Shown here: in pieces, positions 1-43,959 of the stretch | Position numbering within the stretch: position 1 is the stretch's first letter | Layout: every line of letters starts with the position of its first letter | Assembly (NCBI GenBank): GCA_016788705.1 | Contig: JAEUSQ010000049.1 | Span: forward strand, 1 to 43,959 | Reading direction: 5' to 3' | Source: Bacteroidetes Order II. bacterium | GTDB taxonomy: Bacteria > Bacteroidota > Rhodothermia > Rhodothermales > UBA2364 | DNA length: 43,959 bases | Notes under the pieces: model-generated | What the model saw: only the letters and a program-made list of their open reading frames with translations | Told to the model about the DNA's origin: nothing | Databases searched by the model: none | Translations under genes and position numbers: made by a program

Positions 1-133
1 TGAGCCGAAGTTCTTTACTAAAAAAATCTTGTAGCTCACTATATTGAGCCAGCTTTTTCGCTTTTGTTGCCATAATCTTGTAGATGTCAGAACCCACAAG
101 ATAGGCAACATGGCGGAAAAGCTTTTTTGTCAT
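1..133 (-). CDS. Possible 5' part of an unrecognised gene, cut by the window edge
   Basis: A reading frame on the minus strand stays open from an ATG at 133 (a second ATG at 73) to the window edge, giving about 44 residues rich in Lys, with a short hydrophobic stretch near RHVAYLVGSDIYKI. No family is recognised and no convincing ribosome binding site precedes either start. It lies head to head with the toxin-like gene beginning at 132. It may be a real gene continuing outside the window or a chance frame. Confidence 0.22.
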   Translation of the reverse strand, partial: MTKKLFRHVAYLVGSDIYKIMATKAKKLAQYSELQDFFSKELRL

Positions 134-742
134 GTACTTAGGTAATAAACTTGTCAATTATGGTATTATGAATGTTGCACTTACTGTTTACGGTGAGATG
201 AGTGGAAAAAGTAGAGAATTAATGCAGGTTGTTGCAGAATCAATACGTAATCGGGTTGTTGCTGCGAATGAAAAAAGCAAGGAGCCGAAGAATATGGAGG
301 AAAAACCACATTTGATATTGTAATGGCTAAAGGTAGTGATGAAAAATCTAAATACCGCACATGGGATGACCATAGGGCAAAACTGGATTTTGCAAAAGAA
401 GGGAAGTTTAGTACTTTTAGTGACAATGACACCAGAGCCCGTAAAAGTTTTGTACAAGCATTGTCTGTTTCATTGATGGTTTTTACCGTCAAAACAAATA
501 TTGCGGATGGGGCGACAGAGTACAACTCGCCAAGCAATGCCAACGTAGCAAAAGACCTCAGCACAATACCAGCCTATACAATTGTATATCCTTCTAATTT
601 TTATAGCCTTACACCAGCACAACAAAAGGCATTACACATAGTAGGCGCTAAATATGCTAACGGGAAATATGATAAAGCAATTCAAGACTTTATGGGAGAC
701 CCAAAAAAACAAGTAAATCTTAATGGGGTATATGTTCATTAA
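132..742 (+). pseudogene. SleB-type cell-wall hydrolase, probable RHS-associated toxin, frameshifted
   Basis: Two adjoining frames (132-323 and 323-742) make one SleB/CwlJ-like hydrolase domain. The first contains ALTVYGEMSGKSRE and VVAESIRNRVVAANEK, which match the SleB start with its catalytic Glu in YGE. The second frame is open from about 272 and continues with YGGKTTFDIVMAKGS, GKFSTFSDND and IADGATEYNSP, the equivalents of the SleB QFSCWND and GATHFH regions. Reading switches by -1 at the A6 run 271-276, so one lost A explains the break; transcriptional slippage is an alternative. SleB enzymes cut peptidoglycan, so an acting toxin would work in the periplasm. The next gene encodes an exported protein overlapping by 20 bp, as expected for toxin plus immunity. 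The family call is from motifs, and the RHS link comes from the neighbouring cassette. Confidence 0.62.
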
Positions 743-1571
743 TAAACTACTTTTTACTTTCTGCATAGTGTTTAGCGCTCAGCTATTTACGAGTATTTTG
801 GCGCAACCTATTTGCAAAGAAATACGTTTTGAAGAAGGATATGGGTTGGGCTACAATCGTATTGAATATGCCTCTTCCCAACAGTATTCTGAAAGATATG
901 GAAAATTTTATGCTTATACCCCTTCTGCATTTATTTGGGGCAAATGGGGAAAAAATGTCGCAGATACTACATTCGATGCCCGTGCCCACTGGGAAAATGT
1001 AAAATTTTCTTGCGAAAGTAATGTTGGTATTGATAAGGATAAGGAGGATTCATCTTTTTTTGTGATCCATATTTTATCCGGACATTTCGGTCTGAACGAA
1101 GGAGAAATATTGTTGGTTAAAATAGATCCTAAAATTCAGTTCCCCCTATTAGGGCGTGTAAAATATCGTGAACCTTTAGGTGCTATTGAGAAAGTAGAAC
1201 GTCATCAGCAAGATGGTATTATGTATTTATTTGTAACCACGCTTAATGATGAAGATACACTTGATAACGAATGGGCTAAAACACGTCCTTTTTGTGAAAT
1301 CAGAAAAGAATTACATATTTACGCGATAGATGAAAAATTTAATATACACAAGTCTCCTTCTATTATTTTAAGCAAGACACCTTTCTATTCTATGGGTTGT
1401 ATAAACCCTAATACTGGGCATGGCCTTAAAAGTTATTACTTTTTAAATATGTCTAATCCTCTTGAATTAAATGTTTTTTATGTGGATACGGAACGTCTTG
1501 AAAACAATAGCTATGAAGTGAAGTATGTCTTTAACAAAAAGGATAAGATATTTATAGAATATACCGATTAA
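723..1571 (+). CDS. Exported protein, candidate immunity partner of the SleB-like toxin
   Basis: A 282-residue protein (279 if the ATG at 732 is used) with a clear signal peptide: INK, then a hydrophobic stretch LLFTFCIVFSAQLF, then cleavage near ILAQ/P. The mature part is charged and aromatic, looks like a soluble beta-rich domain, and matches no family I recognise. It overlaps the end of the hydrolase gene by 20 bp and is followed directly by a fragment of RHS core. Toxin-immunity pairs in RHS arrays have this order. A peptidoglycan-cutting toxin would need an immunity protein outside the cytoplasm, and the signal peptide fits that. Function is inferred from position only. Base composition is AT-rich like the rest of the island. 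Confidence 0.6.
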   Translation: MGYMFINKLLFTFCIVFSAQLFTSILAQPICKEIRFEEGYGLGYNRIEYASSQQYSERYGKFYAYTPSAFIWGKWGKNVADTTFDARAHWENVKFSCESNVGIDKDKEDSSFFVIHILSGHFGLNEGEILLVKIDPKIQFPLLGRVKYREPLGAIEKVERHQQDGIMYLFVTTLNDEDTLDNEWAKTRPFCEIRKELHIYAIDEKFNIHKSPSIILSKTPFYSMGCINPNTGHGLKSYYFLNMSNPLELNVFYVDTERLENNSYEVKYVFNKKDKIFIEYTD

Positions 1572-1600
1572 TCATTTAAGTCACATGAAGCGCCCCTTAA

Positions 1601-2329
1601 GTGTCACGTTTTCGCTCTATCAATCGGCTACACCCGCATAATTATGTGATGAACAACCCACTCGGCATGGTGGATCCGGATGGGAAAGAGGTAATTATTA
1701 CTATAAAAAATGAGAATGGCACACGGTATGTGCATATCCAAGTTACAGCGACCTTAATAGACCTAACTGGAAACGCAGGTTTGAATAAACCAAGCTCTTT
1801 AACCAATGAGCAACAAGAAAAGATGGGTGGATATGCAGACCGGATAATGGAGTCTTTTAACGAGCTATTTTCTTTCGAGGATAAAGACGCTAAAACGGTT
1901 ATTACAGCGAATTTGCAATTAACAGTTGCCAGTAGTGTGGACGATATAAAATCTACAGATCATGTACTTGCAATACGTGAAGGATTAGGAGCACACGGTT
2001 CTGCTGAACCCGGACAACGGTTTATTGAAGTGTCCAGTAAAATCTTGGATAATGCACGGGATAAAGAAAACAAAAGCGGGAAGACAAAAGACGGTAAAGC
2101 ATCGCTTGAGCGGACAGCCGTTCATGAACTTGGGCATAGCATGGGGCTTGTGCGTCATCCTGGGGAGCGATATACGATGCCTAAAAATATTGATCCTAAA
2201 GGGAATCTTATGACCTCTACAGTTAAAAAAATAGCAGGGCTAAATCTTGTAATACCACAGATAAACCACATTATAAACCAATATGAAGGAGGAAAACTAA
2301 ATGGGCGGAAACAGTTGCCATGGCATTAA
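1601..2329 (+). CDS. RHS-core remnant fused to a zinc metallopeptidase toxin domain
   Basis: The frame opens at a GTG at 1601, just after a stop. Residues 13-28 (HNYVMNNPLGMVDPDG) are the end of an RHS-associated core, the point where variable toxin domains are attached. The remaining ~210 residues hold a zincin signature VHELGHSMGLVRHP, with zinc ligands His175 and His179 and catalytic Glu176, and NLMT near residue 203 as a possible Met-turn. In metzincins the third ligand sits at HExxHxxGxxH; here that place is Arg185 and the His is one residue later (186). No full RHS protein precedes it, so this is an orphan, displaced C-terminal cassette that could be expressed only after recombination or from the weak GTG start. 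It overlaps the following exported protein by 29 bp. Confidence 0.72.
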   Translation: MSRFRSINRLHPHNYVMNNPLGMVDPDGKEVIITIKNENGTRYVHIQVTATLIDLTGNAGLNKPSSLTNEQQEKMGGYADRIMESFNELFSFEDKDAKTVITANLQLTVASSVDDIKSTDHVLAIREGLGAHGSAEPGQRFIEVSSKILDNARDKENKSGKTKDGKASLERTAVHELGHSMGLVRHPGERYTMPKNIDPKGNLMTSTVKKIAGLNLVIPQINHIINQYEGGKLNGRKQLPWH

Positions 2330-2819
2330 GAAGAGTAAGTATATTCTTGTACTCATCTTTTCGTTCAGCCCTTTTATCAGTTGGGGGCAGTCTTTAATTT
2401 TCGAGATTGATTTACATGATACTATGGACAATAGAATGGTTACATTTGACCTAAATGGCCATTCTTTTTGGACCGTTTCTTCATTTAAGCGTACTGGACA
2501 TGGCTATCTTTACATTAAAATAAAGGCATTTAAAATAGATGAACATACGATTTTAATCAGCATTAAAAATCAAATTCCTACCCTGAATGACGGAGTAGCC
2601 CAGAACCGTAATGAAAGGTTCCAAAGAAGCGAGCTTATTTTCCTCAAAAGACCTATAAAGGCATATAAAAAAAGGTTTGAAATAGGGATTACAGAAAATG
2701 GGTTCCGTCATAAAGTGAGATTAAATGTAAGGAGGGAGTTGTATTTTTTATTAGGCTACGTTGACGAGGAAAAAAAGTATTATGGGGACGCTTTGGGGTA
2801 CTCTTTAGGATATGAATAA
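2301..2819 (+). CDS. Exported protein, candidate immunity partner of the metallopeptidase toxin
   Basis: A 172-residue protein starting inside the end of the metallopeptidase gene. After a short polar N-terminus with KKSK comes a hydrophobic segment YILVLIFSFSPFISW and a likely cleavage after WGQ, so it is probably exported. The mature part, about 145 residues, is rich in beta-forming and basic residues and belongs to no family I can name. Overlap with the toxin gene and placement directly after it suggest an immunity role. A terminator-like hairpin follows at 2866. No homologue of the first immunity candidate is evident by eye, in keeping with two unrelated cassettes. Confidence 0.58.
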   Translation: MGGNSCHGIKKSKYILVLIFSFSPFISWGQSLIFEIDLHDTMDNRMVTFDLNGHSFWTVSSFKRTGHGYLYIKIKAFKIDEHTILISIKNQIPTLNDGVAQNRNERFQRSELIFLKRPIKAYKKRFEIGITENGFRHKVRLNVRRELYFLLGYVDEEKKYYGDALGYSLGYE

Positions 2820-2833
2820 CCTTCCGTAACGCA

Positions 2834-2883
2834 CTAACCCCAGCAACGGGGTTGGTTAGATGGCAGGGCTACGCCCCTTTTTT
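2834..2883 (+). terminator. Two hairpins, the second with a T-run, closing the toxin island
   Basis: A first stem AACCCC/GGGGTT (2836-2841 with 2848-2853) is followed by a compact GGGC-TAC-GCCC hairpin at 2866-2876 and six T residues at 2878-2883. The second has the form of an intrinsic terminator for plus-strand transcription out of the second immunity gene. Confidence 0.5.
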
Positions 2884-2993
2884 GTGTCTTGTGGCCGTGT
2901 TTCCTACGAAGATGTCGGGGTTATTTTGCCGAACCCCCTATTGTATATAGGATTGCAAAGCATTTGGGTCGGTAAAATGTTCTTACAGGACGT

Positions 2994-3503
2994 CTATTCC
3001 TCCAAAAAAACGGCCAGATTCTGAGCGTCATCCACTAAAATTTGTTCTTGATGTTTGGTTGGGATATAACGTCCACAATAATCTGGCTGCAAGGGCCATT
3101 TTCGGTGGCCCCGGTCTATCAGGACAGCCAGTTGCACTGAATGGGGTCGTCCACTGGGTTTAATGGCTTCGAGGGCCGCCCGAATGGTTAGACCAGAGAA
3201 CAATACGTCGTCCACCAATAAAAGATCTTTGCCTTCGGTAGAGGCTTGAAACGCGGGATAGGGTTTGCCGGAAGGAAGGGGTTGATACCGAAATGGGTTA
3301 ACGTCTAAGGTCAATATTTCTGGCCGATGTCCGGTGATTTCGAAAATAGCTTGGGCAAAATGAAATGCAACAACAGCGCCACGTGGGATAATACCTAATA
3401 AAAGTATGTTTTCTGCACCACGGTTACGCTCCACCACTTCGTGTGCCATTCGGGCAATCATGCGTTGTACGATGGAAGCAGGAATCAAAAGATTTTTAGA
3501 CAC
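2994..3503 (-). CDS. pyrR: PyrR-like uracil phosphoribosyltransferase / pyrimidine regulator
   Basis: A 169-residue type I phosphoribosyltransferase. The PRPP-binding loop is LLLVDDVLFSGLTIRAAL (about residues 94-111), and IDRGHR at 129-134, followed by the PLQPDYCGRYIPT segment, is characteristic of PyrR. PyrR makes UMP from uracil and PRPP and in many bacteria binds pyr mRNA leaders. No pyrimidine gene or PyrR-type RNA target lies nearby, so the regulatory role is unproven here. The start is GTG at 3503, preceded by a good GGAG ribosome binding site. It is the last gene of the minus-strand run that begins near 5720. Confidence 0.85.
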   Translation of the reverse strand: MSKNLLIPASIVQRMIARMAHEVVERNRGAENILLLGIIPRGAVVAFHFAQAIFEITGHRPEILTLDVNPFRYQPLPSGKPYPAFQASTEGKDLLLVDDVLFSGLTIRAALEAIKPSGRPHSVQLAVLIDRGHRKWPLQPDYCGRYIPTKHQEQILVDDAQNLAVFLEE

Positions 3504-3595
3504 GTCTTTTTCTCCAAGTTTTTCACAAATCTACAACATAAACGGAGGTATTGAGTCGGGAAATCTGTAAGAATTGGAAAAACGATTGTGTCCAA

Positions 3596-4006
3596 TTATT
3601 GGAACATGGCCTTGATGCTGCCCCAAGTGCGACGAATGGCGGTTGGGAAGTAATTGACATTTAAAATGGGACTGGTTGTAAGGGTTCCGTCTTTTTCGAG
3701 TATGCGCAGACGATATTGGACTTGTTCTGAAGAAAGCACATTGTCTTTGTAGAGGTCCGCATCTCGGTATTGATAAGAGCGTGAACCATCTGCATTGAGG
3801 CGTTTTATTTCGCGAAAACCGTTTTCGTAACGTGATTTCCGTTCCAAGATGTATTCACGTATAGGCATATCATCGCTCACTTGCCAGAATATGGTAACCT
3901 CTTCATTTTGGAAGCGCCCTTCGAATCGGGTGAGCGAAACCCCAAAAAAAGAGGCTCCTGTACCGATTGCGCTCAGGAATAATATGATCCAGAGATGTAT
4001 TTTCAT
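3596..4006 (-). CDS. Exported fibronectin-III-like protein of unknown role
   Basis: From the ATG at 4006 the protein has 136 residues. An N-terminal signal or anchor (MKIHLWIILFLSAIGTGASF) is followed by one domain of about 95 residues with FN3-like strands: a VTIFWQVSDD segment, then REYILERK, then YQYRDADL and VQYRLRILEKDG. Such domains mediate protein contacts at the cell surface. An upstream ATG at 4063 would add 19 residues but would bury the signal peptide behind a charged lead. It sits 56 bp after the Fur-family gene and 92 bp before pyrR on the same strand. Function is unknown. Confidence 0.65.
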   Translation of the reverse strand: MKIHLWIILFLSAIGTGASFFGVSLTRFEGRFQNEEVTIFWQVSDDMPIREYILERKSRYENGFREIKRLNADGSRSYQYRDADLYKDNVLSSEQVQYRLRILEKDGTLTTSPILNVNYFPTAIRRTWGSIKAMFQ

Positions 4007-4062
4007 ATCGCAGATTAAATTACGGAAAAGTTCCTTCGGGTTGCAAGTGAAGTAACAAAACA

Positions 4063-4632
4063 TTAACCTCCCGCGAGTCCTTTTCTTGCCCTAAATTCGC
4101 AGTTGTCCCGTTTACAATGTCCGTACATATGAAGGGCATGGTGGGTGATTTCGAAGTTCAGGATTTGTGCCACCATTTCTTGTATGGCTTGGATGCGCGG
4201 GTCGCAGTATTCCAAGACGTGGTTGCAATCCAGACAAATCAGGTGATCGTGTTGGCGATACCGATAAGCCCCTTCATATTTGGCCTGATTTTGTCCAAAT
4301 TGATGTCGGACCACTAAGTTGGAGGCCAAGAGTAGTTCTAAGGTATTGTAAACGGTTGCCCGGCTAATGTTCACGCCTTTGCCCTTTAGGTGTACATACA
4401 ATTCATCGGCATCAAAGTGATCATTCAACTTATATATTTCCTCCAGAATGGTAAACCGTTCCGGTGTTTGTCGTTGGTTTCGGTTTTTCAGGAATGCCCT
4501 AAAGTGCTCGCGGATGTTGATCATGCGGGCCTCTTGTGGACTTGGGGACATATCGGGTAGGTTCATGGAGAAATCGGTTCTGGGCCAAAAAGTCTTGGGT
4601 GTAAGCACAGGTGAATTGGTATGCTCATTCAT
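4063..4632 (-). CDS. Fur-family metal-responsive transcriptional repressor
   Basis: The family is clear from the winged-helix segment (QRQTPERFTILEEIY, then the recognition helix SRATVYNTLELLLASNLV) and from metal-binding residues: HDH, then CLDC (first Cys pair), and a C-terminal HCKRDNC (second pair). Proteins of this kind bind DNA with Fe, Zn or Mn as co-repressor; the motifs alone do not separate Fur, Zur and PerR. From the ATG at 4632 the protein has 189 residues, longer than the usual 140-150 because of a Pro/Ser/Thr-rich N-terminal tail. An ATG at 4524 would give 153 residues and has an AGAGG ribosome binding site in front, so it may be the true start. It follows tmk on the same strand. 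Confidence 0.88.
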   Translation of the reverse strand: MNEHTNSPVLTPKTFWPRTDFSMNLPDMSPSPQEARMINIREHFRAFLKNRNQRQTPERFTILEEIYKLNDHFDADELYVHLKGKGVNISRATVYNTLELLLASNLVVRHQFGQNQAKYEGAYRYRQHDHLICLDCNHVLEYCDPRIQAIQEMVAQILNFEITHHALHMYGHCKRDNCEFRARKGLAGG

Positions 4633-4657
4633 TTACGGACGATTTAAAGAATAACCT

Positions 4658-5281
4658 TCAATCCCGGTCTTCCGTTCCGAGCAGTGATTGAACATCCTGC
4701 CAAATTAAGTTGTGAATGGCTTCTGGAGACAAAGTTCCATCCAAAGACCTGAACCGATCCGCTTCTTGTTCTGCCATTTGGATATATGCACTTCTTACCC
4801 GTTCAAAAAAAGCTTGACCGGATTGTTCAATGCGGTCTGCTGTGCGGATCCTGCGTCTTTGGGTAGCAAGTGTAATCGGTACATCTACTAAATACGTGCG
4901 GGAGGGCAGTAGGTTGTCGGTAACAGCTAATTGGAACTGGTGCACCCAGTTGGGATCGGCCACCGTACGTCCATACCCTTGGTATGCGATGGTGGAGTCT
5001 AAGTAACGGTCGCAAATAACCACTTTTCCGGCATGAAGTGCGGGAAGAATGACCGTTTCGCACAGCTGCCGACGGGCAGCGGAGAAGAGTAGCATTTCGG
5101 AAAAGGGGACAATATGCAGGGAGGAATCCAACAAAATGGCTCGTACCTTCTCAGAAACGTCGGTTCCACCTGGCTCTCGTAATAACAGTACCTCCTTTCC
5201 CGACGCTTGTAGTCGTTTCGTAAGCAAGTGGGCTTGTGTGGTTTTTCCTGAACCGTCTATACCTTCAAAGCTGATAAACAT
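4658..5281 (-). CDS. tmk: Thymidylate kinase
   Basis: The enzyme phosphorylates dTMP to dTDP with ATP. Starting at the ATG at 5281 gives 207 residues, the usual size. The P-loop FEGIDGSGKTTQ is at residues 5-16, followed by LLREPGGT (substrate-binding loop), the DRY motif in VVICDRYLDSTIAYQGYGR, and an Arg-rich lid RRRIRTADRIE. An ATG at 5362 in the same frame would add 27 residues that overlap the upstream gene and match nothing in the family, so I reject it. The Fur-family gene lies 25 bp downstream. Confidence 0.93.
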   Translation of the reverse strand: MFISFEGIDGSGKTTQAHLLTKRLQASGKEVLLLREPGGTDVSEKVRAILLDSSLHIVPFSEMLLFSAARRQLCETVILPALHAGKVVICDRYLDSTIAYQGYGRTVADPNWVHQFQLAVTDNLLPSRTYLVDVPITLATQRRRIRTADRIEQSGQAFFERVRSAYIQMAEQEADRFRSLDGTLSPEAIHNLIWQDVQSLLGTEDRD

Positions 5282-5306
5282 GGTGATTTTAGGGGCTGGC
5301 TTTGTT

Positions 5307-5720
5307 TTAGGGGGTTGATGTAACAAGTTTACCGCCAGCATAGGCTGCAGGTATATACCCAATTCCAGCCAAGATCATCATCCAGATGGGGTGGGGCAGC
5401 ATGGTCATATTCAAGAGGGCGCCAAACAATAAGATGCCACCACAGATCAGGCTGAGGGTTCTGGCAGCCGCCGGGGCAATACGTGCCGAGACATAGCCGG
5501 CTACAAGGGAGGAGGAAAGCCAGAAAAGCAGCATGAGCGCTAAAATAGGGTCAGGGATGCCTTGGATGTAGGTTTTTAGTGTATCCGGGTTTTTTAGGTC
5601 TGACCCAAAGGGTGGGGGGGCGAGGTATCCGGCTACTGCGTCTCCGATGGTAACGATGATGATGGCTGAAAGCAGCCCGGCCAACACGGCCAATATATTT
5701 TTAAGCATAGACAACCCCAT
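5307..5720 (-). CDS. Small four-helix membrane protein of unknown function
   Basis: A 137-residue protein with four hydrophobic segments at about residues 7-30, 60-80, 86-106 and 112-132. They are separated by a short extracytoplasmic loop containing PPPFGSDLKNPD. An ATG at 5708 could equally be the start. No enzyme motif is seen. It heads the minus-strand run, ending 25 bp before tmk. The combination of small helices with Gly and Ala suggests a packing or permease-accessory protein, but no function can be assigned. Confidence 0.7.
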   Translation of the reverse strand: MGLSMLKNILAVLAGLLSAIIIVTIGDAVAGYLAPPPFGSDLKNPDTLKTYIQGIPDPILALMLLFWLSSSLVAGYVSARIAPAAARTLSLICGGILLFGALLNMTMLPHPIWMMILAGIGYIPAAYAGGKLVTSTP

Positions 5721-6023
5721 ATTTTTAAGCGGACAACGCTAAAATACAACATTCACCAGAGATTGTTTTCCGGATAGGTTACGTTTTTTAGGGAGCGTTC
5801 TTTTTTAGACACCACTGCCCATCAAATTATACACCTTTTAATGATCTGTGAGCCGTTGGTCTTCCTAAAAGAGGAGTTGACCGAAAAAAAAAGGGCTTTC
5901 ACGGTATTCAGAAGGTCGTTTTGCAACCTCGTTTTTAGTTTCTCCGTAGAGAACGCAAAAAATGGCAGGGAAATTGAAATATTAACGGTAAAACCAATTG
6001 TAAACCGAAAAACCACTACGACC
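5721..6023. other. Divergent intergenic region
   Basis: About 300 bases separate the divergent starts at 5720 (minus) and 6024 (plus), so promoters for both must lie here. A frame runs through it in phase with the plus-strand gene from 5841, but its product is low in protein-like character and I treat it as leader. No riboswitch, tRNA or strong repeat was seen. Confidence 0.4.
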
Positions 6024-6275
6024 ATGACCACTTCCTATCCTGTTTCGATGGATGCCGTAGCCGGCTCCGCCATGACCCTCCTCTTCGCCCGTTATCTGGC
6101 TGGCCAAATCTCGGAAACTGCCTGGAATAAATTAATGGGCTTTATGGATTCTGGTCGGCTGACTAAGGCCGAAAGAGAGGCACTTATTGCATCGGTCAAT
6201 AAGGCACTGTCTGAAAAAAAAGGGGACTCCGACCGCAATGCGTGGCAGCAAAACATGATGGGAATCGCCGCATAA
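6024..6275 (+). CDS. Small unknown protein, 83 residues
   Basis: Starting at the ATG at 6024, the protein begins MTTSYPVSMDAVAGSAM and continues with an amphipathic, helix-rich body. The segments TLLFARYLAGQIS, WNKLMGFMDSGRLTKAEREAL and VNKALSEKKG suggest a soluble helical protein or small regulatory subunit. No known family is recognised. It stands alone, divergent from the 5720 operon and convergent to ftsZ, and is followed within 45 bases by a well-formed terminator, which supports a real transcription unit. An upstream in-frame ATG at 5841 is unlikely. Confidence 0.6.
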   Translation: MTTSYPVSMDAVAGSAMTLLFARYLAGQISETAWNKLMGFMDSGRLTKAEREALIASVNKALSEKKGDSDRNAWQQNMMGIAA

Positions 6276-6309
6276 TCTGAAAATTACTTCCTTTTGGTGT
6301 TTGGGTGAG

Positions 6310-6355
6310 AAAAAAGCCGTCGGGAACCAATAATGGCCCGATGGCTTCTTTTTTT
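6310..6355. terminator. Bidirectional intrinsic terminator
   Basis: A 9-bp stem GCCGTCGGG (6316-6324) with CCCGATGGC (6337-6345), with one wobble pair, is flanked by A6 on the left and TTCTTTTTTT on the right. It can stop plus-strand transcription from the small gene and minus-strand transcription from ftsZ. Confidence 0.75.
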
Positions 6356-6363
6356 ATGTACAA

Positions 6364-6397
6364 GAAGCCCCGCTTGTGGAGGGATGGGCGGGGCTTC
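6364..6397. terminator. Second hairpin between the small gene and ftsZ
   Basis: A perfect 10-bp inverted repeat, GAAGCCCCGC (6364-6373) and GCGGGGCTTC (6388-6397), with a 14-base loop. The flanking T-tracts are weak, so it may be a back-up terminator or an mRNA 3'-end stabiliser for the dcw transcript. Confidence 0.5.
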
Positions 6398-6449
6398 CTT
6401 CTTTGGAGGGTCCTTTTTTGAAGGAGAGGTGATGTACGGGGAGGCGGGC

Positions 6450-7892
6450 TTAGTCCATCATATTACGCAAGAACGTAGGATTGTCATCATCCCGCTTCGG
6501 TTGTGCTTTTTTTGCGTTCCGGTCTTCGGCGCTTAACCGGAGTATTTTCATGGCTGGGCTACGCTCATCTGGTGTGGGGGCGGGAGGCGGTTGAGGCGTT
6601 TCTTCCGCCGGATTCACGCCGAGACGGCGCTGATAAGCCGGGACATCCAAGTCTTTGAGCGCTTGCTCTCCTTTATACGCAGGAACTGTATGGTAAAACT
6701 CGCGGCGCGGCAAGGTTTCGGTCCGAGGAGCATGTTGGCCTGTTGTCGGCGGTTCTTGAACCGAAGGAGGCATCAATGGTTGGGCAGGGGCTGATACTTC
6801 TGGTATGGCAGTGGGAGTCGCCACTTCGGCGATGGATTTTTTAGGCTGTATCAGTATATCTTCGACTTCATCAAAGCGTGTTGCCACGACGGTAACCCGC
6901 AAGTCATCTCCCATCTCTTCTGAGACCACCATACCGAAGATGATTTCATCTTCGCCAATGTCGTCTCCCACTTCTTTCTTAATGATTTCGGTGGCCACCG
7001 TGGCTTCTTTAATGGTGAGTGAGCGGCCCGCTGTAATATTGACCAAAACACTTTTGGCATTTCGGATGGAGAGGCCATCTAATAGTGGGCTGCGAATGGC
7101 AGCCATAGCTGCTTTTTCGGCGCGGTTTTCTCCCGAAGCCACTGCCGAGCCAATCAAAGCCATTCCGCCATCTTTCATGATGGTTTTTACGTCTGCGAAG
7201 TCGAGGTTAATCAGACCATGCGTGGTAATGAGGTCACTGATGCCGCGTGTAGAATTATAGAGGACTTCGTCCACCTTTGCCAGGGCAACTTCCACAGGGG
7301 TGTTGGTCTCGATCACATCTACCACGCGGTCGTTTGGAATGACGATCAGGGCATCCACGTATTGTTTTAGGGCATCAATTCCTTGCATGGCAAATTGCAT
7401 CCGTTTTCGTCCTTCAAAAGTGAATGGGCGGGTGACGATGGCCACGGTCAAAATGTCCATTTTTCGGGCGATCTGTGCAACGGCTGGTGCCCCTCCTGTC
7501 CCTGTGCCTCCCCCCATTCCGGCGGTAATAAACACCATATCGCAGCCTTTCAGGGCTTGCTCCACTTCCTGTCGTGCTTCTTCAACGGCTTGGGCGCCGA
7601 TATCTGGTCGTGCGCCTGCACCCAATCCCTTGGTCAGGGATCGTCCGGCTTGAATCTTTACGTGGGCTTTATTGGCCATCAGGTCTTGGGCATCGGTATT
7701 TACAGCCACAAACTCGATGCCCTTAATGCCTTGTTTGGCCATGTTATTTAGGGCATTACCGCCCCCCCCACCTACGCCGATGACGCGAATTACCGCGTCT
7801 TTGTTCAGTTCGTCTCCCACATAAGTGAACATATTACTGATCGGGTTGTTCGGACGCTCTTCCCCCGTTGAGCGTGTGTTATTGGTATTCAT
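6450..7892 (-). CDS. ftsZ: Cell division GTPase FtsZ
   Basis: The tubulin homologue that polymerises into the division ring. The G-box VIGVGGGGGNALNNM lies at about 37-51, the tubulin signature GGGTGTGG at 127-134, and the T7-loop region NLDFADVKTIM near 229-239. After residue ~345 comes a long Pro/Thr-rich linker and then a C-terminal peptide NPTFLRNMMD, which should contact FtsA. At 480 residues it is longer than the ~380 of E. coli FtsZ, the surplus being the linker and a ~20-residue N-terminal lead. The ATG at 7892 has a strong GGAGGGAG ribosome binding site. It is the last gene of the dcw cluster, 79 bp after ftsA. Confidence 0.97.
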   Translation of the reverse strand: MNTNNTRSTGEERPNNPISNMFTYVGDELNKDAVIRVIGVGGGGGNALNNMAKQGIKGIEFVAVNTDAQDLMANKAHVKIQAGRSLTKGLGAGARPDIGAQAVEEARQEVEQALKGCDMVFITAGMGGGTGTGGAPAVAQIARKMDILTVAIVTRPFTFEGRKRMQFAMQGIDALKQYVDALIVIPNDRVVDVIETNTPVEVALAKVDEVLYNSTRGISDLITTHGLINLDFADVKTIMKDGGMALIGSAVASGENRAEKAAMAAIRSPLLDGLSIRNAKSVLVNITAGRSLTIKEATVATEIIKKEVGDDIGEDEIIFGMVVSEEMGDDLRVTVVATRFDEVEDILIQPKKSIAEVATPTAIPEVSAPAQPLMPPSVQEPPTTGQHAPRTETLPRREFYHTVPAYKGEQALKDLDVPAYQRRLGVNPAEETPQPPPAPTPDERSPAMKILRLSAEDRNAKKAQPKRDDDNPTFLRNMMD

Positions 7893-7971
7893 ACTCCCTC
7901 CAAAGAAACGATATAGATTGCTGATAGTCAGCTTTTTTGCAAAATTATTAGATTAAAACAGTTTTTAAGGT

Positions 7972-9240
7972 TTAGAACTCACGAAACCATAGCTTCATGC
8001 GGTTCCATATTTTTTGGGTTTGGCTTTCCTCCTGACCTTCATGGTCTTCTGTGGCCTCCAATCCACGAGAAGAAAACGCAACACCCCCAATGGTTTCTGG
8101 TTTAAGGCCATACAAAGTGAGGCCAACAGCGGTTGCATATTTTGGGTTTTGGACCTCATCTACCAGTCCTCCACCCAGTCCTACCGGACGTCCGATGCGG
8201 GCTGTATTCATCCCTAATACCTCCATAGCCAATTCTGCTGTTTCGGGAATTTGGGAACCACCGCCTGTTAGTACAACGCCTGCCATGTGTCTTCCGTGAC
8301 CACTTCGTTTGATTTCGATCTGGACAAATTCCAAAATTTCTTCAAGCCTTGGTTGGATGATTTGGGCCAATGTACTTTGTCTAATCCGTTTTTCGCCATA
8401 TTCTCCTACACCAGGGATTACAATTTCCACTTCCTCATCCACAAATCCGGCAATGGCTTGTCCGAATTGTCGTTTAAGTTGTTCGGCATGTTCACGCATC
8501 ACGCCCAGTCCTTTCCGCACATCATCCGTCACTTTATTTCCCGCGACCCCAATCACCGCTGTATGACGTATGGTATTGTCCTCGAAAATGGCCACATCCG
8601 TTGTTCCTCCGCCAATGTCCACGAGTACCACCCCAATTTCTTTTTCTTCCGGATACAGTACGGCATGTGCGGAGGCCAGTGGTTCCAATACAATATCGGC
8701 AACCTGATAGCCAGCACGTTCTACACAAGTAAAGATATTACGGGCTGCCGTGACGAGGCCAGAAATGATGTGTACATTGGCTTCCAAGCGTACCCCACTC
8801 ATGCCGACGGGGTCCAACACGCCATCTTGGCCATCCACAATAAATTCCTGAGGCACTACATGTAGGATGCGCCGATCTGTTGGAAGGGCAACATGTGTGG
8901 TATCTTCCAGCAAACGGGCCACATCTTTTGGGCTAATGATGCCATTTTTACTGGAAATGGTGACCACGCCACGGCTTTGAAAACTCTGGATGTGGTCGCC
9001 AGCAATGCCCACCACCACGCTTTCCACCTGAACACCAGCTGCATGGGCGGCATCGTTTACGGCTTTGCGAATGGCCTGAACGGTTTTGTCAATATTCACC
9101 ACCACGCCACGGTTAAGCCCCTCGGATGGTGCTTCGCCCAGTCCCAGAATATTTACACGGCCCATTTCATCAGGGGCAGCCACCACCGCACAAACTTTGG
9201 TGGTTCCGATATCTAAGCCAACTACGATTCGCTCTTGCAT
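7972..9240 (-). CDS. ftsA: Cell division protein FtsA
   Basis: An actin-fold ATPase that tethers FtsZ to the membrane. Residues 5-17 (IVVGLDIGTTKVC) are phosphate loop 1. The SHS2-containing 1C domain follows, and phosphate loop 2 is VVLVDIGGGTTDVAIF near 204-219; GVVLTGGGSQIP is the adenosine motif. The C-terminus KIWNRMKLWFREF is amphipathic and fits the membrane-targeting helix. Its length of 422 residues is normal. It lies between ftsQ (64 bp upstream) and ftsZ in the conserved order. There is no clear Shine-Dalgarno in front of the ATG. Confidence 0.96.
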   Translation of the reverse strand: MQERIVVGLDIGTTKVCAVVAAPDEMGRVNILGLGEAPSEGLNRGVVVNIDKTVQAIRKAVNDAAHAAGVQVESVVVGIAGDHIQSFQSRGVVTISSKNGIISPKDVARLLEDTTHVALPTDRRILHVVPQEFIVDGQDGVLDPVGMSGVRLEANVHIISGLVTAARNIFTCVERAGYQVADIVLEPLASAHAVLYPEEKEIGVVLVDIGGGTTDVAIFEDNTIRHTAVIGVAGNKVTDDVRKGLGVMREHAEQLKRQFGQAIAGFVDEEVEIVIPGVGEYGEKRIRQSTLAQIIQPRLEEILEFVQIEIKRSGHGRHMAGVVLTGGGSQIPETAELAMEVLGMNTARIGRPVGLGGGLVDEVQNPKYATAVGLTLYGLKPETIGGVAFSSRGLEATEDHEGQEESQTQKIWNRMKLWFREF

Positions 9241-9304
9241 GATATAATTTTTTTTGTCTGATTTATGTCATCAGGAATATAAAAAAAACATTAATCCAAA
9301 CCGA

Positions 9305-10174
9305 TTATTTCTGCTCATTCGGTTCATTCGTAACCACCTGTCCTTCCCAACGCAAATCTATTTCACGAATATTTTTTTGCGGGTATGGTAAAACAGACTG
9401 GTTCCAGAAAGCTTTTAGCGTGAGCAGTCTATCTTCAAATCTATTTTTGCCCAGTTCAATTCTGGGTGGAATGTTTTGGTTAATAGACGCGGCGCGTCCA
9501 ACGACACGACCATCAGGCCGTAGTTCAAGGGAAGCGATTAGGGCGGTGACTTGGTCTGATAATTTGGCTAAGTCTTGAGCAAGCGTCAATAAGGTGCCAT
9601 TGGGTACTTTTTTACCGGGTTGATATCTTGGTGTATTACCGGAAATAGGCAACACGTCAAAACTTGCACCCCGCACCCAGTTCATAGGGTAGCCACTTTC
9701 ATCCATATAATATTGGGGGACGCCATCTTGGTTTAACACCAATAAAACGGGTTTTTTTTCGGTGATTTCCACTTCGAGAATACCATTTAATCCTTTACTA
9801 ACCGTGGCATCTTTTACCCAAGGGTGTCGTTTTACCAGCGTGATGATCGCGTCTGCCTCCACCTCGGCCATGGTTTTTTGTCCGTCGGCGATCGGGATTA
9901 ATTTACGCAGTTCCGTGAGATCGGCATATTGTGCATTAGTAAATTCAACGCCTTTCAGCGGTACGAAGTCCTGCCAAAGGTAAAACACCCCCAATACAAC
10001 GATCAGAAGTCCTACCCCTACCAACCACATTTTCCGGTTTTGCAACCATACGCGCCCGTCAAAACGTCGGGAAGGCTGCGTTTCCACCGGGGGAGTGGTA
10101 TCTGGTGGGGGAATCCGGCGGTTGCCCAGATGGGCCGGCCGTGCTTTGAATACATCAAGCGGATCCTGTGCCAT
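9305..10174 (-). CDS. ftsQ: Cell division protein FtsQ
   Basis: A bitopic membrane protein linking early and late divisome parts. From the ATG at 10174 it has 289 residues: a cytoplasmic Pro/Arg-rich tail, one membrane segment (MWLVGVGLLIVVLGVFYLW), then a POTRA-type domain starting around GVEFTNAQYADLTEL and a FtsQ domain that includes RHPWVKDATVSKGLNG and VEITEKKPVLL. GGAGAG just upstream supports this start over the ATG at 10186; either way it overlaps the end of murC. Sequence identity in this family is low, so the call rests on architecture plus position. Confidence 0.88.
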   Translation of the reverse strand: MAQDPLDVFKARPAHLGNRRIPPPDTTPPVETQPSRRFDGRVWLQNRKMWLVGVGLLIVVLGVFYLWQDFVPLKGVEFTNAQYADLTELRKLIPIADGQKTMAEVEADAIITLVKRHPWVKDATVSKGLNGILEVEITEKKPVLLVLNQDGVPQYYMDESGYPMNWVRGASFDVLPISGNTPRYQPGKKVPNGTLLTLAQDLAKLSDQVTALIASLELRPDGRVVGRAASINQNIPPRIELGKNRFEDRLLTLKAFWNQSVLPYPQKNIREIDLRWEGQVVTNEPNEQK

Positions 10175-11585
10175 CGTTCTCTCCATTGGAAATCAATTGC
10201 AGAAAGGCTTCGCCATACCGCCAAATATCCCCGGCGCCCATGGTAATCACGACATCACCGGGCTGGGTCAGGTCTTTTAGGTATTGCGGAAGTTCTTTTT
10301 TGTCCTCCACATAATGAACATGACGATGCCCGTAATGTTTGGCCAAGTCTGCAATCAGGGCACCTGTGATGCCTGGTCGGGGGGCCTCTCTCGACGGAAA
10401 AACATCAGTTATGACCAGTAAATCTGCATTGAAAAAAGCCCGTGCAAATTCCTCTTTAAAGTCCTCGGTTCGAGAGTATAGGTGTGGTTGGAAAACGGCT
10501 ACAATCCGTTTGGTACGCCAACCTTCATTGGCGGCTTTTAGGGTGGCCTTTACCTCGGTGGGGTGGTGGGCATAATCATCTATCACATAGATGTCATTTT
10601 CGACCCCTTTTAGTTGGAATCTTCGCTGCACCCCCGTAAATTTATCCAGCCCTGATACAATGCTCTCAAAGGGCATTTCCATCTCTAAGCCAACAGCAAT
10701 AGCGGCCAAGGCATTTCGGACATTATGGATTCCTGGTACATGAAGGTTGATTTCACCGAGGAAAGTGTCGTTGTGCCATACCCCAAAATGTTGTTCCATG
10801 CCGTCTTTCCGGATTTCGTCTGCGCGGATATTCGCTTGCCTTGCTGTTCCATAGGTGACCACCGGGCGATCAATATTACCTAAGATGTCTTGCACATTTT
10901 CATCGTCTAAACAAGCAATAACCCGGCCAAAGAACGGGACTTTGTTTGCATATTGTGTAAAGGCATCTTTAATATCGTCTAAATCTGCATAAATATCTAA
11001 ATGTTCAGCCTCGATATTAGTGATTACAGCCACAATGGGAGTGAGTCGAAGAAACGTTCGGTCATATTCATCGGCTTCGATAATGATGATATCGCCTTCA
11101 CCAGATACCGCATTGGAGCCAAAAACAGAGACTTTCCCGCCAACAATAATGGTTGGGTCGAAGTCTCCTTCCGAGATCACCAGTCCTGTAAGCGAAGTGG
11201 TGGTGGTTTTGCCATGCGTCCCTGCAATGCCGATGCCATATTTCATCCGCATCAATTCACCCAACATCTCCGGGCGTCCGATGAGAGGAATGCGTAATCG
11301 GTTGGCCTCTTGGGTTTCGGGGTTTTCTTTTACTTTTACCGCCGATGAATACACTACAACGTCTGCTCCAATTACATTTTCGGCAAAATGGCCTTCAAAA
11401 ATTTTGGCGCCACGTTTTTCCAACCTACGAGTGGTCTCGGTGGAAGCAAGGTCGGAGCCGGAAACTTCAAATCCGCGTGAAATCAATACTTCGGCAATGG
11501 AACTCATGCCAATTCCACCGATTCCAATCATGTGGATTCGTTTGATGCGGCCTAATGGCTTTTGTTTGCGTCTGGGTCTTGGCAT
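10155..11585 (-). CDS. murC: UDP-N-acetylmuramate--L-alanine ligase MurC
   Basis: Adds L-Ala to UDP-MurNAc in the cytoplasm, the first amino-acid step of peptidoglycan precursor synthesis. The N-terminal nucleotide-sugar domain begins IHMIGIGGIGMSSIAEVL. The ATP loop is GTHGKTTTTSLTG near residue 121, and the C-terminal domain has YAHHPTEVKATLKAA and FQPHLYSRT. It is 476 residues, the usual size. murG lies 28 bp upstream and ftsQ overlaps its end. Confidence 0.96.
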   Translation of the reverse strand: MPRPRRKQKPLGRIKRIHMIGIGGIGMSSIAEVLISRGFEVSGSDLASTETTRRLEKRGAKIFEGHFAENVIGADVVVYSSAVKVKENPETQEANRLRIPLIGRPEMLGELMRMKYGIGIAGTHGKTTTTSLTGLVISEGDFDPTIIVGGKVSVFGSNAVSGEGDIIIIEADEYDRTFLRLTPIVAVITNIEAEHLDIYADLDDIKDAFTQYANKVPFFGRVIACLDDENVQDILGNIDRPVVTYGTARQANIRADEIRKDGMEQHFGVWHNDTFLGEINLHVPGIHNVRNALAAIAVGLEMEMPFESIVSGLDKFTGVQRRFQLKGVENDIYVIDDYAHHPTEVKATLKAANEGWRTKRIVAVFQPHLYSRTEDFKEEFARAFFNADLLVITDVFPSREAPRPGITGALIADLAKHYGHRHVHYVEDKKELPQYLKDLTQPGDVVITMGAGDIWRYGEAFLQLISNGENDGTGSA

Positions 11586-11613
11586 TTTTTTATTGTTTCA
11601 GGAGGTTGATTTT

Positions 11614-12729
11614 TTAAGATAGACACAAGTTTAGAATGTCTTTTGCAATGGTTTCGGCAGCATCTGGTTTTGCAAGATTTTGGGCTGCGGTGCGCATTCT
11701 GTTTCTTTCCGCTTCATGATGGAGCAACGCTTGAATGGTGGCTAAAAAACCATATTCAGTCTGTAGTTCTGTTTCTGGCAAGACTTTGGCTGCACCTGCC
11801 CTTTCCATCGAGCGGGCATTTTTGGTTTGATGATCCTCTGCAACATGCGGGGAAGGAATCAACACAGCAGGACTTCCAGTTACCATCAATTCACTGCACG
11901 AAATAGCCCCAGCGCGGCACACTACAAGATCGGCAGCGGCATAGGCATATTCCATACGATCAAGGTATTTCATCAGGCGCAGTCTCGGATGTTGGGGCAG
12001 TTCCGCGTGTAAGCGATCATACCATTGTTTCCCGGTTTGCCAGAGCAGGAAGAGGTTCTCCTCTTTAAGGAGGGTTTCATAGGCGCGTTGCATGGCTTTA
12101 TTCAGTACGGGGCTTCCCAGAGAGCCGCCAAACATCAAAAGAACCGTTGCATGGGCAGGCAGGTCCCAGTGTTTTCGGGCCTCTTCCCGATTCAGGTCTT
12201 GAAGGATTTTACGGGTTGGATTGCCGCTCAACACACATTTAGCCGCTGGGAAGTAGGATTTGGCCTCCTCGAATGCCACATGAATCCGGGCGGCCTTTTG
12301 CCCAAGCAGTTTATTGGTTACACCGGCATAGGCATTTTGCTCTTGTAATACAATGGGTTTTCCTTGAAGGCTCGCCATGCGCAATACCGGTCCGGAAACA
12401 TACCCACCAGTTCCAACAACAATGTCCGGATCAAATCCCTTCACCAACCGCCAACTCTGCGCCAAGCCTGCGGCGAGTTTAAATGGGAATTTTAGGTTCC
12501 GTTTGATGCTCTCGACCGAGAACGACCGCTGAACCCCGGAAATAGTAATTGGATGGATTTCGTATCCAGCCTTTGGAACCGCTTCCCATTCTATCCGGTC
12601 TTTGGTGCCAGCGAACGCAATCACAGCATCGGGGGCCAGTACTCGGATGGCATCTGCGATCGCAATCGCGGGATATACATGGCCTCCGGTTCCGCCGCCA
12701 GCGAGGAGTATTCTGGGGGATCGTTTCAT
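11614..12729 (-). CDS. murG: Lipid II glycosyltransferase MurG
   Basis: Transfers GlcNAc from UDP-GlcNAc to lipid I at the inner face of the membrane. The N-terminal GGGTGGHVYPAIAIADAI (residues 10-27) is the MurG glycine loop. The donor-binding region has LMFGGSLGSPVLNKAM, VVCRAGAISCSEL and a Pro-Ser-Pro near SPAVLIPSPHVAEDHQ. It is 371 residues, normal length. The start overlaps the stop of ftsW by 4 bp, pointing to translational coupling. Confidence 0.96.
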   Translation of the reverse strand: MKRSPRILLAGGGTGGHVYPAIAIADAIRVLAPDAVIAFAGTKDRIEWEAVPKAGYEIHPITISGVQRSFSVESIKRNLKFPFKLAAGLAQSWRLVKGFDPDIVVGTGGYVSGPVLRMASLQGKPIVLQEQNAYAGVTNKLLGQKAARIHVAFEEAKSYFPAAKCVLSGNPTRKILQDLNREEARKHWDLPAHATVLLMFGGSLGSPVLNKAMQRAYETLLKEENLFLLWQTGKQWYDRLHAELPQHPRLRLMKYLDRMEYAYAAADLVVCRAGAISCSELMVTGSPAVLIPSPHVAEDHQTKNARSMERAGAAKVLPETELQTEYGFLATIQALLHHEAERNRMRTAAQNLAKPDAAETIAKDILNLCLS

Positions 12730-13949
12730 GCCTCTTTGGTTTTTTGTTCCCGTTTTTTAGGCGCAAACCGTTGTCCGGAAATATTCAACAAAACGCCCAC
12801 CATGATTCCGGTGACAATGAGTGAGGTGCCTCCCCAAGACACAAATGGGAAGGGGAGGCCGGTAACGGGCATCAAACCGATATTTACGCACACATGTACC
12901 AAGCCATAAAGGCCAATGGTAAGTGAAATACCCGATGCCAGAAAAAATCCTAATGGATCGGGGGCATTTCGGGCAGTGTGTACAAAACCACGATAGAGAA
13001 AAATGCCCAAAAGGGCCAGAACAATCAGGGCGCCAAGAATCCCAAATTCTTCTGCAATGATTGCAAAAATGAAATCGCTATATGCCGCAGGAATCCAATC
13101 TTTTTGGGTACTTTTGCCGATTCCTTTTCCGGTTAGACTGCCGTTGGCGATGGCTATTTGGGCTTGTAGTATTTGGAAGCGCTCTCCCCGATTACTAAAC
13201 ACCGTTTCTTCGTTGGTGTGGGAAAAGAGCCGGAGGCCCAAATAGCTCTCAACACGTTCTGCGCGTGCGGGGAATAACAAGAGCATCACCACTGCGAGTA
13301 GCAGACCAAGGCCCAACAAACTGCCCAAATGAACCAATTTCATGCGTCCGATAAACCCCATAATCAGAACAGTTATCAGCAAAACCATTGCCGTCGAAAC
13401 GTTTTGTGCACCGATCAGGATGGTAATAATTACCCCCCAAGCCATAACGGGTAGGAAACCGCGTCCAAAGTGTTGTATATACAACTGCTTGCGGGTAAGG
13501 AGTACCGCAACATGGACGATGAGTGCAAAACGCGCAATGTCTGAAGGACGAAAGCCAAAAATAGCCCGCCGTGCACCGCCTTGCCAGTCGCCTTGAATCA
13601 AGACCCAGATAAGCAAGAATACCGATGCAAAAATCCCTAATTTACTAAAACGGGCTACTACATGATAGTCAATCTGGCTAAATACGATCATTGCCCCGAT
13701 AGCAATGACCAATCGAACCAGGTGTTCTAATAACAAGCCCTCGGTACTGGTACCGTTGGAAGCAGCCAGATAAGCCGTTGCACTGTAAACGGCGACAATT
13801 CCGACCAGACTTAGGGCCAGAATAGTACCCAAAATGGTCCGGTCTATCTGTGTAGGACGCCATGCCGCTGATGGCCAGCTCCGTATATCCGGCCATCGGT
13901 TTTTTATGGTAGCTAAAAGATTATCGGCGGTGAGGTTCATGTGATTCAA
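12726..13949 (-). CDS. ftsW: SEDS peptidoglycan glycosyltransferase FtsW
   Basis: A polytopic membrane enzyme of about ten helices that polymerises lipid II at the septum together with FtsI. A soluble N-terminal tail of ~38 residues precedes the first helix. Family marks include GKGIGKSTQKDWIPAAYSDF, FIFAIIAEEFG (with the conserved acidic residue region) and the end motif LPFPFVSWGGTSL. The length of 407 residues fits. It overlaps murD upstream and murG downstream by 4 bp each. Confidence 0.95.
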   Translation of the reverse strand: MNHMNLTADNLLATIKNRWPDIRSWPSAAWRPTQIDRTILGTILALSLVGIVAVYSATAYLAASNGTSTEGLLLEHLVRLVIAIGAMIVFSQIDYHVVARFSKLGIFASVFLLIWVLIQGDWQGGARRAIFGFRPSDIARFALIVHVAVLLTRKQLYIQHFGRGFLPVMAWGVIITILIGAQNVSTAMVLLITVLIMGFIGRMKLVHLGSLLGLGLLLAVVMLLLFPARAERVESYLGLRLFSHTNEETVFSNRGERFQILQAQIAIANGSLTGKGIGKSTQKDWIPAAYSDFIFAIIAEEFGILGALIVLALLGIFLYRGFVHTARNAPDPLGFFLASGISLTIGLYGLVHVCVNIGLMPVTGLPFPFVSWGGTSLIVTGIMVGVLLNISGQRFAPKKREQKTKEA

Positions 13950-15307
13950 AGATTAAGAACCGCTGCTTTAAAGACATCTCCACGATGCTCATAATTTTCA
14001 AAGAGGTCGAATGATGCACATGCAGGACTTAGAAGTACCACTTCTCCCGCCTGTGCTACTTGGTGAGCCAAGGCTACAGCTTCCTCCATATTGGTGGCAA
14101 ACCGTGCTTCTTGGGCCGCGCAGCCCAGTTCCGATACCACCTTGTGTCCGCTTTCATCCCCCACCCCAATCACCATACGCACTTTCTCGTGTACCAAATG
14201 GTGTAATGGGCCATAGTCGTTTCCTTTATCGCGCCCACCTGCCAAAAGAATAATAGGTTCCTCGAAACTTTCCAAGGCATACCATACTGCATTTACGTTG
14301 GTGGCCTTGGAGTCGTTGTAGTACCGGACTTGGTTCAATTCCCGAACAAATTCAAGCCGGTGTGGTACCCCCTCGAAGGTTGAAAGACTTTCTCGGATGA
14401 CCTCTGACCGAATTTCCATGACCCGTGCGGCAACAGCAGCGGCAAGAGAATTGTAGAGGTTGTGACGACCCCGGATGGAGACTTCATCAGCTTTCATGAG
14501 TACCTCCTCTCGGCCTTCCAGGCGCAATATCAGGTTTTGATTGCGTAAAAAGGCGCCTTGGGGCACTTCCTTTTCTATACTCAGTGCAAGGGAAGTAAAA
14601 GGTGCCGTCTGCACAATCGGGTTAAAATGGCGATTCAAAAGCTCGTCGTCGGCATTGTAGATCACGTAATCACCCATTTGTTGATTTTGGTGAATACGAA
14701 ATTTACTGCCCGCATAGTTCTCGAACCGATATTGGTACCGATCTAAATGATCGGGAGTGATATTTAATAGGATGCTTACTTTGGGTTTAAAGCGGTCTAT
14801 ATGATCTAATTGAAAACTGGAGACCTCCAGAATAACGGTCTGTTCGCTGGTTAATTGGTCTGCACGATCAGAAAAAGGAATACCAATATTCCCACCAATA
14901 AATGGTTTATGTCCAGCTTTTTCAAAGATATAGCCTGCAAGGGTTGTCGTGGTGGTTTTACCATTGGTGCCCGTAATGGCGACAATGGGGGCTTTACAAA
15001 ACCAAGAAGCCACCTCGACCTCGGAAAACACCGAGATGCCTTTTGCCAATGCTTGCTGAATGAGTGGGGTGGTGGTAGGTACCCCAGGACTGATCACCAT
15101 CCAGTCTGCAAGAAGCGCCCGATCCGAGTGCCCGCCAAATTCGAAGTCCACGCCAGCTTGTTCGAGTTCGAGGGCGATCTTTTGGGTGTTTTCGCCCCGA
15201 TCTGTCACAAAAACGGTTGCAGCATGACGAGCAAGCAATTTCGCGACCGCAAGACCACTTCGTGCGGCGCCAACAACTGTTATATGTTTGTCCTTCAAGT
15301 TCATCAA
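13946..15307 (-). CDS. murD: UDP-MurNAc-L-alanine--D-glutamate ligase MurD
   Basis: Adds D-Glu to UDP-MurNAc-L-Ala. The Rossmann start is ITVVGAARSGLAVAKLL (residues 9-25), the ATP loop GTNGKTTTTTLAG lies near 113-125, and the C-terminal ligase domain includes VRYYNDSKATNVNAV, LLAGGRDKGNDY and LLSPACASFDLFENYEHRG. At 453 residues it has the usual length. It lies 16 bp after mraY and shares an ATGA junction with ftsW. Confidence 0.96.
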   Translation of the reverse strand: MMNLKDKHITVVGAARSGLAVAKLLARHAATVFVTDRGENTQKIALELEQAGVDFEFGGHSDRALLADWMVISPGVPTTTPLIQQALAKGISVFSEVEVASWFCKAPIVAITGTNGKTTTTTLAGYIFEKAGHKPFIGGNIGIPFSDRADQLTSEQTVILEVSSFQLDHIDRFKPKVSILLNITPDHLDRYQYRFENYAGSKFRIHQNQQMGDYVIYNADDELLNRHFNPIVQTAPFTSLALSIEKEVPQGAFLRNQNLILRLEGREEVLMKADEVSIRGRHNLYNSLAAAVAARVMEIRSEVIRESLSTFEGVPHRLEFVRELNQVRYYNDSKATNVNAVWYALESFEEPIILLAGGRDKGNDYGPLHHLVHEKVRMVIGVGDESGHKVVSELGCAAQEARFATNMEEAVALAHQVAQAGEVVLLSPACASFDLFENYEHRGDVFKAAVLNL

Positions 15308-15323
15308 ATCTGTTTTTTTGCAG

Positions 15324-16496
15324 CTATCGAATCCGGAGGGTAAGCAAACTCATAATGACGGAGATGGCGGTGATAATCCAAAAGCGGGTGACGATTTTGG
15401 TCTCTTTTAGTCCCTTTGCTTCAAAATGATGGTGTAAGGGTGCCATTCGGAAAATTCTGCGCCCTTCCCCAAACCGTTTTTTGGTGTATTTGAAATACGA
15501 AGTCTGAAGAATGACCGAAATGGTTTCCATGAAGAACACACTGCATAATAAAGGGAGCAAGAGTTCTGTTTTGACCATGAGGGCCAGTGTGGCAATAGCC
15601 GCACCCAGTGCCAACGACCCTGTATCGCCCATAAAGACTTGGGCGGGATGGCTATTGTACCAGAGGAAGCCCATGCACGCAGCCGCAAGAGCAGCTGCAA
15701 AGACGGTTAGTTCGCCTGCACCAGAGAGGTGTAGAATCCCCAGAAAATCGGCGTATTTGACATTGCCAGCCACATACGAAAAGACGACCAGTCCTGCCGC
15801 AACAAAGGCACTAACCCCACCCGCCAAACCGTCTAAGCCATCGGTTAGGTTCACGGCATTGGAAACGGCCATCATGATGAATATGACCACGCCAATGTAC
15901 ACCAACCAGCCCAGATCAAAGCCCAAGAGATTGGCAAGGGTGTCGGGGAAGTAATCAAACACACGGTCTTTCACAAAAGGCAGGTTAGTGATCGTCTGAA
16001 CATCTTCATGTGACTTGTTAAAGGGATTGTGGAAATACAACACATAGCCTACCAGCAAGCCGATGCTGAACTGTCCCGCAAGTTTGGTCCGTCCGGCCAA
16101 GCCTGCCTTGTTTTTCTTGACAATTTTAATATAATCGTCTGCAAAACCGAAGCCACCCATCCAAATGGTAGCCAACATTACCAATAGAATGCCCATTTCG
16201 GCAATGGCCCCCCATAAAATTGTGGCGCCCAGTACAGAAGCCAGAATGATAATACCGCCCATCGAAGGGGTTCCTCGCTTGTGCGAGTGATCCACAACGC
16301 CAGCATCTGCACCACTGCGAACGGTCTCTCCAAATTGTCGTTTTTGCAACCAACCAATCATTTTCTTGCCAAAGAACAAGGAGATCAGCAAGGCGGTGAC
16401 AGCCGCAAGGGCCACCCGAACCGTGATGAAATGAAACATCTGGAATCCGGGAGGTTCGTATGTTTGCTCCAGCCAAATCAAAAAATAATACAGCAT
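15324..16496 (-). CDS. mraY: Phospho-MurNAc-pentapeptide transferase MraY
   Basis: Makes lipid I by moving phospho-MurNAc-pentapeptide onto undecaprenyl phosphate in the inner membrane. It has about ten membrane segments with the conserved cytoplasmic motifs: HSHKRGTPSMGG, the Mg-binding DDYIKI, NAVNLTDGLDGLAGG and the MAPLHHHFEAKG signature. At 390 residues it is slightly longer than the E. coli enzyme (360). It follows murE directly; murF, which separates these two in many Proteobacteria, is not here. Confidence 0.97.
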   Translation of the reverse strand: MLYYFLIWLEQTYEPPGFQMFHFITVRVALAAVTALLISLFFGKKMIGWLQKRQFGETVRSGADAGVVDHSHKRGTPSMGGIIILASVLGATILWGAIAEMGILLVMLATIWMGGFGFADDYIKIVKKNKAGLAGRTKLAGQFSIGLLVGYVLYFHNPFNKSHEDVQTITNLPFVKDRVFDYFPDTLANLLGFDLGWLVYIGVVIFIMMAVSNAVNLTDGLDGLAGGVSAFVAAGLVVFSYVAGNVKYADFLGILHLSGAGELTVFAAALAAACMGFLWYNSHPAQVFMGDTGSLALGAAIATLALMVKTELLLPLLCSVFFMETISVILQTSYFKYTKKRFGEGRRIFRMAPLHHHFEAKGLKETKIVTRFWIITAISVIMSLLTLRIR

Positions 16497-16524
16497 ACCG
16501 TTTGGGGTTGGTTTTCCGGGAAGG

Positions 16525-18036
16525 TTAGGGGTTGTTTTTTATGTTAAAAGCGTGCCTCACTTCTTCCCGGTCGTCAAAGTGATGCTTGGTGGTGCCTATG
16601 ATCTGGTACGGCTCGTGTCCTTTACCTGCAACAAGGATGATGTCTTCGGGTTGGGCGTGTTGGACCGCGTACCGAATGGCCTCCCTACGGTCGGGTAGCC
16701 AAAGGGCGTTTTCTGGACGTTGGAAGCCGCGTTTAATATCTTCCAATATTTTATCAGGAGATTCTGTACGTGGGTTATCGCTTGTGGCGACCGGAAAATC
16801 GGCGTACTGTTCGGCAACCCGCCCCATGATGGGCCGTTTATCCGGGTCTCGGTCTCCACCACATCCAAAGACACACCAGATTTTGCCTTCCGGTTTTTTT
16901 ATGGCATGGATGGTTTGAAGCACATTCTCTAGGGCGTCAGGCGTATGGGCATAGTCCACAATAGCCGTAATGGGGCCTTCAAAAACTTCTTGTTCAAACC
17001 TACCAGGAACAGGTGGCGCGGTGGCTAAAACGTCCAAAACCTCTTTGGGTGTAAAGCCCAGTGCCAGTCCCACGGCATACGCTGCCGTGAGGTTATACGC
17101 GTTAAATCGTCCGACCAGACGGAACGTGCAATCGTGTCCATCTAAGCGTAGATGAAGGCCGGAAACCGAGTCCTCCAGCAGTTGAAACCGAATCTGAGCC
17201 GCATCGCTCGTACCGTAGGAAATTTTTCGGGCGGGTGTATCTATGAGCATGCCAGGTCCTGTTGGATCGTCGGCATTTGTGAGTGCGGTTGCACTTTCGG
17301 GCAAGTCGTCAAACAGTTTTTTCTTGGCCAGCCGATAGGCTTCAACCGTCCGGTGGTAGTCTAAATGGTCATGGGTGAGATTGGAGAAGACAGCCACGTC
17401 AAAATCTCGCCCCATCACCCGGTATTGGTCTAAAGCGTGCGAAGAAACCTCCATCACGGCATACGAACATCCGGCAAAAGACATTTGGCGTAGCAGTGCA
17501 TTAAGGGTTACCGCAGAAGGAGTGGTATGGGTGGCAGGGATTTCTTTATCGCCAATTCGATATGAAATGGTGCCAATTAATCCTGTTTTATGCCCCAATT
17601 CTTGTAATAGGTGGTGAATCAGCCATGTGGTGGTGGTTTTGCCATTTGTGCCCGTCACCCCAATCAGGTTGATTGAAGAGGCGGGATATTGCCAAAGTGC
17701 CGCCGAAAGCTCAGCCAAGGCTTTTCTGGTATCCGAAACACAGGCGAAATGGATTGTGGCAGTACGGTCTTCGGGCATTGTTTCACAAATAATACCCAAA
17801 GCGCCTTTCTCGATGGCTTTATGAATAAACCCATGACCATCGGCAGCTATCCCGCGAATGGCCACAAATAAGCCGTTTTCACCAACTTCTCTGCTGTCAT
17901 CGGAGAGGTGGTTTATGGTTGTCTCAGCCACTGTTGGACTAAAAGTGGAGGCAACGAGTAATCCACGGTCCCGCAAAACATCCAATACGTTCTGCCAAGT
18001 CATTTCAGGGGCGGTATGTGTTGAATTAATTTTCAC
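16525..18036 (-). CDS. murE: UDP-MurNAc-tripeptide synthetase MurE (meso-DAP adding)
   Basis: Adds the third amino acid to the peptidoglycan stem. The ATP loop GTNGKTTTTWLIHHLL is near residues 129-144, the region VMEVSSHALDQYR is the usual MurE signature, and TSDNPRTESP contains DNPR, which in this family marks meso-diaminopimelate as substrate rather than lysine. GKGHEPYQ closes the C-terminal domain. It is 503 residues, normal. The start overlaps the ftsI stop by 4 bp. Confidence 0.96.
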   Translation of the reverse strand: MKINSTHTAPEMTWQNVLDVLRDRGLLVASTFSPTVAETTINHLSDDSREVGENGLFVAIRGIAADGHGFIHKAIEKGALGIICETMPEDRTATIHFACVSDTRKALAELSAALWQYPASSINLIGVTGTNGKTTTTWLIHHLLQELGHKTGLIGTISYRIGDKEIPATHTTPSAVTLNALLRQMSFAGCSYAVMEVSSHALDQYRVMGRDFDVAVFSNLTHDHLDYHRTVEAYRLAKKKLFDDLPESATALTNADDPTGPGMLIDTPARKISYGTSDAAQIRFQLLEDSVSGLHLRLDGHDCTFRLVGRFNAYNLTAAYAVGLALGFTPKEVLDVLATAPPVPGRFEQEVFEGPITAIVDYAHTPDALENVLQTIHAIKKPEGKIWCVFGCGGDRDPDKRPIMGRVAEQYADFPVATSDNPRTESPDKILEDIKRGFQRPENALWLPDRREAIRYAVQHAQPEDIILVAGKGHEPYQIIGTTKHHFDDREEVRHAFNIKNNP

Positions 18037-20204
18037 TCGTATCCAAATAATACGGCGGCTTGCGGTACTGCTGCGCCCGGTTCGGGAGATTGGCGAATAA
18101 TGCGTCCACCTCCTTTTAATACAACTTTGATGCTACGTGCGGTTAACCAGTTCATGGCTTGTCGGGCATCCATTCCACGTACATCCGGCATTTCTTTAAG
18201 GGGCTTAGGTGCTTCATTGTTTACCTCCAATGTCACAACCGTTCCCAATTTCTGGATACTGCCAGCTTTCGGTTGTTGACCAACAACCGTTGACCAAGGG
18301 GTGACCGAAGGTGCTACCTTAAATCCCGAAGCAATAAGACGGGTGGTGGCGACTGTTTCTGGTACGCCCAAAACATTCGGAACGGGCGCCTCGGCACGTT
18401 TAGGGATATGCTGTGCGGGGCTAAGTCTTTGGCCTACATTCGGTAGTAGCGGAATGAGCCGCTGGGCCATATTCTTAAAAATGGGAGCGGCTGTTTCGCC
18501 CCCATAAATATTGGTTTTAGGTTCATCCAACACGATGACAATAACCACTTCTGGCTTGTCAGCAGGGAAGAAACCAGCAAAAGAAGCCCGATAAAGGCCA
18601 TCCGTATAGACACGGTTAATGGTTTTTCTGGCGGTTCCTGTTTTTCCGCCAATGCGGAGTCCTTGGATATATGCAGGATTTCCGGTCCCTGAAGGAAGCT
18701 CGACGGCCCGTTCAAAAACGTTTTCCCGAAGGCTTTGCGCAACTTCCGGTTTACAAAACTGGCGAACCATCTGCGGCGAGGATTTCCAGAGAAGGCGGCC
18801 ATCGGGGGCGCGGCGTTCCTGTACCAAGAAGGGTCTCATTAGCTTGCATTCGTTGGCAAGGGCTGCGTAGGCCATAGCCATTTGTAGAGGTGAAACATCT
18901 ACATTGTACCCGCGACTCATCGAGTTTTTGGTAATGCGATTCCACTTCCCCGGCCTCCTAAAACCACCACTGGCTTCGCCGGGCAGGTCCACCAAGGTCG
19001 TTTGGCCAAATCCCATCAGGCGAAGAAATTGATAAAATTCATGGTCTTTGAGCCGTTCAGCTACTTGACCGATACCGATGTTGGAAGAATACACCAACAC
19101 ATCCGCAAAACTCAATTTGCCTCGTGGATGATCGTCACGAACAATATTTCCGTGGAAGTTCCACCGTCCGCCACCTGTCGCAAACGAATCGCGGTAAGAA
19201 ACACGGTTCATCTCTAAGGCTGCGAGTGCTGGGACCAATTTAAAGGTGGACCCCGGTTCTATCTGGGATTGAACGGCATGATTGGTTTGGGCCTTGTTTG
19301 GGTCCCAATTGGGGTTAATTACTCTGGATGGCAAGTTCGGATCAAAGGTCGGGACATTGGCCATTGCCAAAATACCACCAGTTTTAGGATGAACAGCAAT
19401 GGCTGTTCCCCAAGTTGCGCCTACACTTTGTACACCTTTCAGAAGTTCATCTTCCAAAATGGTTTGCCAACCAAGGTCTAAGGTTAATACCACCGATTCG
19501 CCGTGGCGAGGTTCTGTAACGGGGCCTTCGGAGATGGCTTGTTGTCTAACCGTATAGGTACCATTCGGGAGGAGAATTGGGCGGCTCTTTTGTAAAGGGC
19601 GCTTACCATCTTCCCCGCTTAGAAGATGGTTGTATTGGCGCTCAAGACCCGTTTGGCCTTCGCTATTTACCATAAACCCCAATACATTGCTCGCTAAAAC
19701 CCCATTGTTGTAGCGTCGCGACATCGTTTGACGGAACATTAGGCCCGGAATTCCCCACCATTCAATTTTCCGTTTTTGTTCTTCTGTTAGTTTTTGTGAG
19801 ACCAAAATGTTTCGCTTGTTTGAGGCACTTCGTAGCAGTAACGCATAATGCGCTTCGGGACGCCCCGTTAAAGCGGAAAGGTATCGTACAAACCGGACCC
19901 GTTCATTTTCGAAGCTGAGGGTTTTTTGGTTTTTTTGCAGTTGAATAGACGTAGTGGCATCTACATAAAGGTCATACCGTGCTTCATTGGCCGCAAGGGT
20001 CCGGCCTTCACGGTCTAAAATTGCGCCACGCATGGCGGGAATTACCTCTAAGGAATTGGCTTGTTCTTCGCCGCGTGCCCGTAATTCTTCACCTCTAAAC
20101 CATACAAGCCGTACCATCTGCCCCAGAATAAGGAGGGGCAAAACACCGAGCAAGGCCAGCGTCACCGTCAAGCGGTTAAAGATTTGATTTCTGATGTCAG
20201 CCAT
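18033..20204 (-). CDS. ftsI: Septal penicillin-binding protein FtsI with two PASTA domains
   Basis: A class B transpeptidase that cross-links septal peptidoglycan. It has a short cytoplasmic start and one membrane helix (TLALLGVLPLLILGQMV), followed by the dimerisation domain. The transpeptidase domain has STFK (nucleophile Ser319), SSN at 373-375 and KTGT at 521-524. Two C-terminal PASTA repeats follow at roughly 608-661 and 671-723. The PASTA tail makes it longer (723 residues) than E. coli FtsI (588). PASTA modules bind peptidoglycan or beta-lactams in other proteins. It ends with a 4-bp overlap into murE; ftsL lies 56 bp upstream. Confidence 0.95.
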   Translation of the reverse strand: MADIRNQIFNRLTVTLALLGVLPLLILGQMVRLVWFRGEELRARGEEQANSLEVIPAMRGAILDREGRTLAANEARYDLYVDATTSIQLQKNQKTLSFENERVRFVRYLSALTGRPEAHYALLLRSASNKRNILVSQKLTEEQKRKIEWWGIPGLMFRQTMSRRYNNGVLASNVLGFMVNSEGQTGLERQYNHLLSGEDGKRPLQKSRPILLPNGTYTVRQQAISEGPVTEPRHGESVVLTLDLGWQTILEDELLKGVQSVGATWGTAIAVHPKTGGILAMANVPTFDPNLPSRVINPNWDPNKAQTNHAVQSQIEPGSTFKLVPALAALEMNRVSYRDSFATGGGRWNFHGNIVRDDHPRGKLSFADVLVYSSNIGIGQVAERLKDHEFYQFLRLMGFGQTTLVDLPGEASGGFRRPGKWNRITKNSMSRGYNVDVSPLQMAMAYAALANECKLMRPFLVQERRAPDGRLLWKSSPQMVRQFCKPEVAQSLRENVFERAVELPSGTGNPAYIQGLRIGGKTGTARKTINRVYTDGLYRASFAGFFPADKPEVVIVIVLDEPKTNIYGGETAAPIFKNMAQRLIPLLPNVGQRLSPAQHIPKRAEAPVPNVLGVPETVATTRLIASGFKVAPSVTPWSTVVGQQPKAGSIQKLGTVVTLEVNNEAPKPLKEMPDVRGMDARQAMNWLTARSIKVVLKGGGRIIRQSPEPGAAVPQAAVLFGYE

Positions 20205-20260
20205 AGGTGGTTAGGTGGCCGTTTATAAATCTGTTTGTCGCCCCATTAGGGTTGCGAACA

Positions 20261-20752
20261 TTATGGGATTAAACCCGATTGCGGAATAAGGATGTCGTCT
20301 GCATAATGGTATCCTTCCACCAAGCCCAGTCGCTTTGCTGCTTCAACAAGGCTTTGGGGCTCGGTAATCCGGTCGTATTCGGCAGTTAACCGATTGCGTT
20401 CCAAGTGCAGACGAATGTTATCTTTTCGCAGTTGTTGTACATGACTTAACAACTTTTGCGCATCATAAACATGACGTACGTACAAAGTACCGATCATTGC
20501 AAACAACAACATGAGTAAAAAAAGCGGCAAGCTGCGGAATTTATCTGCTTTTTTAGACTCCGCCTCAATGACAGCATCCGTAATGGCCTTACTTCCTCGG
20601 TTCGAAAGGTCGTCCCAAGTGGGCAAGGGTCCCGAAGCCACTTTAGGCCCAACAACAATTCCATCCGGTCCAATACCCCAACTCCGCTTTTCATCGGCGA
20701 GTGCACCCATGAATTTACTCTCTTTACGCTTTTTCTTGAACCGATTGTTCAT
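20261..20752 (-). CDS. ftsL: FtsL-like division protein
   Basis: A 163-residue bitopic protein. A basic, soluble N-terminal part of about 75 residues leads to one membrane segment (LPLFLLMLLFAMIGTLYV), then a heptad-rich coiled coil (LLSHVQQLRKDNIRLHLERN) and a TEPQSLVEAAKRLGLVEG end typical of FtsL/DivIC-type proteins. These bind FtsB and FtsQ in the periplasm and activate FtsWI. Sequence conservation in the family is weak; the position between rsmH and ftsI, with a 4-bp ATGA overlap with rsmH, is the main support. The cytoplasmic tail is longer than usual. Confidence 0.85.
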   Translation of the reverse strand: MNNRFKKKRKESKFMGALADEKRSWGIGPDGIVVGPKVASGPLPTWDDLSNRGSKAITDAVIEAESKKADKFRSLPLFLLMLLFAMIGTLYVRHVYDAQKLLSHVQQLRKDNIRLHLERNRLTAEYDRITEPQSLVEAAKRLGLVEGYHYADDILIPQSGLIP

Positions 20753-21717
20753 GCCGATGGTGTTTCGGTTCGTGTTGCGATGCGCAGTTTTGCACTTCGA
20801 GCACGAGGATTTGTAAAAATTTCGTTTTCGGTTGCCTCAATAGCTTTTGGCAGGATTAATTGCCAAGGCGTTATTAGATTTCCAAAAAAATCTTTATATG
20901 GTACTCCCTCAAAGTTTCCAAATTTCAAGAATCGTTTCACGGGGCGGTCTTCCAGTGAATGATAAGTGATTACGGCGAGTTTACCACCGGGCTTCACAAG
21001 GGTGAGTGTTGCACGCAGAACGTCTTCTAAAACGGTCAATTCTTCATTTACGGCAATCCTAAATGCCTGAAAAACACGTGCAAGCGTTTTATGCTGTTCT
21101 GGTCCCTTAACAACCTCCCTAATACAATCCGCAAACGCTTCTGTTGTCTCGAAAGGACGTTTTTTTAGCATATTCCGCACTATTGTAACCGCACGCTTTT
21201 CTTCTCCAAACGTCCAAATGATGCGCCGGAGCGCCTGTTCGTCCAGATGATTGATTAAGGCTGAGGCTGGCATACCCGTTTGGGAATCCATTCGCATATC
21301 TAAAGGGCCAGCTCCTTGAAAACTGAATCCTCTGGAGCGGTTGTCTAACTGGTGAGACGAGACGCCCAGATCCAGCAGAATCCCATCCACTGTGTCAATT
21401 TCGAGTTGTTGCAAGAGTGCCTTCAGATGGCCAAAATTGCCATATAGTGGAGTGAAGCGTGTGTCATGCTTCAGCCTTTCACCTGCAACACGGAGGGCCT
21501 CTTGGTCTTGGTCAATGCCAATGACCCGTGCTCCCGACGCTAATTGGTCTAAGAGTGCCGCTGTATGACCACCTCCCCCCAAGGTTCCATCCACATAGAT
21601 GCCATTAGGATCTCCTATCAGGTGCAAACAAACTTCTTTACAAAGAACAGGGGTGTGGTATGGGGTCGCGTATGGTTGAGGCGCTTCCTCTACGTTGCCC
21701 TTGGCGGAGCGCTTCAT
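20749..21717 (-). CDS. rsmH: 16S rRNA (cytosine-1402-N4)-methyltransferase RsmH
   Basis: Methylates C1402 of 16S rRNA. The early motif YHTPVLCKEVCLHL, the SAM-binding VDGTLGGGGHTAALL, then VDGILLDLGVSSHQLD and RGFSFQGAGPLDMRMD are diagnostic, as is the late ITYHSLEDRPVKRFLK. The ATG at 21717 gives 322 residues and an ATGA overlap with the mraZ stop. A longer frame to 21810 would run back through the mraZ end and has no family support. Confidence 0.95.
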   Translation of the reverse strand: MKRSAKGNVEEAPQPYATPYHTPVLCKEVCLHLIGDPNGIYVDGTLGGGGHTAALLDQLASGARVIGIDQDQEALRVAGERLKHDTRFTPLYGNFGHLKALLQQLEIDTVDGILLDLGVSSHQLDNRSRGFSFQGAGPLDMRMDSQTGMPASALINHLDEQALRRIIWTFGEEKRAVTIVRNMLKKRPFETTEAFADCIREVVKGPEQHKTLARVFQAFRIAVNEELTVLEDVLRATLTLVKPGGKLAVITYHSLEDRPVKRFLKFGNFEGVPYKDFFGNLITPWQLILPKAIEATENEIFTNPRARSAKLRIATRTETPSA

Positions 21718-22172
21718 TCGGCCTCCCGTTTTCCCATTACCGACTGGATTCGGGTGCCATATTGGGCATCTTCCTCGGCCAGTTCGGCGATTAGCACATC
21801 CGGATTCCAAATTTCGATACGGTCTAATGCACCGATAATGGTCACTTTCTCTGCAATGCCTGCAAATTCAATGAGCCGTTTGGAAATGGTGACGCGTCCT
21901 TGTCCGTCTAAAGTTTCCTCATCTGCCCAGCGATACATCGAGCGAAGCATGGCACGGGTCTCTGGCTCGTATTGATTTAGGTGCTCAAATTCAGCAGTTT
22001 CTTTCTTATTCCAGACATCCAAAGGGTAAAGATATACACATCGCTCAATGCCCCGCGTAAGGACAAATGTATCGTTGGCAGCGGGACTTAGGGCACGGCG
22101 CATCTTTGCTGGAAGGGCTACTCGCCCTTTCGCATCTACTGAATAATCTGCTTGTCCTTTAAATCCGGCCAT
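21714..22172 (-). CDS. mraZ: Transcriptional regulator MraZ
   Basis: A DNA-binding protein with two AbrB-like folds that forms ring oligomers and, where studied, represses its own dcw operon. Both copies of the motif are visible: SVDAKGRVALPAKMRRAL near residues 12-29 and LDGQGRVTISKRLIEFAG near 92-109. At 152 residues it matches the family. It heads the dcw cluster, and phased TGGGG repeats lie 35-69 bases upstream of its start, which fits autoregulation. Confidence 0.95.
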   Translation of the reverse strand: MAGFKGQADYSVDAKGRVALPAKMRRALSPAANDTFVLTRGIERCVYLYPLDVWNKKETAEFEHLNQYEPETRAMLRSMYRWADEETLDGQGRVTISKRLIEFAGIAEKVTIIGALDRIEIWNPDVLIAELAEEDAQYGTRIQSVMGKREAE

Positions 22173-22206
22173 TGGAGCCTATTTTGATACTATTGATGGA
22201 TTTTTT

Positions 22207-22241
22207 CCCCACTGCTTGGGTTTATCCCCCACATTTCCCCA
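22207..22241 (-). promoter_or_regulatory. Putative MraZ box upstream of mraZ
   Basis: Read on the minus strand, TGGGG occurs at 22241-22237, 22231-22227 and 22211-22207, that is with steps of 10 and 20 bases, so all on one helix face. MraZ sites described in other bacteria are TGGG-type direct repeats separated by 5 bases; the first pair here has exactly that form (TGGGGAAATGTGGGG). Assignment is by pattern and position. Confidence 0.6.
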
Positions 22242-22353
22242 CAACCTCAAACTATTAACTTTCCCATTGAAATGCACGCCTGTTTTTCAACATGTCCAAC
22301 GTTATTATCCACATATGACTCGCACAAACATATTGTTTACATTTTTATTTTGA

Positions 22354-22413
22354 TAATAGGTGGATATATAATCACCTGTTATGATATAATATTGATTTTA
22401 TATTCACCTATTA
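22354..22413 (+). promoter_or_regulatory. Repeated half-sites forming a putative operator of the LexA-like gene
   Basis: TAATAGGTG at 22354-22362 is the exact reverse complement of CACCTATTA at 22405-22413, and a one-mismatch copy CACCTGTTA stands at 22373-22381. The first and second make a palindrome with a 10-base A/T spacer. The last lies 7 bases before the promoter element TATTTTTG. A repressor bound here would block the lexA-like promoter, and possibly affect divergent mraZ. The binding protein is not shown; the LexA-like product itself is the natural candidate. Confidence 0.6.
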
Positions 22414-22427
22414 GAATCTTATTTTTG
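22392..22427 (+). promoter_or_regulatory. Bacteroidota-type promoter of the LexA-like gene
   Basis: TATTTTTG at 22420-22427 fits the Bacteroidota -7 consensus TAnnTTTG, and a TTG at 22392-22394 is an approximate -33 element with a 25-base spacer. The start codon follows 39 bases after the -7 element, and an operator half-site lies between the two elements. Confidence 0.5.
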
Positions 22428-22466
22428 TGACTAACTTCTTAAATTTTCGACAAAAGATCAAATTCA

Positions 22467-23108
22467 ATGGCCGATAGACGATTGACGGAACGCCAACTTC
22501 AGGTTCTCGGATTTATTCGGGATTATATACGCTCCTTTCAGAAACCACCCACGTTGAAAGAACTGGCAGGCTTAATGGGCATTCAATCTACCAATGCGGT
22601 ACACAAGGTGATCCGTATTTTGGTGGACAAAGGGTATTTGCAAAAAGAAGGCCACACTTCTCGCGGCATTCGTCTGGTAGAGGATGCTGGGGGGATGAAA
22701 GATGGGGGAGGGGTGCCCGTTTTACCCGTGGTATCAGTGCCGCCACGTTCCGGTGAAACGTGGTCGTTAGGCCGATACCGTACAATGGCGGTGGATGCCC
22801 ATTTGCTACGGAATGCCCGCGAACAACATTGCATGGTGGTGGTTGTGGGAGATGATGGCATGGCAAAAGAGGGCATCCGGGTTGGTGATTGGGTGGTTGT
22901 CGAGACGGGACCACTCTCTATGCTTCAGGAGGGTGAGATGGTTCTGGCCATGATACGTGAGCGCCCGGTTGTTCGTTACTTATATGCTGCGCGTTGGCAA
23001 GTGATGCTGCGCCCTGCGGAAAAACGCTATACAGAAGAAGTGTTTAATACCAATTCGCCTGATTGCTACGTGGTTGGTCGGTTAATTGGCTTGATGCGGC
23101 GATATTAA
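22467..23108 (+). CDS. LexA-family repressor lacking the self-cleavage residues
   Basis: 213 residues with the LexA layout. The N-terminal winged helix (LTERQLQVLGFIRDYI, then GIQSTNAVHKVIRILVDKGYL, then GHTSRGIRL) is highly typical. The C-terminal half has the S24-like fold (VVVVGDDGMAKEGIRVGDWV, QEGEMVLAMI, VVGRLIGLMRRY). In E. coli LexA, Ser119 lies in GMSM and Lys156 in TVKR; the aligned residues here are Gly131 (GGC at 22857) and Arg170 (CGT at 22974). The Ala-Gly cleavage site is also absent: the region reads VVSVPPRSG. It should therefore bind DNA and dimerise but not autocleave on RecA activation. A true LexA may exist elsewhere in the genome. It is divergent from mraZ, with operator-like repeats in its promoter. 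Confidence 0.88.
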   Translation: MADRRLTERQLQVLGFIRDYIRSFQKPPTLKELAGLMGIQSTNAVHKVIRILVDKGYLQKEGHTSRGIRLVEDAGGMKDGGGVPVLPVVSVPPRSGETWSLGRYRTMAVDAHLLRNAREQHCMVVVVGDDGMAKEGIRVGDWVVVETGPLSMLQEGEMVLAMIRERPVVRYLYAARWQVMLRPAEKRYTEEVFNTNSPDCYVVGRLIGLMRRY

Positions 23109-23228
23109 ACAAAGGGCAGGCGTTAATTTGTTTGTAGCTTTTATAGGACGATGTGTGAAGCCGTCTTTGGTATCGTATCTTATTTATCTTTAATCTAATT
23201 TTACGAAACCGGAAAGCAACGAGATCGT

Positions 23229-24653
23229 TTGGATAACAGATTTGTTGCAACTGCTTATGATTTGGAATTGAGATTTCCTGTTTTGCCATATCAGCCGGAG
23301 GTTTTGTCTCCTGTCGCAAATTTGTGCCAGCAAATAGAGCGATTGTATGACGAAATACCGAGACACCGCAAGGTGCTCCGGTTGGTGCGTTTAGAAGCCC
23401 AGGCGTCTGAAATAGATGTCTTCTCTTGGTTATCAGCACAAGAACAGCATCAGAAATTGTTTTGGGGAGACCGCGACCGAAAAGGGCGGGTTGCGGCAGT
23501 GGGAGTGGCTCATGCCATTGTATCACAAGCCTCAGGATTCCCCTTCCGCCGTATAGCCGAGGCGCAACGCTTGTTAAAAAGTGAGCCCAGTGCCCGTTTC
23601 TACGGAGGATTACGGTTTGAACATACTGTACCCGATGAAGAATGGGAGCCTTTTGGTCAGTTCAGCTTTTTTCTTCCGCGTTTCGAGATGATACAAGTGG
23701 CCGAGTCGTATAAATTGGTCTGTAACCTTGTATTTCCCAGTGATTTTGGCCAGCTCGAATCCATCAAAGCTGAGTTAAATGCCCTAACGTTTCCTGAAAC
23801 GCCCCTGACGGGTCATTTTTCATTGCCCATAAGCCGCGATAATGAACCCAAAGTACGGGCATGGCAGAAAAAAATTCTGTGGTTGTTGGAAGCCTTTTCC
23901 AAAGAAGAGTTGCATAAAGTGGTACTGGCACGAAAAGCCGTCTTCCGTTTCCCCGAACCCCTCAACCCAGTATTATTGCTCAAAAAACTCTATGAATGTA
24001 AGCCGGATTGTTTTCATTTCTTCTTTCAACCAGACCATGGAATCTCTTTTATAGCAGCCACACCGGAACGGTTGTATGGCCGTGATGGGCAACATATCCT
24101 GAGCGAAGCCGTTGCCGGTACACGGCCCAGAGGCCAAGCACCCGCACAAGATGCGGCCATTGCACAAGAGTTATTACACTCCGAAAAAGACTTGCGAGAG
24201 CATAATTACGTTCGAACCTTCATCCGAGATGCCCTTTCCGGATTCTGTGATACCCTGCAAACAGACGATCAGGCCACCCTCATGACCCTTACCCGTCGGA
24301 TGCACTTATATGCCCGTGTAGAAGGAACACTTAAACCCAATGTACGAGATGCCGACTTGCTCCGTGCGCTCCATCCCACACCCGCCGTAGGCGGATACCC
24401 GACCTCGGAAGCCGTTTCTACCATTGCCGCATTAGAGCCGTTCGATAGGGGCTGGTATGCTGGCCCCATTGGCTGGATTGGCGCAGAGGCTGCCGAGTTT
24501 GCGGTCGGTATTCGTAGTGGCCTTCTCCGACGGGATACCTTATCGCTGTATTCGGGGGCTGGGATTGTTCTGGGTTCGACGCCGGAAGACGAATGGGCAG
24601 AAATTGAGCAGAAGATTTCCGATTTTCTCGAAGTGCTTGGATTAGAGGTTTAG
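23229..24653 (+). CDS. menF: Isochorismate synthase (MenF/EntC family)
   Basis: Converts chorismate to isochorismate, for menaquinone or a siderophore. The chorismate-binding domain fills the C-terminal ~260 residues: LHKVVLARKAVFRF, FIAATPERLYGR, SEAVAGTRPRG, the LHPTPAVGGYPTSEAV region, and FDRGWYAGPIGWIG with AEFAVGIRSGLL. The N-terminal ~200 residues are variable, as usual. The length of 474 is normal. The likely start is a TTG at 23229, since no in-frame ATG lies near. No other men or siderophore genes are next to it, so the pathway is open; menaquinone is more likely for this group. Confidence 0.87.
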   Translation: MDNRFVATAYDLELRFPVLPYQPEVLSPVANLCQQIERLYDEIPRHRKVLRLVRLEAQASEIDVFSWLSAQEQHQKLFWGDRDRKGRVAAVGVAHAIVSQASGFPFRRIAEAQRLLKSEPSARFYGGLRFEHTVPDEEWEPFGQFSFFLPRFEMIQVAESYKLVCNLVFPSDFGQLESIKAELNALTFPETPLTGHFSLPISRDNEPKVRAWQKKILWLLEAFSKEELHKVVLARKAVFRFPEPLNPVLLLKKLYECKPDCFHFFFQPDHGISFIAATPERLYGRDGQHILSEAVAGTRPRGQAPAQDAAIAQELLHSEKDLREHNYVRTFIRDALSGFCDTLQTDDQATLMTLTRRMHLYARVEGTLKPNVRDADLLRALHPTPAVGGYPTSEAVSTIAALEPFDRGWYAGPIGWIGAEAAEFAVGIRSGLLRRDTLSLYSGAGIVLGSTPEDEWAEIEQKISDFLEVLGLEV

Positions 24654-25375
24654 GCGGGGCCAAAGGGTTTTTTACACACGAACAGGGTTCCAGCCAAGCG
24701 ATTGTGCTGCACAAGACTGGCTGGGAAATGGTTTTCAGCCTGAATAGTCCGTACATCAAATCCGATGCTTCCCAGTGTTTCAGGAAGGTCTTTGCCATAG
24801 TGATGTTGGTATTGATCTGCGTATTTACCCCATAAATGATGTCGTTCTGCCAGAGTGAGGTCGTCTGCATGAAGGGTGATGGGCGACATTGCATCGTAGG
24901 GGTTTTGCATCAACAGGCAGCCACCGGGTGTTAAAATCCTATAGAGTTCTTTAAGTGCTTGTACATCGTTTCGGACTTCCGGTAAAACGTGGTGGCACAT
25001 TACCAAGTCGTATGAGGCATCGTCAACGGCTAAATTTTCTATGTCTAAGTGAATATCTACTCCTTGTACATAAAGATCTGTCGTAACGTAAGTCCAGGGT
25101 TTCCAATTACGAAAAATCTTCTCAAAACAAGCTTCGGGTGCAAAGTGCAGCACCCGCAGTGGTTGCTTTGGCAACAGAGAATCCTGAAGAAACAGCCAAA
25201 ATGCGCGGTGTCTTTCTAAGGAGCCGCAGACAGGGCATTGGGCATTGGCGCGTTTATTGGCGCCACCGGGCAAGAATTTCCTAAAGTGCCCGTCGCATAC
25301 CGGGCAATAATATGTGTGGCCACGTAAAAAATGAGCCACGATTCGGCGAATCACCTTTTTTATGATTACATTCAT
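24650..25375 (-). CDS. SAM-dependent methyltransferase with N-terminal zinc ribbon
   Basis: A 241-residue protein. Residues 20-55 hold two Cys pairs, YCPVCDGHF and AQCPVCGSLERHRAF, a probable zinc ribbon. A class I methyltransferase core follows: RVLHFAPEACFEKIF (in place of the usual glycine-rich motif I), VTTDLYVQGVDIHLDIENL, YDLVMCHHVLPEV and YRILTPGGCLLMQNP. Substrate is unknown; similar proteins are often linked to surface-glycan or small-molecule methylation. Its stop overlaps that of menF by 4 bp in convergent orientation, leaving no room for a terminator between them. Confidence 0.75.
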   Translation of the reverse strand: MNVIIKKVIRRIVAHFLRGHTYYCPVCDGHFRKFLPGGANKRANAQCPVCGSLERHRAFWLFLQDSLLPKQPLRVLHFAPEACFEKIFRNWKPWTYVTTDLYVQGVDIHLDIENLAVDDASYDLVMCHHVLPEVRNDVQALKELYRILTPGGCLLMQNPYDAMSPITLHADDLTLAERHHLWGKYADQYQHHYGKDLPETLGSIGFDVRTIQAENHFPASLVQHNRLAGTLFVCKKPFGPA

Positions 25376-25809
25376 AAACGATATAGACCCATTGGGTTAA
25401 AAAGATGACTATTCACAAATATATGATCTGGTCTGGCTTTCATATAAAGAATATTGTCTTATAAACTAGACATCTGTGTTTACGATACTATACCAAAAAA
25501 CAGGGCGGCTTGGGGAAAGAAAGAGGATTGTTGCCGCCGTGTTTTTCCCAAAGACAAGTACGATAGTGTCTATGAAGGATCATACGCAATAAAAGGTAAG
25601 TTATGGGTAAAATTGAACATGAGCGGATATCGGGTGTAAAAACCGCTCTCTTTTCCGATCTGTAATAAAAGGATTGAAAGGCGTGATAAGTTGTTAAGTT
25701 TGGTCAAAACCCAAAGAAAAGGCATTGTGTTTGCGAAAAACAGAACAAAGGAACTTTCCCACCCCAGCTACCAAAAAATTATGTAACCCCACCTTAAATC
25801 TTACTTCCC
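25376..25809. other. Intergenic stretch with one doubtful small frame and a hairpin
   Basis: A 61-codon frame opens at a TTG at 25454 and ends at 25639. Its product contains VFPKDKYDSVYEGSYAIKG but has no recognised family and no ATG start, so I do not call it a gene. Its last codons lie in a GAGCGG/CCGCTC hairpin (25621-25648). The rest, 25650-25809, should hold the promoter of the lipoprotein gene, with no clear consensus seen. Confidence 0.3.
25621..25655 (+). terminator. Possible intrinsic terminator
   Basis: Stem GAGCGG (25621-25626) with CCGCTC (25643-25648), a 16-base A-rich loop, then TCTTTTCC. The short stem and impure T-run make this a modest candidate. It suggests a short plus-strand transcript ends here. 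Confidence 0.35.
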
Positions 25810-26505
25810 ATGAAAAGATGGTTTATTGGATCTGTCATGATCCTATTGGTTTTAACGACCACCGCTGGCTGTACGTTGAACAAATTACCAGAATACAATC
25901 TTCGGGACCAGAAAATGGCGGTAATGGCTGCCATTCCTCCTTCCCCTAAAATTTATTCGGATTTTTGGTACGACACCCGTATTGATTATCGTAACCCTTG
26001 GCGAGCAATGTTGCGGGTTGGAACAGCCGTCGCGAAGTATATTCAGGTGGACAAAGCCGAGGCGCGCTTAGACAGTGCCTTGCAACACGTAGATGTGTCG
26101 GAGATTATGGCCCGGAAAACGTTGTTATCGGCTGCTGAACCTATTGGTTATGCGCCAGTTAACAGGGTAAAAGACGCTGACTTTATTATGGACCTGCGTA
26201 TTCAACAGTATGGTATCCGTGCCGATTCTTGGTTTGGTGCAACCTACCTTTTTGTCGAAGGGGATGTCTTGATTTACGATAACCAAACCAATAAGGCCAT
26301 TTGGAAACGGGGAATTCAAGTTCGGGAACGGGTATCCCGCCATTGGTTTGGTTTGGGAGGGGGCGCTGGAAACATCTTTACGGCTACCGATCTGGCAAAA
26401 CTCTCTGTGAAAGACATGGAAGCCGGGTTCCGAAACTTGGCCGAGTTTGCGGGCGAACGGATTGCCCGTTCCATTTTGGACGACTACCAACGCAAGCGAC
26501 GTTAA
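25810..26505 (+). CDS. Lipoprotein of unknown function
   Basis: 231 residues. The N-terminus MKRWFIGSVMILLVLTTTAG followed by Cys21 is a lipoprotein signal with lipobox TAGC, so the protein should be anchored in the outer membrane or periplasm. The body has alternating beta-type segments (VKDADFIMDLRIQQYGI, YLFVEGDVLIYDNQTNKAIWKRGIQVRERV) reminiscent of small envelope lipoproteins such as DUF4136-like or LPS-assembly types, but I cannot assign a family. It stands alone, with a strong terminator 27 bases after the stop. Confidence 0.75.
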   Translation: MKRWFIGSVMILLVLTTTAGCTLNKLPEYNLRDQKMAVMAAIPPSPKIYSDFWYDTRIDYRNPWRAMLRVGTAVAKYIQVDKAEARLDSALQHVDVSEIMARKTLLSAAEPIGYAPVNRVKDADFIMDLRIQQYGIRADSWFGATYLFVEGDVLIYDNQTNKAIWKRGIQVRERVSRHWFGLGGGAGNIFTATDLAKLSVKDMEAGFRNLAEFAGERIARSILDDYQRKRR

Positions 26506-26532
26506 GCAAAGGCCGTTTTTGAATAAACTTGT

Positions 26533-26565
26533 TGCCCTTCTTCCAAAGAGTAGGGCATTTTTTTT
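26533..26565 (+). terminator. Intrinsic terminator after the lipoprotein gene
   Basis: Stem TGCCCT (26533-26538) with AGGGCA (26552-26557), then eight T residues at 26558-26565. Classic form and position. Confidence 0.75.
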
Positions 26566-27100
26566 AGCCCTCGAAGAGCATAAGCGGCATTTCAGCCATG
26601 CCCGACGGTGGTCTCTTACATACCATAAACTGTTATGGTGGAGTACCCTAGACATAAACCTATAGTGATAGTGCTTCAAGAAAATCCAAACCAATTCCCC
26701 AATATGGGTATATCTCCAAGCGGCTTGGTGGTGAAATCAAGCCGCCTTTCTCTTTTGGCAAAAGGGTATTCGTTGCCAAGGTAGCGTTTGAAGTGATTCC
26801 AAAACATGCCTGAATTTTACAGAATAGGTCAAAAGGATGGGGGTCTGTAAGTAATTGATTTTACACATTAACCATCAACGTCCAAATACCCCCTGTTTTC
26901 TAGGGAGCCTAAAAAGAAAAAAGCCCATTCCACTTCTTTATGGTTTGGTTAATTTACCGGAACCTCATCCGCCACATTAAACATTGTATGGGTTCATGTC
27001 CTATTTTATACCAAACGTTAACGTATGCTTGCTCCGGCAAACTTTGGCTTTTCCAAAAGTTTTGCTTGGTCGGCCTTGTCCCTAAAACCATCGTTTACCC
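26566..27100. other. Long gap without protein gene, holding several inverted repeats
   Basis: No credible coding frame is seen in more than 500 bases. It contains ACCATAA-ACTG-TTATGGT (26622-26639), a 7-bp perfect stem with a 4-base loop, and GCGGCTTG/CAAGCCGC (26720-26745), an 8-bp perfect stem followed by a pyrimidine tract CTTTCTCTTTT. The second could end a short non-coding transcript. The remainder must carry the nagB-fusion promoter. Confidence 0.35.
26720..26756 (+). terminator. Hairpin with pyrimidine tail, possible terminator of a small RNA
   Basis: GCGGCTTG (26720-26727) pairs perfectly with CAAGCCGC (26738-26745), with a 10-base loop and then CTTTCTCTTTT. The nearest gene upstream already has its own terminator at 26533, so this hairpin is unexplained by known genes. 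Confidence 0.4.
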
Positions 27101-29002
27101 ATGTCAAACACCACACGAATTCAGGCCAGATCCAGTCATGCCATGCGCTTGGAGAGATTGCCTGTCCTCATTTTTGATGATCCGGCACAAATGGCGCGAC
27201 AAGTTGCCAGAAAAGTGGCCAACCTTATCCAAGACCGTGCCGTTACCGGAAGAATGGCCGTATTGGGCCTTCCGACAGGTTCTACACCTATTGGCGTTTA
27301 TCGTGAATTGGTTCGGATGCACCAAGAAGAAGGGTTGGATTTTTCCAATGTCATCACGTTTAACCTCGACGAATATTACCCGATGAAGCCCGATGCGCTG
27401 CAAAGTTATCATCGGTTTATGGAGGAAAATCTTTTCAAACATGTCAATGTTCCTCGTAAGAATATCCATATTCCCCGTGGCGATATCCCCCGTGAAGAAG
27501 TGGACACGCATTGCGATGAATATGAATGGCAAATTAAAAAGGCGGGTGGAATAGACCTGATGTTATTGGGCATAGGTCGAAGTGGGCATATTGGCTTCAA
27601 TGAGCCGGGTTCTCGCCGCGACGATCGTACCCGAATGGTTGTTTTGGACGAAGTGACACGCCGAGATGCTGCTGGGGATTTCTTCGAAGAGAAAAATGTC
27701 CCTCGCGAAGCCATCACGATGGGGGTAGGGTCAATTCTAGAGTGCCGTGAAATCATCCTAATGGCCACGGGTGAACACAAAGGTTATATTATCCGAAAAG
27801 CCGTAGAAGAAGAACCCAATAGCAGTGTGACCGCCTCGTTTTTGCAGGAACACCTCCAGTGTACCTTCTATGTGGATCGGGCGTCGGCGAGTGAATTAAC
27901 ACGCGAAAAAACACCTTGGATTGTGGGTGATGTTTCATGGAGTGCCGAAATGGCCCGTAAAGCGGTTGTTTGGTTGGCTAAAAAAATCAAAAAACCAATC
28001 CTGCATCTGGAAACCGCAGACTTTCACCACCACCATATGCACGATTTGGTCAATGCTCATGGGACTGCGGATGAACTGACGTATAAAATCTTTATGGAGC
28101 TTCGGGATCGTATCAAATACCAGCCTGAATTGCCCAAGAAAAAGTCTTGTATCTGCTTTAGTCCCCATCCAGACGATGATGTCATCTCGATGGGAGGGAT
28201 GCTCGGAAAATTAGCCCAGAACAAAAATGATGTGACCGTTGCTTACATGACGAACGGATCGGTTGCCGTATTTGATATGGATGTGGAACGCCATCTGAGG
28301 TTTCTAGAGATGTCTGCACGGCTCCACGGCGGTGCGGAAGGAGAAGCCCGTATCAAAGCCTTTACACGTCCGATTTTTGATTTTATCACCCACAAAAAAC
28401 CCGGCCAAATAGACACTGCCGAGATTCAACAGTTGAAGGCTTATATCCGATACACCGAAGCCATTGCCGGAATTGAAGTAATGGGCTTGCACGAAAAGGA
28501 CGCACGTTTTCTGGATATGCCCTTTTATAAGACAGGGGAGGTAAAAAAAGCCCCCATTGGCGAAGACGATGTTCAGATTGTTTTAGACCTCTTCAATGAG
28601 CACAAGCCAGATCATATTTATGTGGCAGGGGATTTGTCTGATCCGCATGGAACACACCGAATGTGTTATACGGCCATCAAGCGGGCATTAGAGAAATATA
28701 ACCAACAAGAAGGGGTGAAGAAACCACTCGTTTGGCTATACCGTGGGGCTTGGCAAGAATGGGAAATTGAGAAAGCCGATATCTTTTTACCCATGTCTAA
28801 AGCAGACCTAAGCCAAAAAATTGACGCCATCTACAAACATGAAAGTCAAAAAGACCGGGCCCTTTTTCCTGGTTCGGATGCCCGTGAATTTTGGGAACGG
28901 GCGCGCGACCGCAATGTGGGCTTAGCCCGCGAAATGGATGCCCTTGGTTTACCAGAATTTTATGCGGCGGAGGCCTATGTGACCTGCCACGAAATGCCAT
29001 AA
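27101..29002 (+). CDS. nagB: Glucosamine-6-phosphate deaminase fused to a PIG-L deacetylase domain
   Basis: A 633-residue two-domain protein. Residues ~20-290 are the NagB fold: LGLPTGSTPIGVYREL, FNLDEYY (Asp90) and LLGIGRSGHIGFNEPGS (His163, Glu168). In E. coli NagB the loop is GVGNDGHIAFNEP with catalytic Asp141; that place is Ser161 here. Residues ~348-590 are a PIG-L/LmbE-type zinc deacetylase: FSPHPDDDVISMGGML (ligand cluster 356-359) and GDLSDPHGTHRMCY. NagB turns GlcN6P into fructose-6-P and ammonia; PIG-L enzymes remove N-acetyl from GlcNAc derivatives. The fusion suggests both steps of GlcNAc use in one polypeptide. Such fusions are known in Bacteroidota. It stands alone. Confidence 0.9.
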   Translation: MSNTTRIQARSSHAMRLERLPVLIFDDPAQMARQVARKVANLIQDRAVTGRMAVLGLPTGSTPIGVYRELVRMHQEEGLDFSNVITFNLDEYYPMKPDALQSYHRFMEENLFKHVNVPRKNIHIPRGDIPREEVDTHCDEYEWQIKKAGGIDLMLLGIGRSGHIGFNEPGSRRDDRTRMVVLDEVTRRDAAGDFFEEKNVPREAITMGVGSILECREIILMATGEHKGYIIRKAVEEEPNSSVTASFLQEHLQCTFYVDRASASELTREKTPWIVGDVSWSAEMARKAVVWLAKKIKKPILHLETADFHHHHMHDLVNAHGTADELTYKIFMELRDRIKYQPELPKKKSCICFSPHPDDDVISMGGMLGKLAQNKNDVTVAYMTNGSVAVFDMDVERHLRFLEMSARLHGGAEGEARIKAFTRPIFDFITHKKPGQIDTAEIQQLKAYIRYTEAIAGIEVMGLHEKDARFLDMPFYKTGEVKKAPIGEDDVQIVLDLFNEHKPDHIYVAGDLSDPHGTHRMCYTAIKRALEKYNQQEGVKKPLVWLYRGAWQEWEIEKADIFLPMSKADLSQKIDAIYKHESQKDRALFPGSDAREFWERARDRNVGLAREMDALGLPEFYAAEAYVTCHEMP

Positions 29003-29384
29003 GCCCATCTGATCTAAAGAAAGGGGGTCTGTTTAGATAGATTCCCTTTTTGATTTTTTATGAAGTTAATCTGGTTAACGAAGTGGTAAAAGGTTTCTGT
29101 TTGGGGGGGGCGTTTTTTAAAGCCCACCAATTTGGGTTCTGTTAACCTCACGGATAGACTAAGTGTTGAAAAAACAGAGACCATTTCTGAATCGAAAGGT
29201 GATTTTTTGGGAGAAGTGTACGCCAAACGGATGGCCTTGGTCACCCATCAAAAAATGGTACACCAAAAAAGCGCTTGCGGTATGGGATTAAAATTGGTAC
29301 TATTCCCCAAAATGAGGTCATATTTTTGGATTTGTGCTATACATTATGAACTTTCTCTCATCTCCCGATAAAACCCGATCAATC
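29003..29384. other. Intergenic region upstream of the outer-membrane operon
   Basis: About 380 bases, T-rich just after the nagB stop, with no coding frame I can support. It carries two GTTAAC hexamers (29077-29082 and 29140-29145) and a promoter-like element at 29321. No riboswitch fold was recognised. Confidence 0.35.
29294..29328 (+). promoter_or_regulatory. Bacteroidota-type promoter of the outer-membrane operon
   Basis: TATTTTTG at 29321-29328 matches TAnnTTTG exactly, with TTG at 29294-29296 as -33 element (24-base spacer). The preferred start codon of the receptor gene is 57 bases downstream. The same octamer precedes the LexA-like gene. Confidence 0.5.
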
Positions 29385-32300
29385 ATGAAACGCAAATGCT
29401 GGAGTATCCTGCTTTTGCTTGTGCTGTACACTGGTACGGCTTGGGCACAAAGCGGAAAAATTGCCGGACGGGTTACTGATGCCGCAACTGGGCTGGGGCT
29501 TCCCGGTGTTACATTGCAGGTACTTGGAACCACGCAGGGCAATGTGTCGGACACGGAGGGTTATTTCTCCATTATTAATGTCCGACCGGGAACGTACACG
29601 ATTCGCGTCTCCTTCATTGGTTACGAGACCGTAAATGTGAGCGATGTGCGGGTGAGTACCAACCTGACTACCCCGCTGAATGTACAACTAAAAGAAGAAA
29701 CGACCCTAACGGAAGTAACGGTTATTGCCGAACGTCCCGTAGTCCAAAAGGATGTTTCTAACTCGACCGCCAGTATTGGGGCACAGGAAGTGGCTCGCCT
29801 ACCCGTAGCCTCGGTTACAGGAGCTGTGGGCCTACAAGCTGGTATTCAAGGACTCTCGTTTCGGGGTTCAGGCTCCGACGAATTGTCTTTTAACGTCAAT
29901 GGCCTCACCCTGCGCGATGAACGCGACAACTCGCCGATTACCAATATCCCGCTGTCTTCGGTAGAGGAAATTCAGGTGCAAACAGGGGGCTTTAATGCCG
30001 AATATGGCAACGTAAGGTCTGGTGTGGTAAACGTGATCACGAAGGAAGGAAAGCGGGATCGCTATGAAGCCAGTATTAATGTGCGGTATAGTCCGCCAGC
30101 ACAAAAAAATATTGGGCCAGCAGCCAATGACTTAAATTCGTACTGGATTCGCCGTTTCATAGACCCACAAGTGGCGATGACCGGAACAGGCTCTTGGGAC
30201 CAAGCCACGCGGGACCAATATGGAACCTTTGAAGGATGGATCGCCGTTTCCGAAAAACGATTAAAGGACGATGATCCAACCAACGATATGACGCCGGAAG
30301 CCTTGCAAAAAGCATTTTTATGGCAGCATCGGAAGAATATGCAGATCAATCGTCCTGATTACAATGTGGACTTTGGATTTGGCGGTCCTATTCCTGGCCT
30401 GAACAAAATCGGGAATACCCGCTTTTATGCTTCTTTTATCCAAAACCAAGACATTTACATGATTCCACTCAATACCGATCGGTATCGAGATTATAATGGC
30501 CACATTAAAGTTACATCGGACGTAGCGAAAGGCATGAAGTTCTCGCTGGAAGGCATGATGGGGCGGCAAAGTGGGACTTCTGCAAGCCGTTCGGGTGCTC
30601 CAGGCTTTTTCCGTTCTGCCTCTGGTATCGCCAGCAACCTGACAAGTGTGAGTTTTATTGATTCGCGGATTTTCTCGCAGGATTATTGGAACCCAACCGA
30701 GGTAAATAGCAAGATGTTTGGTGCTACATTCAACCATGCATTGAACGGTAAAAGCTATTATGAAATTCAGGCGGCTTATTTGGCTACGGAATACGATACG
30801 GTTCCGGGAGAAGGTCGGGATATTTCGATTATACAAACCTTTGGGGGTGTTGGTTTTGACGAAGGCCCTTATGGCTTTATGCCCAATCCTTCTAATGGCG
30901 TAGATGGGATGCGGATGGGTGTAGGGATGTCTAACGCTCGCGACTCCAGTTTTGTTGGGGTCTTTAACCTAAAGGGGAACTATACCAATCAACTCAATCG
31001 TTTTCTACAAGTTCGGACTGGTTTTGAGCTAAACCAGAGCAACACCAAAGTGAATTATGGCAACTTTGACTCATACTTGCCCTCCAGTAATTCACAGTCC
31101 AAATGGGATCGCTCGCCCATTCGTGGGGCACTGTTTGCACAAACCAAATTGGAATTTAATGGAATGGTAGCCAACCTCGGTTTGCGTGCAGACTATTTCC
31201 ATGCGGGCGGAGACTGGTATGTTTTAGACCCATTCTCGAATGTATTATCTTCCAAAGGGTCTCCCGAATTGGAAAATCAAGAAAAGGCCCCAACGAAGAA
31301 GATTTTGGAGTTTAGCCCGCGCGTAGGTGTTTCTTTCCCCGTCACAACGCTTTCCAAGTTGTATTTCAACTACGGCCACTTCCGCTCCATGCCTGCCCCC
31401 GAGAACTTGTTCTTGGTGCGGTATGCCACCACAACCGGACAAATAACCCGCATCGCCAATCCGAATAACCCATTACCCAAAACGGTTGCCTACGAATTGG
31501 GCTACGAACAGTCGGTTGCGGAGCAATTCTTGATTCGTGTTGCCGGATATTATAAAGACGTATCTCTCCAGCCTTATCTGGTAAACTATGTCTCTAAAAA
31601 CAATACCGTAAACTATACTACATCCGAACCCAATTTGTATGAAGACATTCGTGGCTTCGAAGTGACGCTTTCTCGGAATCGCGGTTGGTTGCAAGGATTT
31701 GTCAACTTTACCTATATGGTGAATTCTTCAGGCTACTTTGGCTATGGAACGGTTTATCAAAATCCGCAAGCCATGCGGAACTATGTAAACGACGATGCGG
31801 TACGCCGTGCTGCCCAATCCAAACCGCAACCATACCCCTATGGGCGGTTGAACATAGACTTGATTTCGCCGGATGATTGGGGGCCTAAAGTGGGAAATAT
31901 GAACCCCTTGGGTGGATGGAAGACTAGTGTAATTGTGTCTTGGCAAGATGGCGGTAAAGCAACCTGGGTGGGCGGGGGCTCTAAACCAGGTGTCGAGCGC
32001 AATGTGGATGTGGTGGACTTTTGGAACATGAACCTGCGGTTTGCCAAGTCCTTTTATATCGGAAAGAGGGGGGTAGAGTTTTTTGCTGATGTGTTTAACG
32101 TATTGAATACCAAACGCTTATCCTCATATGGCTATTTCGATGGCGTGGACATCAACAAATATCGCCTTTCCTTACATTTGCCGGAATCGCCCGACTATCC
32201 CAACATCCCAGGCAATGACAAATTCGGAACGTTCCGTAAGCCAGGAGTGGCTTACCAGCCCACGACTGGCATCCAAAATCGAAGCAGCGTCACAGCTTCC

Positions 32301-32492
32301 GGAGATGTATTGTATTATGAGTTCGATACCAAGTCCTATATCCAATTCAAAGATGGTCAGTGGGTGGATGCGGATAAAAGTTTTGTGGACGCTGTACTGA
32401 ACGAAAAACGCTACATTGACATGCCAAATCAGGAATTTCTGAACTTCTTAGACCCACGTGACTTCTGGTTTGGACTACGGATTAAGTTGTAA
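29385..32492 (+). CDS. TonB-dependent outer-membrane receptor with CarboxypepD-reg domain
   Basis: The ATG at 29385 gives 1035 residues starting with a signal peptide (CWSILLLLVLYTGTAWAQ). A CarboxypepD-regulatory domain (IAGRVTDAATGLGLPGVTLQ to VQLKEE) follows, then the plug (LSFNVNGLTLRDERDNSPI, VEEIQVQTGGFNAEYG, GVVNVITKEG), then a ~800-residue barrel with many aromatic-rich strands. It ends in DFWFGLRIKL, the usual aromatic-terminated strand. SusC-type receptors move large nutrients with TonB energy. No SusD lipoprotein follows; instead the partners are a T9SS-like secreted protein, a PorV-like barrel and an IPT lipoprotein. Substrate unknown. An earlier in-frame start at 29334 would place polar residues before the signal peptide and is less likely. 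Confidence 0.88.
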   Translation: MKRKCWSILLLLVLYTGTAWAQSGKIAGRVTDAATGLGLPGVTLQVLGTTQGNVSDTEGYFSIINVRPGTYTIRVSFIGYETVNVSDVRVSTNLTTPLNVQLKEETTLTEVTVIAERPVVQKDVSNSTASIGAQEVARLPVASVTGAVGLQAGIQGLSFRGSGSDELSFNVNGLTLRDERDNSPITNIPLSSVEEIQVQTGGFNAEYGNVRSGVVNVITKEGKRDRYEASINVRYSPPAQKNIGPAANDLNSYWIRRFIDPQVAMTGTGSWDQATRDQYGTFEGWIAVSEKRLKDDDPTNDMTPEALQKAFLWQHRKNMQINRPDYNVDFGFGGPIPGLNKIGNTRFYASFIQNQDIYMIPLNTDRYRDYNGHIKVTSDVAKGMKFSLEGMMGRQSGTSASRSGAPGFFRSASGIASNLTSVSFIDSRIFSQDYWNPTEVNSKMFGATFNHALNGKSYYEIQAAYLATEYDTVPGEGRDISIIQTFGGVGFDEGPYGFMPNPSNGVDGMRMGVGMSNARDSSFVGVFNLKGNYTNQLNRFLQVRTGFELNQSNTKVNYGNFDSYLPSSNSQSKWDRSPIRGALFAQTKLEFNGMVANLGLRADYFHAGGDWYVLDPFSNVLSSKGSPELENQEKAPTKKILEFSPRVGVSFPVTTLSKLYFNYGHFRSMPAPENLFLVRYATTTGQITRIANPNNPLPKTVAYELGYEQSVAEQFLIRVAGYYKDVSLQPYLVNYVSKNNTVNYTTSEPNLYEDIRGFEVTLSRNRGWLQGFVNFTYMVNSSGYFGYGTVYQNPQAMRNYVNDDAVRRAAQSKPQPYPYGRLNIDLISPDDWGPKVGNMNPLGGWKTSVIVSWQDGGKATWVGGGSKPGVERNVDVVDFWNMNLRFAKSFYIGKRGVEFFADVFNVLNTKRLSSYGYFDGVDINKYRLSLHLPESPDYPNIPGNDKFGTFRKPGVAYQPTTGIQNRSSVTASGDVLYYEFDTKSYIQFKDGQWVDADKSFVDAVLNEKRYIDMPNQEFLNFLDPRDFWFGLRIKL

Positions 32493-32558
32493 TACAGTTT
32501 AGGCCTGTCTGCAATTGCAGAACAGGACTGGTTGAAACATCAATAGGCGAAAATTTTT

Positions 32559-34649
32559 ATGCGTAAGTATTTTAAACTCCTGCCTTTGTTCTTGTTGCTG
32601 GTAGGAGCCTTCCAGATGACAAAAGCTCAGTTTACCAATAGATGGCTCTCTGCCGGCAGTTTCCATAACTGGTATGCCGAAGTGGGGAGCGAGGTAGAAT
32701 CAGCCGGATTTGTTAAAACCCAGCAAGATGGATGGCGTTGGCCCGGCATTTATCGCTATACCGATATGCAGGCTGCCCGAGGCATGTGGATTGGTGCGAA
32801 GAATGTCACCGATGACAAAGGCACTAAATTTGATACCCGCGTGGTTCATATCGGGCCACGGGTGAGTGGTGCCAACGAGTTCTTCCCGATAACCTTTAAG
32901 TTGATCAGCCGTTTTGAATTGCCCTCTGTCTTTGTAGATGGAGACCCCTCCGAGCCAGAAGCGGCCATGATTGTGGATGAGGTGGATCCTAATTTGGATG
33001 CCGATTTTGCCCTCGAAAACGTGGTGAACAACCTCTTGGGCCTGACCATGAAACGCAGGGTTTTGCAATTCTCTCAGGAGTTCAATGATAACTACCACGT
33101 GCAGGAATATACCTTTACCAATACTGGCAATACCGATGGGGATGCCGATATCGAATTGCCAAATCAGACCCTTACCGATGTCATGATTTATTTCCAAACC
33201 CGGATGGCTGTTGCAAAAGAAACCCGCTATGTGGTGGGCAACGGCTCTGGTTGGGGGATGAATACCATGATTGACGCACGGGGCGACGGACTTCGTCCAG
33301 ACCCAGCCAACCAAAATTTCCGTGCACAGTTTGCGTGGCATGGCAAATTTCCTGCTTTTACCCGATACGATAACATTGGAGGGCCGATCCTCAAGAGTGC
33401 GCTTCCGGCACTACAAATTGCCTCGGCGGATACATTAGGACGTTTGGGCGCTTCCCAGTTTGCGGGAACCGTGGTGCTCCATGCCGATAAGTCGGCCACC
33501 GACAAGGCAGACGATGTGAACCAACCGTTTACCATGAACTACATTGGTTCGGATGACAACTACCAATCCCGCAACGACGCTTTTAATGTTTCCCAAATGG
33601 AAACCGAGTACCGCGTTATGACCCAAGGTAAAAAACCACGTCATGCCTTTATTGTAGAACCCACCGGAGATCCGGGCTTTAAGGCGCCCACCGGAGACCC
33701 TGCATTGGGTACGTCTGGCGGATTTAGCAATGGGATGGGGTTTGGCCCCTATACCCTGAAGCCAGGTGAAAGCATTAAGATTGTCTTGGCCGATGCGGCG
33801 GCGGGCTTAAGTCGGGAGGAAAATATCCGGGTTGGTCGCTTGCTTCAAAAAGGCCAGATCAGCGTAGCACAGAAAAACGATATTGTTTTCCAAAGCCGCG
33901 ACTCATTGTTCCAGACCTTCCGGCGGGCGATTGACAACTACAAAAGTGGCTTTAAAGCACCAAAAGCCCCCTTACCACCGAAGCAGTTGGAGGTAAAGTC
34001 TGGTGGCGATCGTATCCAGATTTCATGGACGCCGTTTGCTGGTGCACAAGTAGATGGTTGGGAAGTGTATCGGACCAAAAATAGCTATGACTCTACCTAT
34101 ACAATGATCAAGCGGTTGGGTCCATCGGAAACCAGTTTTGATGATACTACTCCTATTCGGGGGTTGGATTATTTTTATTACGTGCAAGGTTATGTGGATA
34201 AGGCTAAGAATACCGGTGGGCCGGGTACGCCAGCTAACCGTGTCTTGAGAAGTAGCCGCTATTTTGCCCAATCTTATGCACCAGCAAAGCTTAAACGGCC
34301 TGCCGGAACAGCTTGGGATGGTGTACGTATTGTACCGAACCCCTATACCATCGCGGCTGGAACAGACCTACGGTTCTCGCAACGAGACGCCTTGGGCTTC
34401 TTCGACATTCCGGGTATTTGTTCCATTGAAATTTATACCGAATTGGGCGAATTGGTGGACAAATTTGAGCATACCGATGGGTCTGGAGATGCTTATTGGG
34501 ACCACACTACCTCTTCCCGGCAGTTGATTGTTTCTGGCATCTATATTGCGGTCATTACTGCCAATGAAGACCAACTCAACAAAACGACGGGGGCCGTAGA
34601 GTTTCGGAAAGGTGAGCGTAAGATCATGAAATTTGTCGTTATCCGCTAA
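32559..34649 (+). CDS. Large secreted protein with FN3-like and T9SS-type C-terminal domains
   Basis: A 696-residue protein. The signal peptide KLLPLFLLLVGAFQMTKAQ is cleaved near Ala-Gln. The central part has no family I know and carries acidic motifs such as DGDPSEPEAAM. Residues ~470-555 look like a fibronectin-III domain (PPKQLEVKSGGDRIQISWTP, VDGWEVYRTKNSYDSTY). The last ~90 residues resemble the FlgD-like/T9SS type A sorting domain: VRIVPNPYTI, CSIEIYTELGELVDKFEH, a WDH turn, VSGIYIAVITA and final IMKFVVIR. It is probably exported across the outer membrane by a type IX-like path and held at the surface. It lies 66 bp after the TonB receptor. Confidence 0.72.
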   Translation: MRKYFKLLPLFLLLVGAFQMTKAQFTNRWLSAGSFHNWYAEVGSEVESAGFVKTQQDGWRWPGIYRYTDMQAARGMWIGAKNVTDDKGTKFDTRVVHIGPRVSGANEFFPITFKLISRFELPSVFVDGDPSEPEAAMIVDEVDPNLDADFALENVVNNLLGLTMKRRVLQFSQEFNDNYHVQEYTFTNTGNTDGDADIELPNQTLTDVMIYFQTRMAVAKETRYVVGNGSGWGMNTMIDARGDGLRPDPANQNFRAQFAWHGKFPAFTRYDNIGGPILKSALPALQIASADTLGRLGASQFAGTVVLHADKSATDKADDVNQPFTMNYIGSDDNYQSRNDAFNVSQMETEYRVMTQGKKPRHAFIVEPTGDPGFKAPTGDPALGTSGGFSNGMGFGPYTLKPGESIKIVLADAAAGLSREENIRVGRLLQKGQISVAQKNDIVFQSRDSLFQTFRRAIDNYKSGFKAPKAPLPPKQLEVKSGGDRIQISWTPFAGAQVDGWEVYRTKNSYDSTYTMIKRLGPSETSFDDTTPIRGLDYFYYVQGYVDKAKNTGGPGTPANRVLRSSRYFAQSYAPAKLKRPAGTAWDGVRIVPNPYTIAAGTDLRFSQRDALGFFDIPGICSIEIYTELGELVDKFEHTDGSGDAYWDHTTSSRQLIVSGIYIAVITANEDQLNKTTGAVEFRKGERKIMKFVVIR

Positions 34650-34733
34650 CCATTTAACCATCAGAGGAAAAAAATGAACACAACTGATGCATCCAAATGG
34701 TTCGTAGAGAACGACCATGAAACGAGGAACACC

Positions 34734-35741
34734 ATGAAAATGACCAATATCTTTGTCTTTTTGTTGCTCGTGATGCCTGTAAGCCTGTGGGCACAAAAAG
34801 ACAATCAACAAAAATTAGCCCAAACGGGGATGAAGTTCTTAGCGGCTTCGCCTGATCCGCGTGCCGCTGGTTTGGGAGATGCCATAACGGCCTTGGAAGG
34901 TGGGGCGGAGATGATGTTCTACAATCCAGCAGGGATGGCCAATATGAATGGTAAGTTGAGCGCCTCATTTGGTCAGATGGCTTGGATTGCCGACATCAAC
35001 TACAACCTAGCAGGTGTGGCCTTTAAGGCTGGAAACATCGGAACGTTTGGTGTAAGTGTGATGAATGTGGATTATGGTGAAATTAAAGCCACTGTTCGTG
35101 CAGATAATGATCGTGGCTATTTAGATTTACCGAACAGCATTCATCCGGTGGCCATGTCGGTTGGTTTGAGTTATGCGCGTTCTTTGTCGGATCGCTTTGC
35201 CATTGGAGGCAGTGTAAAACGTGTTACCCAAGACCTTGGTAGTGCTGCTACACAATTCGACAAAACGTTGGGCGATTATGTGTACGAGTCCTACAAGCAA
35301 TCCGTCATGGCCTATGACTTTGGCGTTTTATATAAAACAGGATTTAAAAGCCTGCAATTTGCTTTTAATGCGCGCAACTTTGCCAAAGAGATAAAATATG
35401 AAGAGGAAACCTTCCAACTCCCTCTTTCCATGCGCATGGGGATCTCGATGGATTTGTTGGACTTCTCGGCGATGGGCCAAGACCATAATTTATTACTCTC
35501 GGTTGATGCTGAACACCCCCGTGATTTTCCGGAGGTTCTTAAAGTTGGGACAGAGTATTCTTTCCGGAATTTGCTCTCTTTACGCGCCGGATATGCCTTC
35601 CCTTCAGACCAACAGGGCCTTACTTTTGGTGGAGGGGTACAATTGAAACGGGGCGACCGAAAGGTACAGGCGGATTACTCGTACACCCAATTTGGGATAT
35701 TCAATGCCGTTCAGCGGATCGGTATTAAAATTGGACTCTAA
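34734..35741 (+). CDS. PorV/PorQ-family outer-membrane barrel
   Basis: Starting at the ATG at 34734 the protein has 335 residues with a signal peptide (IFVFLLLVMPVSLWAQ). Just after it come GMKFLAASPDPRAAGLGDA and AEMMFYNPAGMA, the pattern typical of PorV/UPF0164-type barrels, then repeated amphipathic strands with aromatic belts, ending FNAVQRIGIKIGL. PorV shuttles T9SS substrates to the attachment complex; its place directly after a protein with a T9SS-type tail fits that. The longer frame from 34674 adds 20 polar residues before the signal and is unlikely. Operon with its neighbours. Confidence 0.8.
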   Translation: MKMTNIFVFLLLVMPVSLWAQKDNQQKLAQTGMKFLAASPDPRAAGLGDAITALEGGAEMMFYNPAGMANMNGKLSASFGQMAWIADINYNLAGVAFKAGNIGTFGVSVMNVDYGEIKATVRADNDRGYLDLPNSIHPVAMSVGLSYARSLSDRFAIGGSVKRVTQDLGSAATQFDKTLGDYVYESYKQSVMAYDFGVLYKTGFKSLQFAFNARNFAKEIKYEEETFQLPLSMRMGISMDLLDFSAMGQDHNLLLSVDAEHPRDFPEVLKVGTEYSFRNLLSLRAGYAFPSDQQGLTFGGGVQLKRGDRKVQADYSYTQFGIFNAVQRIGIKIGL

Positions 35742-35794
35742 CGGCAGTTTACGGCCTTTTGCATAGGCCGGAGCGCTATCAAGCCTTTACAGAC

Positions 35795-37120
35795 ATGAAG
35801 TACATTACACGTAAATTTCCCCTCTTCGCATTGCTGACCATTTTTTGGGCAGGCTGCGACTTTAACGGCGATAACTCGCTGTTTAATGAAGAAAACCTCG
35901 GCTCAGATCCTGACCCAACGGTTACAAGCATTACAAGTGTAGAATCGCCACCTTTTGCCGGAATTGATGTAATCTCCATCAAAGGGTCGAATTTTTCTTC
36001 GGATCCGACAAAAAACATGGTCTATGTTACATTCTATCTCCCCGCTGTAGATGCTGCTGGTAATATCATCAGCACAGGTGGAAAACCCGATCGGGGCAAG
36101 GTGCGAGATGCCATTCGTGCTACTGTCCTTACGGCAAGTGCAACAGAACTAACGATACGGGCGCCCATCCGCCCAACGTTTGACCCCAAAGACCCGAAAA
36201 CCCGTCCATTGGAAGAAGTGGATATTCGGGTGGGAACTTTGGGTGCGGAAAATTTCTCGGCAACGTCTAAGGTCCTTATTGCGCCATCGTTTGAACCTGT
36301 TAATACTTTTGATGCCAAGACAGAAGAACCATTTGGTATGACGAACGACAAGGCCAACAATATTTATGTCTCGCTCTTTGTTAGTGGAAGTGCAGCGGGG
36401 GTCTTTACCTATGCGCCAGATGGAACCCGTTCTCAGTTCCTTACCGCTGCCAATGTACAAAGCCAGAAGTTTGATGACATGCAGTATCGCGACGATGAAG
36501 GTTATCTTTACGCGGTTCGCGGGTTGAGGGCTGTTTTCCGGTTCAAGAAAAACAGCAACCAAGAGACCTACGTGGCCATTCCGACGACCTTGGAATCAGC
36601 TCGTCTTGTGACCTTGGATTTTGATGCGAACAATAACCTTTGGGTGGGCGGCAATAATGCAAACTTATATCGGGTGAAGCCGGATAAGACTACGAAAAAC
36701 TATGCCTTCGTCGGCGACGTCCGTTCTATTCGTGTTTCCGGCACAAATTTGTTCGTATTGGCCAAAAAAGACAACCAATTTAGCGTTTTCCGCTTCCCAA
36801 TAGACGGCAACAGCGACTTAGGTACACCTGTGAAAGTCACAGACCTGAATCTCGGAACAAATGAAGCCTTTGCGATTGACCTTGCAAAAAACGGAGACAT
36901 TTTTGTAGCAACCAACCGAAATCCAGATCCTTTGTTGCTCATTAGCAATGGCCAAGTCTCCACGCTCTATCCGGGCACTTTCATTGGAATGGCCCGTTCC
37001 TTTGCTTGGGGTGCAGATCCGATCCTCTATGTTGGACAGGGGGTTTTGCCTTTGGGAACCTCTACTTCCATCGCCGCAAACTTCTTGATGATGAACACCC
37101 GAAAGCAAGGGGTTCGATAA
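35795..37120 (+). CDS. IPT/TIG-domain lipoprotein with beta-propeller-like repeats
   Basis: From the ATG at 35795, 441 residues. The signal KFPLFALLTIFWAG before Cys19 is a lipobox. Residues ~45-145 form an IPT/TIG-like immunoglobulin domain (TVTSITSVESPPFAGIDVIS, IKGSNFSSDP, ELTIRAPIRPTF). The C-terminal ~290 residues hold repeated blades of an NHL/SMP30-like propeller: DDMQYRDDEGYLYAVRG, LVTLDFDANNNLWVGG, SIRVSGTNLFVLAKKD and FAIDLAKNGDIFVATN. The order TonB receptor, secreted protein, PorV barrel, surface lipoprotein suggests a joint surface complex. It is the last gene before a terminator at 37148. Confidence 0.75.
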   Translation: MKYITRKFPLFALLTIFWAGCDFNGDNSLFNEENLGSDPDPTVTSITSVESPPFAGIDVISIKGSNFSSDPTKNMVYVTFYLPAVDAAGNIISTGGKPDRGKVRDAIRATVLTASATELTIRAPIRPTFDPKDPKTRPLEEVDIRVGTLGAENFSATSKVLIAPSFEPVNTFDAKTEEPFGMTNDKANNIYVSLFVSGSAAGVFTYAPDGTRSQFLTAANVQSQKFDDMQYRDDEGYLYAVRGLRAVFRFKKNSNQETYVAIPTTLESARLVTLDFDANNNLWVGGNNANLYRVKPDKTTKNYAFVGDVRSIRVSGTNLFVLAKKDNQFSVFRFPIDGNSDLGTPVKVTDLNLGTNEAFAIDLAKNGDIFVATNRNPDPLLLISNGQVSTLYPGTFIGMARSFAWGADPILYVGQGVLPLGTSTSIAANFLMMNTRKQGVR

Positions 37121-37147
37121 ACAGTTTGATCTAAAAAGTTGTATTTT

Positions 37148-37175
37148 AAGGGCAGGTTAATACTTGCCCTTTTTT
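37148..37175 (+). terminator. Intrinsic terminator of the outer-membrane operon
   Basis: AAGGGCA (37148-37154) pairs with TGCCCTT (37165-37171), followed by a T-run to 37175. The last T is immediately followed by the ATG of the MFS gene. Confidence 0.72.
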
Positions 37176-38459
37176 ATGTCCAATAAAACCTCTCAGAGCC
37201 GTACCGTTTGGCTCCTTGCCCTGATGTCGGCTTTTTTATATGCCGACCAAAACTTGATGGCCCCCAACCTAACCCAGATTGCCCAAGAGTTTGGATTTTC
37301 TGAGACAGAACGAGACGTGAAACTTGGGGGGGATATCTCGTTGGTTTTCTGGATGTTAGGCGGGGTGGTTACGCTGTTTATTGGTCATTGGACCGATCGC
37401 GTTGCTCGGAAGCCATTGTTTCTGGCCGTTGTACTCATCGGAACGATACCATGCCTGTTGACCGGATTTGCCCAAAACTATACACAATTGTATTGGCTAC
37501 GTGCTTTTACAGGAATTGGCATTGGCGGTGCTTTGCCATTGGTCTATTCCTTGTTGGGCGATTTGTTTCCTGCAACACATCGTGCAAAAGCTACCGGGAT
37601 TATTGCACTGGCTATGGGGCTGGGCGTGGCCTCTGGGCAATTGATGGCGGGCTTTCTGGGACCCGTTTATGGCTGGCGATTACCTTTTGTGGTGGTGGCT
37701 ATTCCCAATTTATTGCTTACCTTTGTGTTTGCTTGGTATGTGACCGAGCCCAAACGTGGTGCTTATGAAGTAGATAGCGCAGATATCCACATCTCCAAAA
37801 AAATAACCTTTTCCTCTATCCGAGAATTGTTTCAGATTCCCACCAATCGGCTAATCTTTGCACAAAGTATTTTGGCAACCATTCCTTGGGGGGTGTTTTT
37901 TACTTTTTTGAATGACTTTTATGCGCAAGACAAAGGTTTTTCGGTTGCACAAGCCACCCTTGTGGTGATGGGAGCCGGAGTGGCCAGTATTATCGGGAGT
38001 TTTGTGGGGGGGCTTTGGGGAAATCGTCTTTACAATGAATCAGCTGCAAAATTGCCAAAATTAGCTGGTTGGACCACTTTGGTGGGCGTATTGCCTGTTT
38101 TAATGCTCTTAAATTATCCTTCTCAGAAAGGCTTCTCAACACCTGGGATAGGCTGGCCACTCTTTTTGGCGGCTGTTTCAGGGTTTTTGGTGATTATTGC
38201 CAGCCCCAACATCCGGGCAATGCTCATCAACGTAAACCGGCCTCATGCCCGAGGATCCGTTTTTGCCCTATACAACTTAGCCGATGATTTAGGACGTGGC
38301 TTTGGCCCGGTCGTTATTTCACTGATGGTCGTTTGGTGGGGGCGGACCTATGCGTTTTCCGTAGCGGCTGGATTTTGGTTGATGGCTGGCCTGATTATGT
38401 TACAAATGGCGAAAACTTTTCCCACCGATGAACAGAGAGGGGGCAACCTACGCGATTAA
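37176..38459 (+). CDS. MFS transporter
   Basis: A 427-residue, twelve-helix major facilitator protein. The loop 2-3 signature is GHWTDRVARKPLF, and GIGIGGALPLVYSLLGDLFP matches helix 4-5 of sugar-phosphate/Spinster-like members. A cytoplasmic loop (EPKRGAYEVDSADIH) divides the two halves, and RPHARGSVFALYNLADDLGRG is the repeat of the loop motif in the second half. The substrate cannot be told. The ATG at 37176 directly follows the T-run of the preceding terminator, so its mRNA must come by read-through or be nearly leaderless; a TTG at 37164 inside the hairpin is unlikely. Confidence 0.88.
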   Translation: MSNKTSQSRTVWLLALMSAFLYADQNLMAPNLTQIAQEFGFSETERDVKLGGDISLVFWMLGGVVTLFIGHWTDRVARKPLFLAVVLIGTIPCLLTGFAQNYTQLYWLRAFTGIGIGGALPLVYSLLGDLFPATHRAKATGIIALAMGLGVASGQLMAGFLGPVYGWRLPFVVVAIPNLLLTFVFAWYVTEPKRGAYEVDSADIHISKKITFSSIRELFQIPTNRLIFAQSILATIPWGVFFTFLNDFYAQDKGFSVAQATLVVMGAGVASIIGSFVGGLWGNRLYNESAAKLPKLAGWTTLVGVLPVLMLLNYPSQKGFSTPGIGWPLFLAAVSGFLVIIASPNIRAMLINVNRPHARGSVFALYNLADDLGRGFGPVVISLMVVWWGRTYAFSVAAGFWLMAGLIMLQMAKTFPTDEQRGGNLRD

Positions 38460-38599
38460 TCAGGCAGGGTATTGAATTTTATGAATCTTTATTATTCCCG
38501 AATTGCCATTTAGATATTCATTCGCTATTTTGATAAACTTAATTCTTCTATGTACTTTTAAGGTCTCTGTTTTATACATGCCAACCGAATGAACGTTTT

Positions 38600-40111
38600 A
38601 TGAACACCACAATTACTCCTGTCAACTCGGTGGAATATGATTTTGTACTTGAAATACCTGCTACCGAACTGACGCCTTTTATTGAGAATAAACTTCGTCA
38701 AGTGGCCAAGAAAGCTACCATGCCGGGGTTTCGTCCGGGCAAAGTACCAAAACAGCTCATCAAAAAGTTGTATGGTGAAGCAGCTGCATTCGAGGTGGTA
38801 GATAAACTTGTGAAAGACACGTTTGAAGATGAAGTGTTAGACAATCCTGCATACGAAACGTTTGGTCAGTCTAAAATGACGGTTTTTGAGTATGCAGATG
38901 GTCAAGACCTTAAAGCCGTTATTCGTTTTGGGATTTATCCGCAATTTGAATTGTCAACACTAGAAGGGGTTCAGGTTTCTCGTCTTGTGAATCCGGTTAC
39001 ACCAGAAGACGTGCAGGGGCAGCTTGACTATATGCTCCTCCGCCAATCTACCTTGGAAGACTCGGATGATGCGGTTGGTGAAAAGTCTATCCTTACAACC
39101 GATATGGTGGAGTTGGATGCCGAAACCAAAGAAGTGAAAGATTCGGGTAGAAATGAGGAAAATGCAACAATTGTGATGAATGACCCCAATCTGTTGGAGG
39201 TTTTTAAAGCAGCATTATTGGGCAAAAAATCAGGCGATGTGGTGGAGGTTACCGTAACACACGAAGATCCTGCACACGCACATTCGCACGTTTGGCAAGT
39301 TACCATCAAGAACATTCAGGAACGAAATATTCCGGAGTTGACCGACGAGTTGGCCGCTAAAATGTCTCAAGAGCAAGCCAAGACGGTGGAAGAATTGAAA
39401 CAAATCCTTGAGAAACAGGAAACTTCTGCCCGAGAAAAACGCTCCAACGATTTGGTTGATAATAAGGTCATCAGCGAGGCGCTGAAGGCGAATATATTTG
39501 AAGTGCCAGAATCGGTTGTGGAGTCTATGTTAGACCATTATGTCAAAACATATAGGGAAGAACAACTCCGCAAATTTAATGGAAAACTTCCTGATTCATA
39601 CAATGAGAACCATTATCGGCTTTCGCAAACGAAAAATGCCGAGCAGGCAGCCCGTTGGATGGTTATCCGTGACAAAATTATAGAAGAACAGAATTTTGAT
39701 ATTTTGGACGAAGATTACCAAGCCTATTACAATGAACTGGCCTCCGCATTAGGTTTTGTTGACGTGGATATGATTCGTAGTATCTTTGAACAAAACAATA
39801 AGGAGGCCTTCGTGAATGAAATGGAAGATAAAATCTTGTCCCAAAAAGCCTTAGACTTTCTCAAAAACAACGTAGCCGTTGTGGAAAAGTCGCGTGCAGA
39901 CTTCGAGAAAGAGCAAGCTAAGGAAGACCTCTCGTATTTGGAAGGGCAAGAAGCCAAGATCAGTGCCCAGGTAACCGAATTGCAAGAAGGAGGGGAAGAG
40001 GACGTTGCCCGCGATTTGCAAAAAGACTTGGCTAGTATCCGAGCGGAGATTGAAGAAATGAAACAAGAACTGACGAATGTGTCGTCGGAAGCAGGCGTAA
40101 AAGCCGAATAA
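38600..40111 (+). CDS. tig: Trigger factor with C-terminal coiled-coil extension
   Basis: A ribosome-bound chaperone. The N-terminal ribosome-binding motif is GFRPGKVPKQLIKKLYG (residues ~43-59). A PPIase-like domain follows at ~160-250 (SILTTDMVELDAE, ALLGKKSGDVVEVTV) and then the long helical arm domain. The PPIase core looks short on the canonical FKBP aromatic residues, so catalysis is doubtful. At 503 residues it is longer than E. coli TF (432). The surplus is an acidic coiled coil from about residue 435 (EKSRADFEKEQAKEDL onward). clpP lies 170 bp downstream, the common tig-clpP order. Confidence 0.93.
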   Translation: MNTTITPVNSVEYDFVLEIPATELTPFIENKLRQVAKKATMPGFRPGKVPKQLIKKLYGEAAAFEVVDKLVKDTFEDEVLDNPAYETFGQSKMTVFEYADGQDLKAVIRFGIYPQFELSTLEGVQVSRLVNPVTPEDVQGQLDYMLLRQSTLEDSDDAVGEKSILTTDMVELDAETKEVKDSGRNEENATIVMNDPNLLEVFKAALLGKKSGDVVEVTVTHEDPAHAHSHVWQVTIKNIQERNIPELTDELAAKMSQEQAKTVEELKQILEKQETSAREKRSNDLVDNKVISEALKANIFEVPESVVESMLDHYVKTYREEQLRKFNGKLPDSYNENHYRLSQTKNAEQAARWMVIRDKIIEEQNFDILDEDYQAYYNELASALGFVDVDMIRSIFEQNNKEAFVNEMEDKILSQKALDFLKNNVAVVEKSRADFEKEQAKEDLSYLEGQEAKISAQVTELQEGGEEDVARDLQKDLASIRAEIEEMKQELTNVSSEAGVKAE

Positions 40112-40281
40112 ATACCCGCTGGGGAACCAGTTTGAAAAGGGTTGGTTGTGATGTGTTCAGACCAGCCCTTTCTTTATCTGGAAAGGGGTCTGTTATCAAA
40201 TAAATGTGTTTCACCAGACAAATCCGCTGAGTCTATCAATACTTTCATACCATCAGTAGATTGTCTTTATTCCAAAGCCCA

Positions 40282-40962
40282 ATGGTGCAAGATTTCTTTA
40301 AGTTTACGCGCAGTTTAACGTCTATTCCAGAAGGTATCTACAGTAAGCCCTTTCAGAATACACCCATTCAGGCGGTGATTCCAACCGTTGAGGAAGTGAC
40401 GTCGCGTGGTTCTATCCGATATGATATTTTCAGCCGCTTGCTCAAAGAGCGCATTGTGATGATTGGTACGCCGATAGATGACTGGACCGCCAATCTGGCC
40501 ATTGCGCAGCTGTTGTTTTTGGCCAGTGACGATCCCGACCGCGACATCAGTATATACATCAATTCACCTGGTGGAAGTGTGGATAGCGGCTTGGCCATTT
40601 ATGATACCATGCAGTTTATTACGCCTCAGGTAGCCACCATATGTGTAGGCTTGGCTGCCTCGATGGGTGCCGTATTGCTGGCAGCGGGTGAATCTGGAAA
40701 ACGGGCGGCATTGCCTCATTCCCGAATCATGATTCATCAGCCGCTTGGAGGCGCACAAGGGCAGGCGTCTGATATAGAGATTACCGCCCGGGAGATTGCC
40801 AAGATCAAAACAACCCTTTATGAAATTCTGAGCCATCATACGGGTAAATCCCTCGAACAATTGGAATCTGATGCAGACCGTGACTATTGGCTGTCTGGAA
40901 AAGAAGCCCAAGCGTATGGGTTGATAGACCGCGTTTTATTACCCGAACCCAAGCACAAATAA
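40282..40962 (+). CDS. clpP: ATP-dependent Clp protease proteolytic subunit
   Basis: A serine protease forming two stacked heptamer rings that degrades proteins fed by Clp ATPases. The ATG at 40282 gives 226 residues. The catalytic triad is Ser127 in GLAASMGA, His152 in [10 protein letters not shown] and Asp197 in ESDADRDYW. The oxyanion-site Gly pair is in [16 protein letters not shown] at 40261 would add 7 residues. The N-terminus is some 20 residues longer than the mature E. coli form, as expected for a propeptide. It follows tig, but no clpX lies after it: transcription ends at a strong terminator. Confidence 0.95.
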
Positions 40963-41049
40963 CCCGTCGCCGGATGGTTGTTTGCCCCTTCAATAACCCA
41001 TGAAAGATTTAGCTGGCGAAACGGTATTTGACACTTGCTTCACGAATCA

Positions 41050-41090
41050 AAAAATAGCCCCTGTTCAATCACACAACAGGGGCTATTTTT
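41050..41090. terminator. Bidirectional terminator, 16-bp perfect inverted repeat
   Basis: AAAAATAGCCCCTGTT (41050-41065) is perfectly complementary to AACAGGGGCTATTTTT (41075-41090) around a 9-base loop. A-tract and T-tract lie on both sides, so it serves clpP (plus) and the M1-type peptidase gene (minus), which converge here. Confidence 0.88.
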
Positions 41091-41107
41091 ATGTTCATCA
41101 AAAACAA

Positions 41108-43030
41108 TTAGTTTTTACTCTTCCAAGCGTCGTTTGCACGGTTTTGGTCTGGCAATAGTTTATCTGGATCTAATTGCACCTTTAAAACCTTGCCTTTCAC
41201 GGGTAACGACTTGGTAAAGGTATCTCCCATATGCCAGATGATGGCGGGTAGTTTTATGCGCTCTTTGGTATTGTTTTGATAGGTGATTTCCAATAGCTGT
41301 GGCAGTATCAAGGGCTTGTTTTTTTTGAGGGTAAGTATCATTTCACCTGATCCCATCTCAACGCTTTGAATCCCCACATCATACCGTTCATTGGAATAAA
41401 ACCAACCCCGCCAAAACCAAGCAAGGTCTTCTCCAGAAACATCTTCGATGGTGCGGAAAAAGTCTTGTGGCTGCGGGTGTTTATATTTCCAGCGCTCGGT
41501 ATAGGTACGGAAAGCGGCATCGAAAGACTCCGGGCCAAGAATGTATTCCCGAAGGAGCGTAAGCCCATAGGCGGGTTTGTAATACGCCAAAAGACCTAAT
41601 GCCTCCGGAACAGTGAGGTCTGGTGCGGTGGTTAGAGGCTGGTCCCAATAACCTATTTGGCTGTAGAAGGTGATTTGCTCTGCGGTATTTTGCCAAAAGG
41701 ACTTTGGATCTTGTTTGTAATAAGAAAGGGTGGCATAGAAGTTGATAAACGTGTTAAATCCTTCGTCCATCCATGCATGACGGCGTTCGTCGGATCCAAC
41801 GATCATGGGGTAATAAATGTGGCCGAATTCATGATCAGTAACCCCAAACAGGCTTTCTCCTCGGTCTCCAACAGCACAAAAGATCATCATCGGATACTCC
41901 ATGCCGCCAACAACACCTGCCACATTGGTCATAGAAGGGTAAGGATATTTCATCCAACGGGTGGCGTATTCTTTTAGGGAATGGGCCATCATCTGTGTAG
42001 ATTCTTCCCATCCGGGGTTTTCCGAATTGCCCAGCCCTTCTTTGGGATACGCGGAGGCCAGCCAGACGCCATCCACGGTGGCGGCATCCCAGATAAAGGC
42101 CGCCGAGGCTGCCCAAGCCACATCACGGACATTTTCTGCCCGGAATTTCCAAACCAAGACCTCTTTCCCTTGTGGCCTGCTTGTGGGTGTGCCCACTTCT
42201 TCCGGCTTCACAATCCTTACCGTGATGGCTGTGTTTTTGGCTTGTTGATAACGTTGAAGTTGGGCAGTGGTTAAAACGGTTTCTGGATTTAATAAACTGC
42301 CGGAAGCGACAACGATCATATTTGAGGGTGCGGTAATCTCGAAGTCATAATTTCCGTAATCTAAATAAAATTCGCCTTGTCCCAAGTAAGGCATTGTATT
42401 CCAGCCATCGGTAGCGTCATATACGCACATACGTGGGTACCATTGGGCCAATTGATACACCATGCCTTGTTCGGCATCAAAACGTCCCATACGGTCTGCG
42501 CCATATTCCGGTATAACAAAAGACCACTCTATTTCTAATTGTACGATTCCGCCTTTAGCGGCCAAAGGGGCTTCAAGGTCCACCCTCAAGCGTGTATCGT
42601 TGAGAAAGGTCTTCGGGGTGTATCTTTTTCCATTCATGATTACCATAAGAGATGGAAGTTCCAAACCACCATCCGCAAAACTACCGCGCCAGCGCGATTC
42701 CGGTGGTTGTTTTAGTTGGCCTGCACTATTAGGTTTAAACAGGTTTTGCTCCATATGCAGCCATAAAAAAGGCAGGGCATCCGGTGAATGATTGGTATAG
42801 GTGATGGTTTGTCTTCCGCGAATGGTATGGGCTTCGGGGATAAGGCTGACCTTGATCTGATAGGAAGCTGTATTTTGCCAATACTCGGCGCCTGGGGCTC
42901 CGGATCCGGTTCGGAGACCGTCTGCGGGCGGAAAAGGCATTGGAGCAAATTGGGTGTGGTTGGGGCCTTGTGCCCATGCAAGTCCTGAAAAATAGGCGGT
43001 GATGAAGAGCAAGCGAATGGTTTTGAGCAT
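41108..43030 (-). CDS. Exported M1-family metallopeptidase
   Basis: A 640-residue protein with a signal peptide (TIRLLFITAYFSGLAWAQ). The M1 catalytic domain has GGMEYP at 375-380 (counterpart of the GAMEN motif) and HEFGH at 400-404 followed by Glu423 in WMDEGF, the HExxH-18-E gluzincin arrangement with Tyr-rich loops after. The N-terminal ~230 residues form the beta-saddle domain (IRGRQTITYTNHSPDALPF). Such enzymes are aminopeptidases acting on peptides in the periplasm or outside; whether it is an exo- or endopeptidase cannot be told. It is monocistronic, ending at the bidirectional terminator. Confidence 0.88.
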   Translation of the reverse strand: MLKTIRLLFITAYFSGLAWAQGPNHTQFAPMPFPPADGLRTGSGAPGAEYWQNTASYQIKVSLIPEAHTIRGRQTITYTNHSPDALPFLWLHMEQNLFKPNSAGQLKQPPESRWRGSFADGGLELPSLMVIMNGKRYTPKTFLNDTRLRVDLEAPLAAKGGIVQLEIEWSFVIPEYGADRMGRFDAEQGMVYQLAQWYPRMCVYDATDGWNTMPYLGQGEFYLDYGNYDFEITAPSNMIVVASGSLLNPETVLTTAQLQRYQQAKNTAITVRIVKPEEVGTPTSRPQGKEVLVWKFRAENVRDVAWAASAAFIWDAATVDGVWLASAYPKEGLGNSENPGWEESTQMMAHSLKEYATRWMKYPYPSMTNVAGVVGGMEYPMMIFCAVGDRGESLFGVTDHEFGHIYYPMIVGSDERRHAWMDEGFNTFINFYATLSYYKQDPKSFWQNTAEQITFYSQIGYWDQPLTTAPDLTVPEALGLLAYYKPAYGLTLLREYILGPESFDAAFRTYTERWKYKHPQPQDFFRTIEDVSGEDLAWFWRGWFYSNERYDVGIQSVEMGSGEMILTLKKNKPLILPQLLEITYQNNTKERIKLPAIIWHMGDTFTKSLPVKGKVLKVQLDPDKLLPDQNRANDAWKSKN

Positions 43031-43423
43031 CTTAGCGTAGTTGAATTGAGCATAAAAAATAAATTACAAAATACGGCAAAAAAGGTAGATACCACCGAGA
43101 ACTTGTCAAAAAAATGTATTGGTATCGGGCTACACCCTTGGAGAAAGCCGCTTGACTTACACTAGTAAGAATTTTTATACTATGCAAATGTTAATTTGTT
43201 AATTTTTTATCATATAGGTAAACAATTTTAAAAAGGTTTTTCTAATCTGTTATGTACAGACAAGATAATTCTAAATAAACTAAATGATTATACCAATATT
43301 TGTGATTAACATAATTATATTTGTATATGGTATTTATAAAATATTTTAAAGAAAATTTTTATTTAAAATTTATAAAACACTGAATTTTAATTTAAATAAT
43401 TCTTGAATTAATCATAGTTGTTT
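43031..43423. other. AT-rich intergenic region
   Basis: Nearly 400 bases, very A/T-rich from about 43180 on, with no coding frame I can support. It should hold the divergent promoters of the M1-type peptidase and the DUF1801 gene; TATATTTG at 43316-43323 fits a TAnnTTTG element but lacks a well spaced TTG partner. The composition shift marks the border of a probably acquired segment. Confidence 0.45.
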
Positions 43424-43813
43424 ATGAGAAACATGTATTCAGAGGTTGATCAATTCATAGATCAATATGACGGGCCCCAGCGTGAAGTAATGATTTACTT
43501 ACATCATCTATTGGTTTCAACATATAATTTAACTGATAAAATAAGATATAAAATCCCTTTTTATTATAATAAGAGCTGGATTTGTTATTTGAATCCGCTC
43601 AAGAATGGTGTTGTAGAGCTTGCCTTTATCCGTGGGAATGAACTTTCAAACTACCAAGGTCTGTTAGCGCATAAAGGCAGAAAACAGGTGTACGGTATTG
43701 AAGTAAGTGACCTTTCTAAAATGCCAAGGGAAAAGATTGTTGAAATTATTCAGGAAGCCATTCTTTTAGACGAAACAAAGCTATATGGGTCGAAAAGAAA
43801 ACCTATATATTAA
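43424..43813 (+). CDS. DUF1801-family protein (YdhG/CyaY-like fold)
   Basis: 129 residues from the ATG at 43424. Typical features are VDQFIDQYDGPQREVMIYLHH at the start, ITDKIRYKIPFYY-like core (here LTDKIRYKIPFYYNKSWICY), LNPLKNGVVELAFIRG and the end KMPREKIVEIIQEAI. DUF1801 proteins are small soluble proteins of unknown biochemical role. The gene is much more AT-rich than the core of the window and stands next to a transposase remnant, so it may have been acquired. Confidence 0.78.
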   Translation: MRNMYSEVDQFIDQYDGPQREVMIYLHHLLVSTYNLTDKIRYKIPFYYNKSWICYLNPLKNGVVELAFIRGNELSNYQGLLAHKGRKQVYGIEVSDLSKMPREKIVEIIQEAILLDETKLYGSKRKPIY

Positions 43814-43827
43814 TTTTTAGTAACTGG

Positions 43828-43959
43828 TTAGCCTGCGGGGCCCCGATACTCTGGGATACCGCCAGATAGCACGGTATAGAGTTCATTGAAAGGATTGAAT
43901 TGGAGTTTTCGGACAGTGGAGATAAAGGATTGAATACGGGCATAGATTTCCGCTCCGTA
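43828..43959 (-). mobile_element. C-terminal end of an IS66-like transposase, cut by the window edge
   Basis: The minus strand is open from the window edge to a stop at 43828, giving 44 residues that begin YGAEIYARIQSFISTVRKL and contain FNELYTVLSGGIPEYRG. The pattern ISTxRK, then F-x-x-L, then LSGxxPE resembles the last residues of IS66-family transposases, which end in the same way after the catalytic domain. Too little is inside the window to name the element or see inverted repeats. It converges on the DUF1801 gene. Confidence 0.5.

What the first reader, a model, noticed from the sequence alone, without database searches (positions are those of the whole stretch)
22467..23108. A LexA-family repressor without catalytic Ser, catalytic Lys or cleavage site
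All three elements of LexA self-cleavage are replaced: Ser by Gly131 (GDDGM), Lys by Arg170 (VVRYL), and the Ala-Gly bond by a VPP stretch. The DNA-binding half is intact. Loss of all three together argues for a stable, RecA-insensitive repressor kept under selection, not one chance mutation. Non-cleaved LexA proteins with non-SOS roles are known in some cyanobacteria, but this one is coupled by position to the division and cell-wall cluster.
Basis: partly seen in the sequence, partly recalled or inferred. Interest (0 to 1): 0.78.

Follow-up and report, generated by a model that had tools for sequence, protein, structure and literature searches.

The report
Cell-division-linked LexA that cannot self-cleave
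The gene encodes a relative of the DNA-damage repressor LexA that has lost the ability to cut itself, and it belongs to an old, conserved bacterial protein group that nearly always sits back to back with the cell-division gene cluster and appears to control that shared promoter region instead of the damage response.

Summary
The 213-aa protein has a LexA DNA-binding domain and an S24 domain. It has Gly131 for Ser, Arg170 for Lys and no Ala-Gly bond. It is not one decayed gene. It belongs to a separate clade of LexA paralogs (UFBoot 100 / SH-aLRT 95, trait columns removed) across Rhodothermales and other GTDB-Bacteroidota families. In the 68 members compared, E. coli G117 is always Asp and K156 always Arg; Ser119 is Gly, Ala or Thr in 66. 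The dead S24 domain is under strong purifying selection (dN/dS 0.05).

59 of 68 members (15 families) lie divergently beside mraZ, the first gene of the dcw cell-division cluster; 0 of 27 canonical LexAs do. In the order, the intergenic region holds GGTGAAA-N4-TTTCACC operators, usually two, 31-33, 41-43 or 54 bp apart (about 3, 4 or 5 helical turns). Near-perfect sites occur almost nowhere else in the genomes scanned, and none lie upstream of mraZ where the gene is absent. The genome also carries RecA and two canonical LexAs.

Best reading: a RecA-insensitive, self-regulating local repressor of the lexA-mraZ divergent promoter region. Autoregulation is strongly supported; control of dcw is inferred from synteny; the signal is unknown. 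I found no prior description.

The parts
22467..23108 (+). mraZ-linked, catalytically dead LexA paralog (213 aa plus stop)
   Evidence: ORF; Pfam LexA_DNA_bind and Peptidase_S24; clade placement
22476..22667 (+). winged-helix LexA DNA-binding domain (residues 4-67)
   Evidence: PF01726 59.5 bits in the genome search, 56.9 bits; model matches the LexA-DNA complex 3jsp_B, Z 16.0
22737..22745 (+). Val91-Pro92-Pro93 in the linker region where canonical LexA has the scissile Ala-Gly bond
   Evidence: alignments; linker dN/dS 0.66
22851..22859 (+). Asp129-Asp130-Gly131: Asp129 replaces E. coli Gly117 and Gly131 replaces catalytic Ser119
   Evidence: Asp at the G117 position in 68/68 dead members and 0/28 canonical; Gly at the S119 position in 56/68
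22974..22976 (+). Arg170 in place of catalytic Lys156
   Evidence: Arg in 68/68 dead members, Lys in 28/28 canonical
22359..22376 (+). operator 1, GGTG-N10-CACC (GGTGGATATATAATCACC)
   Evidence: palindrome; AGGTG-N8-ATCACC pattern at the same place in all three genomes of the genus; the two other hits in the own genome lie inside open frames
22391..22408 (+). operator 2, half-degenerate (ATTGATTTTATATTCACC), exactly 32 bp from operator 1
   Evidence: same spacing in G001 and in families f3, f7, f12, f13
22420..22427 (+). TATTTTTG, Bacteroidota-type -7 element (TAnnTTTG) of the presumed lexA promoter, 11 bp after operator 2
   Evidence: consensus recalled from own knowledge; TATTTTTG or TATCTTTG follows operator 2 in L005, L018, L021, L022 and weaker forms in some others
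22305..22313 (+). perfect DnaA box TTATCCACA between the mraZ and lexA promoter halves
   Evidence: 13/53 dead-LexA upstream regions against 0.13 expected from shuffles; 0/29 canonical upstream regions
22204..22242 (-). three MraZ-box-like repeats (TTTCCCCAC/TCCCCCAC on the + strand) next to mraZ
   Evidence: sequence; same repeats in relatives; MraZ-box identity from own knowledge
21714..22172 (-). mraZ, first gene of the divergently transcribed dcw cluster
   Evidence: ORF; homologous ORF divergent to dead LexAs in relatives
16525..21810 (-). dcw genes behind mraZ: rsmH, a short membrane protein in the ftsL position, ftsI-type PBP with PASTA domains, murE
   Evidence: ORFs; names from own reading of the sequences; rsmH adjacency in relatives

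Best explanation
The gene encodes a member of an old clade of LexA paralogs that has given up self-cleavage and SOS control and become a local regulator of the divergent lexA-mraZ (dcw) promoter region. Dimers held together by the protease-dead S24 domain bind one or, more often, two palindromic operators a whole number of helical turns apart, on one face of the DNA. The operator nearest lexA overlaps the lexA promoter, so the protein represses its own gene. By sitting in the shared region it also sets or limits firing of the mraZ/dcw promoter. An invariant Asp (129) and Arg (170) occupy the old Ser-Lys site and probably form a salt bridge that stabilises the fold. Because it cannot be cut, RecA should not switch it off; any switch would be its own dosage, another protein at the region (MraZ; DnaA where a DnaA box is present), a ligand or a modification. 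Shown: dead active site, single clade, purifying selection, conserved divergence from mraZ, operators confined to this region, canonical LexA and RecA elsewhere. Inferred: dimer binding, autorepression, effect on dcw, salt bridge, nature of the signal.
For: Ser, Lys and Ala-Gly all lost in the window protein and its orthologs. Asp at G117 and Arg at K156 in 68/68 members, Gly and Lys in 28/28 canonical. Dead and canonical are two sides of one branch with the trait columns removed, UFBoot 100 / SH-aLRT 95. dN/dS: S24 domain 0.046, DNA-binding domain 0.134, linker 0.66. 59/68 dead members in 15 families lie divergent to mraZ; 0/27 canonical do. Downstream neighbours differ between families. GGTGAAAN4TTTCACC operators upstream of 36/45 dead genes of the order against 0.44 expected, 0/27 canonical. 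Genome-wide scans: in G004, G008, G010, G028 and G032 both near-perfect sites lie at this locus. No operator of this type upstream of the mraZ genes that lack the neighbour. Spacings 31-33, 41-43 and 54 bp. In family f41 a different palindrome (CTGAACA..TGTTCAG) recurs at 33-34 bp, so the layout persists although the sequence changed. Fold matches LexA-DNA complex 3jsp_B at Z 16.0.
Against: No binding, transcription or cleavage experiment exists. The operators lie beside lexA and about 90 bp or more upstream of the likely mraZ -35 element in the relatives inspected, so direct control of dcw is less certain than autoregulation. Nine of 45 dead upstream regions in the order score no operator by the cut-off used. 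Nine dead members (in f32, f53, f58 and two of f13) are not beside mraZ in the stretch examined, and many genomes of the order lack the gene, so it is dispensable. The window's own operator 2 is half-degenerate. The -7 element match is imperfect in many families.
Confidence: 0.7

Rival explanations
1. Autoregulator only: the protein represses its own promoter, its important targets lie elsewhere with weaker sites, and adjacency to mraZ reflects only the great stability of the dcw region.
For: Operators sit on the lexA side, overlapping the lexA promoter and far from the likely mraZ promoter; dcw order is stable in bacteria generally (own knowledge); f32, f53 and f58 keep a dead LexA away from mraZ.
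Against: Genes downstream of lexA (CTP synthase-like, permease-like, isochorismate synthase and others) differ between families while mraZ stays; genome-wide scans gave no other near-perfect sites in five of the orthologue-bearing genomes.
Confidence: 0.2
2. A switchable S24 repressor inactivated without self-cleavage, by ligand binding, phosphorylation or a host protease, as proposed for Synechocystis LexA. This can coexist with the best explanation.
For: Synechocystis LexA lacks Ala-Gly and the Ser and is thought to be tuned by phosphorylation (PMC7567884); the S24 domain here is more constrained than the DNA-binding domain, as a sensing or dimer surface would be.
Against: No conserved ligand pocket or modification site was identified; Cys122 is common (74%) but not invariant.
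Confidence: 0.25
3. Still part of the SOS response: it is cleaved through alternative residues or by another protease, or forms heterodimers with canonical LexA.
For: Canonical LexAs and RecA coexist in the genome.
Against: No serine or lysine is invariant in the S24 core; Lys is Arg in 68/68; the operators are not found upstream of the canonical lexA genes examined.
Confidence: 0.05
4. A decaying lexA duplicate in this lineage.
For: All cleavage elements are gone; a few relatives show interrupted copies (G075; G068).
Against: dN/dS 0.13 overall and 0.05 in the dead domain; intact orthologs with the same residues in 15 mraZ-linked families.
Confidence: 0.02

Closest known systems
Canonical LexA (TIGR00498, S24 family; E. 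coli LexA)
   Same: Winged-helix DNA-binding domain, S24 C-terminal domain, operators at its own promoter.
   Different: No Ser-Lys dyad, no Ala-Gly bond, score below the TIGR00498 cut-off, separate clade, operators at one locus instead of a dispersed regulon.
Non-cleaved LexA of Synechocystis sp. PCC 6803
   Same: Lacks the Ala-Gly site and the catalytic Ser; regulates processes other than SOS (PMC3091678, PMC7567884).
   Different: There Ser is replaced by Asp and Ala-Gly by Gly-Gly in a single species, and it is described as a broad regulator. Here G117 is Asp, Ser is mostly Gly and Lys is Arg throughout a multi-family clade tied to mraZ, with canonical LexAs in the same genome. Relatedness was not tested.
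Non-canonical LexA of Bacteroidetes (Sanchez-Osuna et al. 2021)
   Same: S24-family regulators in Bacteroidetes.
   Different: Those have a phage CI-type helix-turn-helix, keep the Ala-Gly bond and the dyad, and run the SOS response (PMC8565304). The paper's text does not mention Rhodothermus or Salinibacter.
Second LexA paralogs, e.g. Leptospira LexA2
   Same: Extra lexA with its own operator (TTGTAN10TACAA) at its own promoter.
   Different: LexA2 keeps catalytic Ser and Lys, has a Cys-Gly bond, and is depleted after UV (PMC3789691).
MraZ
   Same: Regulator at the same dcw control region, with its own direct-repeat boxes (function from own knowledge).
   Different: Unrelated protein family; the two genes are divergent neighbours with separate operators.

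Membership tests
LexA superfamily (LexA_DNA_bind + Peptidase_S24 fold) | LexA-type winged-helix DNA-binding domain | tested here: met
   PF01726 1.7e-15; 1lea Z 11.2
LexA superfamily (LexA_DNA_bind + Peptidase_S24 fold) | S24 C-terminal domain fold | tested here: met
   PF00717 1.4e-10; 1jhc Z 14.3 over 119 residues, rmsd 2.7
Canonical SOS LexA (TIGR00498 equivalog) | Catalytic Ser119 and Lys156 | tested here: not met
   Gly131 and Arg170; shared by the clade
Canonical SOS LexA (TIGR00498 equivalog) | Ala-Gly (or Cys-Gly) scissile bond | tested here: not met
   Linker reads VSVPPRSGE; aligned pair is Arg-Ser
Canonical SOS LexA (TIGR00498 equivalog) | Score above the curated cut-off | tested here: not met
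   99.2 bits against 110.95
Canonical SOS LexA (TIGR00498 equivalog) | RecA-stimulated self-cleavage | not testable with these tools
   Needs the purified protein
Canonical SOS LexA (TIGR00498 equivalog) | Operators at a dispersed SOS regulon | tested here: inconclusive
   Near-perfect operators are found almost only at the mraZ-lexA region in five order genomes; recA and other SOS promoters were not inspected one by one
Bacteroidetes non-canonical LexA | Phage CI-type (PF01381) N-terminal HTH | tested here: not met
   The N-terminal domain matches LexA_DNA_bind above cut-off and PF01381 is not among the matches
Bacteroidetes non-canonical LexA | Conserved Ala-Gly bond and Ser-Lys dyad | tested here: not met
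   definition from PMC8565304
Synechocystis-type non-cleaved LexA | Loss of the Ala-Gly bond and the catalytic Ser | tested here: met
   description
Synechocystis-type non-cleaved LexA | Common descent with the cyanobacterial protein | not tested
mraZ-linked dead LexA clade (defined here) | Asp at G117 and Arg at K156, gene divergent to mraZ | tested here: met

The most novel reading that the evidence does not exclude
A LexA-derived transcription factor found across many families has swapped the Ser-Lys protease dyad for an invariant Asp-Arg pair and become a dedicated controller of the dcw cell-division cluster, possibly integrating DnaA (replication) and MraZ inputs at one divergent promoter. 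It would be a replication-division control element built from the SOS repressor but deaf to DNA damage.
Probability: 0.4. Interest if true: 0.85.

Novelty: new variant of a known kind. Interest (0 to 1): 0.7.

Why it matters
LexA normally links DNA damage to repair and, in some bacteria, to a halt of division. Here the same scaffold appears re-used as a permanent, damage-blind regulator at the main cell-division gene cluster, conserved across many families. If confirmed, it would give Rhodothermales and their relatives a division-control factor that seems undescribed. It would also be a natural case of an S24 protease turned into a pseudoprotease, with a testable residue signature (Asp/Arg), and a setting with two operator dialects on one architecture in which to study how LexA changes its binding motif. 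The finding also warns that annotating such genes as 'LexA, SOS repressor' is misleading.

Tried and rejected
A genome-contig scan with the single protein gave only the nearest relative. The A1 profile in viral contigs found only N-terminal-domain relatives, so there is no sign of a viral origin; canonical LexAs from viral contigs were used only to deepen the alignment for the structure model. Rejected: pseudogene (selection); a hidden Ser/Lys pair elsewhere; the idea that the genome lacks a canonical LexA (two copies beside a recO-like gene); a regulon in the own genus (the AGGTG-N8-ATCACC pattern gives only the lexA-mraZ hit at a shared place; the other two hits in the own genome lie in open frames). 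The first operator pattern missed the window's own operator because its inner bases differ. Distribution outside GTDB Bacteroidota could not be searched. Literature searches for LexA with mraZ/dcw found nothing relevant; only open-licence PMC papers are held, so prior description elsewhere is possible. The residue distance Asp129-Arg170 in the model could not be measured.

Full report
1. Observation. The ORF at 22467-23108 (+) encodes 213 aa. Pfam assigns LexA_DNA_bind (residues 4-67) and Peptidase_S24 (106-207), both above cut-off; the lexA equivalog model gives 99 bits, under its cut-off of 111. Aligned to E. coli LexA, Gly131 replaces Ser119, Arg170 replaces Lys156, and no Ala-Gly bond is present. 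An AlphaFold2 model (mean pLDDT 78, from the window protein, its nearest relative and viral LexAs) matches LexA-DNA complex 3jsp_B at Z 16.0 and LexA C-terminal fragments at Z about 14 (rmsd 2.4-2.8); the fold is LexA, as the sequence says.

2. The genome has other LexAs. Two tandem genes on contig C59, next to a recO-like gene, encode LexAs with Ser, Lys and Ala-Gly intact, and RecA is present. The window's copy is therefore an additional paralog and probably not the SOS repressor of this organism.

3. It is a family, not a lesion. Orthologs at 33-89% identity occur in most families of the order. All 26 aligned have Gly131 and Arg170 invariant. A phylum scan and fetched loci show further members in f32, f35, f37, f41, f53, f55 and f58. 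Over 68 members, E. coli G117 is Asp in 68, K156 is Arg in 68, and S119 is Gly in 56, Ala in 8, Thr in 2, Ser in 2; 28 canonical proteins have Gly, Lys and Ser throughout. With the cleavage, Ser and Lys columns removed, the dead and canonical proteins fall on two sides of one branch: SH-aLRT 95 in a quick tree, UFBoot 100 / SH-aLRT 95 in a careful one. The tree is unrooted, so a single origin is consistent but the direction is not shown.

4. Selection. Between the window gene and its closest relative, dN/dS is 0.13 overall: 0.134 in the DNA-binding domain, 0.66 in the linker that once held the cleavage site, 0.046 in the dead S24 domain. The domain is kept, probably for dimerisation or sensing, while the cleavage region drifts.

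5. Place. Dead members lie divergently next to mraZ (mostly with rsmH behind it) in 59 of 68 cases, 15 families; none of 27 canonical LexAs does (Fisher p 2.5e-16, which ignores relatedness). Exceptions are f32, f53, f58 and two f13 loci. Genes downstream of lexA change between families: a CTP synthase-like gene in many, permease-like or others elsewhere, isochorismate synthase in the window. So the divergent adjacency is what persists.

6. Operators. Upstream of the dead lexA genes of the order are palindromes of the form RGTGAAAAT.ATTTTCACC. Thirty-six of 45 loci score at least one against 0.44 expected from shuffles; none of 27 canonical genes does. Where two are found they are 31-33, 41-43 or 54 bp apart (about 3, 4 and 5 turns of 10.5 bp; 22 bp in some f13 loci by a looser score). 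A genome-wide scan with up to one mismatch in 23 genomes finds exactly two sites each in G004, G008, G010, G028 and G032, all at this locus, and one each at this locus in G022 and G047; other genomes show only stray hits. In the window, operator 1 is GGTGGATATATAATCACC (22359-22376) and operator 2 ATTGATTTTATATTCACC (22391-22408), exactly 32 bp apart; the other two AGGTG-N8-ATCACC hits in this genome lie inside open frames. A control over 24 mraZ upstream regions without an intact Rhodothermales-type neighbour shows no such operator. In f41 a different palindrome, CTGAACA..TGTTCAG, occurs in pairs 33-34 bp apart. Residue 47 of the recognition helix is Lys in the main Rhodothermales group and Glu or Gln in f41, which may explain the dialects; this is an idea only.

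7. Promoters. A TAnnTTTG -7 element follows operator 2 in the window and several relatives, so operator 2 would cover the -33 region: autorepression. On the mraZ strand, relatives such as L018 show TTGAC and TACCTT elements beside MraZ boxes, about 90 bp or more from operator 1. A perfect DnaA box lies in the region in 13 of 53 loci (0.13 expected; 22305-22313 in the window) and in none of 29 canonical upstream regions.

8. Mechanism. Best reading: a non-cleavable dimeric repressor that binds two phased operators, represses its own gene, and probably tunes the divergent dcw promoter. Autoregulation is well supported by the operator position; control of dcw rests on synteny, on operators being confined to this locus, and on general practice for divergent regulators. 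The invariant Asp129/Arg170 pair at the former dyad suggests a structural salt bridge (inference).

9. Known relatives. Non-cleavable LexA is known in Synechocystis (Gly-Gly and Ser->Asp; PMC3091678, PMC7567884). Bacteroidetes SOS uses CI-type repressors that keep the dyad (PMC8565304). Leptospira LexA2 keeps the dyad (PMC3789691). Text searches found no report of a LexA tied to mraZ/dcw. I rate it a new variant of a known kind: a LexA-fold repressor with a new conserved active-site replacement, a new genomic partner and an almost single-locus regulon.

Noticed in passing
22305-22313: Perfect DnaA box TTATCCACA in the mraZ-lexA intergenic region; conserved in f1, f4, f5, f9 and f12 (13/53 loci against 0.13 expected), suggesting a replication input to dcw.
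   Followed up: partly
G000 contig C59, L002 372-1686: Two tandem canonical LexA genes beside a recO-like gene in the same genome, both with Ser, Lys and Ala-Gly.
   Followed up: partly
L248 (G068, f15): Apparent frameshifted remnant of a dead LexA next to mraZ: matches in two overlapping frames; no operator found.
   Followed up: no
L091 (G075, f13): The dead lexA frame is interrupted by one TGA while both operators, 32 bp apart, are kept: a recent loss or a sequencing error.
   Followed up: no
L089 and L090 (G092, f13): One MAG carries two dead LexAs; one is beside mraZ, the other lies near a contig end without mraZ in view.
   Followed up: no
L065, L066, L069, L073, L077, L222, L224, L225: f41/f55 use a different operator (CTGAACA..TGTTCAG) in pairs 33-34 bp apart, with Glu or Gln in most where the Rhodothermales group has Lys47 in the recognition helix.
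   Followed up: partly
27101-29002 (+): A 633-aa protein that reads as a glucosamine-6-phosphate deaminase-like N-terminal half joined to a LmbE/PIG-L-like C-terminal half (own reading).
   Followed up: no
f32, f53, f58 loci (L072, L079, L093, L215, L216, L228, L229): Dead LexAs of the same clade that are not beside mraZ in the stretch examined; their targets are unknown.
   Followed up: no

Follow-up and report, generated by a model that had tools for sequence, protein, structure and literature searches.

Can a TonB-dependent receptor take as its surface partner a protein exported by the T9SS, and would such a partner be served by a PorV-type barrel of its own? The question is raised by four adjacent genes in a 43,959-nucleotide stretch of DNA (here called the window), a single contig from a genome of 4.28 Mb with 99.9% completeness. 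A first-pass annotation of this DNA described the four genes as a self-contained surface uptake or adhesion complex with a dedicated secretion helper. We have examined the genes, their conservation and their relatives in the same genome, and we propose a model in which the T9SS would supply the binding half of an uptake complex.

Gene content and borders of the cassette

Four open reading frames on the same strand fill positions 29385-37120, with intergenic gaps of 66, 84 and 53 nt; the genes and end points agree with those given in the first-pass annotation. We refer to the products of the second and third genes as CARGO and PORV. The features are as follows.

29018..29051, + strand: terminator-like hairpin at the upstream border, after a NagB/PIG-L fusion gene; 15 pairs, with a T tail
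29385..32492, + strand: TonB-dependent receptor of a non-SusC family, with signal peptide, CarboxypepD_reg-like domain, plug and beta-barrel
32559..34649, + strand: CARGO, with signal peptide, predicted beta-supersandwich (about residues 25-440, plus a linker helix), FN3 and a C-terminal type A-like T9SS sorting domain
34317..34646, + strand: C-terminal sorting domain of CARGO, with VPNPY, IYTELGE and a C-terminal Lys
34734..35741, + strand: PORV, a PorV/PorQ-family outer-membrane barrel and dedicated paralogue
35795..37120, + strand: surface lipoprotein (gene 4), with lipobox (WAGC), IPT/TIG-like domain and beta-propeller
37148..37171, + strand: terminator-like hairpin at the downstream border, after gene 4; 10 pairs

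The receptor starts at the ATG at 29385, which lies within a GTG-started reading frame, and CARGO has 696 residues. The case for the two border hairpins lies in their placement and stem length, since the 11 terminator-like sites in the window do not exceed the 12.5 found in shuffled sequences. A scan of the window for sigma-70 promoters gave no signal (6 sites against 13.2 in shuffles). The NagB/PIG-L neighbour might suggest amino-sugar uptake, but this reading is weak: a terminator-like hairpin separates that gene from the cassette here, and NagB-like genes were found at 10 of the searched loci and directly upstream only in the genus of the window and one other family.

Gene 1 is a TonB receptor, with matches above cut-off to CarbopepD_reg_2 (71.3 bits, cut-off 32.2) and to Plug (28.6 bits, cut-off 23.9). 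A strict TonB-box pattern, which is a crude one, occurs in only 51 of 81 receptors. The protein had been called 'SusC-like', a label that we rejected: at E<=0.1 the receptor gave no match to TIGR04056, the SusC model, and none of the ten window proteins scanned matched a SusD family in Pfam. For gene 4 the lipoprotein reading is borne out by a lipobox Cys that is invariant in 17 of 17 aligned sequences, and the IPT/propeller part shows as a TIG score of 14.6 bits (below the cut-off of 20.9) and weak propeller matches.

Conservation of the gene order

We searched for CARGO in 60 genomes including its own, and 57 of them gave a match of some kind, which in many cases covered just the tail. Of the twenty regions retrieved (L034-L053), 18 (L034-L050 and L052) hold the four genes in order; at L051 the receptor is cut by the contig end, and the paralogue locus L053 has CARGO alone, near a contig end. 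At ten further loci, each with a CARGO paralogue (L062-L071), the order receptor, CARGO, PORV recurs, with two exceptions: the contig of L070 ends before any PORV is seen, and that of L069 ends within PORV. The IPT lipoprotein had no match at any of the ten. Sampling the phylum evenly, we found CARGO at E<=1e-30 in 79 of 394 genomes. A MAG named UBA2364 holds a CARGO that is 98% identical, and many other top named matches are Rhodothermales.

The same order was then counted at loci from named genomes, using profiles of the four proteins applied to the best 79 of 193 matches; at least 12 of these 79 duplicate other relatives in the comparison. They span Rhodothermota, Balneolota, Ignavibacteriota, Calditrichota and KSB1 (Rhodothermales, Balneolales, Ignavibacteria, Melioribacteraceae, Caldithrix/Calditrichota, KSB1 and one record titled Chitinophagaceae). 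Among these best 79 of 193, the receptor lies directly upstream of CARGO at 71 of the 77 loci with room for it (6 absent, 2 at a contig edge), PORV lies downstream at 69 of 73 (4 absent, 6 at an edge) and the lipoprotein follows PORV at 62 of 70 (8 absent, 9 at an edge). Four loci (L092, L123, L132 and L149) have CARGO without recognised partners, and at some loci of Ignavibacteriales, Caldithrix and KSB1 the receptor-CARGO set occurs twice in tandem (L089, L091, L127, L145, L147 and L153). The order receptor-CARGO-PORV-lipoprotein is thus kept across several phyla, far beyond chance, so that one outcome named in the first-pass annotation as refuting its proposal, a gene order that is not conserved, did not occur. 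Distance correlations between the genes are 0.83-0.95 over the 71 of 101 cassettes in which all three genes were long enough, the rest being left out; we do not take this as proof because species descent would explain it.

When all open reading frames of the window were clustered with those of 78 named loci (79 loci together, from the best 79 of 193), two further genes emerged. Gene 5, a secreted propeller protein with scattered propeller matches, is present at 52 of the 79 loci, always on the same strand and at a median of about 4.6 kb after the start of CARGO, and all 34 members scanned have a canonical type A tail. A sixth gene, GHL10 glycosidase-like, lies near the cassette at 38 of the 79 loci, downstream in some groups and upstream in others; GHL10 was matched in 41 of 41 members, and a sorting tail was found in 28. 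GHL10 occurs within 10 kb of the CARGO orthologue in at least 14 of 21 genomes; the genome of the window and two congeners are among the seven without it in that distance among the matches listed. Neither gene 5 nor GHL10 is found at the window site. According to excerpts of two papers, GHL10 proteins include both Cwp19, a peptidoglycan lytic transglycosylase, and DogH, an enzyme that converts starch to maltose (PMC6016235; PMC9967864).

PORV is a separate paralogue in a genome with a T9SS

The organism has core parts of a T9SS. Its SprA translocon scores 1602 bits (cut-off 200), and SprA is above cut-off in 59 of the 60 genomes searched and in 17 of the 18 named genomes with the cassette, the one miss being a 2.3 Mb MAG (G060). 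The PorU sortase (1030.4 bits, cut-off 420) is encoded directly upstream of the canonical PorV (270.2 bits, cut-off 250), and the genome has a PorQ (231.7 bits, cut-off 220). Absence of the T9SS core genes had been named in the first-pass annotation as an outcome against its proposal. Most of those looked for are present, but GldM (PorM), one of the porK/L/M/N/T set for which it had advised a check, was not detected, TIGR03517 giving no match in this genome and none in control genomes either, and PF12081 matching in 0 of 21 genomes with its sole control match below cut-off.

As first described, gene 3 is PorV-like: it matches the PorV_fam model NF033709 with 200.1 bits (cut-off 90), as do 22 of 22 aligned PORV members. 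It falls below the cut-offs of both equivalog models, with 90.9 bits against 250 for PorV (NF033710) and 103.4 bits against 220 for PorQ (NF033711). Ten matched pieces in the genome correspond to nine genes of the PorV/PorQ family, since two pieces on contig C7 are one gene. Apart from the canonical PorV and PorQ there are a PorV2-like copy (287.7 bits, below its cut-off of 325), an unassigned copy at L059, and five that stand third in a trio of receptor, tail protein and PORV, namely that of the window and those at L054-L057. The genome therefore has four more trios of receptor, sorting-tail protein and PorV-family barrel, which the first-pass annotation had missed along with the two commonly associated genes, its four genes being otherwise correct. 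We sampled 35 PORVs from cassettes for a phylogenetic tree, and all of them fall into a single clade (SH-aLRT 97) that excludes the genome's PorV, its PorQ and its remaining copies; some of the outer branches are long, and where they join is uncertain. We therefore rejected the possibility that PORV is a generic housekeeping PorV, which had been named as an outcome that would count against a dedicated helper.

The predicted structure of PORV (mean pLDDT 83.5) is closest to PorV with the RemA sorting domain bound (8gl6; Z 33.1, rmsd 5.3 over 284 residues) and next to PorV 6h3i (Z 32.6, rmsd 3.6 over 279 residues). FadL follows at Z 29.3 and entries containing BamG at Z 25.6-24.6, values that serve as a ranking of folds only. 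A sequence search of the PDB with PORV gave PorV (1.5e-14) as the sole match at E<1e-3, relatives of FadL appearing only above 0.002. In Flavobacterium johnsoniae the cargo tail is held by the PorV loops and SprA, and cargo exits tail-first with PorV, as described in the available part of PMC10994853. By its modelled fold, PORV would be a PorV-type shuttle that collects the sorting domain of CARGO from SprA.

The sorting tail of CARGO

Gene 2 had been said to bear a sorting-type C-terminus. The tail of CARGO scores below cut-off against the type A model TIGR04183 (12.5 bits, E 0.11; cut-off 23) and likewise against CHU_C, and 11 of 26 CARGO members match TIGR04183 at E<=1, the best at 2.7e-6; over 80 other tails in the same genome are above the TIGR04183 cut-off. 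By profile-profile comparison the canonical type A tails found in gene 5 proteins align with the CARGO tail over 76 columns, up to the last residue (E 4.1e-5, probability 70). The model of the tail is beta-rich, with an Ig-like C-terminal domain at the very C-terminus that is homologous to type A tails. In 26 aligned members the Gly of the beta3-beta4 motif (G630) is invariant and K691 is found in at least 90%. This Gly and the C-terminal Lys matter for T9SS export according to portions of PMC11285876 and PMC10994853. The assignment of a sorting tail consequently stands, on the profile alignment and the two conserved residues, with a TIGR04183 score that is below cut-off.

The tails of the four other trio proteins align with that of CARGO at E 3.1e-14 over 104 columns, which is closer than the canonical type A tails, and their passengers did not align. 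We built a model of this tail class from 14 tails, five of them from the same genome and hence recovered by construction. Beyond the five trios its best match in the genome is C18:56825 (3.4e-18), followed by C39:296086 (1.1e-8), which we call PorZ-like from its propeller-rich sequence; PorU is matched weakly (E 0.005). Conversely, the PorZ model NF052228 matches 20 of 26 CARGO members. No PorV-family gene was found within the 18 kb taken around C18:56825, so the pairing of this tail class with a PorV-family gene holds for five of six cases in the genome.

The passenger of CARGO

No sequence family was matched in a Pfam scan of the predicted supersandwich region of CARGO. In the predicted structure (mean pLDDT 82.6) residues 23-513 resemble a GH94/GH116-type beta-supersandwich, the nearest relatives being those of carbohydrate phosphorylases and GH116 (Z 18.9, rmsd 3.8, 272 aligned residues, 8% identity). 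GH94 and GH116 enzymes have a catalytic alpha/alpha barrel after the supersandwich. Past residue 462 the CARGO model is beta-rich (FN3 and sorting domain) and lacks the helical barrel, hence CARGO is, on the modelled fold, more likely to be a binding protein than an enzyme; a supersandwich does not in itself point to a ligand.

A model for the cassette

We propose that the cassette encodes a SusCD-like uptake complex of the outer membrane whose binding partner is exported by the T9SS and held by a dedicated barrel, a reading to which we give about an even chance. CARGO, made with a signal peptide, would cross the outer membrane through the SprA channel, drawn out by a sorting domain that binds the PORV loops, and PORV would act as a private PorV-type barrel in place of the housekeeping PorV. 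Once exported, CARGO may stay on PORV, like PorZ on PorQ and PorU on PorV. We favour such retention over shuttling alone because the tails of PorZ and PorU are uncleaved and the proteins anchored by PorQ and PorV respectively, as reported in the sections available of PMC7463736, PMC8545088 and PMC11285876. At the surface the supersandwich/FN3 part of CARGO would lie beside the TonB receptor in the role of SusD, and the IPT/propeller lipoprotein could serve as a second binding part or as a lid, as BtuG does on BtuB. Elsewhere, in most of the other genomes, the propeller protein, GHL10 or both would be secreted by the T9SS and act ahead of the complex. The substrate to be imported would be extracellular and is probably a glycan. 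The model draws on the conserved order, the clade and predicted structure of PORV, the tail class with its further trios, the supersandwich fold and the nearby GHL10. Weighing against it are the lack of gene 5 and GHL10 at the window site, the tail scores below cut-off, the failure to detect GldM, the tail protein C18:56825 without a PorV-family neighbour, the receptors that lack the TonB-box pattern and the four loci where CARGO stands alone. Of the original proposal, the surface unit and its dedicated PorV-type helper are retained, given the conserved order and the separate paralogue, and the SusC-family receptor is not.

The recurrence of a glycosidase-like gene near the cassette and of the TonB receptor in first place (71 of 77, among the best 79 of 193 loci) speaks for uptake and against the idea that the four proteins form an adhesion or surface-coat complex that holds the cell to polysaccharide. 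In favour of adhesion, adhesins often contain FN3, IPT and propeller domains. The part of PMC12618676 available treats type B cargo served by SprF-like shuttles as putative adhesins. On balance we consider adhesion improbable. The least probable of the alternatives is that PORV imports a hydrophobic compound in the manner of FadL, with CARGO and the lipoprotein feeding it and the T9SS serving CARGO only as a generic export route. The PORV model does lie near FadL, TodX and CymD (Z 29.3-29.0) and has a weak Pfam match to Toluene_X, but a sequence search against solved structures places PorV (1.5e-14) ahead of the FadL relatives (all above 0.002), the PorV_fam score is 200 bits, and with a TonB receptor in the cassette a second importer would be superfluous.

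A different role for the same proteins would be that of a second attachment or sorting complex, in which CARGO-PORV and the propeller lipoprotein process or hold other T9SS cargo and the TonB receptor is structural or energising rather than an importer. We regard this as unlikely, though less so than adhesion. The tail class resembles that of PorZ (NF052228 in 20 of 26; C39:296086) and weakly that of PorU (E 0.005); PorZ is itself a propeller protein whose tail is uncleaved, according to an excerpt of PMC8545088; and T9SS cargo is encoded nearby, by gene 5 and by many of the GHL10 genes. The cassette, however, is without a sortase-like gene, PorU, PorV, PorQ and a PorZ-like protein are already encoded elsewhere in the genome, and four more trios with differing passengers point to many substrates rather than to one machine.

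Should this model be right, the T9SS would install the binding half of TonB-driven transporters, beyond releasing enzymes or adhesins, and paralogues annotated merely as "PorV/PorQ family" would be private shuttles or anchors. It would also provide a testable uptake system for several phyla on which little laboratory work has been done, and a simple rule for finding others, namely a receptor, a sorting-tail protein and a PorV-like barrel in a row.

Comparison with known systems

Among the open-access papers searched we found none on a cassette of TonB receptor, sorting-tail protein and PorV paralogue, and the combination of a TonB receptor with an apparently T9SS-exported partner and a private PorV paralogue is a new make-up for an uptake-type cassette. 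We put at slightly short of even the chances of a broader view, that it represents a third class of T9SS cargo and shuttle besides type A/PorV and type B/SprF, in which every PorZ-like tail protein goes with a PorV paralogue and a TonB receptor of its own; genomes across the FCB phyla would then each hold several counterparts of SusCD that are assembled by the T9SS, with the T9SS directly building nutrient transporters.

We considered the BamG/BamH pair of the Bacteroidota BAM since it joins a barrel of the FadL type, BamG, to a lipoprotein at the surface, and that architecture is shared with the cassette. The reading is not favoured: the PORV model is nearer to PorV (Z 33.1) than to BamG (Z 25.6), and BamH has a carbohydrate-binding module fold, in contrast to the IPT and propeller of the cassette lipoprotein (BAM as described in the portion available of PMC12611786).

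A SusCD utilisome comprises a TonB receptor, a surface substrate-binding protein, further surface proteins and a secreted glycosidase, and the cassette with its neighbours has the same components. It differs in having a non-SusC receptor and a binding protein that is apparently a T9SS product with a signal peptide rather than a lipoprotein. BtuG is a propeller. The cassette shares with the vitamin B12 system BtuB-BtuG the combination of TonB receptor and surface lipoprotein lid (PMC10404256, from an excerpt), whereas BtuB-BtuG has a receptor of another family, no T9SS-delivered partner and no dedicated PorV.

With PorZ-PorQ and PorU-PorV the cassette has in common a surface protein, here putatively T9SS-exported, with its own PorV/PorQ-family barrel and the PorZ-like tail class, and in the proposed model the tail would be retained as theirs are; it departs from them in its TonB receptor and propeller lipoprotein, its supersandwich/FN3 passenger and its lack of a sortase. 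In the passages available of PMC12618676, a single PorV recognises every type A tail, and the type B/PorP-SprF pairs of F. johnsoniae consist of a cargo gene followed by a gene for a dedicated shuttle, with many pairs per genome. The cassette follows this second arrangement, but with barrels of the PorV family and a tail that is type A-like.

The genome that contains the window has SprA, PorU, PorV and PorQ. GldM was not detected in this genome using TIGR03517, nor with PF12081 in 21 genomes (this one and 20 relatives); the T9SS motor in the window's order may be divergent or of a different kind. At locus L060 (10480-13095), an inactivated M6-like metalloprotease, classed as T9SS-dependent (NF052323), lies downstream of a canonical PorU-PorV.

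The same genome, G000, carries four additional trios of receptor, large sorting-tail protein and PorV-family gene:

L054 trio, G000 contig C7
L055 trio, G000 contig C7
L056 trio, G000 contig C65
L057 trio, G000 contig C38

The tail proteins of these trios are 1068-1284 aa long, and a Pfam scan of them returned zero families above their own cut-off. An orphan protein of 702 residues with the same tail class as CARGO, the cassette's secreted protein, is encoded on contig C18 (L169:7029-9137), and no PorV-family gene was found in the 18 kb examined around it. Elsewhere in this genome, the fifth gene of the cassette has a homologue (C46:44301-47399), inside a 1035-aa frame whose C-terminus is a type A tail.

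The upstream neighbour of the receptor in the window is:

27101-29002, NagB/PIG-L fusion gene (PRK02122-like), immediately 5' of the receptor

This fusion also adjoins the receptor upstream at L045, L047, L048 and L052, and the arrangement is found in the window's genus and one other family of its order.

Variant cassettes were seen at other loci. Receptor-CARGO sets are doubled in tandem at L089, L091, L127, L145, L147 and L153, and at L091 and L147 just a single lipoprotein gene is seen, 3' of the second set. Downstream of a cassette with a CARGO paralogue (L065:9626-12540), one FG-GAP/ASPIC-UnbV and one TPR protein take the place of the IPT lipoprotein.
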